Assembly: GCA_002715265.1 (NCBI GenBank)
Contig: PAYS01000007.1
Coordinates: forward strand, 21,878-61,407
Direction of reading: 5' to 3'
Length of the DNA: 39,530 nt
Source of the DNA: Candidatus Pelagibacterales bacterium
GTDB lineage: Bacteria > Pseudomonadota > Alphaproteobacteria > TMED109
Both the position numbers and the translations under genes were made by a program. The first letter of the stretch is position 1, and each line of letters starts with the position of its first letter. The notes beneath the pieces are model-generated. The model saw only the letters and a program-made list of their open reading frames with translations. It ran no database searches and had not been told where the DNA came from. Below, piece by piece: positions 1 through 39,530 of this stretch.

Positions 1-377
1 ATTGTCTCTGCATATTCATATTTAGCAGTAGGAAGACCTATAGATTTTGCTAAATCTCTTATTCTGTCTCTATTCATAGTTAAGTTAGCTGCGCGCGCTG
101 TTGGTATTATAGTTCTACCTTCTTGTTCTAATTCAAGTAAGACTTCTGTTCGTATTGCTTCAATTTCAGGAACAACTAAGTCTGGATTATGTTTACTAAT
201 ACAATTTTTAAGTTCATTTTCATCTAACATATTTATTACTTCTTTATGGTCTGCAACTTGCATAGCGGGAGCATTTGAATATCGGTCTACCGCTATTATT
301 GTGCATCCTAATCTTTGGGCACTAATAACTACTTCTTTACCTAATTCTCCTGAACCTAATAGCATTATTTTTTTCAT
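1..377 (-). CDS. purT: Formate-dependent GAR transformylase PurT, N-terminal part (truncated by window edge)
   Basis: PurT converts glycinamide ribonucleotide, formate and ATP to formyl-GAR in cytosolic purine synthesis. I translated this stretch by hand. It opens with [20 protein letters not shown] and continues with [38 protein letters not shown] and [14 protein letters not shown]. These match the N-terminal nucleotide-binding part of E. coli PurT almost block for block ([44 protein letters not shown]). The 125 codons are open to position 1, so the ATP-grasp core and C-terminus lie outside the window. The start at 377 is fixed by an in-frame stop two codons upstream of it. The gene is divergent from the nicotinamidase-like gene, with 125 bp of very AT-rich DNA between them. 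Confidence 0.95.
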
Positions 378-502
378 TTTTTAAACCATATTACAATTTA
401 GTATGTTATACTTATATACTATTTTATCTTATAATATTATATGATAAACTGTAACGATTTTTTATAATTTTGTTTTGATAATAAATAAGGAACTAAATAA
501 AT

Positions 503-1240
503 ATGTATATTAATAGGCGAAATTTTATTAAGCAATCGGTAAGTTTAACAATGCTTCCATTAATTACAACTTTTATTTCCAATGCGAATTCTGCTCAAGA
601 TGATGTAAAATCTATTAAAGGTTTGAATGCTGGAAACGACGAAGATATGCTAATTATTGTAGATGTGCAAAATGATTTTTGTCCTGGAGGAAGTTTAGCT
701 GTAAAAGATGGTGATAAAATTATTAACAATATAAATACTATACAAGAAAGCTTTAATCACATAGTTCTTACTCAAGATTGGCATCCAGAAGATCATAGCT
801 CATTTGTTACGCAGTATGATGATGTTGAAGTATTTTCTTCTATAAAAATGCCATATGGTGATCAAACAATATGGCCAGCTCATTGTGTAAGAGGAACTCA
901 TGGTGCACAATTTCATCCAAAACTTAATACTTTAAAAGCTAGAACAATTATAAGAAAAGGATTTAGAAAAGAAATAGATTCTTATTCAGCATTTTGGGAA
1001 AATGACAAGGTTACACCTACTGGACTAGAAGGAACTCTTAAAACAATGGGCATAAAGAGAGTTTTTGTTTGTGGTTTAGCTCTAGATTTTTGTGTAGCAT
1101 ATAGCGCTGTAGATGCTTCAATTGCTGGATTTGAAACTTATGTAATTATGGATGTAACTAAGCCTGTTGATCTTCCTGGTTCTGTTGATGCAACATTTAA
1201 AGCATTTAAAAAATTTGGAGTAAATATAGTAACTTCATAA
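503..1240 (+). CDS. pncA: Nicotinamidase-like isochorismatase-fold hydrolase with Tat signal peptide
   Basis: The family hydrolyses nicotinamide to nicotinate for NAD salvage. The visible catalytic triad is D54 (VDVQNDFC), K152 (RKG) and C197 (ALDFC). The metal ligands are D92 and H94 (QDWHP) and H127 (WPAHC), so the core is complete and typical of PncA. The unusual part is the first 48 residues: NRRNFIKQ resembles a twin-arginine motif, followed by a hydrophobic stretch and SNANSAQ, a plausible signal-peptidase site. Bacterial PncA is normally cytosolic and begins near residue 49 here. The ATG at 503 has an upstream AAGGA-like site; M49 is an alternative start without a clear one. The gene is followed after 18 bp by the aminotransferase, probably as an operon. 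Export is inferred from the N-terminus only. Confidence 0.85.
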   Translation: MYINRRNFIKQSVSLTMLPLITTFISNANSAQDDVKSIKGLNAGNDEDMLIIVDVQNDFCPGGSLAVKDGDKIINNINTIQESFNHIVLTQDWHPEDHSSFVTQYDDVEVFSSIKMPYGDQTIWPAHCVRGTHGAQFHPKLNTLKARTIIRKGFRKEIDSYSAFWENDKVTPTGLEGTLKTMGIKRVFVCGLALDFCVAYSAVDASIAGFETYVIMDVTKPVDLPGSVDATFKAFKKFGVNIVTS

Positions 1241-1258
1241 GCATTAATAGGAGAAAAT

Positions 1259-2479
1259 ATGAGTTATAAGATTGAAAGTTTTTTTTCTAAAGATTTGCCT
1301 TCACCTGCAAAAAAATATGAAGGACTTGTTAAGCATAATTTTGTAGGTGGACATAATTCTGAAGAAAATATTCCTGTTGATAAATTAGCGGAATCTGCAA
1401 AATATGTAATAAATCAACAAGGTAATAATTTAGCTTTATATGGGCATAAAAGTGGTCCACAAGGAAATACCTCATTGAGAGAGTTTTTAGTTTCTTATTT
1501 AAAAGATTATGTTGGTATGAATATATCAATTGATAATATTTTATTAACTTCAGGTTCTCTTCAAGCTTTAGATTTAATAAATGAATTGATTTTAAATAAA
1601 GGTGATACAGTTTTAGTTGAAGAAGCAACATATGGTGGAGCGATTTCTCGCGTTGAGAGTATGAAAGTTAATCATGTCGGAGTAAAATTAGACAATGAAG
1701 GTATAGTTATAGAAAACCTAGTTGAAATTTTAGAAAAATTGAAATCTCAAAATATATTTCCTAAATTTTTATATACTATCCCTACAGTGCAGAATCCGAC
1801 AGCGACAATTATGCCTAATGAAAGAAGAAAAAAAATACTTGAAGTGGCAGAAAAATACAATTTTTTAATATTTGAAGATGATTGTTATGCAGATTTAACA
1901 TGGGATAGAAAAAGACCAAAAGCTATTTTTTCAATGTCTGAAAATGATAGGGTTATATATTGTGGTTCTTTTTCTAAATCTATTGCTCCTGCTTTGAGAG
2001 TAGGTTTCATAGTGGCATCTTGGCCAGTAATAAGTCAGATTTTATCATTTAAAAACGATGGTGGCTCCGGAGCTATTGAACAGATGTTATTGGCTGATTT
2101 TTGTAAAAAATATTATCTAGATCATACGTCTAAATTAGTAAAGGATTTGCAAAGTAAGTGTGATGTAATGATAGAGTCATTAGAATCAGAATTTGGATCT
2201 ATAGCTGAATATGAATATCCTAAAGGTGGAATATTTTTGTGGATTACTCTTCCTGAAAATATAAATACTGATAGGTTGTACGAATTAGCATCAAATCATC
2301 ACATAACTATAAATCCAGGCTCAGAATGGGTAAGTAACCCTGAAGCGGGAAGACATAAATTACGTTTATGTTTTGCTCATCCTAGTAAAGAAGTTATTAG
2401 AGAAGGTATTCAAAATTTAGCAAAAATTTGCTATGAAGAATTTGGAATTCCTAAAATTAGTGGAAATGTAGAAAGATAA
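1259..2479 (+). CDS. PLP-dependent aminotransferase, class I/II (LysN / MocR C-domain-like)
   Basis: This is a fold-type I aminotransferase. The PLP-binding lysine is K240 in YCGSFSKSIAPALRVGF, with R247 in the same motif as the phosphate or carboxylate ligand. N179-P180 (VQNPT) and the EDDCY element (206-210) are the other cofactor contacts. At 406 residues it is a free-standing enzyme of the subfamily that includes 2-aminoadipate aminotransferase LysN and the catalytic half of MocR regulators; there is no helix-turn-helix domain. Substrate cannot be read from the sequence. The ATG at 1259 has a good AGGAGA site. It follows the nicotinamidase-like gene by 18 bp and ends 4 bp before the convergent prfC. 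Confidence 0.88.
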   Translation: MSYKIESFFSKDLPSPAKKYEGLVKHNFVGGHNSEENIPVDKLAESAKYVINQQGNNLALYGHKSGPQGNTSLREFLVSYLKDYVGMNISIDNILLTSGSLQALDLINELILNKGDTVLVEEATYGGAISRVESMKVNHVGVKLDNEGIVIENLVEILEKLKSQNIFPKFLYTIPTVQNPTATIMPNERRKKILEVAEKYNFLIFEDDCYADLTWDRKRPKAIFSMSENDRVIYCGSFSKSIAPALRVGFIVASWPVISQILSFKNDGGSGAIEQMLLADFCKKYYLDHTSKLVKDLQSKCDVMIESLESEFGSIAEYEYPKGGIFLWITLPENINTDRLYELASNHHITINPGSEWVSNPEAGRHKLRLCFAHPSKEVIREGIQNLAKICYEEFGIPKISGNVER

Positions 2480-2483
2480 AATT

Positions 2484-4073
2484 TTAGGTATTAGGTTCTA
2501 GTACTTTAGAAAATTTTAGGTTGGGCCATTCTTCTATTGTGTGGTCTATGTGCCAATTATTTCTAGCTAAAAATACTGGGTTTCCTTTATGATCATCAGC
2601 AATTACATCCTTATGTTTTTTGATAAATTCATTAAGTGAGTTTTGTTCATCTGATTTAACCCATCTGGCAGTAATTAAATTACTTTCTTCAAAAACAACA
2701 GGTACTTCATATTCTGTCCTTATACGGTCTGCCATCACCTCAAATTGCAGTTGTCCTATTACCCCAATAATCCAATCACCGCCTAAGTGTCTTTTAAATA
2801 TAGAAATTGCTCCTTCTTCAGCAAGTTGATTTAGAGCTTTCGTGAGGTGTTTAGTTAATAATGGGTCTTCTGGTCTAATCTTTTTTAAGAATTCAGGAGC
2901 AAAACTAGGAAGTCCTGTGAATTGAATTTTTTCACCTTCCGTAATTGTATCTCCAATATGAAGATTTCCATGGTTAGGAACACCAATAATATCTCCTGCA
3001 AATGCTTCTTCTGCAAGTTCTCTATCTTGAGCTAAAAATAATATTGCGTTATGCAATGCAATATTTTTTTCAGTTCTAATATGTTTAAGTTTCATACCTC
3101 TTTTGAAATGTCCAGAACATAATCTCATAAAGGCAATTCTATCTCTATGTTTAGGATCCATATTGGCTTGAATTTTAAATATAAACCCTGAAACTTTTTC
3201 CTCTGTGGGTAATACAGAGCGATTCACCGCAGGTTGTATTTTTGGGGACGGAGTAATCTCTGTTAATCCATCTAGCAGCTCTTGTACTCCAAATGTATTT
3301 ATAGCGCTGCCAAAATATACAGGCGTTAGGTTTCCTTCCAAGTAAGACTTTAGGTCAAATGATTTACATAATTCTTTTACCATTAAAATTTGTTCTTTTA
3401 ATTCATTAAGTAAATCTTGTGGAATTTTTTCTGATAACCCTTCATCATCAAGTCCATGCAGAGTGCTAATTATCTCAGGTTTTTTTTCTTTATTTGCTTT
3501 ATTCATCAATATTACTTGATCTTTAATTAGATCATAACAACCCATGAATTTATTACCCATTCCAATAGGCCAGCTAAAGGGACATACATCTATCTGAAGA
3601 GTTTGCTCGATTTCATCAATTAATTCTATTGGGTCTTTAGATTCTCTATCAAGTTTATTAATAAAAGTTGCTATAGGCATATCTCTTAGTCTACATACTT
3701 CAAATAATTTTTTAGTTTGAGTTTCTATCCCTTGTGCACCATCTAAAACCATAACAGCTGAGTCAACTGCGGTTAAAACTCTGTATGTATCTTCAGAGAA
3801 ATCTTGGTGACCAGGTGTATCAAGTAAATTAAAAATTTTATCTTTATAATTAAATGTCATAACAGATGAAGATACAGAAATACCTCGCTCTCTTTCTACT
3901 TTCATCCAATCTGAGGTAGCTCTTCTTTGGTTTCCTCTAGCTTTAACTGCTCCTGCCAATTGAATAGCTCCTCCATACAGAAGAAGTTTTTCAGTTAAAG
4001 TAGTTTTACCTGCATCAGGATGGGCTATTATAGCAAAAGTTCTTCTTTTATTTATATTTTCTTCTAATTGCAT
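2484..4073 (-). CDS. prfC: Peptide chain release factor 3 (RF3)
   Basis: RF3 is the translational GTPase that removes RF1 or RF2 from the ribosome after peptide release. The G domain is clear: P-loop AHPDAGKTT (17-25), the switch I region with RGISVSSSVMTF (63-74), DTPGH (85-89) and NKLD (139-142). Its length of 529 residues equals that of E. coli PrfC, and the EF-G-like domain II and C-terminal domain III (QLQFEVMADRI) are present. The paired motif RRTFAIIAHPDAGKTTLTEK is diagnostic of RF3 rather than EF-G. The ATG has no evident Shine-Dalgarno. The gene stands alone, convergent with the aminotransferase (4 bp gap) and divergent from the NTF2-like gene. Confidence 0.97.
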   Translation of the reverse strand: MQLEENINKRRTFAIIAHPDAGKTTLTEKLLLYGGAIQLAGAVKARGNQRRATSDWMKVERERGISVSSSVMTFNYKDKIFNLLDTPGHQDFSEDTYRVLTAVDSAVMVLDGAQGIETQTKKLFEVCRLRDMPIATFINKLDRESKDPIELIDEIEQTLQIDVCPFSWPIGMGNKFMGCYDLIKDQVILMNKANKEKKPEIISTLHGLDDEGLSEKIPQDLLNELKEQILMVKELCKSFDLKSYLEGNLTPVYFGSAINTFGVQELLDGLTEITPSPKIQPAVNRSVLPTEEKVSGFIFKIQANMDPKHRDRIAFMRLCSGHFKRGMKLKHIRTEKNIALHNAILFLAQDRELAEEAFAGDIIGVPNHGNLHIGDTITEGEKIQFTGLPSFAPEFLKKIRPEDPLLTKHLTKALNQLAEEGAISIFKRHLGGDWIIGVIGQLQFEVMADRIRTEYEVPVVFEESNLITARWVKSDEQNSLNEFIKKHKDVIADDHKGNPVFLARNNWHIDHTIEEWPNLKFSKVLEPNT

Positions 4074-4135
4074 ATTTTGTTTTATACTTATAATTTACTT
4101 TTATATTATTTTAATAATTAAATTGAGGTTTTTTG

Positions 4136-4510
4136 ATGGTTATAGAAGAATGGCACAATTTTGTAAAAACAAAAAATATAAATATTCTTGATAGAATTTT
4201 ATCGGAGGAAGTGGTTTTTTATTCTCCAGCTGTTCATACACCTCAAGTTGGAAAGCAAATAACGAAGAAATATTTACTTACTGCTGCAGAAGTATTATTT
4301 AAAGAAAATTTTAAATATGTATCAGAAGTTAAAGGGAATGAAATTGCCATCTGTGAATTTGAATGTAATATAGATGAAATATATATAAATGGGATAGATA
4401 TAATAATATGGAATGGATCAAATCAGATAACAAGTTTTAAGGTTATGGTTAGACCTTTAAAAGGTTTGATGATTCTAAAAGAAAAAATGGCTAATATTTT
4501 ATCAAAATAA
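4136..4510 (+). CDS. NTF2-like / SnoaL-like small protein
   Basis: This is a 124-residue protein with the size and pattern of the NTF2-like cone fold: an N-terminal helix (EEWHNFVKTKNINILDRIL), a strand SEEVVFYSPAV typical of SnoaL-like domains, and alternating beta-strands to the end. Such proteins are small enzymes or ligand-binding domains, and no function can be assigned. An upstream in-frame TTG at 4133 is possible, but the ATG at 4136 is preferred because GAGG at 4125-4128 is 7 bases away. It is a single gene between divergent prfC and a convergent nitronate monooxygenase gene that ends 4 bp away. Confidence 0.7.
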   Translation: MVIEEWHNFVKTKNINILDRILSEEVVFYSPAVHTPQVGKQITKKYLLTAAEVLFKENFKYVSEVKGNEIAICEFECNIDEIYINGIDIIIWNGSNQITSFKVMVRPLKGLMILKEKMANILSK

Positions 4511-4514
4511 TAAT

Positions 4515-5591
4515 TTAATTTTTGTACATCTTTAAAACATTAGTAGTTTCTTTTACTAATAATTCTACTAATTTTTTAGAAGATATATTTCTATTCATCG
4601 GGGCAGATTGACCTGCCCAAAGAGATAAAAAGCTATCATCTCCTTTTGATGCTGCATAATTTGCTAGAGGTTTTATAACTGAACCTACTGTAGGAAAATC
4701 CGGAACTATATTATTTTTATTTTCCATATCTTTTATTAAACGATTTATTATTCCTCTTGCAGGTCTTCCAGTTAAAGATCTTGTTATTCTTGTTCCTCTG
4801 ATTGAAGCATTATCTAGAGCATTTTTCCAAAGTGAATTAACTGAGGCTTCAGGACATGATAAAAATGCAGTACCTATTTGAACTCCTTTTGCTCCTAACA
4901 TTATTGCCGCTGCTATGCCATTTCCATTCGCTATTCCTCCTGCAGCAATAACAGGTAATGAGGTTGCTTCTACTACTTGAGGTAAAAGAGAAAATAATCC
5001 TATTTCACCTTGTTTGTAGCTCGATGCAAAAGTTCCTCTATGCCCACCAGCTTCATAACCTTGAGCAATAATTGCATCAACTCCTGATTTTTCAAGTATT
5101 ATTGCTTCTTCTACTGTTGTAGCCGAACTTATTATATATATATTTTGTTCTTTTATTTTTTTTAAAAATGATCTTTTTGGTAAACCAAAATGAAAACTTA
5201 CTACCTTAGGACTCATTTGTAATAATAATTCTAGATGGTTTTCATTGAATGAATCACATGTGCTAGAAAAATTAGGAATTTTATTAATATTATATTCTTC
5301 AAAGTATTTTTTTATACTTTCTTTAAACTTTTTATTTTTACTTTCATTTGAACGAGGTTCTTTATGAGTCATAAAATTAAGGTTAAAACTTCCATTAGTC
5401 TTACTTAAAACTTTTTGATAGTCTGGTAGAATATTTTCTAATTTATAATAGCTTAATCCTAGAGAGCCTAGTCCACCAGCATTAGACACAGAAGTTGCTA
5501 ATTCTATGCTGGCTGCACTTGCCATAGGAGCCTGAATGATTGGGTATTTAATATTTAATGCTTTTGTTAAATTATTTTTATACCATTTCAT
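4515..5591 (-). CDS. Nitronate monooxygenase / NAD(P)H-flavin oxidoreductase family (2-nitropropane dioxygenase-like)
   Basis: This is an FMN-dependent TIM-barrel enzyme. N-terminal PIIQAPMASAAS (17-28), the glycine-rich SNAGGLGSLG (36-45), QGYEAGGHRG (177-186) with candidate catalytic H184, AAGGIANG (216-223) and GVQIGTAFL (236-244) are all class I nitronate monooxygenase signatures. At 358 residues the length is normal. The family oxidises alkyl nitronates such as propionate 3-nitronate, but many members are uncharacterised flavin reductases. Its start ATG directly abuts the TGA of the upstream crotonase (TGAATG), which implies translational coupling and a shared pathway. The C-terminal end is 4 bp from the convergent NTF2-like gene. 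Confidence 0.85.
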   Translation of the reverse strand: MKWYKNNLTKALNIKYPIIQAPMASAASIELATSVSNAGGLGSLGLSYYKLENILPDYQKVLSKTNGSFNLNFMTHKEPRSNESKNKKFKESIKKYFEEYNINKIPNFSSTCDSFNENHLELLLQMSPKVVSFHFGLPKRSFLKKIKEQNIYIISSATTVEEAIILEKSGVDAIIAQGYEAGGHRGTFASSYKQGEIGLFSLLPQVVEATSLPVIAAGGIANGNGIAAAIMLGAKGVQIGTAFLSCPEASVNSLWKNALDNASIRGTRITRSLTGRPARGIINRLIKDMENKNNIVPDFPTVGSVIKPLANYAASKGDDSFLSLWAGQSAPMNRNISSKKLVELLVKETTNVLKMYKN

Positions 5592-6428
5592 TCAATTTCC
5601 AGTAAATTGAGGTTTCCTTTTTTCTACAAATGCTTTTATTCCTTCTTTATGATCCTTTGATTTAGAAGCTTTTATTAAATCAACAGCTTCTTGATCTAAT
5701 GCTTCAACTAGGTTTATTTCAGAAGAGTTATTAATATTTTTTTTCATTGCTTTTAGAGCTACAGGAGAAAATGACCCAATTATTTTTGCATATTCAATAG
5801 ATTCTTTTAATAAATCTTTTGCACTATATATTTTATCAAATATTCCTATATTTAGTCCTTCTTCTGCAAATACTTTTCTGTTACTAAAAAGCATATCCTT
5901 TGCTTTGGATGGGCCTATTAATTTTGTGAGAAGCCAAGTAATTCCATAATCTCCAGTTAAAGCAATTCTCCCATATCCTGCTATGGCAAAAGCATTATCA
6001 CTAGCAAACCTAAAATCACAAGATAATGCAATTGATAGTCCTGCTCCTGCTGCTGCTCCTGGTAATACAGCTATAGTAGGTTTGTTAAAATTATAAAGTG
6101 CCGAAGTTAATGTAATTTGTTTTTTTTGAAGGTCTTTAATAGTCTCTGCCTCTGTTTTTTCCTCTGTCCACCCTTTATCATTTTTACTACTATTCATTGA
6201 TTTTACATCTCCTCCAGCACAGAAGGCGTCGCCTGAACCTGTAATAATCATGGATGTAACTCTGTTATCATCATTAAGTTCTGCAATTTTTTTTCTTAAA
6301 GCAGGAGTTAAATCATCAGAAAGTGCATTTTTAGCCTCTGGTCTATTGAGAGTTAGAATTCCTACTTTCCCATGAATATGAGCAAGTAATTGTCTAGTTC
6401 CTGTTTCTAATTCTGAAATATTTTTCAT
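5592..6428 (-). CDS. Enoyl-CoA hydratase/isomerase (crotonase) family protein
   Basis: The crotonase fold is clear: GKVGILTLNRPEAKNALS (20-37), the oxyanion-hole segment GDAFCAGGDV (66-75) and PGAAAGAGLSIALSCDFRFAS (123-143). By eye both glutamates of classical enoyl-CoA hydratase are replaced: the first position is S132 and the second is near Y152. The GDYG motif (159-162) is shared with a broad group of crotonases of uncertain chemistry. It may therefore be an isomerase, a hydrolase or a specialised hydratase rather than a beta-oxidation hydratase. It is the first gene of a two-gene unit with the nitronate monooxygenase-like enzyme, and a divergent promoter region separates it from the LarA-like gene. 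Confidence 0.85.
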   Translation of the reverse strand: MKNISELETGTRQLLAHIHGKVGILTLNRPEAKNALSDDLTPALRKKIAELNDDNRVTSMIITGSGDAFCAGGDVKSMNSSKNDKGWTEEKTEAETIKDLQKKQITLTSALYNFNKPTIAVLPGAAAGAGLSIALSCDFRFASDNAFAIAGYGRIALTGDYGITWLLTKLIGPSKAKDMLFSNRKVFAEEGLNIGIFDKIYSAKDLLKESIEYAKIIGSFSPVALKAMKKNINNSSEINLVEALDQEAVDLIKASKSKDHKEGIKAFVEKRKPQFTGN

Positions 6429-6444
6429 ATATTTTTATCTCTAC

Positions 6445-6472
6445 TTTTCACAAAAAAAAAATATGCTATAGT
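6445..6472 (+). promoter_or_regulatory. Putative sigma-70-type promoter for the LarA-like gene
   Basis: TTTTCA at 6445-6450 and TATAGT at 6467-6472 are separated by 16 bp, about 47 bp before the preferred start at 6520. The -10 is a good match and the -35 is weak (4 of 6). In DNA this AT-rich such matches arise by chance, so this is a moderate call. Confidence 0.35.
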
Positions 6473-6519
6473 ATATATCACATCATATTAAAAGAAACTA
6501 ATTTTTGGAGCTAAAAAGA

Positions 6520-7794
6520 ATGTTTGATAATGTAGAAATAAATATCCCTGGCGGTTTAGATTTTACAATTCCTAAAATGGTTAAAGTTAAACAAAATTTT
6601 GAAGATCATAAAATAGATGACGTTGCAGCGGCTATTAAGAGAGAAATTAATAAACAAGAGATTAAAAACTCCGTTAAATCAGGTGCCTCTATTGCTATAG
6701 GAGTGGGAAGCAGAGGAGTTGCAAATATAGCTATAGCCGTAAAAGCATTGGTTGAAAGCTTAAAGGAATTAGGTGCCAATCCTTTTATTTTTCCGGCTAT
6801 GGGAAGTCATGGAGGAGGAACAGTTGAAAATCAAGTAGGACTTTTAGCTGGATATGGAGTAACAGAAGAAAATGTGGGGGCAGAAGTAAGAGGAACTATG
6901 GAAACTGTTGTTCCTGTAGTTTTAGAAGATGGAACTAAAGTTCATATGGATAAGTTTGCTTCAGAAGCTGATGGTGTAATTTTGATAAATAGAGTTAAAC
7001 CGCATACTAATTTCAGAGGTGATATTGAAAGTGGTATCGTTAAAATGATGACAATAGGAATGGGAAAAATAAATGGCGCTAGTGAATTGCATGGGGCTTA
7101 TCCAATGAGTACTTTTGGTTCAAATTTACCAAATGCGGCTAAACATTTATTAGATAAAATAAATTTTTTATTTGGTGTTGGACTTGTTGAAGATGCTTAT
7201 GATAGTACTGCAATAGTAGAGGCTATTCCTGCAAGTGATTTATTTGAAAAAGAGGCAATATTACAATCAAAAGCAAAACAGTTAATGGGTAAAATTTGTT
7301 TTGATCAAATCGATGTTTTGGTAGTTGATGAGATTGGAAAAGAAATTAGTGGGGGAGGTTGTGATCCCAATATAACAGGTAATAAAAATGAACCAGGTTT
7401 TGAGAAGCCTGATGTTTCAAAATTAGTCTTATTAGATTTAACGGATAAAACAAAAGGAAATGCTACAGGATTTGCAGCGGCTGACGTTATTACTAAAAAA
7501 TTATTTGATAAAATTGATTTTCCAACTACGTATGCAAATGTTGTTGCTAGTTCAAAGTTAGAAGGTGGAAAAATTCCTATACCTATGAGTGATGGTGATC
7601 AAGCAGTTAGATTAGCTTTAAAAACACTTAATGGTATAGATCCAAAAAATGCTAGAATTGTTAGAATTAAAAATACTTTAAAATTAGCTGAGATATATGT
7701 TTCAGAAGCTATGATGAAAGAGGTGCATGATAATTCTATGCTTGAAGCAATCTCATCTGCAGAGGAAATGTCTTTTAATAGTAGTCAATTTTAG
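6520..7794 (+). CDS. LarA-superfamily (DUF2088) protein, putative nickel-pincer-cofactor isomerase
   Basis: The protein has an N-terminal DUF2088-like half with a GSHG motif (95-98, numbered from this start) and a conserved block VKPHTNFRGDIESG (159-172) followed by K175. This recalls the lysine and histidine region that holds the nickel-pincer nucleotide in lactate racemase LarA, although the match to LarA itself is distant. Members of this branch are often annotated only as DUF2088 or iron-sulfur-binding proteins; I see no cysteine cluster that would bind Fe-S. Likely role: racemisation or epimerisation of a 2-hydroxy acid, unproven. A TTG at 6505 is possible, but GGAG at 6507-6510 fits the ATG at 6520 (9-base spacing). 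No larB, larC or larE is in the window. The thioesterase gene follows after 11 bp. Confidence 0.72.
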   Translation: MFDNVEINIPGGLDFTIPKMVKVKQNFEDHKIDDVAAAIKREINKQEIKNSVKSGASIAIGVGSRGVANIAIAVKALVESLKELGANPFIFPAMGSHGGGTVENQVGLLAGYGVTEENVGAEVRGTMETVVPVVLEDGTKVHMDKFASEADGVILINRVKPHTNFRGDIESGIVKMMTIGMGKINGASELHGAYPMSTFGSNLPNAAKHLLDKINFLFGVGLVEDAYDSTAIVEAIPASDLFEKEAILQSKAKQLMGKICFDQIDVLVVDEIGKEISGGGCDPNITGNKNEPGFEKPDVSKLVLLDLTDKTKGNATGFAAADVITKKLFDKIDFPTTYANVVASSKLEGGKIPIPMSDGDQAVRLALKTLNGIDPKNARIVRIKNTLKLAEIYVSEAMMKEVHDNSMLEAISSAEEMSFNSSQF

Positions 7795-7805
7795 TTAGCT
7801 ATTAA

Positions 7806-8240
7806 ATGAGTAGGTCGCAGTTTAATTTTTATTATTCTTTTAGGGTTAGATACTCTGAAGTTGATGCGCAGGGTATTGTTTTTAATGCTCATTATTTAAC
7901 GTACTTTGATAGCGCTATGACAGAGTATTTGAGACATATTAATTATAATTATGTTCAAGAAGTTGAGGATAGAAATGAAGATTTTCATACAGTCAAAACA
8001 TTGGTTGAATATAAGCATCCAATAAAATTTGATCAAATTATTGATATATGTATAAAGGTGAAAAAAATCGGACGATCCAGTTTAACTTTTTACATTGAAA
8101 TACATCCAAATGAAAAAGACTTTATGCTAGCATCAGGAGAAGTTATTTGGGTCAATGCTGATCAGTCAACACATAAATCTGCTGCTTTACCTGAGAGTTT
8201 ATGTTTAAAGATCAGAGATTTGGAAGAAAAAAAATTATGA
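7806..8240 (+). CDS. Acyl-CoA thioesterase, YbgC/FadM-type hotdog fold
   Basis: This 144-residue hotdog-fold protein carries the 4-hydroxybenzoyl-CoA thioesterase signature YSEVDAQGIVFNAHYLTYFDSAMTEYLR (16-43) with D20 as the candidate catalytic aspartate and H29. The rest (VEYKHPIKFDQIIDICIKVKKIGRSS) follows the family pattern. It hydrolyses an acyl-CoA in the cytosol; the acyl group is unknown. It lies 11 bp behind the LarA-like gene, probably co-transcribed, and its 3' end overlaps the convergent acyl-CoA dehydrogenase gene by 6 bp. Confidence 0.87.
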   Translation: MSRSQFNFYYSFRVRYSEVDAQGIVFNAHYLTYFDSAMTEYLRHINYNYVQEVEDRNEDFHTVKTLVEYKHPIKFDQIIDICIKVKKIGRSSLTFYIEIHPNEKDFMLASGEVIWVNADQSTHKSAALPESLCLKIRDLEEKKL

Positions 8241-9389
8241 TTTTAAAAAGTTATTAATCGTTTCTCTTGCGATTATTAATTGTTGGATTTGACTAGTTCC
8301 TTCATATATCCGGAATAGTCTCGCATCTCTATATAATCTTTCCACAGGGTATTCAGACATATATCCTGCTCCTCCATGAATTTGGACAGCTCTATCAGCT
8401 ATTCTTCCTAGCATTTCAGAGGAAAATAATTTTGCACATGATGATTCAAGAGTAATATTTTCATTTTTATCTCTTTTTAGTGCTGCATTTAAAATAAGGC
8501 CTTTTGCAGCCAAAATATCAGATTGACTATCTGCGATCATTGCTTGTATTAACTGAAAACTTGATATGGTTTGGCCAAATTGTTTTCTATGTGTTGAATA
8601 ATTTAGAGATTCTTGCAATAATCTTTCAGCGAGTCCTACGCAAATCGCAGAAATGTGTAAACGTCCTCTATCTAAAACTTTCATGGCAGTTTTAAAGCCA
8701 ATTCCTTCTTTATTTCCTAATAAAGCTTCTTCGGAAACTTCACAGTTTTCAAAAATTACATCGGAAGTAATTGCTCCACGTTGTCCCATTTTTGAATCAG
8801 GTTCTCCAATTGTAATCCCATTAAGACTAGCATCTACTAAAAAACATGAAATTGAAGAAGAACTTTTTTCTGGCTTAGTTCTGGCCATTACAGAAAACAC
8901 GTCTGCCATAGGAGCATTAGTTATATATCTTTTAGTTCCATTAATAATATATTTATTTCCGATTTTTTCTGCTTTAGTTTGTATAGACATTGCGTCTGAT
9001 CCAGCATCTGGCTCTGTTAAGGCAAAGGATCCAATTATTTCACCTGTAGCAAATTTTGGAAGGTATTTTTCTTTTTGTTTTTCAGTTCCAGACATAACAA
9101 TAGTTTGAGATCCTATACCTATATTTGTTCCTGCTATAGATCGAAATGCTGGTGCTGCTTTTCCTAATTCAAATGCAATCTTTACTTCTTGTAGCATACT
9201 AAGGTTGCTTCCTCCATATTCAGTAGGAATTGATAATCCAAAAATACCTAAATTTTTCATTTCTGATATTATACTTTCAGGTATTTTATTAGTCTTAACT
9301 ACCTCTTCTTCTCTAGGTATTAATTTTTCTTTAACAAATTTTTCAATAGTTGAAAGAAAAATTACAAAATCTTGATTATCTAGGGCCAT
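8235..9389 (-). CDS. Acyl-CoA dehydrogenase
   Basis: This is an FAD-dependent acyl-CoA dehydrogenase of normal length (384 residues). The signature ALTEPDAGSDA lies in the middle domain, GQRGAITSDVIFENCEVS follows, and the C-terminal domain has FGQTISSFQLIQAMIAD, QIHGGAGYMSEYPVERLYRDAR and the catalytic glutamate E363 in IYEGTSQIQ. The glutamate position and IYEGTSQIQ put it in the short/medium-chain type rather than the isovaleryl type. It oxidises an acyl-CoA to the enoyl-CoA and passes electrons to ETF. The upstream gene on this strand, a ferredoxin-NADP reductase-like flavoprotein, ends 11 bp before its start, so the two are likely one operon. Confidence 0.93.
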   Translation of the reverse strand: MALDNQDFVIFLSTIEKFVKEKLIPREEEVVKTNKIPESIISEMKNLGIFGLSIPTEYGGSNLSMLQEVKIAFELGKAAPAFRSIAGTNIGIGSQTIVMSGTEKQKEKYLPKFATGEIIGSFALTEPDAGSDAMSIQTKAEKIGNKYIINGTKRYITNAPMADVFSVMARTKPEKSSSSISCFLVDASLNGITIGEPDSKMGQRGAITSDVIFENCEVSEEALLGNKEGIGFKTAMKVLDRGRLHISAICVGLAERLLQESLNYSTHRKQFGQTISSFQLIQAMIADSQSDILAAKGLILNAALKRDKNENITLESSCAKLFSSEMLGRIADRAVQIHGGAGYMSEYPVERLYRDARLFRIYEGTSQIQQLIIARETINNFLKS

Positions 9390-9400
9390 ATGTTTTCCTA

Positions 9401-10690
9401 TTATTTTGAATTTTTTAAAAAATGATATACTTCTTCATTAGAGGTAAATTTTGATCTCGGAAAACTTCCAGTAGATCTATTAATTTCTTCTTTATTTATT
9501 AAGATCCATTCTTCTTTAGATATATAATCTATAGTATTATTAATTATTAATTCTTTAAGTTTTGTTCTACCTGGTTTATTGCTCTCTTTAATATCATTTA
9601 TTATATGCTGTGCGACTTTAGCACCGTCATGTTTATTAGTTCCTATAACACCAGTAGGTCCTCTAGATGCCCATCCCACAGTGTAGAGGCCATTTTTGAT
9701 AATATTATCTTTATGAAGTATCATCCCACTATCATCCATTTTAATTTCAGGTATTTTATTTCCTTCATAACCTATTGCGCTTATTAATATTCCACAGTCT
9801 ATGATATTATATTCATTATCATTTTTATCTGAAAAATTATTTTTAAGTTTTACTCCTGTTATTTGATCATTTCCTAAAATTTCCACAGGGCTATTATAAA
9901 ATTTAAATTCTACAATCTTCTTTTTATCATTTTTTAAATTTTTTAATTCAGGGAAATTGGTTAATATTTTGTATTGTTTAGCTAAATCATCATTAAGTAA
10001 ATTTTGATCTATATTACGAATAGTTCCATTTGATAATACAGCGTTACAATCTAGCAATTCTCCCATTTCACGAATTTCCACTGTAGTGAACTTTGCATCT
10101 AAAGGACCTCTTCTACCAATAATATATACTTTTTCAATTTTTGAATTTAATAAAGATTTATGTGCGTAGGTGGTGATATCAGAATTTTGCAATTCTTCCT
10201 TATTTTTAACTAATAATCTTGCACAATCAATTGCCACATTACCGTTTCCTATAATTACTGCTGTTTTAGTGTTTAAATTAGGGTTTAATTCTTTATAATG
10301 TGGGTGTCCATTATACCAATTTACAAATTCAGTTGCCCCATAACATCCTTTAATTTCATTTTCATTAATATTAAGACTTCTATCTTTTGACATACCTGTT
10401 GCTATCACTACCGCATCATAAATATTTGTCAATTGCTCTATTGAAGGAGTTTTATTAACTTCAACATTGCCAAAATATTGTACATTTTCATTTAAAAGAG
10501 CTCTTTCAAAAACTCTTATAACATTTTTTGTACTTTGGTGATCTGGAGCTACTCCGTAACGAATAAGTCCATAGGGACTAAATATTTTTTCGATTATATC
10601 TATTTCACAATTTATATCAGCCTTGAGAAGGTTTTGAACTGTATAAAAAGCTGAGGGCCCTGATCCTATAATTGCTATTTTAATTGACAT
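9401..10690 (-). CDS. FAD-dependent ferredoxin--NADP+ reductase, adrenodoxin-reductase (FprA) type
   Basis: The N-terminal dinucleotide motif GSGPSAFYTVQNLL (9-22) binds FAD, and VIIGNGNVAIDCARLL is the NADP-binding motif. IEKIFSPYGLIRYGVAPDHQSTKNV is the conserved stretch of mitochondrial-type adrenodoxin reductase and mycobacterial FprA, as are IGRRGPLDAKFTTVEIREMGEL and YTVGWASRGPTGVIGTNKHDG. It would move electrons between NADPH and a ferredoxin that supplies an oxygenase or Fe-S enzyme; no ferredoxin gene is in the window. AGAGG precedes the ATG. It is the promoter-proximal gene of an operon with the acyl-CoA dehydrogenase. Confidence 0.92.
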   Translation of the reverse strand: MSIKIAIIGSGPSAFYTVQNLLKADINCEIDIIEKIFSPYGLIRYGVAPDHQSTKNVIRVFERALLNENVQYFGNVEVNKTPSIEQLTNIYDAVVIATGMSKDRSLNINENEIKGCYGATEFVNWYNGHPHYKELNPNLNTKTAVIIGNGNVAIDCARLLVKNKEELQNSDITTYAHKSLLNSKIEKVYIIGRRGPLDAKFTTVEIREMGELLDCNAVLSNGTIRNIDQNLLNDDLAKQYKILTNFPELKNLKNDKKKIVEFKFYNSPVEILGNDQITGVKLKNNFSDKNDNEYNIIDCGILISAIGYEGNKIPEIKMDDSGMILHKDNIIKNGLYTVGWASRGPTGVIGTNKHDGAKVAQHIINDIKESNKPGRTKLKELIINNTIDYISKEEWILINKEEINRSTGSFPRSKFTSNEEVYHFLKNSK

Positions 10691-10700
10691 GAATTACCTC

Positions 10701-10731
10701 TGGTATAATTATTTAAGATTATTTTATTATA
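10701..10731. promoter_or_regulatory. Divergent -10 elements between ferredoxin reductase and acyl-CoA ligase genes
   Basis: On the + strand TGGTATAAT at 10701-10709 is a consensus extended -10 box, placed for transcription of the acyl-CoA ligase gene. On the - strand TATAAT (reverse complement of 10726-10731) faces the ferredoxin reductase gene. A TTGACA at 10684-10689 is only 14 bp from the + strand box, too close for a normal spacer, and overlaps the start of the - strand gene. These are likely divergent promoters, unproven. Confidence 0.4.
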
Positions 10732-10778
10732 CTATGTTTATATTAGAATAACTTAAAATTTTTAAAAAGGATTTTTTT

Positions 10779-12410
10779 ATGCTTGGCTTAATGACAGATA
10801 AACCTTTACTTATATCTTCGCTGATAGAATATGCAGCTAAATATCATGGTGAAACAGAAATAGTTAGTTGTAATACGAACGGTAGTATAGATAGATCAAA
10901 CTATAAAAAAGTTAATACAAGATGTAAAAAATTAGCTCAATCTTTATTAAAGATGGGAGTTAAAAAAGGCGATACTATAGGAACTATGGCTTGGAGTAAT
11001 GTAAGGCATTATGAATTATATTATGGAGTATCAGGAATTGGAGCTATATGTCATACGATTAATCCAAGATTATTTCCTGAACAAATTTCATTTATTGCAA
11101 ATGATGCAAATGATAAATATTTATTTCTTGATGCAGAATTTTTACCTTTAGTTGAGAACTTGAGCAAGACTTTAGTAAATGTAAAAAAATTTATAATTAT
11201 GTGTTCTAAAGATGAAATGCCAAGCTCTAAAATTATTGATGATTTAATATGTTATGAAGAAATGATTGAAATTGAGAGTGATGATTTTTCATGGCCAGAC
11301 TTTGATGAGAAAACAGCTTCTTCATTATGTTATACATCAGGTACGACCGGTAACCCAAAAGGTGTATTATATGCCCATAGGTCTACAGTTATACATTCTA
11401 TGGCTGCTGCTGCAGCTGATGCTATGTGTATTTCCGCAAGAGACGTAATTATGCCTGTAGCTCCTATGTTTCATGCTAATGGATGGGGAATTCCATATGC
11501 TGCTACTATGGCTGGAGCAAAGTTAGTTTTGCCCGGAAGAAATTTAGATGGAGAGAGTGTACAGTCATTGATTGAAAATGAGCAAGTTACATTTACTGCT
11601 GCAGTTCCTACTATATGGTTAATGTTATTTGAATATTTAGAAAAAACTGGAAAAAAACTAGAATCACTAAACAGATGTGTTATAGGAGGTTCCGCTTGTC
11701 CCAGATTTATGATGGAAAAATTTTACGAGAAATATGGAGTAGATGTAATACATTGTTGGGGAATGACAGAAACATCTCCTATTGGGACAATAAATAGGCC
11801 TCTATCAAAACATGATACCACAGACTTTACTAAAAAGTTTGATTTAGCAGTTAAGCAGGGTAGACCAGTTTATGGAGTAGAACTAAAGATAACTGATGAT
11901 AATGGTATAGTTCTTCCAAATGATGGCAAATCATTTGGTAATTTATGGATTAGAGGTCCTTGGATATGTTCTGGATATTTAAATATCAAAAATAGTGAAA
12001 CACATGGAGATGATGATTGGTTTTTAACTGGAGATGTTGCTACTTTAGACTCTGATGGATATATGCAAATAACTGATAGAACAAAAGATGTAATTAAGTC
12101 AGGAGGAGAATGGATTAGTTCTATAGAAATTGAAAATTTTGCTGCAGGACATCCTGCAATTAAGGAAGCTGCAGTAATTGGAATTTTTCATCCAAAATGG
12201 GATGAAAGACCTTTACTAATTTTAGTAAAAAATGAAAATTCTGAAGTTACGGAAGAAGAAATATTTGCATTCCTTAAAGACAAAATAGCATCTTGGTGGA
12301 TGCCAAATGCAATTGAATTTATAGATGCCCTTCCACATACAGCGACAGGAAAAATACAAAAATTAGAACTTAGAGAAAAATTCAAGGACTACAAGTTTGA
12401 AGATATTTAG
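10779..12410 (+). CDS. Acyl-CoA synthetase (AMP-forming; AlkK/DmdB-like fatty-acid CoA ligase)
   Basis: This is an adenylate-forming enzyme with the P-loop-like motif [11 protein letters not shown] (185-195), WGMTETSP, the [31 protein letters not shown] hinge region and the C-terminal TGKIQK lysine motif. At 543 residues it is full length. [16 protein letters not shown] and the overall pattern put it in the group containing medium-chain ligase AlkK and the methylmercaptopropionate ligase DmdB. Which acid it activates cannot be decided from sequence. The ATG has a strong AAAAAGG site 8 bases upstream. Its end overlaps the TTG start of the NosR-like gene by 14 bp, so the two are probably translationally coupled. 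Confidence 0.92.
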
Positions 12411-14514
12411 TAAAGTTTTTTCTTTTCTATATGGCCTTTTGACGTTCTTGTGTTTTGGTACAACTGTATTTGCTCAGAATAATATTGATGTTTTGCAGAA
12501 ACTCAATCCAGTAATAAACAATGTTATTGAATTTGAAAAAGATAAAAATTTATTTGAAGTTTATGAAAATGATAAATTATTAGGTTATTCTTTTATAACT
12601 TCAAGTTTTGCTGAAGCTTTAGGTTTTTCATCAGCTGAATTTAAAATATTAATTTTTATGACTGCTGATGGTAAAATTAATGATGCTATTCTTTTAGACC
12701 ATTCAGAGCCATTATTTTTATATGATAAGGGAGAGATAAGATACGAAGGTAAAGGAATAGAAGAACAAATACTTTATAAATTTATAGAGCAATATGATAA
12801 TAAAAATATTGAAAGACTTACTATTAATGTTAAAAATAGTGAGACAAATATTGATGGAGTGAGTTCTGCAACTATAACTTCAATATTAATGCACCATTCT
12901 ATAATCACAGCAGCAAATAAAGTTTCAAGGATATTAGGTATACAGGGAGATAACAAACCATCATTAGATCATGACACTTTTGAGCCAGTTTTATGGGATG
13001 ATATGCTAGATGATGGATCAATTTCTAATGCATTAACTTATATTTCTGATTTAGATAATAAAAATTCATCAAGTTTAATAGATGATGATGTATTTCTAGA
13101 TCTGTACTTTGCCTATGCTAATCCAGTCGGAATAGGACAGAATATATTTGGTAAAACAGCTTTTTTAAAAAATTTTTTAAGAAGTGGAAGAGATCCTAAA
13201 GAAAGAGGTTTTTTTATTGCTACTAAGGGTTTGTTTTCCGTTCTTTCTCCTAGAAGGTGTCTTGAATTTAGTAATAGTATAGATATAAAAAATTGTAAAA
13301 AGAAAGGTTTAGCAAAAAGTCATTTTGATAGAATGTACTTAGAACAAGATGGAAAAAAGTTCTTATTTAGAACAATAGATAGAACCAATTTTATGTTTAC
13401 TAGAAATATAGATGATCATACTCCTAGATTTTTCAATGAAATAGCTTTATTATTTTTAGACAAACCTGATGAATACGATCCAGCTAAAAATAGTACGTTG
13501 GTTATAAACTATAATTCTGCAAGTGAGATGGCAGATAAAAATATCAAATTATTATATGCTCCTCCTAAAAGATTAATTATTCAACCTAAAATATTTGATA
13601 TCACGCCAGCTACAATTTCATGGATAGATGTATGGAAGCCTCAAATATTTAATATTAGTGTTTTAATGCTATTTATTCTTTTGGTAGCCTGTATTTTAAT
13701 TTTTAAAGACAGGCTTGTTAGAAATAGATTGTTATATAGGTATATAAGGTTATCGGCACTATCATTTTGTTTGATTTGGGTTGGTTGGATTGCAGGAGCT
13801 CAACTAACTATTGTAAATATTTTTAATTATTTACAACTATTTTTTGTATCAAATTTTAATTATACTGTAATAGTCTTTGATCCTTTAATTGTTATTATTA
13901 GTTTAATCACTTTTATTTCATTTATAATATTAGGGAGGGGAATGTTTTGCGGATGGTTGTGTCCATTTGGAGCAATGCAAGAAATAATAAATAATATATC
14001 CCAAAAGATTGGTATCAAACAATTAAAAATAAGCGATCTAATGCATAGACGTTTAATATATGTTAAATACGTAATTCTATTAAGTATGGTATTGTTATTA
14101 TTTATTGATTTAGATATGGCACTTGTTTTAACTGAAATTGAACCATTTAAGACAGCTATTACATTAAAATTTATACGAAATTGGCCTTATGTAGCGTATG
14201 CTATAATACTTTTAACTTTATCTGTTTATATAAGTCGTTTTTATTGTAGATATATATGTCCATTGGGAGCAGCTTTGGCAATTGGTGGTAAAATTAAATT
14301 ATTTAGTGTGCTTTTAAGAAGAAAAGAATGTGGAAATCCATGTCATTTATGTGAAAAGTCTTGTCCTACGCAAGCCATTAAAGCTAATGGAAAAATTGAT
14401 TACAATGAATGTTTTTATTGCTTAGATTGTCAAGAGGAGTATTTTGATGATCATAGGTGTCCGCCTCTTGTAAATAGAAGAAAAATATTTATGGAAAAAA
14501 ATTATGTTAATTAA
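12397..14514 (+). CDS. NosR/NirI-like FMN-binding, polytopic 4Fe-4S membrane protein
   Basis: Architecture in order: a signal peptide (1-26, ending VFA-QN); a periplasmic FMN-binding domain with DGVSSAT (153-159) matching the covalent flavinylation motif, T159 being the expected acceptor; about 200 residues of the NosR central domain; five or six membrane segments from about residue 420; two cytoplasmic CxxxCP motifs (C518-C522, C617-C621); then a cluster CxxxCxxCxxxCP (645-656) and further cysteines (ECFYCLDC) for 4Fe-4S centres. NosR supplies electrons for and regulates N2O reductase. No nosZ, nosD, nosF, nosY, nosL or apbE is in the window, so this could be a paralogue with another electron acceptor. 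The start is TTG at 12397 with AAGGA at 12384-12388; no in-frame ATG keeps the signal peptide. Confidence 0.88.
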   Translation: MKIFSKVFSFLYGLLTFLCFGTTVFAQNNIDVLQKLNPVINNVIEFEKDKNLFEVYENDKLLGYSFITSSFAEALGFSSAEFKILIFMTADGKINDAILLDHSEPLFLYDKGEIRYEGKGIEEQILYKFIEQYDNKNIERLTINVKNSETNIDGVSSATITSILMHHSIITAANKVSRILGIQGDNKPSLDHDTFEPVLWDDMLDDGSISNALTYISDLDNKNSSSLIDDDVFLDLYFAYANPVGIGQNIFGKTAFLKNFLRSGRDPKERGFFIATKGLFSVLSPRRCLEFSNSIDIKNCKKKGLAKSHFDRMYLEQDGKKFLFRTIDRTNFMFTRNIDDHTPRFFNEIALLFLDKPDEYDPAKNSTLVINYNSASEMADKNIKLLYAPPKRLIIQPKIFDITPATISWIDVWKPQIFNISVLMLFILLVACILIFKDRLVRNRLLYRYIRLSALSFCLIWVGWIAGAQLTIVNIFNYLQLFFVSNFNYTVIVFDPLIVIISLITFISFIILGRGMFCGWLCPFGAMQEIINNISQKIGIKQLKISDLMHRRLIYVKYVILLSMVLLLFIDLDMALVLTEIEPFKTAITLKFIRNWPYVAYAIILLTLSVYISRFYCRYICPLGAALAIGGKIKLFSVLLRRKECGNPCHLCEKSCPTQAIKANGKIDYNECFYCLDCQEEYFDDHRCPPLVNRRKIFMEKNYVN

Positions 14515-15166
14515 TTCATTAAAAAAATTACAATCTTTTGGTTTTAATCCACAAAATATTTTAGACATAGGAGCTAATAAGGGTAGATGGTCATTAGAAG
14601 TAAATAAAAAAGTTTTTCCAAAATCTTACTTTACTTTAATCGAACCAATTGAATATCAAGATTTAGAAAAAATAAGTCGTAAATTAAAAAATTTTAAAGT
14701 TTTAAATGTACTGCTTGATTATACTGAAAGAAATGTTACCTGGTATGAAAAAAGAAATACTGGTGATTCTATGTTTAAAGAAAATACAGGTTACTTTGAT
14801 GATTGTGTAGAAATTGAAAAGACTACTTCTACTTTAGATAATATTTTTAATGAAAATAATGTTTTTGATTTGATAAAAATTGATTGCCAAGGTGCTGAAT
14901 TACCGATTTTAAAAGGAGGTAAAAAGCTAATTCAACATACAGATGTAATAATTTTAGAGTTACCATTTATGGGAGAATATAATATTGGAGTGCCAGGATT
15001 TTTTGATCATATCAAATACATGGATGAAATTGGTTATAAAGTTTTTGATATAATTGAAATGCATAGAGTACAAGAAATTTTAATTCAGGTAGATATAATA
15101 TTTATTAAAAAAGGTAACGTGTTTGAAAAACATGTTGACCAAATTATTAAAAGTTTAGGAAAATAG
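14504..15166 (+). CDS. FkbM-family SAM-dependent methyltransferase
   Basis: The SAM-binding motif I is ILDIGANKGRWS (19-30). The family-specific block TLDNIF (110-115) followed by IKIDCQGAELPILKGG (124-139) and an ILELPF strand identifies the FkbM type, which usually O-methylates sugars or small metabolites. The enzyme is 220 residues with no signal peptide. Its ATG at 14504 lies inside the end of the NosR-like gene (11-base overlap), so the pair is translationally coupled even though no functional link is obvious. Substrate unknown. Confidence 0.87.
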   Translation: MLINSLKKLQSFGFNPQNILDIGANKGRWSLEVNKKVFPKSYFTLIEPIEYQDLEKISRKLKNFKVLNVLLDYTERNVTWYEKRNTGDSMFKENTGYFDDCVEIEKTTSTLDNIFNENNVFDLIKIDCQGAELPILKGGKKLIQHTDVIILELPFMGEYNIGVPGFFDHIKYMDEIGYKVFDIIEMHRVQEILIQVDIIFIKKGNVFEKHVDQIIKSLGK

Positions 15167-15189
15167 TTATTTATGAAAAGGATAGGTAT

Positions 15190-15948
15190 ATGAAGAAAGA
15201 TCTAGTGACAATGACTAAGGAAGAGCATCTTGTAATTTTAATGCTTAATAATGCACCTAATAACTTATTAAATGATCAATTTCTTAATGCACTTGAAAAA
15301 CAATTGATTTTGTCTAAAAAATATGGTGCTAGAGCCATACTTATAACTACAAAACTAAAACATTTTTCAGCAGGAGCAGATCCAAAATTTTTATCGAATA
15401 GAAAAGAAAATACTGATCCTATGCGATTAATAAATATCATAGAAAAAACAGACATTCCATTAATTGCGGCAATAAGAGGAGGAGCTTTAGGAGGCGGGTT
15501 TGAATTGGCACTAGGTTGTGATTTTATAATTGCCTCAGATACAGCAAGAATAGGATTAGTTGAAACTTCTGTTGGTTTAATGCCATTGTCTGGAGGGGTT
15601 CAAAGGTTAGTTAATAGAGTTGGGTTAGCAAGGGCAAAAGAAATGGCAATGTTTGGGAGAAGGTATGATGCTCATACTTTAGAAAATTGGGGAGCAATTA
15701 ATATGGTAGTACCTGATTTAAAATTATTAGATACCGCTATCTCATTTTCTAAACAATTAGCTAACGGACCTACTATAGCATTTAAAGAAATAAAAAAAAT
15801 AGCTAATATTTCGGCTAATAACGGTATAAAAGAAGCAGATAAACATATGAAAAAATCTAATAATAAAGTTTTAGGTTCTAGTGATGCAAAGGTAGGCGTA
15901 TCTTTTCTTGCTGGCAAATTGAATAATATTAATTTTAAAGGAAAATAA
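15190..15948 (+). CDS. Enoyl-CoA hydratase
   Basis: This is a crotonase-family enzyme that keeps both glutamates of classical hydratase: E105 in GGGFELALGCDF and E125 in IGLVETSVGLMP, aligned by eye with Glu144 and Glu164 of rat liver hydratase. The oxyanion-hole segment is HFSAGADPKF (58-67). Of the three crotonases in this window it is the only one with the full hydratase pair, so syn-hydration of a 2-enoyl-CoA is a sound assignment; chain or ring substrate is unknown. It starts a same-strand run: the class III CoA-transferase starts 2 bp after its stop and the SDR follows, so it is probably the first gene of that operon. Confidence 0.92.
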   Translation: MKKDLVTMTKEEHLVILMLNNAPNNLLNDQFLNALEKQLILSKKYGARAILITTKLKHFSAGADPKFLSNRKENTDPMRLINIIEKTDIPLIAAIRGGALGGGFELALGCDFIIASDTARIGLVETSVGLMPLSGGVQRLVNRVGLARAKEMAMFGRRYDAHTLENWGAINMVVPDLKLLDTAISFSKQLANGPTIAFKEIKKIANISANNGIKEADKHMKKSNNKVLGSSDAKVGVSFLAGKLNNINFKGK

Positions 15949-15950
15949 TA

Positions 15951-17174
15951 ATGTCTGGACCATTAACGGGTATTAAGGTAATTGATTTTACAAGGGTTTT
16001 AGCGGGGCCTCATTTTACAAAAATGCTTTCAGATATGGGAGCTGATGTTATAAAAATTGAGCACCCAGAAACAGGTGATTTGGCTAGGATGGGAGCCCCA
16101 ATTAGCGGTAATTTTTCTCACTACTTTGTACAGCAAAATGCTGGAAAAAAATGTATCTCTTTAGATTTAAATAAACCTGAAGGAAGAGATATAGTTAAAA
16201 AGTTATGTAGAGATGCAGATATAATCGCTGAAAATTTTAGACCAGGAACTTTATCTGCTTTTGATTTAGATTATAAAAACATTAAACTATTTAATAAAAA
16301 AGTAGTTTATGTATCCATAAGTGGTTATGGACAACTTGGGCCGTTAAGAGGTCGTGCGGCTTTTGCACCTACTGTTCATGCTGAATGTGGAACAGCTCAT
16401 ACTAAATTTAAACACGTTGGTACAGACTTAAATGACTTTAATAATATGCAAAGTGATTTTTCACATGCAGATGTTTATACAGGTTTAGAGGCGGCTGTTT
16501 CTTGTTTAGCGGCTTTGCATAATGCTGCTAAAACAGGATTGGGGCAACATATAGACGTATCTTTAGCAGCTACAATGATTGCGGTTAATGAAAGAGCACA
16601 TGCGGAGTTAGCTGGAATGGATGATAGGGAGGATGAGCCATATGCTTTATCAGCACCTGATTCCCCATATATAAAACTTTCAACTGGAGATATAGCAGTG
16701 ATTGCAGCCAGCCCAATTTTAGGAGTTGTTTTTTTACGTTATGCCAGAATGATGAGACGTTTAGATTTAATAGAAAACCCTTTATTTAAAACTGCCAAAT
16801 TACGACGAAAAAATTATAAACTTTTGATGAAAGAAGTAAATGATTGGGCTTCAACTTTTAGAACTATTGAGGACTTAGAGGCACAAGTAGGAGAGGTGGG
16901 CTTAGCAGTCGGTAAATTAAATAGTATGAAGGAGTTTGCCGAAGGAGAATGGGGTACACATTGGGAAGCGATAAGAAATATTGAAGATGGAGAAGGAGGT
17001 ACTATTAAAATACCTGGGTTACCATGGAAATTTTCTAAAACTAAATGTAAACCTGGTAATCATATGGCCACTAGAGGCATGGATAATAAAAATATATTAA
17101 AGGAACTAGGATATACGAAAAAAGAAATAGATGATTTTTACAAAAAAGAAGTAATAGCAGAAGGAATATTTTAA
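15951..17174 (+). CDS. Class III CoA-transferase (CaiB/BaiF family)
   Basis: The N-terminal half has IKVIDFTRVLAGPHFTKMLSDMGADVIKIE (8-37), NAGKKCISLDL and AENFRPGT (93-100), all CaiB/BaiF hallmarks. The catalytic aspartate that forms the acyl anhydride is D174 in HADVYTG. The length of 407 is normal. The enzyme swaps CoA between two organic acids without ATP. Gaps of 2 bp on each side, to the enoyl-CoA hydratase and to the SDR, show a tight operon. It probably activates the acid that the hydratase then acts on, which is inference from order alone. Confidence 0.93.
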   Translation: MSGPLTGIKVIDFTRVLAGPHFTKMLSDMGADVIKIEHPETGDLARMGAPISGNFSHYFVQQNAGKKCISLDLNKPEGRDIVKKLCRDADIIAENFRPGTLSAFDLDYKNIKLFNKKVVYVSISGYGQLGPLRGRAAFAPTVHAECGTAHTKFKHVGTDLNDFNNMQSDFSHADVYTGLEAAVSCLAALHNAAKTGLGQHIDVSLAATMIAVNERAHAELAGMDDREDEPYALSAPDSPYIKLSTGDIAVIAASPILGVVFLRYARMMRRLDLIENPLFKTAKLRRKNYKLLMKEVNDWASTFRTIEDLEAQVGEVGLAVGKLNSMKEFAEGEWGTHWEAIRNIEDGEGGTIKIPGLPWKFSKTKCKPGNHMATRGMDNKNILKELGYTKKEIDDFYKKEVIAEGIF

Positions 17175-17176
17175 TC

Positions 17177-17950
17177 ATGTTTGATTTAAACTTAAAAGAT
17201 AAGATTATTCTTATAACAGGTGGAAGTGACGGATTAGGTTTTGCTTCCGCAAACTTATTATCAAAACAAGGGGCAAAAGTAGTTATATGTGGTAGAAGAG
17301 GAGATTATCTAAAAGAAAAGGCTCAGCTAATAAAGGAAGAAACAAAAAATGAAGTTTTAGATATAGAATGTGATGTAACTAAGCCAGATCAATGTAAAAT
17401 TTTGGTAGAAAAGACTATTCAAAAATTTAAAAAGATTGATGTTTTAGTAAATAATGCAGGTTCATCGGCAGCCTATAGTTTTGAAAGTGTTACAGATCAG
17501 AATTGGGAAGAAGATATTAATTTAAAATTACTTGCTGCAATAAGAATGTGTCGTCTAGTATTACCGAATATGAAATCTAGAAATTCTGGTTCCATAATTA
17601 ATGCTACAATTGGTGGTGGAAAAACACCCAGTTCGTCACAACTTCCCACATCAGTAACTAGGGCTGCAGGAATTAATTTAACAAAATCTTTATCTAATGA
17701 ATATGCACCATGCAATATTAGGGTTAATGCTATTTGTATTGGGTTAATTAAAAGTGCTCAATGGGAAAGAAGAGCTCATAATTCTGATGTTGAGACTTTA
17801 TATGCAGAATTATCAAAAAAAGTTCCTATGGGAAAAGTAGGTGAAGAAATTGATTATGCAAATTTAGTTGCTTTCTTATCTTCAGATAGAAGTGCATATA
17901 TTACAGGAACAGCTATTAATCTTGATGGAGGTATGTGTCCAGCAGTTTGA
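17177..17950 (+). CDS. Short-chain dehydrogenase/reductase with altered catalytic residues
   Basis: This is a classical SDR of 257 residues. The cofactor motif is TGGSDGLG (14-21), followed by CDVTKP (65-70) and NNAG (92-95). The C-terminal substrate loop ends with the usual GTAINLDGGMCP. In the active site the expected YxxxK is missing: aligned with YSASKAA the sequence reads TSVTRAA (158-164), so Tyr is T158 and Lys is R162. The DNA across it is clean, with no frameshift. This could be a substrate-binding paralogue or a reductase using other residues. It is the third gene of the hydratase/CoA-transferase operon and is convergent with the VOC gene 9 bp away. Confidence 0.87.
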   Translation: MFDLNLKDKIILITGGSDGLGFASANLLSKQGAKVVICGRRGDYLKEKAQLIKEETKNEVLDIECDVTKPDQCKILVEKTIQKFKKIDVLVNNAGSSAAYSFESVTDQNWEEDINLKLLAAIRMCRLVLPNMKSRNSGSIINATIGGGKTPSSSQLPTSVTRAAGINLTKSLSNEYAPCNIRVNAICIGLIKSAQWERRAHNSDVETLYAELSKKVPMGKVGEEIDYANLVAFLSSDRSAYITGTAINLDGGMCPAV

Positions 17951-17959
17951 TTTTATTAT

Positions 17960-18412
17960 TTATAAATAATCATTATTAGCGTTAAATTTATTATTTTCAT
18001 CAAGCACTCCTTGACCAGGAACAAAATTTACTTCTAAGCGAATACCATCTGGATCTTCAAATAGAATGTAGTAATACCCTGGAGCCCATGCTCCATCTAA
18101 TGGTCCACGAACTATACGAGCCTTCATTAATAATAATTTTTTAGCTAATTTATTAATATCTTCTTTAGATCTTGCACGGAAGCATAGATGATGCAATCCT
18201 ACATTATTTTGACTAAAATTAGATGATTTTTCTTCTTTTTTGATTTGTTGGATTAGAATTCCTGTTCTTGATCCTACATGGTAACATGATTCATTGCCTT
18301 CATGGACTAATTTTAAACCTAAAAATGGAAGCAATTCTTTATAAAAGGGCTTAGATTTTTTTAAGTTTTTTACAGATAAGGCTATATGGGCTATTCCATT
18401 AATATCTAACAT
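17960..18412 (-). CDS. VOC (glyoxalase/dioxygenase) family protein
   Basis: One vicinal-oxygen-chelate unit of 150 residues. The metal ligands expected for the fold can be seen: H9 in GIAHIALSV, H74 or H75 in GLHHLCF, and E127 in IRLEVNFV. EDPDGIRLEV is the family signature. The ligand set fits glyoxalase-I-like isomerases, epimerases or small dioxygenases, and the reaction is not decidable. It has an AAGGAATTT ribosome site and is divergent from the enolase-superfamily gene, which has the same AAGGAATTT sequence, so the two may share a control region. Confidence 0.82.
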   Translation of the reverse strand: MLDINGIAHIALSVKNLKKSKPFYKELLPFLGLKLVHEGNESCYHVGSRTGILIQQIKKEEKSSNFSQNNVGLHHLCFRARSKEDINKLAKKLLLMKARIVRGPLDGAWAPGYYYILFEDPDGIRLEVNFVPGQGVLDENNKFNANNDYL

Positions 18413-18474
18413 TATTTAAAATTCCTTGTAATAATATAATTTCAACAATACCATATGATTTAAGGAATTTAAAA

Positions 18475-19665
18475 ATGAAAGTTACAGGCATTGATACAAT
18501 TAGGATTGAAGAGTTTCCTAATTTATTATTTGTGGAGATAAAAACAGATGAAGGAATAGTAGGTCTAGGAGAAACTTTTTATGGGCCTCTTTCATCTGAA
18601 GCTCATATACATGAAATTATTGCACCTTATTTAATTGGAAAAAATCCTTTAAATATAGAAAAACATCAGAAAAATTTAATTGGTTATACAGGATTTGTTG
18701 GAAGTTCTGCTGAACGAAGAGGAGCTTCTGCAATTGATATAGCCTTATGGGATTTATGGGGTAAGGCAACTTCTCAGCCACTTTATAGTTTATTAGGAGG
18801 CAAAGTTAGGGACAAAATAAGAGTTTACAATACATGTGCTGGTCCAAATTATATTAGAAAATTACCCATTCAAGGAACTAATAATTTTGGTATTACTGAT
18901 GAACAAGGTAAATATGAAGACCTAAAAGCATTTTTGGAAAGTCCTGCTGAGTTAGCACATTCTTTATTAGACATGGATATAACTGCTATGAAAATTTGGC
19001 CTTTTGATTTTGCGGCAGAAGAGTCTAAAGGCCAATATATATCCTCGTCAGAAATGAAGAAGGCATTATTGCCGTTTGAAAAAATACGAGAAGCTGTAGG
19101 AGATAAAGTTGATATTATGGCTGAATTACATTCTTTATGGAATAAACCGCAGGCAATTAAGATATGTAATGAATTAGAACAATTTAATTTAATGTGGATT
19201 GAAGACCCCGTATTTATGGATCATCTGTCATCGTTAAGTGATTTATGTAAAGCGACTTCTGCACCAATTGCTGTGGGAGAAACCAGAGGGGGAAGGGCAG
19301 ACTACAGATCACTTTTAGAACTAAATGGATTAGCTCAAGTTATAATGGATATTTCATGGGGAGGTGGAATATCTGAGGCAAATAAAGTTTCTTCAATGGC
19401 AGAAATATGGCATATTCCTGTAGCTTTCCATGACTGTACCGGACCAGTAACTTTAACTGCTAGTACACATTTAGCTCTTTCTAATTCAAATTGTCATATT
19501 CAAGAAATTGTTCGAGCATTTTATTTCGGATGGTATGAAAACTTAGTAACAGACTTACCAATTATAAATAAAGGTTATATTGATGTTCCTGAAGGAGATG
19601 GATTAGGGTTATCTTTACAGCAAGATATTTATAAGAGGTCTGATGTGCATATAAAATCTAGTTAA
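18475..19665 (+). CDS. Enolase-superfamily acid-sugar dehydratase / mandelate racemase-like
   Basis: This is a 396-residue enolase-superfamily enzyme. The N-terminal capping domain is followed by a barrel with metal ligands E217 (MAELH), E243 (WIEDP) and E269 (VGETRGG). K173 in AMKIW lies at the position of the mandelate racemase catalytic lysine. H219, two residues after the first ligand, and H319 in AFHDCTGP are the other candidate acid/base residues. These suit dehydration of a sugar acid to a 2-keto-3-deoxy acid; the actual sugar acid is unknown. It is a monocistronic-looking gene, divergent from the VOC gene and convergent with the PhyH gene (2 bp apart). Position in a cluster with FAH and 2-oxo-alkenoate hydratases supports an acid-sugar or keto-acid pathway. 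Confidence 0.88.
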   Translation: MKVTGIDTIRIEEFPNLLFVEIKTDEGIVGLGETFYGPLSSEAHIHEIIAPYLIGKNPLNIEKHQKNLIGYTGFVGSSAERRGASAIDIALWDLWGKATSQPLYSLLGGKVRDKIRVYNTCAGPNYIRKLPIQGTNNFGITDEQGKYEDLKAFLESPAELAHSLLDMDITAMKIWPFDFAAEESKGQYISSSEMKKALLPFEKIREAVGDKVDIMAELHSLWNKPQAIKICNELEQFNLMWIEDPVFMDHLSSLSDLCKATSAPIAVGETRGGRADYRSLLELNGLAQVIMDISWGGGISEANKVSSMAEIWHIPVAFHDCTGPVTLTASTHLALSNSNCHIQEIVRAFYFGWYENLVTDLPIINKGYIDVPEGDGLGLSLQQDIYKRSDVHIKSS

Positions 19666-19667
19666 AT

Positions 19668-20477
19668 CTACTTCATTAAAATTTTAGTGTGAAGTTCTGA
19701 AGCAATTTTGTGATTTCTTACAGCATCCGTATCATTATCTTTCTTTGGAGGTGTTTCATGAATAAAATTACAATATTTATCCTTACCTCTTAATAATAAT
19801 GCAGAGTCTTTATCACTATTTTTTTGTTTAACAGCAGTACTGGTATATCTAATAGCTAAACCTATTCGTCTATCATTTGTTTGATTTATCTTAGAGGAGT
19901 GGGCTAGCTTTACATGATGTAAAGAAATTTCTCCAGATTTTAAAGGCATAGCAGTGGCTTCTTGTAAATTGGTAATATCTTTAATTTCTTGTCCTCGAGA
20001 TAATAAGTTATTTTTTTTGAAGGTTTCTTTATGAATTTGATTTTCCCATTTATGACTTTTAGGAATTACTTCCATAGGGCCAGTTTCTATTGAAGCATCT
20101 GAGAGAGCAATCCAAGCAGTTATTACGTCATCTGGTTCTAATCCCCAATATTCAGAGTCTTGATGCCAAGATACGTAGGTTTTGTCATTAGGCTCCTTAA
20201 TAAAAAAATTTGAGCTCCAGCACAAAATATTTTTACCTAAAAGGTCTTCAATGCAATCAAGAATACTTTTATTTTTTACTATTTCATACACCCAATGAAA
20301 TAATAAATGAGATTTATGTCTATCTATACCGTTAATAGTATGACCTTTATTTTTTTCATATATTTCTAGTTTAGATCTATAAATATTAGCTTTTTCTGCT
20401 GTCATAATTTTTATAGGAGATAAATAACCATTTTCATTAAAGAAATTAACTTCATTTTTAGTTAAAAACTTATTCAT
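19668..20477 (-). CDS. Phytanoyl-CoA dioxygenase (PhyH) family Fe(II)/2-oxoglutarate oxygenase
   Basis: The non-haem iron triad is readable: H105 and D107 (SWHQDSEYW) and H193 (LAHSSKINQT), followed by R204 as the likely 2-oxoglutarate carboxylate ligand. ETGPMEVIPKSH (131-142) is a strongly conserved PhyH stretch. The enzyme would hydroxylate a small organic molecule with O2, releasing CO2 and succinate. It starts on the last base of the PanB-like gene stop (TAATG), which means coupled translation and a shared role. The 3' end is 2 bp from the enolase-superfamily gene. Confidence 0.9.
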   Translation of the reverse strand: MNKFLTKNEVNFFNENGYLSPIKIMTAEKANIYRSKLEIYEKNKGHTINGIDRHKSHLLFHWVYEIVKNKSILDCIEDLLGKNILCWSSNFFIKEPNDKTYVSWHQDSEYWGLEPDDVITAWIALSDASIETGPMEVIPKSHKWENQIHKETFKKNNLLSRGQEIKDITNLQEATAMPLKSGEISLHHVKLAHSSKINQTNDRRIGLAIRYTSTAVKQKNSDKDSALLLRGKDKYCNFIHETPPKKDNDTDAVRNHKIASELHTKILMK

Positions 20478-21376
20478 TATTTGTTTTCAATTTTTTTTAA
20501 AAAGTCATTTATTAAACCATCAGGAGCAGAAACTATATGATGTTTTTCAGGAAATTTTCCTTCTTTAACATCATTGATAAAATCTTTAAATCCGCCAACC
20601 CTCTCTTTTTGCATTTCTTGTTTTAGTTTATAAAAATTTCTATATTGTTTTGAATGTCTTGGATATGGAGGTCCATTATTGCCTAAAATATCATCTGCAA
20701 ATAAAAATTGAATATCTCCGCCACTTCCGGCACCAATTGATGATGTTAATAAAGTAGTTCTTTTGCTTATTTCAATAAGTAATTCTTCAGGGATTACTTC
20801 AACCTCGACAGCATAAGCACCTGCAGCTTCAAAAATTTTAATTTGCTCAAATATCCATAAAGCTTCTGAAATATTTTTACCTACAGCTTTTAGGCCGCCT
20901 GTCCAAGTACTTCTTCTAGGAACTAAACCAGCATGAGCTTGGACAGGGACACCAGCTTCTGTAGCTGCTGAAATTAGTTTAGGACTCCATTGAGTCATGA
21001 CAGCATCAGCGCCTATTTCCATTGCTTTGTAGGCTAATCTTACGGCTTCTGTTTCATCTGCTGCAGCTATTAATGGTACAGAAAAAGCCATGAAAGTATT
21101 AGGCGCTGCGTTTCTAATATTTATAGCTAAGTCTGGATTATTTGGATCAAACCTTACTTTCATTGTATCTATTCCTGCTTCTTCTGCAGCAGCAGCCTCT
21201 TCTATTGAAAAAGGTACAGTTTCTATCATAACGTTTTTACCTTTTTGATCTTTCAAGTCTTTAACAGTATAATTTCTTGTACCGTAGGCGCCGCCTACAG
21301 TCATAATTCTTTTTAAACCTTTTTTATTTGCCTCCCTTGAAGGAATATTACCATCACCAGTAGCGTGACTTGCCAT
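20477..21376 (-). CDS. PanB-like (ketopantoate hydroxymethyltransferase fold) protein lacking metal ligands
   Basis: The C-terminal two thirds align by eye with E. coli PanB: VQAHAGLVPRRSTWTGGLKA (145-164) against the PanB GHLGLTP region, EVIPEEL (193-199) with E193 at the place of catalytic Glu181, and IGAGSGGDIQF (214-224). The Mg ligands seem changed: around E. coli Asp84 the sequence has AFSVP (97-101), and Glu114 corresponds to Q129 (MTQW). The region of Asp45 keeps an aspartate (RFDPN) out of register. PanB proper makes ketopantoate for CoA synthesis; here there is no panC, and the partner is a PhyH oxygenase. A lyase or aldolase on another keto acid is possible. It follows the small lipoprotein gene by 25 bp. 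Confidence 0.72.
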   Translation of the reverse strand: MASHATGDGNIPSREANKKGLKRIMTVGGAYGTRNYTVKDLKDQKGKNVMIETVPFSIEEAAAAEEAGIDTMKVRFDPNNPDLAINIRNAAPNTFMAFSVPLIAAADETEAVRLAYKAMEIGADAVMTQWSPKLISAATEAGVPVQAHAGLVPRRSTWTGGLKAVGKNISEALWIFEQIKIFEAAGAYAVEVEVIPEELLIEISKRTTLLTSSIGAGSGGDIQFLFADDILGNNGPPYPRHSKQYRNFYKLKQEMQKERVGGFKDFINDVKEGKFPEKHHIVSAPDGLINDFLKKIENK

Positions 21377-21401
21377 TTTATATCTCCAAAAATATTACAC
21401 C

Positions 21402-21554
21402 TTATTCTGAAATAACTTTATCTACCTCGTCAACAGCTGCATTTGCTTTTTCTTTTGTCCATTCATATGCATCACTAGCATTTTGCTTAACCGAGTCATA
21501 AACTGAACATGATGATATAAATAAAAGACTTATTAGAAGTACGAATATTTTCAT
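21402..21554 (-). CDS. Small putative lipoprotein (50 aa)
   Basis: I found this short gene by translating the strand by hand. The protein begins MKIFVLLISLLFISSCSVYD, a lysine followed by a hydrophobic run and a lipobox ISSC with the lipidated cysteine at C16. The remaining 34 residues are charged and helix-forming (VKQNASDAYEWTKEKANAAV), ending VISE. AAGGA lies 6 bases before the ATG. Its size and layout resemble entericidin-like or Lpp-like small envelope lipoproteins, but I do not recognise the family. It lies 25 bp upstream of the PanB-like gene on the same strand, and may be on the same transcript or a separate one. Confidence 0.75.
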   Translation of the reverse strand: MKIFVLLISLLFISSCSVYDSVKQNASDAYEWTKEKANAAVDEVDKVISE

Positions 21555-21638
21555 TTATTTTCCTTTTAATATTTAATTCAAATATGTAATAATTTTATAT
21601 TATATTTTAATTTTTTAAAAATGTTATTTTTGATCATT

Positions 21639-22457
21639 ATGAAAACTATTAGAAAAATTTTAGTAAATGGAAAAATAGAAACATTATATGGTAAGAACTT
21701 TTCTTACTCAGATAATGAAGGAAAAAAAATAAATGATACTTCAATTAAGTTTCTTTTTCCTGTTAAGCCTCGTCTTATTGTGTGTGTGCATCTTAATTAT
21801 AAATCTAGATTAGATGAATTAAAAAGAATTCAACCTGAAGCACCAACTTATTTTTGGAAGCCGGCTTCATGTTTAAATTTTCATAAAGAAAATGTTGTTA
21901 GACCTTTAGGATGTAAATATTTAAACTACGAGGGAGAAATTGCTCTAGTGGTTGGAAGAAAAGCTAAAAATATTAAATATGAAGAAGCAAATAAATATAT
22001 TATGGGTTATTCTATTGCTAATGATTTTGGCCTTCACGATTTTAGAGATACTGATGAAAATAGCATGGTAAGAGTAAAAGGTACTGATACACTAGGTGCT
22101 GTCGGTCCTGATATTGCATTAAATTGGGATTATAGAAATAAAAATATAACTACGTATGTTAACGATAAAATAGTTCAAAAATCGAATACTAGTGATATGT
22201 TATGGTCTCCAGAATATTTGCTCGCAGATTTGTCTAAATCTATTACCTTTAATAAGGGGGATTTAATTTTGACAGGAACTCCTGCAAATTCAAGACCAGT
22301 AGAACCAGGTTCAGTAGTAAAAGTCGTAGTTGAAAATTTGGGAGTATTAGAGAATAAAGTGGTTGAAGGAAAATCATCTTTATCTAGAGGAGTTGGAGCT
22401 ATGCCTAAAGATTCTGATCATATTCGTTCTATTTCTCTTGGTTCAGACAATAAGTAA
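21639..22457 (+). CDS. Fumarylacetoacetate hydrolase (FAH) family protein
   Basis: The FAH fold is marked by NYEGEIALVVG (metal ligands at the two glutamates, residues 98 and 100 from this start), IANDFGLHDFRD (with the third ligand D129), KGTDTLGAVGPDI and GDLILTGTPANS. Members cleave C-C bonds of diketo acids (fumarylacetoacetate, acylpyruvates, 2,4-diketo-3-deoxy sugar acids) or isomerise and decarboxylate such compounds. An ATG at 21621 would add MLFLII, giving 278 residues; the start at 21639 (MKTIRK) looks more natural, but neither has a strong Shine-Dalgarno. It is followed 21 bp later by the 2-oxo-alkenoate hydratase, a pairing common in meta-cleavage and keto-acid pathways. Confidence 0.88.
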   Translation: MKTIRKILVNGKIETLYGKNFSYSDNEGKKINDTSIKFLFPVKPRLIVCVHLNYKSRLDELKRIQPEAPTYFWKPASCLNFHKENVVRPLGCKYLNYEGEIALVVGRKAKNIKYEEANKYIMGYSIANDFGLHDFRDTDENSMVRVKGTDTLGAVGPDIALNWDYRNKNITTYVNDKIVQKSNTSDMLWSPEYLLADLSKSITFNKGDLILTGTPANSRPVEPGSVVKVVVENLGVLENKVVEGKSSLSRGVGAMPKDSDHIRSISLGSDNK

Positions 22458-22478
22458 AAATTTTAAAAGGAGATCAAA

Positions 22479-23252
22479 TTGTCAGAAGATAATTTAAGTA
22501 AATACCTAGCAGCATGGGATAAAAGATTCATTCATAAAAATATAAATAGTTTAAAAGTTCCACAAGATAAAATTGAAGCATATAAAATCCAGGAAGATTA
22601 TGAAAAATATAGTGATAGTGATTTATTTGGTTGGAAAATAGCTGCATCAAGTATAGAAGGACAGAAAGATATAGGTGTGGATGGTCCTATTGCTGGAAGG
22701 TTGATTAAAGAAAGATATAAAGAGACAGGAAATTCAGTGCCTTTAGATAAGAATCAAATGAAAACAGTAGAAGCAGAGTTTGCTTTTAAACTATTAAATG
22801 ATATTTTTCCACGCTCGGATAAATATTCTACGGATGAGGTTTTAGAGAGTATACATAGTGTGGGGCCAGCTATTGAAATTCCTGACTCTAGATTTTCAAA
22901 TTTTAAAAATATTGGTGCTAATTTGCTAATAGCGGATAATGCATGTGCAGGAGATTTTGTTCTTAGTGATGTATTTATTACCGACTTTAAAAGTATAGAT
23001 TTAAAATCCTTTAAAGTTAGTTGTTATAAGAATAATGAGCTAGCAGAGAGAGGAATAGGTAGCAATGTATTAGGAGATCCTATTATAGCATTAACTTGGA
23101 TTATAAATGAGCTTAGTTCATTAAGTATTACTCCAAAAAAAAATCAAATAATTATGACAGGAACATGCATAAAACCTTTACCTGTACAGGCTGGAGATAA
23201 TATAGTCATGGATTTTTATGATCTAGGATCGGTAGAATGTATGTTAGTGTAA
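22479..23252 (+). CDS. 2-oxopent-4-enoate hydratase-like (MhpD / DmpH family) protein
   Basis: This 257-residue protein shares the FAH-like fold. GWKIAAS (51-57) and TVEAEFAFKL (96-105), with E98 and E100 as metal-binding glutamates, are the signature of 2-keto-4-pentenoate hydratases and 4-oxalocrotonate decarboxylases; IADNACAGDFVL is a further family block. It adds water to a 2-oxo-alkenoate or decarboxylates it. The start is TTG at 22479: AGGAG at 22468-22472 lies 6 bases upstream and no ATG fits. It probably acts directly before or after the FAH-family enzyme encoded upstream. It is convergent with an epimerase gene, with a 1 bp gap. Confidence 0.85.
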   Translation: MSEDNLSKYLAAWDKRFIHKNINSLKVPQDKIEAYKIQEDYEKYSDSDLFGWKIAASSIEGQKDIGVDGPIAGRLIKERYKETGNSVPLDKNQMKTVEAEFAFKLLNDIFPRSDKYSTDEVLESIHSVGPAIEIPDSRFSNFKNIGANLLIADNACAGDFVLSDVFITDFKSIDLKSFKVSCYKNNELAERGIGSNVLGDPIIALTWIINELSSLSITPKKNQIIMTGTCIKPLPVQAGDNIVMDFYDLGSVECMLV

Positions 23253-23253
23253 A

Positions 23254-24183
23254 TTAAAGTGATTCATACCAATCAGATACTGTTCTATTCAAATTATATT
23301 TTTGTGTAAATTTTATATCATTTTTTATTAGATTACTATTCATAATTGGGTAAGTTACTCCAATTCCTAAATTTTTAATTGTAATGATTTTTTTATTAAT
23401 TTTTTTATTAAACGCATCAGCTAACTTTTTGGCATTAGTTCTAAATGATGGACAATTATATATGTAATTAGTTTTTTTATTGGAATTAATTATTTTTAAT
23501 AATATAGAAACAGCATCTTTAATATATATTAAGTCTAAAGCACTAGAAACCATAGGTATTTTAGATTTTTTAGATATTTTTGCAAAATTAGCCATATCAG
23601 ATATTCCTGATGCTACACCTCTATAAGATAGTTCAGGCCCAATAATAATTGGAAAACGTATTCCTGTTATATTCATTTCAAAATTTTTAATATAATAGGC
23701 TGTTATATTTTCTGCTAAAACTTTTGTTAATCCATAATTAGTTGAGGGGTGTAATCTAGATTTTTCTGTTACTTTACCTTTATAATCATTCTCTTCTCCA
23801 AAAACTACGGTAGAACTTGACCATATTATTTTTACTTTTTTATTATACTTAAATTCTTCTAAAATATTTCTAAAGTTATTTACATTTATTTGCATGGCTT
23901 CTTTAAAATTTTCATCAGCAGCCTTAAGTAGTCCTTTCCCACTTCCACCCCAAGCTGCAAGGTATATAACATAATCCCATCTAACTGTATTCAAGGCCTT
24001 TTGTAGTTTTAAATTATTAGAGGTACTAAACTTAAAATAAAATTGAATATTATATTGTTTCAGTTTTTTTATGCTTAACTTTGGGTCTAATACAGAAATG
24101 TCATAATTTTCTTTAGATAGAGATTTAATTAACCATCTGCCTAAAAATCCATAGCCACCTATTAATAATATTTTTTTTTTCAT
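23254..24183 (-). CDS. NAD-dependent epimerase/dehydratase (extended SDR)
   Basis: The N-terminal NAD motif is GGYGFLG (9-15). The catalytic set is present: SSS (122-124), Y150 and K154 in YGLTKVLAE. Length is 309 residues, as in GalE/RfbB-type sugar-nucleotide enzymes and related reductases. Substrate is unknown. No glycan operon surrounds it, though a UbiA-type phosphoribosyltransferase gene lies 5 kb away. AGGA precedes the ATG. It is convergent with the hydratase gene and divergent from the fatty acid hydroxylase gene. Confidence 0.85.
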   Translation of the reverse strand: MKKKILLIGGYGFLGRWLIKSLSKENYDISVLDPKLSIKKLKQYNIQFYFKFSTSNNLKLQKALNTVRWDYVIYLAAWGGSGKGLLKAADENFKEAMQINVNNFRNILEEFKYNKKVKIIWSSSTVVFGEENDYKGKVTEKSRLHPSTNYGLTKVLAENITAYYIKNFEMNITGIRFPIIIGPELSYRGVASGISDMANFAKISKKSKIPMVSSALDLIYIKDAVSILLKIINSNKKTNYIYNCPSFRTNAKKLADAFNKKINKKIITIKNLGIGVTYPIMNSNLIKNDIKFTQKYNLNRTVSDWYESL

Positions 24184-24288
24184 TTTTTTCCTAATTTTTA
24201 GCTATAAGTCTCTAATAATTGAATTAATTATTCATTAGATATATTATCATAATTATGTTTTTATTAGTAAGTAAATATGAGGAAAAAA

Positions 24289-25017
24289 ATGGAACTTCAA
24301 AACTTAAATTCTGATGACGAAAAGTTAATTAAGTTTCGCTCTAATTATAGAGAAAAAATTGATGGCTGGTATAATGGCTTTTTGCATGTGTTCATTATTT
24401 ATTCAATAGGATTTTTATTGTTATGTTTTTATATAATGAATATAAGCGATTTAAAAAATATAGAATTGTTAATCGTATTTTTTACTTTTTTAGTTTGTAA
24501 TATATTTGAATGGGCTCTTCATAAATATGTAATGCATAGACCTCAAAATTTTCCAGGAGCTAGAGCCATTTATTCTCGGCATGTGCAACAACATCATCAA
24601 TTTTTTAGTAAAGAGGAAATGAGATTTGCTGGGCCACATGACTGGAGAGTAACATTTTTTCCGCCTTATGCTCTTATAATATTTACTTTCATGTCAATTC
24701 CAGGTGTAATTTTATTAACATGGTTAATTAATGCAAATGTAGGATGGTTATTTATAATTACTACGACTTCTATGTATTTAATTTATGAAACTATGCATTT
24801 TTGTTGTCATGTAGGAGATAATTTTATTTTAAGAAATTTGCCTTTTGTTAATACTTTACGTAGACATCATGCAGCTCATCATGATCAAGGAATTATGACA
24901 AAAGTAAATATGAATTTAACTTTTCCTATTGCCGACTGGTTATTCAAGAGTTCAGATTTAAATAGGGGTTTAATAGGACACCTATTTAATGGTTATAACG
25001 AAAAATATAAAAAGTAA
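24289..25017 (+). CDS. Fatty acid hydroxylase / sterol desaturase family membrane di-iron enzyme
   Basis: This is an integral membrane enzyme with four predicted hydrophobic spans and the eight-histidine di-iron set: HKYVMH (78-83), HVQQHH (98-103), H170 with H174, and HHAAHH (193-198), counted from the ATG at 24289. The family inserts hydroxyl groups or double bonds in lipids, carotenoids or sterols; the substrate is undetermined. The ATG at 24277 is in frame, but GAGG at 24279-24282 is 6 bases before 24289, which is preferred. It heads a likely operon with the 80-residue membrane protein (7 bp gap) and an enoyl-CoA hydratase-like gene. Confidence 0.88.
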   Translation: MELQNLNSDDEKLIKFRSNYREKIDGWYNGFLHVFIIYSIGFLLLCFYIMNISDLKNIELLIVFFTFLVCNIFEWALHKYVMHRPQNFPGARAIYSRHVQQHHQFFSKEEMRFAGPHDWRVTFFPPYALIIFTFMSIPGVILLTWLINANVGWLFIITTTSMYLIYETMHFCCHVGDNFILRNLPFVNTLRRHHAAHHDQGIMTKVNMNLTFPIADWLFKSSDLNRGLIGHLFNGYNEKYKK

Positions 25018-25023
25018 TTATGT

Positions 25024-25266
25024 ATGCCAATAAAATATAAAATAATTTTGTCTTGTTTAGTAATGTTAGTAGGCTTTAGTGTCATAATTTATTACAACCC
25101 TGATATAAGCAGGGTTGCTATTCTCTATGATTATTATTTATTACCCTTAAGTTTGATGTTTAAAAAATATGGTAATGTAGGAATCATAATTCTAGTTCAA
25201 ATATTAATGATAATTGGCTTATGGGTATTTCCTGAAGCAAAAGGAAAAGTTTCTGTAAAGAGTTAA
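25024..25266 (+). CDS. Small hydrophobic membrane protein of unknown function
   Basis: This 80-residue protein has two hydrophobic spans: about residues 6-23 (IILSCLVMLVGFSVIIYY) and about 53-69 (VGIIILVQILMIIGLWVF), joined by a polar loop with a positively charged patch (MFKKYG), and a lysine-rich tail. I do not recognise it. It lies between the fatty-acid hydroxylase and a crotonase with gaps of 6 and 2 bp, so it is translated with them. It could be an accessory subunit of the hydroxylase. The coding case rests on tight spacing and an intact frame. Confidence 0.65.
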   Translation: MPIKYKIILSCLVMLVGFSVIIYYNPDISRVAILYDYYLLPLSLMFKKYGNVGIIILVQILMIIGLWVFPEAKGKVSVKS

Positions 25267-25268
25267 AA

Positions 25269-25991
25269 ATGAAAAAAAGTTTAGTTTTGATAAAAGAAAT
25301 TGAAAAAGGAATTTTATCAATAGAAATAAATAATGCTGAAAAAAGAAATGCTCTATCAGATAGTTTAAAAATTGAGCTAGAAAATATTGCATTAGATTTG
25401 AGAGATAATACGGACATTCAAATAGTGATACTCTCAGGTTCTGATGGTAATTTTTCATCTGGAAATGATATAAAAGAAAAAAATGCTTTTGGATTAGGTT
25501 TAGATTTAGCTGAAGCAAGGATACATAATAGATTAGGATTGCGCATGTGTAATGCATGGACCAACATACCACAGATTTCTATAGCTTCTATAGAGGGAGC
25601 TTGTATAGGAGGTGGTGTGAGTTTAGCTTTATCTTGTGATTTCAGATATTGTTCAAAAGATTCTTATTTTTATGCCCCAGAAGTAGATTTAGGTATACCT
25701 TATGCTTGGGGAACTTTACCCAAGTTATTATCAATAGTCGGACCAGTAAAAGCTAAGTTAATTGGTTTAGCATGTAAAAAATTATTTTCTGAAGAAATTT
25801 TAGAATGGGGTTTGTGTGAACATGTTTCTGATGATCCTTTTAATAATGCAATTCATTTTGCAAAAGAGTTGATAAAAAGACCTAAAATACCTCAACAAAT
25901 GGTGAAAGAATCAATAAATAGGTTAGTTGGTAAGGATGAAATTTCTATATATGAACAAGATCAAGTTTTATTAACTACTAGAGAGAAGTAA
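25269..25991 (+). CDS. Enoyl-CoA hydratase/isomerase family protein (one classical Glu missing)
   Basis: This crotonase-family protein of 240 residues has the oxyanion-hole segment NFSSGNDI (61-68) and IEGACIGGGVSLALSCDFRYCS (108-129). At the first hydratase glutamate it has S118; the second is kept at E138 (APEVDLG). One retained glutamate fits an isomerase or a specialised hydratase better than a general beta-oxidation hydratase. It is the third gene of the unit with the fatty acid hydroxylase and the small membrane protein, with a 2 bp gap. A strong promoter for the cold-shock gene starts immediately after its stop codon. Confidence 0.87.
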   Translation: MKKSLVLIKEIEKGILSIEINNAEKRNALSDSLKIELENIALDLRDNTDIQIVILSGSDGNFSSGNDIKEKNAFGLGLDLAEARIHNRLGLRMCNAWTNIPQISIASIEGACIGGGVSLALSCDFRYCSKDSYFYAPEVDLGIPYAWGTLPKLLSIVGPVKAKLIGLACKKLFSEEILEWGLCEHVSDDPFNNAIHFAKELIKRPKIPQQMVKESINRLVGKDEISIYEQDQVLLTTREK

Positions 25992-25997
25992 GAAAAT

Positions 25998-26026
25998 TTG
26001 CCAGAATAGTCTATTTAATGTATAGT
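25998..26026 (+). promoter_or_regulatory. Sigma-70-type promoter of the cold-shock gene
   Basis: TTGCCA at 25998-26003 (5 of 6 to consensus) and TATAGT at 26021-26026 (5 of 6) are separated by exactly 17 bp. It lies just after the stop of the upstream gene at 25991. Transcription would start near 26033, giving an untranslated leader of about 150 bases, similar in length to the leader of E. coli cspA. This is the best promoter match in the window. Confidence 0.65.
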
Positions 26027-26032
26027 CTGTAA

Positions 26033-26182
26033 GCGGTTTTAGTTGGTTAGCTGGAACCTGGCCGCGCTACTATTGAAGTTTTTAAAAGACTGCTATGTAG
26101 ATGTAAAAGGAGTTTTTAACCAGACGAATGTAAGAATTTACAATTTGGATCTCCTGAATTTATAAAGATAAGGAAATATAAT
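26033..26182 (+). ncRNA. Structured 5' leader of the cold-shock mRNA, possible thermosensor or riboswitch-like element
   Basis: The leader has a GC-rich patch at about 26051-26070 (GGAACCTGGCCGCGC), striking in this AT-rich genome. Downstream is a nested set of complementary segments: AGGAG (26108-26112) with CTCCT (26151-26155), CCA (26120-26122) with TGG (26146-26148), and TGTAA (26129-26133) with TTACA (26138-26142) around a GAAT loop. The same TCCT (26152-26155) could instead pair with the ribosome binding site AGGA at 26171-26174. This gives two exclusive folds, one freeing and one covering the site. The role is inferred from E. coli cspA; I do not match it to a known RNA family. Confidence 0.45.
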
Positions 26183-26395
26183 ATGCCAGTAGGTGTTGTA
26201 AAGTGGTTTAATCCGAAAAAAGGGTATGGTTTCATTAGTCCTGAAGATGGGGGAGATAAGGATGCTTTTGTTCATATCACAGCCGTTCAAGGTGCTGGAC
26301 TTGATACTTTAAATGAAGGAGATAAAGTAGAATATGAGTTAGTTGAAGGCCAGAATGGAAAATCTTCAGCAGATAACTTAAAAATAGTTACTTAA
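26183..26395 (+). CDS. cspA: Cold-shock protein, CspA family
   Basis: This is a 70-residue cold-shock-domain protein that binds single-stranded RNA and DNA and acts as an RNA chaperone. The RNP1 motif KGYGFI (13-18) and RNP2-like DAFVH (27-31) are intact, and [17 protein letters not shown] is the canonical start. A strong promoter at 25998-26026, a leader of about 150 bases, AAGGA at 26170-26174 upstream of the ATG and a hairpin terminator downstream make it a free-standing unit. The leader suggests post-transcriptional control by temperature or by Csp itself. Confidence 0.96.
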
Positions 26396-26408
26396 ATACA
26401 CTTTTATA

Positions 26409-26436
26409 GATCAGGACTAATTTGTTAGTCCTGATC
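26409..26436. terminator. Hairpin terminator after the cold-shock gene, shared with the EamA gene
   Basis: GATCAGGACTAA (26409-26420) and TTAGTCCTGATC (26425-26436) form a perfect 12 bp stem with a TTTG loop. On the + strand a T run follows after 15 bases, so the U tract is not immediate. The hairpin lies between the stop of the cold-shock gene (26395) and the stop of the convergent EamA gene (26437), so it can serve both strands. It is the only clear intrinsic terminator I see in the window. Confidence 0.75.
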
Positions 26437-27300
26437 TTAATTAACATTTTTTTTAATTAATATAAATGCTCCTGTCATAATCATAATACTTCCTACAATA
26501 ATATTAGTACTTAATGATTCATTATAAAGATACCATCCTACTACATATATTAAGGGTAATCGCAAATAGTCTATTGGCAGAACTAAAGAAGGTTCTCCAG
26601 CTCTTAGTGCACTTGTTAAACAAAAATGAGCGCCTAAAGCTGATAGGGCGAGTAATATTATTAAGGGTAATTCGTTGAATATATTAAATTGAATTTTTCC
26701 TAATAGTAGTGAGCCTATTATAGTAAAAGGTAATTGTATTAAAGACATCCAAAATATTACAGATATTGTATTGTCAGTTTTAGTTAAAATTTTTGTATAA
26801 TTATGTGCAAATGCATAGAAAATTGCTGATATTAAAACAATAATACAGTTTGCATCTATAGTATTTGTGTCGGGTACTACAATAACCCAAGTTCCTATCA
26901 TTCCTAATGTAAGAAATATGAATTTAAATACTGTTAGTTTATCTTTAAAAATAACTATTGCAATTATTGTTGCCCATATAGGCATTGTAAATTCTATAGA
27001 AAATACTGTTGCTAACGGTAAAACTGTTAATCCATATGTCCAACCAGATTGCCCGATAAAATGAAAGAAGTTTCTAATTAAATTATTTTTAAATTGTTTA
27101 GTTGAAATTTTAATATTATTTTTAAAAATATAAAATAACATTATTATTAGAATACATAAAATATTTCTAAAATTTTGAATTTCGAAAGAATTATATTTAA
27201 ATGAGAGTTCTTTAATAGTTACTCCCATTAAACAAAAGCATATAATGGTTCCTATCATCCAAAATATGCCTTTTAAATTATTTTTTTTTATTTCATCCAT
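26437..27300 (-). CDS. EamA/RhaT-type drug/metabolite transporter (DMT superfamily)
   Basis: This 287-residue polytopic protein has about ten hydrophobic spans in two EamA repeats. The start KGIFWMIGTIICFCLMGVTIKELS and the pattern ..RNILCILIIMLFYIF.. followed by SIEFTMPIWATIIAIVIFKDK are typical of the 10-TMS DMT family. It probably exports a metabolite or amino acid; the substrate cannot be read. A lone gene, convergent with the cold-shock gene and sharing its hairpin terminator, and divergent from the DUF1499 gene. It has an AT-rich upstream region with no promoter I can defend. Confidence 0.87.
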   Translation of the reverse strand: MDEIKKNNLKGIFWMIGTIICFCLMGVTIKELSFKYNSFEIQNFRNILCILIIMLFYIFKNNIKISTKQFKNNLIRNFFHFIGQSGWTYGLTVLPLATVFSIEFTMPIWATIIAIVIFKDKLTVFKFIFLTLGMIGTWVIVVPDTNTIDANCIIVLISAIFYAFAHNYTKILTKTDNTISVIFWMSLIQLPFTIIGSLLLGKIQFNIFNELPLIILLALSALGAHFCLTSALRAGEPSLVLPIDYLRLPLIYVVGWYLYNESLSTNIIVGSIMIMTGAFILIKKNVN

Positions 27301-27407
27301 ACTTAATAATAATTTATTTAATAATTTTTATCTAAATAAATAAAAATATAATTGTTATTTTTATTTATAATATTAATCTAAATATATATTTCATTAAGGA
27401 TATTATA

Positions 27408-28157
27408 TTGGCTAATTTTAAATATAAAAAAAGTACTAATAGAGATAATTATATAGTTATGTTTTCTTTTATATCACTATTTATAACATTAGCTTTACTA
27501 TTTTCAGGGGTTATTAGTCATAGATTAAATATATTTAGTCTTAGTGTTTCTTTATCTATTTTTACAAAATACGCCATATATGTAGCGATTTTTACTTCAA
27601 TGATAAGCCTTGTATCATTAGGGTATTCATTTAAACGTCAAAGTAAAATTTTTGCTGTTTTTATTTCTCTTATTACATTTTTAGTCAGTGTATTTATTAT
27701 TGTTATATTTTATGGATATATTATTTCTTTAAAGAGCTATCCTTTTATGAATGATATAACTACTAATTATGATGATAAAATTTCTTTTAAAATTGCTAAG
27801 CATGATCCAATTGAAGATGAAAACAGCTTTTTACAACGGTATGGAGGATTTAATAAACCTTATAATAATCTTAAATCAGTATATATTAATAATAGCAACA
27901 TTGAAGAGATATTTAATAAATCAATATTCGTTTTTACAAAAATGAATATTAATATTACATACCAAAATTTAGAAGAAGGAATAATAGAGGGGGAAGCAGT
28001 TAGTTTTTGGTATGGTTTCAAAGATGATTTTATAGTAAGAATAGAAAAATTAATATCTGATGACATTAAAATTGATATTAGGTCTGCATCTCGTTCTGGT
28101 AGAAGTGATTTTGGAAATAATTACGATAGGATTTTACAATTTATATCGTATTTTTAA
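27408..28157 (+). CDS. DUF1499-domain membrane protein
   Basis: The N-terminal part has three hydrophobic spans (about 14-34, 46-66, 77-105). The C-terminal part from about residue 175 shows the DUF1499 pattern: IIEGEAVSFWYGFKDDFIVRIEKL, then KIDIRSASRSGRSDFGNNYDRI, a motif recurrent in alphaproteobacterial DUF1499 proteins. Function is not established. The start is TTG at 27408, supported by AAGGA at 27396-27400 with 7-base spacing; no in-frame ATG precedes the first span. The gene ends 4 bp before the convergent secreted protein gene. Confidence 0.8.
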   Translation: MANFKYKKSTNRDNYIVMFSFISLFITLALLFSGVISHRLNIFSLSVSLSIFTKYAIYVAIFTSMISLVSLGYSFKRQSKIFAVFISLITFLVSVFIIVIFYGYIISLKSYPFMNDITTNYDDKISFKIAKHDPIEDENSFLQRYGGFNKPYNNLKSVYINNSNIEEIFNKSIFVFTKMNINITYQNLEEGIIEGEAVSFWYGFKDDFIVRIEKLISDDIKIDIRSASRSGRSDFGNNYDRILQFISYF

Positions 28158-28161
28158 AAAG

Positions 28162-28833
28162 TTAATTACAATTATCGCAAATATATTCCATAATAGAATC
28201 TTCATCAGGTTTAAATTTTAACCCAGTCCATTTACCAGATTCGTCAAATGATATGAAGTATTTTATTTCTCCGTCAAAATACCATGTATTATTATCTATG
28301 CGCGATATACTGATATCCACGACATCTCCAGTTAGCAAATTAATAATAGTTTTAGCTTTAAGTTCATGAGGATGCCAATGGACAGACGGAAAAGCAGAAT
28401 TAACTATTTTGGTTTCACCATCTTTATCAGTAATTTTTAATTCATTGTTAATTTTATTTATTGATATAGTATATTCATCCCCATCATCATCTACTTTACC
28501 TTCATAGCTTTGTAAATTGTTATCAATCCATAAAGATTTTGCTGAATATTGGAAGACATATTCCAAAAGTAACAAATACGGTACTTCAACATACCCATTT
28601 GTTATTACCTCATATCCATTTTTTAACTTATTAAATTTTACTTTATGCCAGCCTACTTCTTCTTTATCTTCTCCTTCTTCATACCTTAAAATTTTGAATG
28701 AGATTTCAGAATCTTTGTATAAGCAAAACGGAAAATTATTAGAATTGATGCATGACTCATCAAATGCTAAAGCACTATTTAAAAAATAGACTATGATTGA
28801 AGCTTTAATTATTATCAATTTTGTTAGATACAT
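28162..28833 (-). CDS. Secreted protein of unknown function, possibly DUF6134-like
   Basis: The protein has an N-terminal signal peptide (MYLTKLIIIKASIIVYFLNSALA, cut near A23) and a beta-rich remainder: a strand GWHKVKFNKLKNGYEVIT, a tryptophan-containing LWIDNNLQSYEGK, and a histidine-rich SVHWHPHELKAK. That order fits the alphaproteobacterial DUF6134 family as I recall it, but I cannot confirm this. Four cysteines (near the start and in the last residues, CDNC) may form disulfides. It would act in the periplasm. It lies tail to tail with the DUF1499 gene and is divergent from the UbiA-family gene. Confidence 0.65.
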   Translation of the reverse strand: MYLTKLIIIKASIIVYFLNSALAFDESCINSNNFPFCLYKDSEISFKILRYEEGEDKEEVGWHKVKFNKLKNGYEVITNGYVEVPYLLLLEYVFQYSAKSLWIDNNLQSYEGKVDDDGDEYTISINKINNELKITDKDGETKIVNSAFPSVHWHPHELKAKTIINLLTGDVVDISISRIDNNTWYFDGEIKYFISFDESGKWTGLKFKPDEDSIMEYICDNCN

Positions 28834-28914
28834 TATCTATATATTACCAATCATAATATTATTGTATATATATTTAATTAACATGTTTGAAAATATAACG
28901 GAAATAAATATTTA

Positions 28915-29766
28915 ATGATTAATAATTTTTTTATAATAATAAGACCAGCGCATTGGATAAAAAATTTACTTATATTCTTTCCGGTATTGTTTAGTCCGTT
29001 TCAATTGGAAAGTTACGCTATTCAAAATTCCATATATACTTTTCTGTTATTTTGTATAGCTGCTAGTGCAGTATATGTTTTTAATGATGTTATAGATTAT
29101 AAAAGAGATAAAGATGATGAGCGAACTAAAAATAGGCCTATAGCTAACGGTAGTATTTTATTAAATCATGGAATTTATTTATCTTTGGTATTAAGTTTTT
29201 TATCAATTGTTATTTCTTATATAATAATACCTGAAGTATTCGTTTTTATATTAGGTTATATTTTATTAAATATTTTATATAGTTGTATTTTTAAATTTAT
29301 AATATTTTTTGATATAATATTTGTAAGTACAGGCTTTTTAATAAGAATAATATCAGGAGGTATAGCTACTAATATTGACCAGTCAGTTTGGACATTATTA
29401 ATTATTACATTTGCTTCCTTAAGCTTAGCTGCTGGTAAAAGAATGGGCCAATTAGTTGGTAATAAAAATAAGTTATCAGCCAATTGGAATCTTAAATTAC
29501 TAAAAATTGTACTAATTTCTTCATTGAGTTTAACGTTGCTTTCATATTTAGCATTTGCACTGGATAGTGATGTAATAGAACGTCATGGTAATAAAAATAT
29601 ATGGATATCTGTAATACCTTTTATTTTTCTGTTTATGAGATATGCTTATATTGCTTTTAAGGGAAAGTATATGGGGGATCCTACAGATGCAATTTTAAAA
29701 GACTATATTTTGCAAATTTTGTCCTTTGTTTGGTTAATAATAATATTTTTTCTAATAATTTTATGA
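28915..29766 (+). CDS. UbiA-family decaprenyl-phosphate phosphoribosyltransferase-like enzyme
   Basis: This is an integral membrane prenyltransferase-fold protein. RPAHWIKNLLIFFPVLFS near the start and NDVIDYKRD (57-65), matching NDxxDxxxD, are diagnostic of the phosphoribosyl-1-pyrophosphate transferases of the Rv3806c type rather than of ubiquinone UbiA. Near the end RYAYIAFKGKYMGDPTDAILKDYILQ again follows that subgroup. Such enzymes attach 5-phosphoribose to polyprenyl phosphate as the first step to decaprenyl-phosphoarabinose for glycan work. No dprE-like partner or arabinosyltransferase is in the window, so its glycan is unknown. The tRNA gene follows 25 bp downstream. Confidence 0.82.
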   Translation: MINNFFIIIRPAHWIKNLLIFFPVLFSPFQLESYAIQNSIYTFLLFCIAASAVYVFNDVIDYKRDKDDERTKNRPIANGSILLNHGIYLSLVLSFLSIVISYIIIPEVFVFILGYILLNILYSCIFKFIIFFDIIFVSTGFLIRIISGGIATNIDQSVWTLLIITFASLSLAAGKRMGQLVGNKNKLSANWNLKLLKIVLISSLSLTLLSYLAFALDSDVIERHGNKNIWISVIPFIFLFMRYAYIAFKGKYMGDPTDAILKDYILQILSFVWLIIIFFLIIL

Positions 29767-29791
29767 TATCTATATTTTTAATAATAATCAT

Positions 29792-29866
29792 GGGCGATTA
29801 ACTCAGGGGTAGAGTGTCTCGGTGACATCGAGGAAGCCATTGGTTCAAATCCAATATCGCCCACCA
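29792..29866 (+). tRNA. tRNA-Val (anticodon GAC)
   Basis: A full cloverleaf of 75 bases: acceptor GGGCGAT paired with ATCGCCC; D stem ACTC/GAGT with loop AGGGGTA; anticodon stem TCTCG/CGAGG (one G-U pair) with loop GTGACAT, so the anticodon is GAC; variable region AAGCC; T stem ATTGG/CCAAT with loop TTCAAAT; discriminator A and encoded CCA. GAC reads valine codons GUC and GUU. The pentapeptide-repeat gene starts 21 bases after it, so both may lie on one transcript. Confidence 0.95.
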
Positions 29867-29887
29867 TAGAGAATATGGAGAAAATTT

Positions 29888-30700
29888 TTGAACTTAATAA
29901 TTTATGTTAGTATTTTAATTCTTTTGATTAATAATTGCTTTGCTTATGATGAGGAGCATTTAAAAACTTTTTTAAGTGAAGGAAGGTGTAATAAATGTGA
30001 TCTAAGTGGTGCAAATTTTTCAGGACAGTATCTAGATAGAGTCATTATAACGGATTCTAATTTGACTGGAACGAATTTTGATGATGCTAAGTTTGCTGCA
30101 GTTATAATAAAATCTAGCAACTTTTCGAATGCTAGTTTTAATAATACTGATATGCCTAGTTCTTCTATAGAAGACTCTATTTTTACTAATGGAATATTTA
30201 ATAATGTTAATCTCATTTCTTCTGCTGTAGTTAACTCTAATTTTTCTAATACTTCTTTTAATGAAGCAAAACTTTATGGAACTACATTTAAGAATTCTAT
30301 ATTTGATAAATCAGTAATTACAAAAGCAAATTTTCAAAAAGCTATTCTAACCGGATCGTCATTTATAAATGCAAATTTAAGTGGTACTTTTTTATCATTA
30401 TCTTTAATAAATAAAAGTAATTTAATGTCAGCTGACTTGAGTAATTCTAAAATGCGAGGTGTAAATTTTAGTCATTCTAATTTAACAGGGGCAAATCTTA
30501 GTAAAAGTTCACTTAGAAGGGCTATATTTTTTAAGGCAATACTAAATAATATTAAATATAAAAAAGCAAATTTTTATAAAGCTAATTTTACTTATGCAGT
30601 TTTAAAAAATATTGATGAAGGTAATACACAATTTGCAACTGCTATTTTATGTAAAACTGAAATGAGTAATAATATGGTTGATAGAGATTGTTCTAATTAG
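29888..30700 (+). CDS. Secreted pentapeptide-repeat protein
   Basis: The start carries a signal peptide MNLIIYVSILILLINNCFAYD (cut near A19). After a CxxC element (GRCNKCDLSGANF) come about 200 residues of A(N/D)LXX-like repeats, for example NLTGTNFDDAKF, NFSNASFNNTDM and NLTGANLSKSSLRRA, which predict a right-handed quadrilateral beta-helix. Proteins of this type are found in the periplasm or on the surface; a function in DNA mimicry is excluded by export. The start is TTG at 29888 with GGAG at 29877-29880. The gene follows the tRNA and overlaps the convergent CoA-transferase gene by 8 bp. Confidence 0.88.
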   Translation: MNLIIYVSILILLINNCFAYDEEHLKTFLSEGRCNKCDLSGANFSGQYLDRVIITDSNLTGTNFDDAKFAAVIIKSSNFSNASFNNTDMPSSSIEDSIFTNGIFNNVNLISSAVVNSNFSNTSFNEAKLYGTTFKNSIFDKSVITKANFQKAILTGSSFINANLSGTFLSLSLINKSNLMSADLSNSKMRGVNFSHSNLTGANLSKSSLRRAIFFKAILNNIKYKKANFYKANFTYAVLKNIDEGNTQFATAILCKTEMSNNMVDRDCSN

Positions 30701-31892
30701 CAATAGATATAGTTTTATCTTTTATAAATGTTTCAATCTCGTTTGTAGTAAATTCTAATTCTTCAAGTATTTCTATGCTATTTTCTCCTAGGAGTGGAGC
30801 TAGTTGTGCGCCGTTAATATCTGACTCAGAATAAATTGGTGCAGGCCGCGGAGACCTTACTTTTCCAAATATTTTACTATCATGAAATTCTATTATTTTA
30901 TTTTCAACAATTTGTTCATTTTCAAGAAGCTCTTCTCTCGAAAGTATTGGAGCACTCGGAACTTCGTTTTCATGTAACTTTTTTAAAATTTCTAAGCAAT
31001 TATGTTTTTTTATTTCATTCGCAATTATAATTCGTCTTTCTGTTTTATTATCAAATCTAGCTCTAGGAGTCGAAAACCTATCATCTGTTAATAATTCAGG
31101 CTTATTGAAAGCTGTACACATTCCTAGCCATTCTTTATCTGTAACTGCACCGGCTGTTATGTATTTTTTATCTTTTGTTTCGAAAACTAAATCTAATCCC
31201 ATTTGCCCAGCTGCTGGATTTCCTTCTTTTCCTACAAAAGATAATGAAGCACTTCCCTCAGGCCACAAATAAGATACCATTACATCTAGCATAGCTATTT
31301 TTATATGTTGACCCTTTCCATATCGCTCTCTATAAAATAATGCAGAACTGATAGCCTGTGCAGCAGCCATAGCAGTTGTTTTATCTGGTATAATTGTTCT
31401 TACCATTTTTGGAAAATTTGTTTCTTGATCTCTTTGTATGTCTGCCAAGCCAGATAGCGCTTGTATAACTGGATCGTATACTCTTTGACTTGAATATGGA
31501 CCTTTATCTCCAAAACCACTAATTGAAGCATATATAATTTTTTTATTTATTTTAGTAACTTCTTCATAACTTAGACCCATTCTCTTCATTGTTCCTGGTC
31601 TAAAATTTTGGACAAGTACATCTGCTGTTTTTATTAATTTTTTTAGAATATTTATTCCATTTTTCTTTTTTAGGTCAAGCGCAAGCGACCTTTTGCTTCT
31701 ATTACAACACAAGAATGTGGTTGTCATTCCATTATTAGAATTACCAACTTTTCTGGTTAATTCTCCATCTAAGGGCTCAATCTTAATGACATCTGCCCCT
31801 TGATCACCTAACATCATAGTACATACAGGACCTGATACCATAGCGGTAAGGTCTAAAACTTTTACTCCAGATAAGGGACCATGATTTTTCAT
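30693..31892 (-). CDS. Class III CoA-transferase (CaiB/BaiF family)
   Basis: This is a second, separate CaiB/BaiF enzyme of 399 residues: GVKVLDLTAMVSGPVCTMMLGDQGADVIKIE (9-39), VQNFRPGTMKRMGLSYE (94-110) and YASISGFGDKGPY (121-133). The catalytic aspartate is D170 in IIPDKTTAM. It is not closely similar to the enzyme at 15951, whose aspartate lies in DVYTG, so the two probably serve different acids. It lies downstream of the GST gene on this strand with a 14 bp gap, which suggests an operon GST then CoA-transferase. Its end overlaps the pentapeptide gene by 8 bp. Confidence 0.92.
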   Translation of the reverse strand: MKNHGPLSGVKVLDLTAMVSGPVCTMMLGDQGADVIKIEPLDGELTRKVGNSNNGMTTTFLCCNRSKRSLALDLKKKNGINILKKLIKTADVLVQNFRPGTMKRMGLSYEEVTKINKKIIYASISGFGDKGPYSSQRVYDPVIQALSGLADIQRDQETNFPKMVRTIIPDKTTAMAAAQAISSALFYRERYGKGQHIKIAMLDVMVSYLWPEGSASLSFVGKEGNPAAGQMGLDLVFETKDKKYITAGAVTDKEWLGMCTAFNKPELLTDDRFSTPRARFDNKTERRIIIANEIKKHNCLEILKKLHENEVPSAPILSREELLENEQIVENKIIEFHDSKIFGKVRSPRPAPIYSESDINGAQLAPLLGENSIEILEELEFTTNEIETFIKDKTISIAN

Positions 31893-31906
31893 TGATGTAT
31901 TCCTAT

Positions 31907-32593
31907 TTAACTTCTATTATTTAGAAAATCTTCAAGAGTTGGATGTCCATATGTTTTTATCATGGCTTTCTTATATTGTTCTCTTTCGGAAGATCTTTCA
32001 AAGTAAGATTGAATTTTTTTACTCTTAATCTCTATTTTATATAATTTGATTACTTGTAAACAACTCATAAACATTATGTCTGCACAGCTTGGATTTTTAC
32101 CTATTAGCCAATTTTCATCGGGCACATCACGTTCAACAGCATCCAACATTCTCTTTACATGTGATTTAGCTGATTCTACTGCATTAGGGGCTTCTCCATA
32201 TATATTAGCTAAGCCAAATTTGTCCTCAGTTTGATGTCTGCGCATAATATAAACACCTAATGCATCTAATTCCATAGCACAACAGTATGACCACTCGTCA
32301 ATTTTAGATTTGTCTTTTGGGTTATTGGGTAGATAAAAATTATTAGGTTGTGCAAAATTATTTACTACGTAATTCATAGCAGCCGCACTTTCGCTGATAT
32401 ATATATCTTTATGTCTAAACAAAGGTATCTTACCTTTAGGATTCATTTTTAGGTATTGTGGTGTTTGAGTTTCACCTGTACGAGAACCTATTCGGTGACT
32501 GGTATAAGATAAATTAAATTCCTCAAGTGCCCAGTAAATTCTAAATGGTCTAAAAGTTAGATGACCCCAAACTTCTATATCATTATCTGTCAA
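31907..32593 (-). CDS. Glutathione S-transferase family protein
   Basis: The N-terminal thioredoxin-like domain has VWGHLTFRPFRIYWALEEFNLSY, then YLKMNPKGKIPLFRH and the glutathione-binding SESAAAMNYV (about 67-76). An alpha-helical C-terminal domain follows, with NWLIGKNPSCADIMFMSCLQ (about 161-180), the N-capping box region of GSTs. It is a soluble enzyme, substrate unknown. The start is TTG at 32593: GAGG (reverse complement of 32601-32604) is 7 bases upstream. It is divergent from the MFS exporter gene, and the space between carries a 16 bp palindrome. Confidence 0.88.
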   Translation of the reverse strand: MTDNDIEVWGHLTFRPFRIYWALEEFNLSYTSHRIGSRTGETQTPQYLKMNPKGKIPLFRHKDIYISESAAAMNYVVNNFAQPNNFYLPNNPKDKSKIDEWSYCCAMELDALGVYIMRRHQTEDKFGLANIYGEAPNAVESAKSHVKRMLDAVERDVPDENWLIGKNPSCADIMFMSCLQVIKLYKIEIKSKKIQSYFERSSEREQYKKAMIKTYGHPTLEDFLNNRS

Positions 32594-32629
32594 TTTAGAT
32601 CCTCATAAAATGCATATTTGTAGTTAAAA

Positions 32630-32645
32630 AATAACAATTGTTATT
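32630..32645. promoter_or_regulatory. 16 bp perfect palindrome, candidate operator
   Basis: AATAACAATTGTTATT is its own reverse complement. It sits midway between the divergent GST and EmrB-type exporter genes, 37 bp from the GST start and 72 bp from the exporter start. The ACAATTGT core resembles MarR-family sites, which often control drug exporters, but no regulator gene is present in the window and AT-rich palindromes can be chance. Confidence 0.4.
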
Positions 32646-32716
32646 ATAAGCATATTATAGGATATATTACATCGTAAAATTTTAAAATATTTTTTATTTA
32701 TAATTAAGGAAAATCT

Positions 32717-34249
32717 TTGTCAGGTTTAAATTATAAAAATTTATGTATGTTCTTAATCATATTATTTGGTTTTGTTCTAAATGTGGTTAGCATGCAAATA
32801 GTAGGTTCTTCCTTGAGGAATCTTCAAGGCGCTCTAAATGTTGGTTTGGATCAAGTTTCATATGTAATGTCTGCATATTTAATTGCTGAAGTAGTTATAA
32901 TTCCATTTGCAGGATGGTTGTCGAGATTATTGTCTATAAAGACTTTATTTTTTATTGCTTTATCAGGTTTTTTAATTGCTTGCATAGGTTGTGGATTAAC
33001 TAATAATTTTTATTTGTTGGTAACATTCAGAATAATGCAGGGATTTTTTGGTGGGGCTTTAATGCCTTTGATGTTTTCATGCATTTATATATTATTTACA
33101 CCTAAACAATTACCTTTCGCTTTAGCTTTAACAGCAACTATAGGTTGGTCTTCAATCGCATTTGGTCCGGTAATTGGTGGATTCATGACAGAGATGTTGA
33201 GTTGGAGATGGATGTTCTTATTTAATTTGCCTATAGGTATAATTATATTAATTTTTGCTTATTTTTTTGTAGATTTAAATGATAAGGAACCTGAGCTAGC
33301 AAAAAGAATTGATTATTATGGAATTGCATTATTGGCAATTGCTTTATTATCTTTATTAATTATGTTGCAAGAAGGTTCCAGATTAGATTGGTTATATGCA
33401 GCTGAAATAAGAATTGCGACTATTATATCAATAACTTGTTTTATTCTTTTTATTATTAGAGAACTAACAACAAAGTATCCAATAATTGATTTAAGAATAT
33501 TTGGTGACAGAAATTTTGTTATAGGATGTATAAATGTAATTGTCTTTGGAATAATAATTTATGCTCCTATTTTTTTATTGCCAGTTTATTTAGGCGAAGT
33601 AAGAAGAATTGGTCCTTGGGAAATTGGAATAATGGTTTCTGTAATGGGAATGGCTTCCATGGTCATAGGGCCATTTGTAGGCATCTTACTTAATTTTTTT
33701 GGCCCTAGATTTTTAATCATTAGCGGATGTTTGTTTGCTATCATAGGAACTTGGCAATTATCTTTCCTTACATCTGAATTTGGATTTGAGGAACTTTTTC
33801 TTCCACAAGTTTTAAGAGGAATAGGGTCACAATTACTTTGGATTGGTAATCAATATTTAGCTATGCAATTTGTACTTCAAGCAGGAATTCAAAATGCTGC
33901 TTCGGTGTTTAACCTAGTTTTACGAGGAGGTGGAGCAGTATCTATTGCTATAGCAAATATATTTTTAGAAAAGTTAAGTTTTATATCATACGGAGATATT
34001 TCTAGTATAGTATCTGATGGTCCCCAAATAATATCCGGTATAAAACAAAAAATGGAAGGTTTATTTAGTAGCTTACCTATGATTTCTAATCTAGATCCAA
34101 ATTATAAAACTATTATTGCTGCTGAAATGTTAGGACAAAGAGAAGGGTTTATCATAGCTGTTAACAATATTATGTTTACTATAGTTTGGATAGCATTAAT
34201 TCCTATAATTCTAATACCATTGTGTAAAAGAGAGGTTAAAAATAATTAA
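32717..34249 (+). CDS. MFS multidrug exporter, EmrB/QacA (DHA2, 14-TMS) family
   Basis: This 510-residue transporter has about 14 hydrophobic spans. The early block NVGLDQVSYVMSAYLIAEVVIIPFAGWLSRLLSIKTLF and the FNLPIGIIILIFAYFFV stretch are typical of EmrB-like DHA2 exporters; a pattern like MQGFFGGALMPLMFS (motif C region) supports antiport. It would export drugs or toxic acids, usually with an EmrA adaptor, which is not in the window. The start is TTG at 32717 with AAGGA at 32706-32710. It shares its last four bases (TTAA) with the stop of the convergent TRAP protein gene. Confidence 0.9.
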   Translation: MSGLNYKNLCMFLIILFGFVLNVVSMQIVGSSLRNLQGALNVGLDQVSYVMSAYLIAEVVIIPFAGWLSRLLSIKTLFFIALSGFLIACIGCGLTNNFYLLVTFRIMQGFFGGALMPLMFSCIYILFTPKQLPFALALTATIGWSSIAFGPVIGGFMTEMLSWRWMFLFNLPIGIIILIFAYFFVDLNDKEPELAKRIDYYGIALLAIALLSLLIMLQEGSRLDWLYAAEIRIATIISITCFILFIIRELTTKYPIIDLRIFGDRNFVIGCINVIVFGIIIYAPIFLLPVYLGEVRRIGPWEIGIMVSVMGMASMVIGPFVGILLNFFGPRFLIISGCLFAIIGTWQLSFLTSEFGFEELFLPQVLRGIGSQLLWIGNQYLAMQFVLQAGIQNAASVFNLVLRGGGAVSIAIANIFLEKLSFISYGDISSIVSDGPQIISGIKQKMEGLFSSLPMISNLDPNYKTIIAAEMLGQREGFIIAVNNIMFTIVWIALIPIILIPLCKREVKNN

Positions 34250-35385
34250 CCTCGTCTTTCCATATAGCCTTGCTCAGAAAATGGCGCTCTTTCTCTTACA
34301 TCTTCTTTAAATTTTATCCAAGAATTATATATTCTTTTATTTATTTCTCCTTCATTTGCTGTCTCAGCAACAACTTCTTCACTTAATTTAAACATTGTAT
34401 TGTAAACTTCTTTTGGAAAGTTATTAATTATTACTCCATGCTCATTTATTAATTTTCTTTGGGCTGCACTGTTTCCTCTAGTAAACTCAGCTAACATTCT
34501 ATTGTTTTCTGAAACACATGCATGCTCTACAATTTTTTGTAAATTTTTTGGAAGACTATCATATTCCTTTTTATTAACCATGCACTCAGTATGAGTTCCT
34601 GGTTCATGAAAACCAGGTCCATAATAATATTTTGTTGCTTGATAAAAACCAAAAGCTAGATCATTATAAGGTCCTACCCATTCAGTTGCATCTATTGCGC
34701 CTGATTCAAGTGCTGGCATAATTTCTCCTCCAGGTAGTGATATAGCAGTTGCTCCCATTCTATTAATTACTTCTGCACCTAGACCAGGCATTCTCATTTT
34801 TAGACCCTTAAAATCATTTAATGTGTTTATTTCTTTTTTAAACCATCCTCCCATTTGCACACCTGAATTACCGCCTAAAAAGCCTTTTAAGTTAAATTCT
34901 GCATAAAGTTCGTCCCATAATTCTTGTCCTCCTCCATAGTGTATCCATGCATCGTGTTCTTGTGCTGTTAATCCTCCAGGCACAGTTGCAAAAAATGGCA
35001 TTGATCTATTTTTGTTAATCCAATAATAACTGGCGCCATGGCTCATTTGAGCAGTTCCTTGGCTTACGGCATCAAAACATTCAAAAGGAGGAACTAATTC
35101 ACCACCTGCATAAAGTTTCACGTTTAGTTGACCATCTGACATAGCGGTAATAGAATCTGCAATTCTTTGCGCTCCTGTACCTAAACCAGGAAAGTTTTTT
35201 GGCCAAGTGGTAACCATCTTCCACTCAATTATTTCTTTAGAAATTGCACTTGATTTAGATGGGTTTTCAGGAGTACCTCCATCTACATTTTCTTTACAAC
35301 TTGCAAGCAATCCAGTAGCTGCAGTTAGAGCTGTTGCTCCTATAAGCACTTGTCTTCTTTTAAGCAACTTCTTTTTATTTTTCAT
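34246..35385 (-). CDS. TRAP transporter solute-binding lipoprotein, DctP family, copy 1
   Basis: This is a periplasmic binding protein of 379 residues. KRRQVLIGATALTAATG is a Tat-like signal, and LLASC (26-30) is a lipobox, so it may be a Tat-exported lipoprotein. WKMVTTWPKNFPG, FDAVSQGTAQMSH, GVQMGGWFKKEI, MRMPGLGAEV and DATEWVGPYNDLAFGF are the DctP-type 2-oxo-acid/mannitol-chloroaromatic group, like TakP, in which MRMPGLG and WVGP line the site. No DctQ or DctM genes are in the window. An AGGAG site precedes the ATG. It is the second copy of a tandem pair, 10 bp after the copy at 35396. Confidence 0.93.
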   Translation of the reverse strand: MKNKKKLLKRRQVLIGATALTAATGLLASCKENVDGGTPENPSKSSAISKEIIEWKMVTTWPKNFPGLGTGAQRIADSITAMSDGQLNVKLYAGGELVPPFECFDAVSQGTAQMSHGASYYWINKNRSMPFFATVPGGLTAQEHDAWIHYGGGQELWDELYAEFNLKGFLGGNSGVQMGGWFKKEINTLNDFKGLKMRMPGLGAEVINRMGATAISLPGGEIMPALESGAIDATEWVGPYNDLAFGFYQATKYYYGPGFHEPGTHTECMVNKKEYDSLPKNLQKIVEHACVSENNRMLAEFTRGNSAAQRKLINEHGVIINNFPKEVYNTMFKLSEEVVAETANEGEINKRIYNSWIKFKEDVRERAPFSEQGYMERRG

Positions 35386-35395
35386 ATTATTTCTC

Positions 35396-36553
35396 CTATG
35401 ATTTTTCGTAGGCTAGGGCCCTATCTCTCATATAACCAAAGTCACCATATTGTTGATACCTCATTGACTGATTTAAAAAATTGTTCCAACTATTATAAAT
35501 TTTCTCATGTAGCGGTCCTAAAGACGCTGTCTCTTCAACTACTTGTTTTGAAATTTTAAACATGTTGTTTAAAACATCTTTAGGAAAAGGTCTAACATCT
35601 ACATTATGTTCTTGTTTTAAAACGTCTAATGAATATCCGCTATTTGCAAAATATTCACTTGGTCCTTCTAATGCGGTCGCGTGGCATGCATCCCTTACCA
35701 ATGATTTCAAATCATTTGATAGAGATTCAAAACTTGCTTTATTAATTATTAACTCGTTTGCTGTGCCTCCTTCATGGAATCCTGGCCCATAGTAATATTT
35801 TGCAACTTTATAAAAACCTAACGCTAAATCATTCCATGGTCCAACCCATTCTGCTGCATCTATAACTCCTGATTGTAATGCTGGCATAATCTCTCCGGCT
35901 GGCATGTTTACAGCTGTTCCTCCCATTCTATTTACTACTTCAGCGCCTAATCCAGGCATGCGCATTTTTATTCCCTGAAAATCTTCCATGGAGTTAATTT
36001 CTTTTTGAAACCATCCACCCATTTGTACACCAGTATTACCTGCCAAGAAACTTTTAACACCAAATTCACCATATAGTTCATCCCATAATTCTTGCCCTCC
36101 ACCATATATTATCCAGGCTGCTTTTTCCATTGCAGTCATTCCGCCAGGAACTGTGCAAAAGAATGGTATAGCTTTATGTTTTGAAATCCAATAATAAGGC
36201 GCAGCATGTCCACATTCAGCAGTGCCTTCTCTAACTGCATCAAATACTTCAAATGCAGGAACTACTTCATTTGCAGCAAAGTTTTTAACTTCTAATTTTC
36301 CTCCTGAAGATTCTGTTATTCTTTTTGCAAGCTTTTGTGATTGAGTTCCGCCTCCAGGAAAATCTCGTGGCCAGCATGTTATCATTTTCCATTGAATAAT
36401 TCCCTTTGATATAGAAGTTGATTTTCCTGGATTATCAGGAGTGCCACCATCTATTTTTTCTTTACAGCTTGCGAGCAATCCAGCAGCTGCGGTCAGGGCT
36501 GTAGCGCCAACAAGTAATTGTCTTCTTTTAAGAAAATTTTTTTTATTTTTCAT
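35396..36553 (-). CDS. TRAP transporter solute-binding lipoprotein, DctP family, copy 2
   Basis: This is a paralogue of the downstream copy, very similar along its length by eye. It shares the N-terminus LKRRQLLVGATALTA with lipobox LLASC, WKMITCWPRDFPGGG, CGHAAPYYWISKHKAIPFFCTVPGG, GVQMGGWFQKEINSMEDFQGIKMRMPGLGAEVVNRMGG and DAAEWVGPWNDLALGF. Differences cluster in the N-domain (TQSQKLAKRITESSGGK) and in the last 100 residues. Two paralogues in a row suggest binding of two related keto or hydroxy acids that share one membrane unit encoded elsewhere. An AAAGGGG site precedes the ATG. Confidence 0.93.
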   Translation of the reverse strand: MKNKKNFLKRRQLLVGATALTAAAGLLASCKEKIDGGTPDNPGKSTSISKGIIQWKMITCWPRDFPGGGTQSQKLAKRITESSGGKLEVKNFAANEVVPAFEVFDAVREGTAECGHAAPYYWISKHKAIPFFCTVPGGMTAMEKAAWIIYGGGQELWDELYGEFGVKSFLAGNTGVQMGGWFQKEINSMEDFQGIKMRMPGLGAEVVNRMGGTAVNMPAGEIMPALQSGVIDAAEWVGPWNDLALGFYKVAKYYYGPGFHEGGTANELIINKASFESLSNDLKSLVRDACHATALEGPSEYFANSGYSLDVLKQEHNVDVRPFPKDVLNNMFKISKQVVEETASLGPLHEKIYNSWNNFLNQSMRYQQYGDFGYMRDRALAYEKS

Positions 36554-36573
36554 ATTTTTCCCCTTTATATGTC

Positions 36574-37299
36574 TTAAATTTTTTCAAAATCTATCCATTT
36601 ATTATTTACTAATTTTTGTAATCCTGAATATCTACTTTTATATGCCATTTTTTTAGACTCTTTAATCCAATAACCTAGATAAACATATTGTAAACCGAGT
36701 TTTTTTGTTTCTTCTATGTGCCAATCAATTAACCATGTTCCTATACTATCCCTGCTTCTATCTGGATGAAAGAATTTATATATACCACTTAGACCATCTG
36801 ACACTTTATCTGTTAGGCTTGCAGCAACTAAATTATTATCATTATCTCTAAATTCATAAATATAAGTATCTACTGGTGTATCTTCAACCATGGCTCTATA
36901 TTCTGAAAAATTCATACTAGCCATATCACTATCATAATGCCTAGCATTTTGATATTTTGTAAATAGGTCAAATTGCTCTCGAGTTGCTATAGGCGGTCTT
37001 TCTAAATATGTAAGATCTGAAGCTTTCTTTTTTGCTCTTTTCGTTGATCTATTAGGTATGTAATTTTTTATATCAATTCTAACTGGAATGCATGCATTAC
37101 ATGTGTTACAGGCAGGTCTATATGCTGTCCTATGAGATCTTCTAAAACCAGAATTAGTTAAAATAAAATTTATTTCATTACTATTTGGACCAGATATCTC
37201 AGTAATTATTTTTTTTTCATCTTTTTCTGGAAGATATGCACACATTTGAGGCGAAGTGCCATAAAATATTTGCAGTGGTTTTTTAATAGATATAGTCAT
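36574..37299 (-). CDS. bpt: Aspartate/glutamate leucyltransferase (Bpt; arginyl-tRNA--protein transferase family)
   Basis: Bpt attaches leucine from Leu-tRNA to proteins starting with Asp or Glu, marking them for ClpS/ClpAP degradation by the N-degron route. FILTNSGFRRSHRTAYRPAC, with cysteines C64, C67 and C70 (ACNTCNAC), then IPVRIDIKNYIPNRSTKRAKKKASDL is the N-terminal ATE domain. IYKFFHPDRSRDSIGTWLIDWHIEETKKLGLQYVYLGYWIKESKKMAYKSRY is the C-terminal acetyltransferase-like domain. The length of 241 is typical for the bacterial form. It lies 20 bp upstream of the TRAP pair and 27 bp downstream of the SLC13 gene on the same strand; a functional link to either is not expected. Confidence 0.95.
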   Translation of the reverse strand: MTISIKKPLQIFYGTSPQMCAYLPEKDEKKIITEISGPNSNEINFILTNSGFRRSHRTAYRPACNTCNACIPVRIDIKNYIPNRSTKRAKKKASDLTYLERPPIATREQFDLFTKYQNARHYDSDMASMNFSEYRAMVEDTPVDTYIYEFRDNDNNLVAASLTDKVSDGLSGIYKFFHPDRSRDSIGTWLIDWHIEETKKLGLQYVYLGYWIKESKKMAYKSRYSGLQKLVNNKWIDFEKI

Positions 37300-37326
37300 A
37301 TTTATACCTTACTACATAAATAATTA

Positions 37327-39159
37327 TTAATATAGACCATAATACCATGGTGCAAACAAACTAAATGAAATCCAGCAGATAATTGTTAGAGGAATTCCTC
37401 CAATTATAAAATGTTTGAATTTATAATTTCCAGCTGCCATTACTAGTAAATTTGTTTGGTAACCATATGGTGTTGCAAAAGAGCAATTAGCAGCTAATAT
37501 TATGGTTATTATGAATGGTATAGGGTCTAAATTTAATGACGAAGCTATTGATATTCCTAATGGCATAAATAAAGCAGCACTAGCATTATTGGTTAGGAAG
37601 TTTGTCATTAGAGCTACAAATAAAAATAAAACAGACAAAATTATACCAGGATTAGAATTATCAAAAAATTGAATAACATGGTATGCCCCATAATGTGCTA
37701 GTCCTGTAGCTTCAATTGCGCTACTTAACGCTAACATGGCGACAATAGTAAGAAAAACATGTCTGTTTAATGAATTTATTGCTCTTTCTGCACTCAACAC
37801 TCTAAAGAGTAACATTGCAGAAGCTCCTATCATTGCAGCAGCTACGCTTGGAATAATACCAGAGGCTATACCAAACACTGTTAATAAAAATATTATTAGA
37901 GACCTTCTAGCATATTTTTTTCTTGGAAGTATTGATGAGGTGTAATCAAACAAAATAACATCTGGAGAGTTTTTAATATTTTCTATAGATTTTTTAGAAC
38001 CTTGAATTAATAACACATCTCCTTCTTCTAAAACTATATTTGTAATTTGTTCTCTGATAATTCGTGTATTTCTTTTTATACCTAGAACTATACAATTAGT
38101 TAGTCTTCTAAACCTTGTTTCTTCAAGCTCTCTTCCTGCCATTCTAGATTGAGGAGAAATTAAGGCCTCTACGAGAACTTGCTCTCCTGCAAGATGTTGT
38201 TTATCGTCTGGCTCATAATAATGGTTATTTTCGGCATCAATAGTAGGATGTAATTGGTCTCCAAATTTTATAAGGGCACTTTCAATTGTTTTTCTTGCTG
38301 CAGAAACAACTATTATATCATCTGTTTGAATTTTTGTTTTAATATATGGAGATATAGAATGTTCACCTCTTTGTATCATTAATATTTGCATATCTTTTAA
38401 TAATTCAAGTTTACCATTTGTTATTTCTTCTCCAATTAATTCATTATTAATATTTACTTCTATTTGAGCCATAAAATTATTTGATTCAGACGCAATAATA
38501 TTTTTAGATTTTTTTCTATCAGGCATCAATTTTGGTAGAACAAAAATTACAAATAATATTCCTGGGATTGCAATAAATAAGCCTGGAATAGTAACACTAA
38601 AAAAGTGTATATTTTTAACTCCTAGATCACTAGCTACCTCCGCTCCAATTATATTTGTACTTGAACCAACTAATGTTGTCATACCACCTAATATTCCTGC
38701 ATAACTCAATGGAATTAATGCTTTACTGATAGAAAGATTCATTTTTTCAGCAATTATTGAGATTAGCGGTATAAATATAATTATAATTGGTGTGTTATTC
38801 ATTATGCTAGATACTATAGCTACAATTAATAAAAGTATTATTAACATTGTGGTTCTATCTGTTTTAAAGTCTCTATTTAAATGCATAATATTATCAACAA
38901 AAGTATTTAATATACCAGTTGAATAAACTCCCTGAGCTACAACAAGAAGTGCCATAACAGTTAGTAAACCTTGATTTGAAAAACCCGCTATAAAGTTGTC
39001 AAAACCTAGCCCTTCTACAGGAAATATTTCAAAAAGAAAAAAAAGCAAACCTAAGACTGAAATTGAAACCGCATCTATAGGAAATTTTTTCCATGAATAA
39101 CCAATTATAGAAAATATAATTAGTGTAAAAGATAAAAACATTTCAAAGGAAAAAATCAT
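37327..39159 (-). CDS. SLC13/DASS-type anion transporter with two TrkA-C (RCK_C) domains
   Basis: This 610-residue membrane protein has two halves of about five or six spans each. GSSTNIIGAEV (166-176) in the first half and NFLTNNASAALFMPLG in the second are the SNT-type motifs of SLC13/DASS carriers. Between the halves, at roughly 225-300 and 315-400, are two RCK_C domains (EVNINNELIGEEI, EGDVLLIQGSKKSIENIK) that usually bind small ligands and gate transport. Prokaryotic members with this layout move sulfate, dicarboxylates or other anions. Location next to a CoA-transferase gene that ends 1 bp before its start suggests uptake of an organic anion. Substrate undetermined. Confidence 0.9.
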   Translation of the reverse strand: MIFSFEMFLSFTLIIFSIIGYSWKKFPIDAVSISVLGLLFFLFEIFPVEGLGFDNFIAGFSNQGLLTVMALLVVAQGVYSTGILNTFVDNIMHLNRDFKTDRTTMLIILLLIVAIVSSIMNNTPIIIIFIPLISIIAEKMNLSISKALIPLSYAGILGGMTTLVGSSTNIIGAEVASDLGVKNIHFFSVTIPGLFIAIPGILFVIFVLPKLMPDRKKSKNIIASESNNFMAQIEVNINNELIGEEITNGKLELLKDMQILMIQRGEHSISPYIKTKIQTDDIIVVSAARKTIESALIKFGDQLHPTIDAENNHYYEPDDKQHLAGEQVLVEALISPQSRMAGRELEETRFRRLTNCIVLGIKRNTRIIREQITNIVLEEGDVLLIQGSKKSIENIKNSPDVILFDYTSSILPRKKYARRSLIIFLLTVFGIASGIIPSVAAAMIGASAMLLFRVLSAERAINSLNRHVFLTIVAMLALSSAIEATGLAHYGAYHVIQFFDNSNPGIILSVLFLFVALMTNFLTNNASAALFMPLGISIASSLNLDPIPFIITIILAANCSFATPYGYQTNLLVMAAGNYKFKHFIIGGIPLTIICWISFSLFAPWYYGLY

Positions 39160-39160
39160 A

Positions 39161-39530
39161 TTATTTTTCTTTTTTTAAAAGATTAAATTCATTTATCAAA
39201 GCACTTCTATGCTCATCTAGTAAAGGAACTTTATCTCTATATTTTTTATCATCATGAAGAGACATTTTGATAGGATTTCCAGCAACTCTAAATCCAGAAA
39301 AATTTGAGTCCTTTAACTCAACTATCATATTTCTTTTTTGAATTTGTTCCGATGTTACAGCCTCTTCTATATTATTTAAAGGACCAACAGGAATGTTAAC
39401 CGATTCCAGTGTTGTTATCCAAAAATTAACTGTATTTTGAGAAAATATTTTTTCAAGCTCTGTTTTTAGCGCTATCACATTTTCTACCCTTTTAGCATTA
39501 CTTTTAAATTTTTCATTTTTAGCTAAACCT
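39161..39530 (-). CDS. Class III CoA-transferase (CaiB/BaiF), C-terminal part (truncated by window edge)
   Basis: The frame stays open to the right edge of the window. Reading it from there, the sequence GLAKNEKFKSNAKRVENVIA continues into LKTELEKIFSQNTVNFWI, LESVNIPVGPLNNIEEAV, MIVELKDSNFSGFRVAGNPIKMS and VPLLDEHRSALI. This is the C-terminal segment of a CaiB/BaiF enzyme (LA.N.KF..NA.RV.N, then V.P.GP...I.E). The catalytic aspartate is in the missing part. A GTG at 39478 is an internal codon, not the start. It is followed directly by the SLC13 gene, so transporter and activating enzyme form one operon. Confidence 0.88.
   Translation of the reverse strand, partial: GLAKNEKFKSNAKRVENVIALKTELEKIFSQNTVNFWITTLESVNIPVGPLNNIEEAVTSEQIQKRNMIVELKDSNFSGFRVAGNPIKMSLHDDKKYRDKVPLLDEHRSALINEFNLLKKEK

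Follow-up and report, generated by a model that had tools for sequence, protein, structure and literature searches.

A conserved structured leader RNA with a candidate CTCC pairing switch upstream of the cold-shock gene csp in MarineAlpha9/TMED109-type marine Alphaproteobacteria

The window, which here means the whole stretch of DNA analysed, comprises 39,530 nt of contig PAYS01000007.1 in assembly GCA_002715265.1 (Candidatus Pelagibacterales bacterium, TMED109). Its csp gene, encoding a cold-shock protein, is preceded by a leader region whose other flank is an enoyl-CoA hydratase/isomerase gene (ech), and ech also adjoins the leader and csp in the relatives where this was checked. The features of the locus are listed in Table 1. 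A search with the Csp protein returned this gene as the sole match in its own genome (assembly about 89% complete), and the matches in relatives indicated that the clade apparently has one csp per genome. Since a terminator-like stem lies 3' of csp, and an analogous stem of different sequence lies 3' of csp in each relative, the gene is most likely monocistronic. The only Rfam match at the gathering score in the whole window was a tRNA gene at 29792-29863 (+). Two observations were made on csp genes of related assemblies. In G003, csp was apparently split across contig ends, with the leader and the first 57 nt on C46 and the gene on C30 (L104, L128, L002); an assembly break probably divides a single gene here. 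In G018, a GC-rich relative, three cold-shock-domain matches were found within one 298-aa reading frame (contig 13, about 16143-16889; L127, L130), possibly a triple-CSD protein.

Table 1 Features of the csp locus (positions in the window)
Feature	Position	Strand	Description
Enoyl-CoA hydratase/isomerase gene (ech)	25269-25991		PF00378; flanks the leader on the side opposite to csp
Putative promoter	25998-26026	+	-35 TTGCCA 25998-26003, 17-nt spacer, -10 TATAGT 26021-26026; 10/12 consensus match; kept in relatives
Predicted transcription start	26032-26033	+	Just 5' of the conserved GCGG, 6-7 nt after the -10; from sequence
5'-terminal stem-loop	26033-26065	+	GCGG 26033-26036 with CCGC 26062-26065, 26037-26043 with 26050-26056; z -1.85, p 0.038 (column shuffle)
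First middle hairpin, followed by U tract	26066-26083	+	3 compensatory pairs, among them a U-A to C-G change in L025; well formed in relatives, imperfect in the window
Second middle hairpin	26088-26102	+	CTGC..GTAG in the window, CTAC..GTAG in g4; 91.7% of cells paired, one compensatory pair
Most conserved block	26108-26155	+	GGAG 26109-26112 with CTCC 26151-26154, around hairpin TGTA 26129-26132:TACA 26139-26142; z -2.84, p 0.008 (column shuffle)
Anti-Shine-Dalgarno CTCCT	26151-26155	+	Can pair with GGAG 26109-26112 or, via TCC(T), with the Shine-Dalgarno sequence 26171-26174
Shine-Dalgarno sequence AAGGAA of csp	26170-26175	+	Invariant in all relatives; 7 nt to ATG 26183
csp, 70-aa cold-shock protein	26183-26395	+	PF00313 (CSD), E 3.7e-23
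Terminator-like stem of csp	26408-26437	+	13-bp stem AGATCAGGACTAA/TTAGTCCTGATCT, TTTG loop, then AT-rich stretch

The initial annotation, made from the window sequence alone, had proposed a near-consensus promoter and a leader of about 150 bases. The match of this promoter to the consensus is itself unremarkable, as matches of this quality were no rarer than in shuffled sequence (6 found, 6.5 expected), and the proposal holds through its conservation: the positions of the -35 and -10 and their 17-nt spacing recur in all relatives, while the surrounding bases differ. The distance from the -10 to the GCGG motif is likewise near-constant in all relatives, and in the alignment the conserved RNA element starts at the equivalent of 26032-26033 in every one of them. 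Since promoter positions, spacing and GCGG distance are all kept, transcription probably starts near 26032-26033, which would give a leader of about 150 nt as first suggested. A start downstream of 26108, named at the outset as incompatible with the proposed structure, is unlikely as far as the conserved promoter shows.

Six relatives carry the leader in front of csp (five from genus g4, one from g3; five distinct sequences), and all belong to the same family (MarineAlpha9/TMED109-type); public records that carry it include Alphaproteobacteria bacterium TMED109, MarineAlpha9_Bin1 and Candidatus Pelagibacterales SP299. After removal of an identical copy, the leader alignment contained six distinct sequences including that of the window, four of them closely alike. 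Outside the three genera the leader was found neither by DNA searches nor by the model built here (R1), and R1 detected no homologous leader above noise outside the family among 385 alphaproteobacterial genomes, where strict filters were applied and the best few candidates per genome were considered, so that weak distant homologs could escape. The csp genes in the family's other genera carry unrelated leaders, and no viral contigs with the conserved block were found. Several relatives gave matches at query positions 103-127 of the leader; the examined loci (L008, L013) proved to be a chance match inside a short-chain-dehydrogenase-like gene. In g7, a GC-rich genus of the same family (L109, L110, L123), the csp leaders are alike among themselves and unlike the window leader, and they contain a CTTCC able to pair with a GGAAG Shine-Dalgarno sequence.

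Conservation along the leader is uneven. The block at 26108-26155 is 85-88% identical to g4 and 73% identical to g3, with no indels, and the 5' domain is 72-77% identical between the window and g4 (70-77% to relatives for the 5'-terminal stem-loop), while the middle of the leader falls to 54-60% between the window and g4. For comparison, identity at 4-fold degenerate sites in csp and ech was 29-46%. The leader, and above all the block adjoining the ribosome binding site, is therefore strongly constrained. Protein coding in the leader was rejected, as no frame is conserved across the alignment (sequences read by eye). By these comparisons the leader is real and under purifying selection.

Folded as a single sequence, the window leader was no more stable than its shuffles (z -0.40), and the same was found for the hairpin 26108-26155 (z -0.73). 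The consensus fold of the six leaders, on the other hand, beat column-shuffled alignments with z -3.27 (p 0.004; second run -3.50), and eight sets of control alignments from csp and ech, taken on both strands, ranged from z +1.39 to -2.08. The reverse complement of the leader gave z -3.49, so the fold test cannot identify the strand; this is given by the promoter and the gene. In the consensus structure 95.5% of cells are paired and six pairs are compensatory, against 1.4 +- 1.0 in shuffles (reached in 1 of 500). When the partners were slid out of register, pairing fell to 38-47%, a control that is somewhat biased in favour of the structure, since this alignment had also yielded it. Most of the compensatory pairs lie in the middle hairpins (26066-26079 and 26088-26102), the second of which is paired despite a sequence identity of only 35-60% across genera. 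One more, a U-A/A-U exchange, lies in the 5'-terminal stem-loop, whose 3' strand carries a conserved CTGG(A/G), and one lies low in the hairpin 26123-26150. Two alternative folds of the 5' domain (P1 with GGTC:GGCC, or a single long hairpin) are both possible, and covariation favours neither. The GC-rich patch at about 26051-26070, which had been noted as a conserved-looking element, is the 3' half of the conserved 5'-terminal stem-loop. With compensatory changes and an alignment fold beyond that of shuffles, the leader is, on comparative sequence grounds, a structured cis-regulatory RNA. The initial proposal that the cold-shock leader is structured and has a promoter of its own thus agrees with the alignment fold, the compensatory pairs and the conserved promoter spacing.

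The same proposal had placed two competing folds around the ribosome binding site. All its motifs were found exactly where they had been placed: AGGAG (26108-26112), CCA (26120-26122) and TGTAA (26129-26133), their nested partners CTCCT (26151-26155), TGG (26146-26148) and TTACA (26138-26142), and TCCT (26152-26155) with its alternative partner AGGA (26171-26174). The particular nested fold found no support in the comparison with relatives. Its outermost A:T pair is present only in the window, and no relative has an intact CCA:TGG helix, whose middle pair forms only in the window. The stems of the nested fold contain no compensatory change, an outcome that had been named at the outset as refuting the proposal, although the leader does show covariation elsewhere. 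In g4 the central hairpin instead gains a GTCGAA:TTTGAT helix, which stacks immediately on GGAG:CTCC. What is kept in all six leaders is both partners of CTCC, and to this extent the idea of two competing folds stands. GGAG:CTCC and TGTA:TACA are invariant across the six leaders and show no covariation; since they are invariant, covariation neither backs nor refutes the switch stems. On the other side, three base pairs between TCC and the GGA of the Shine-Dalgarno sequence are invariant in 6/6 leaders, and the fourth is lost in L025. A further alternative state is available, in which CC(A) pairs with (T)GG of TGGAG (all three pairs in four of the six leaders, the two inner pairs in all six).

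Such complementarity is not rare in random sequence. A TCCT anti-Shine-Dalgarno was present in 20% of shuffled window leaders, and in 2.9% it was accompanied by a 5-bp Watson-Crick competitor; with G-U pairs allowed, an anti-Shine-Dalgarno plus 5-bp competitor occurred in 95%. Among column-shuffled alignments, 5.3% had a conserved Watson-Crick anti-Shine-Dalgarno together with a conserved 4-bp competitor. The double pairing of CTCC therefore exceeds chance only marginally by these counts, and the two-fold switch logic read from the sequence is suggestive.

The folding model was then considered over temperature and transcript length. For the full window leader, the predicted probability of GGAG:CTCC was 0.40-0.46 and that of Shine-Dalgarno pairing 0.52-0.59 at all temperatures from 5 to 37 C. 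Shine-Dalgarno pairing usually prevailed in the full leaders of relatives, GGAG:CTCC being predicted at only 0.00-0.21 in g4 and g3 leaders at 37 C. In the isolated 3' domain, two local folds lay at most 3.3 kcal/mol apart in 6/6 leaders, and the fold with the free ribosome binding site gained slightly with heat in five of them; a cold-on switch would behave the other way round. As a control, the same method was applied to the leader of E. coli cspA, which has been demonstrated to be a thermosensor and has alternative folds that hide or expose the ribosome binding site (PMC9947658); its Shine-Dalgarno sequence likewise showed no cold-induced exposure. Because the method misses this thermosensor, the temperature folding is weak evidence in either direction. 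With respect to transcript length, GGAG:CTCC in the window transcript was predicted at about 0.99 for lengths that end before the Shine-Dalgarno sequence and at about 0.4-0.5 for those that include the start region; such early formation in shorter transcripts was inconsistent among relatives.

Our preferred reading is that a monocistronic csp mRNA carries 26032-26182 as its 5' untranslated leader and that this lineage-specific leader may control translation through a CTCC switch, with Csp autoregulation, alone or together with temperature, as its most likely input; for all of this jointly, we put the probability at roughly 0.45. The 5'-terminal stem-loop and the two middle hairpins would precede the conserved switch segment and could act as a folding scaffold, as protection of the 5' end or as landing sites for Csp. 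The AAGGA ribosome binding site would be free while CTCC (26151-26154) is paired with GGAG (26109-26112) in a helix that stacks on the TGTA/TACA hairpin; translation would be lowered when CTCC pairs with the ribosome binding site instead. The signal read by the switch would most likely be the state of the RNA-chaperone pool. Since there is one csp per genome, we infer that homeostatic autoregulation is favoured over a dedicated cold-only gene, and as an input it seems at least as likely as temperature alone. Remodelling of its own leader by Csp has been proposed in E. coli (cited in PMC8155936). A more specific form of this reading, which we consider doubtful, is a class of csp leader confined to the MarineAlpha9 type, in which the 48-nt module GGAG...TGTA/TACA...CTCC would be a three-way switch (GGAG:CTCC, GG:CC(A), CTCC:Shine-Dalgarno) set by the Csp level. 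If true, an oligotroph with a single csp would hold its RNA-chaperone activity constant across natural ocean temperatures.

A strict RNA thermosensor, in which, as in E. coli cspA, cooling by itself would change the fold and uncover the ribosome binding site without the help of a protein, was the logic first proposed for this leader. The gene family and the architecture are in line with it, csp thermosensors or thermoswitches having been reported (PMC9947658, PMC8155936) or proposed (PMC3738593) in other bacteria, and so are the near-isoenergetic alternative folds around the ribosome binding site. However, the modelled pairing barely changes between 5 and 37 C and cooling tips the local balance to the closed fold in 5/6 leaders, both weak objections given the behaviour of the same method on E. 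coli cspA. We regard a purely thermal switch as rather unlikely. A leader that serves the stability and processing of the mRNA is a somewhat poorer candidate: the main task of its hairpins would be to keep RNases away from a short, abundant mRNA, with the complementarity among CTCC, GGAG and the Shine-Dalgarno sequence being incidental. The structure does start exactly at the predicted 5' end, the covarying pairs belong to the middle hairpins and the 5' stem-loop more than to the surroundings of the ribosome binding site, and anti-Shine-Dalgarno complementarity easily arises by chance; yet plain stabilising hairpins would not need the block nearest the ribosome binding site to be the most conserved part (85-88%), as it is.

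Two further mechanisms were considered for parts of the leader. Csp proteins are known as an antiterminator family, and the first middle hairpin with its U tract could be a weak intrinsic terminator through which Csp lets RNA polymerase pass. A hairpin followed by U4-U7 is present in all leaders, with the three compensatory pairs, and the L025 leader scores as terminator-like by rule, but in g4 the stem contains only about two G-C pairs, in the window it is imperfect, and no terminator was called in the window or L022 leader, which makes attenuation very improbable. Still harder to credit is an upstream reading frame in which AGGAG (26108-26112) would serve as Shine-Dalgarno sequence for a start-stop ATG-TAA (26128-26133), ribosome binding there controlling csp. 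An invariant ATGTA lies exactly 15 nt after GGAG in 6/6 leaders and reads ATG-TAA in the window, L002 and L025; this distance, however, exceeds the normal spacing between Shine-Dalgarno sequence and ATG, and the frame is not conserved, since L021, L022 and L026 read ATG TAT GAA ... for about nine residues.

Compared with known systems, the leader resembles that of E. coli cspA (RF01766) in being a long structured csp leader (about 150-160 nt) with an ordinary promoter close upstream and alternative folds, candidate ones in the window leader, at the ribosome binding site (PMC9947658). It lies directly upstream of a CSD gene with a conserved promoter in front, the location expected for RF01766, but differs in having no sequence or covariance match to the E. 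coli leader, which R1 in turn does not detect. RF01766 gave no match in the window at its gathering score (78 bits) and exceeded this cut-off in 0/28 family genomes; its best match in the own genome (8.7 bits, E 6.68) covers only model positions 245-317 and lies inside the csp coding region. Rfam searches at permissive thresholds returned nothing credible in the leader region. The leader falls outside Rfam cspA. In the Alphaproteobacteria, the Agrobacterium tumefaciens cspA 5' UTR (C1_109596F) is similar in being transcribed at the head of a short monocistronic csp mRNA and has been proposed as a thermosensor (PMC3738593); by its description it is set apart, being 227 nt long and a reported Rfam cspA homolog. 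Besides E. coli (PMC9947658), csp thermosensors or thermoswitches are reported for Listeria cspA and Staphylococcus aureus cspB/cspC (cited in PMC8155936). By the description given there, these are csp mRNAs with alternative structures controlling translation, in a different phylum.

The window leader apparently has not been described before. It is a csp leader RNA specific to one lineage of uncultured marine Alphaproteobacteria and has no detectable relation to the E. coli element, which suggests that csp genes acquire RNA control repeatedly. RNA control of cold-shock genes is already well known, and to this the leader adds one lineage-specific example. It also offers a simple system with a single csp for asking whether csp leaders read temperature directly or the supply of Csp.

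A separate observation concerns the Rfam cspA model, which spans both leader and gene. In the marine Rhodospirillaceae MAG RS434, a csp (L028, about 1386-1667) matches this model at 37 bits, below the cut-off, and may carry a structured leader of its own.
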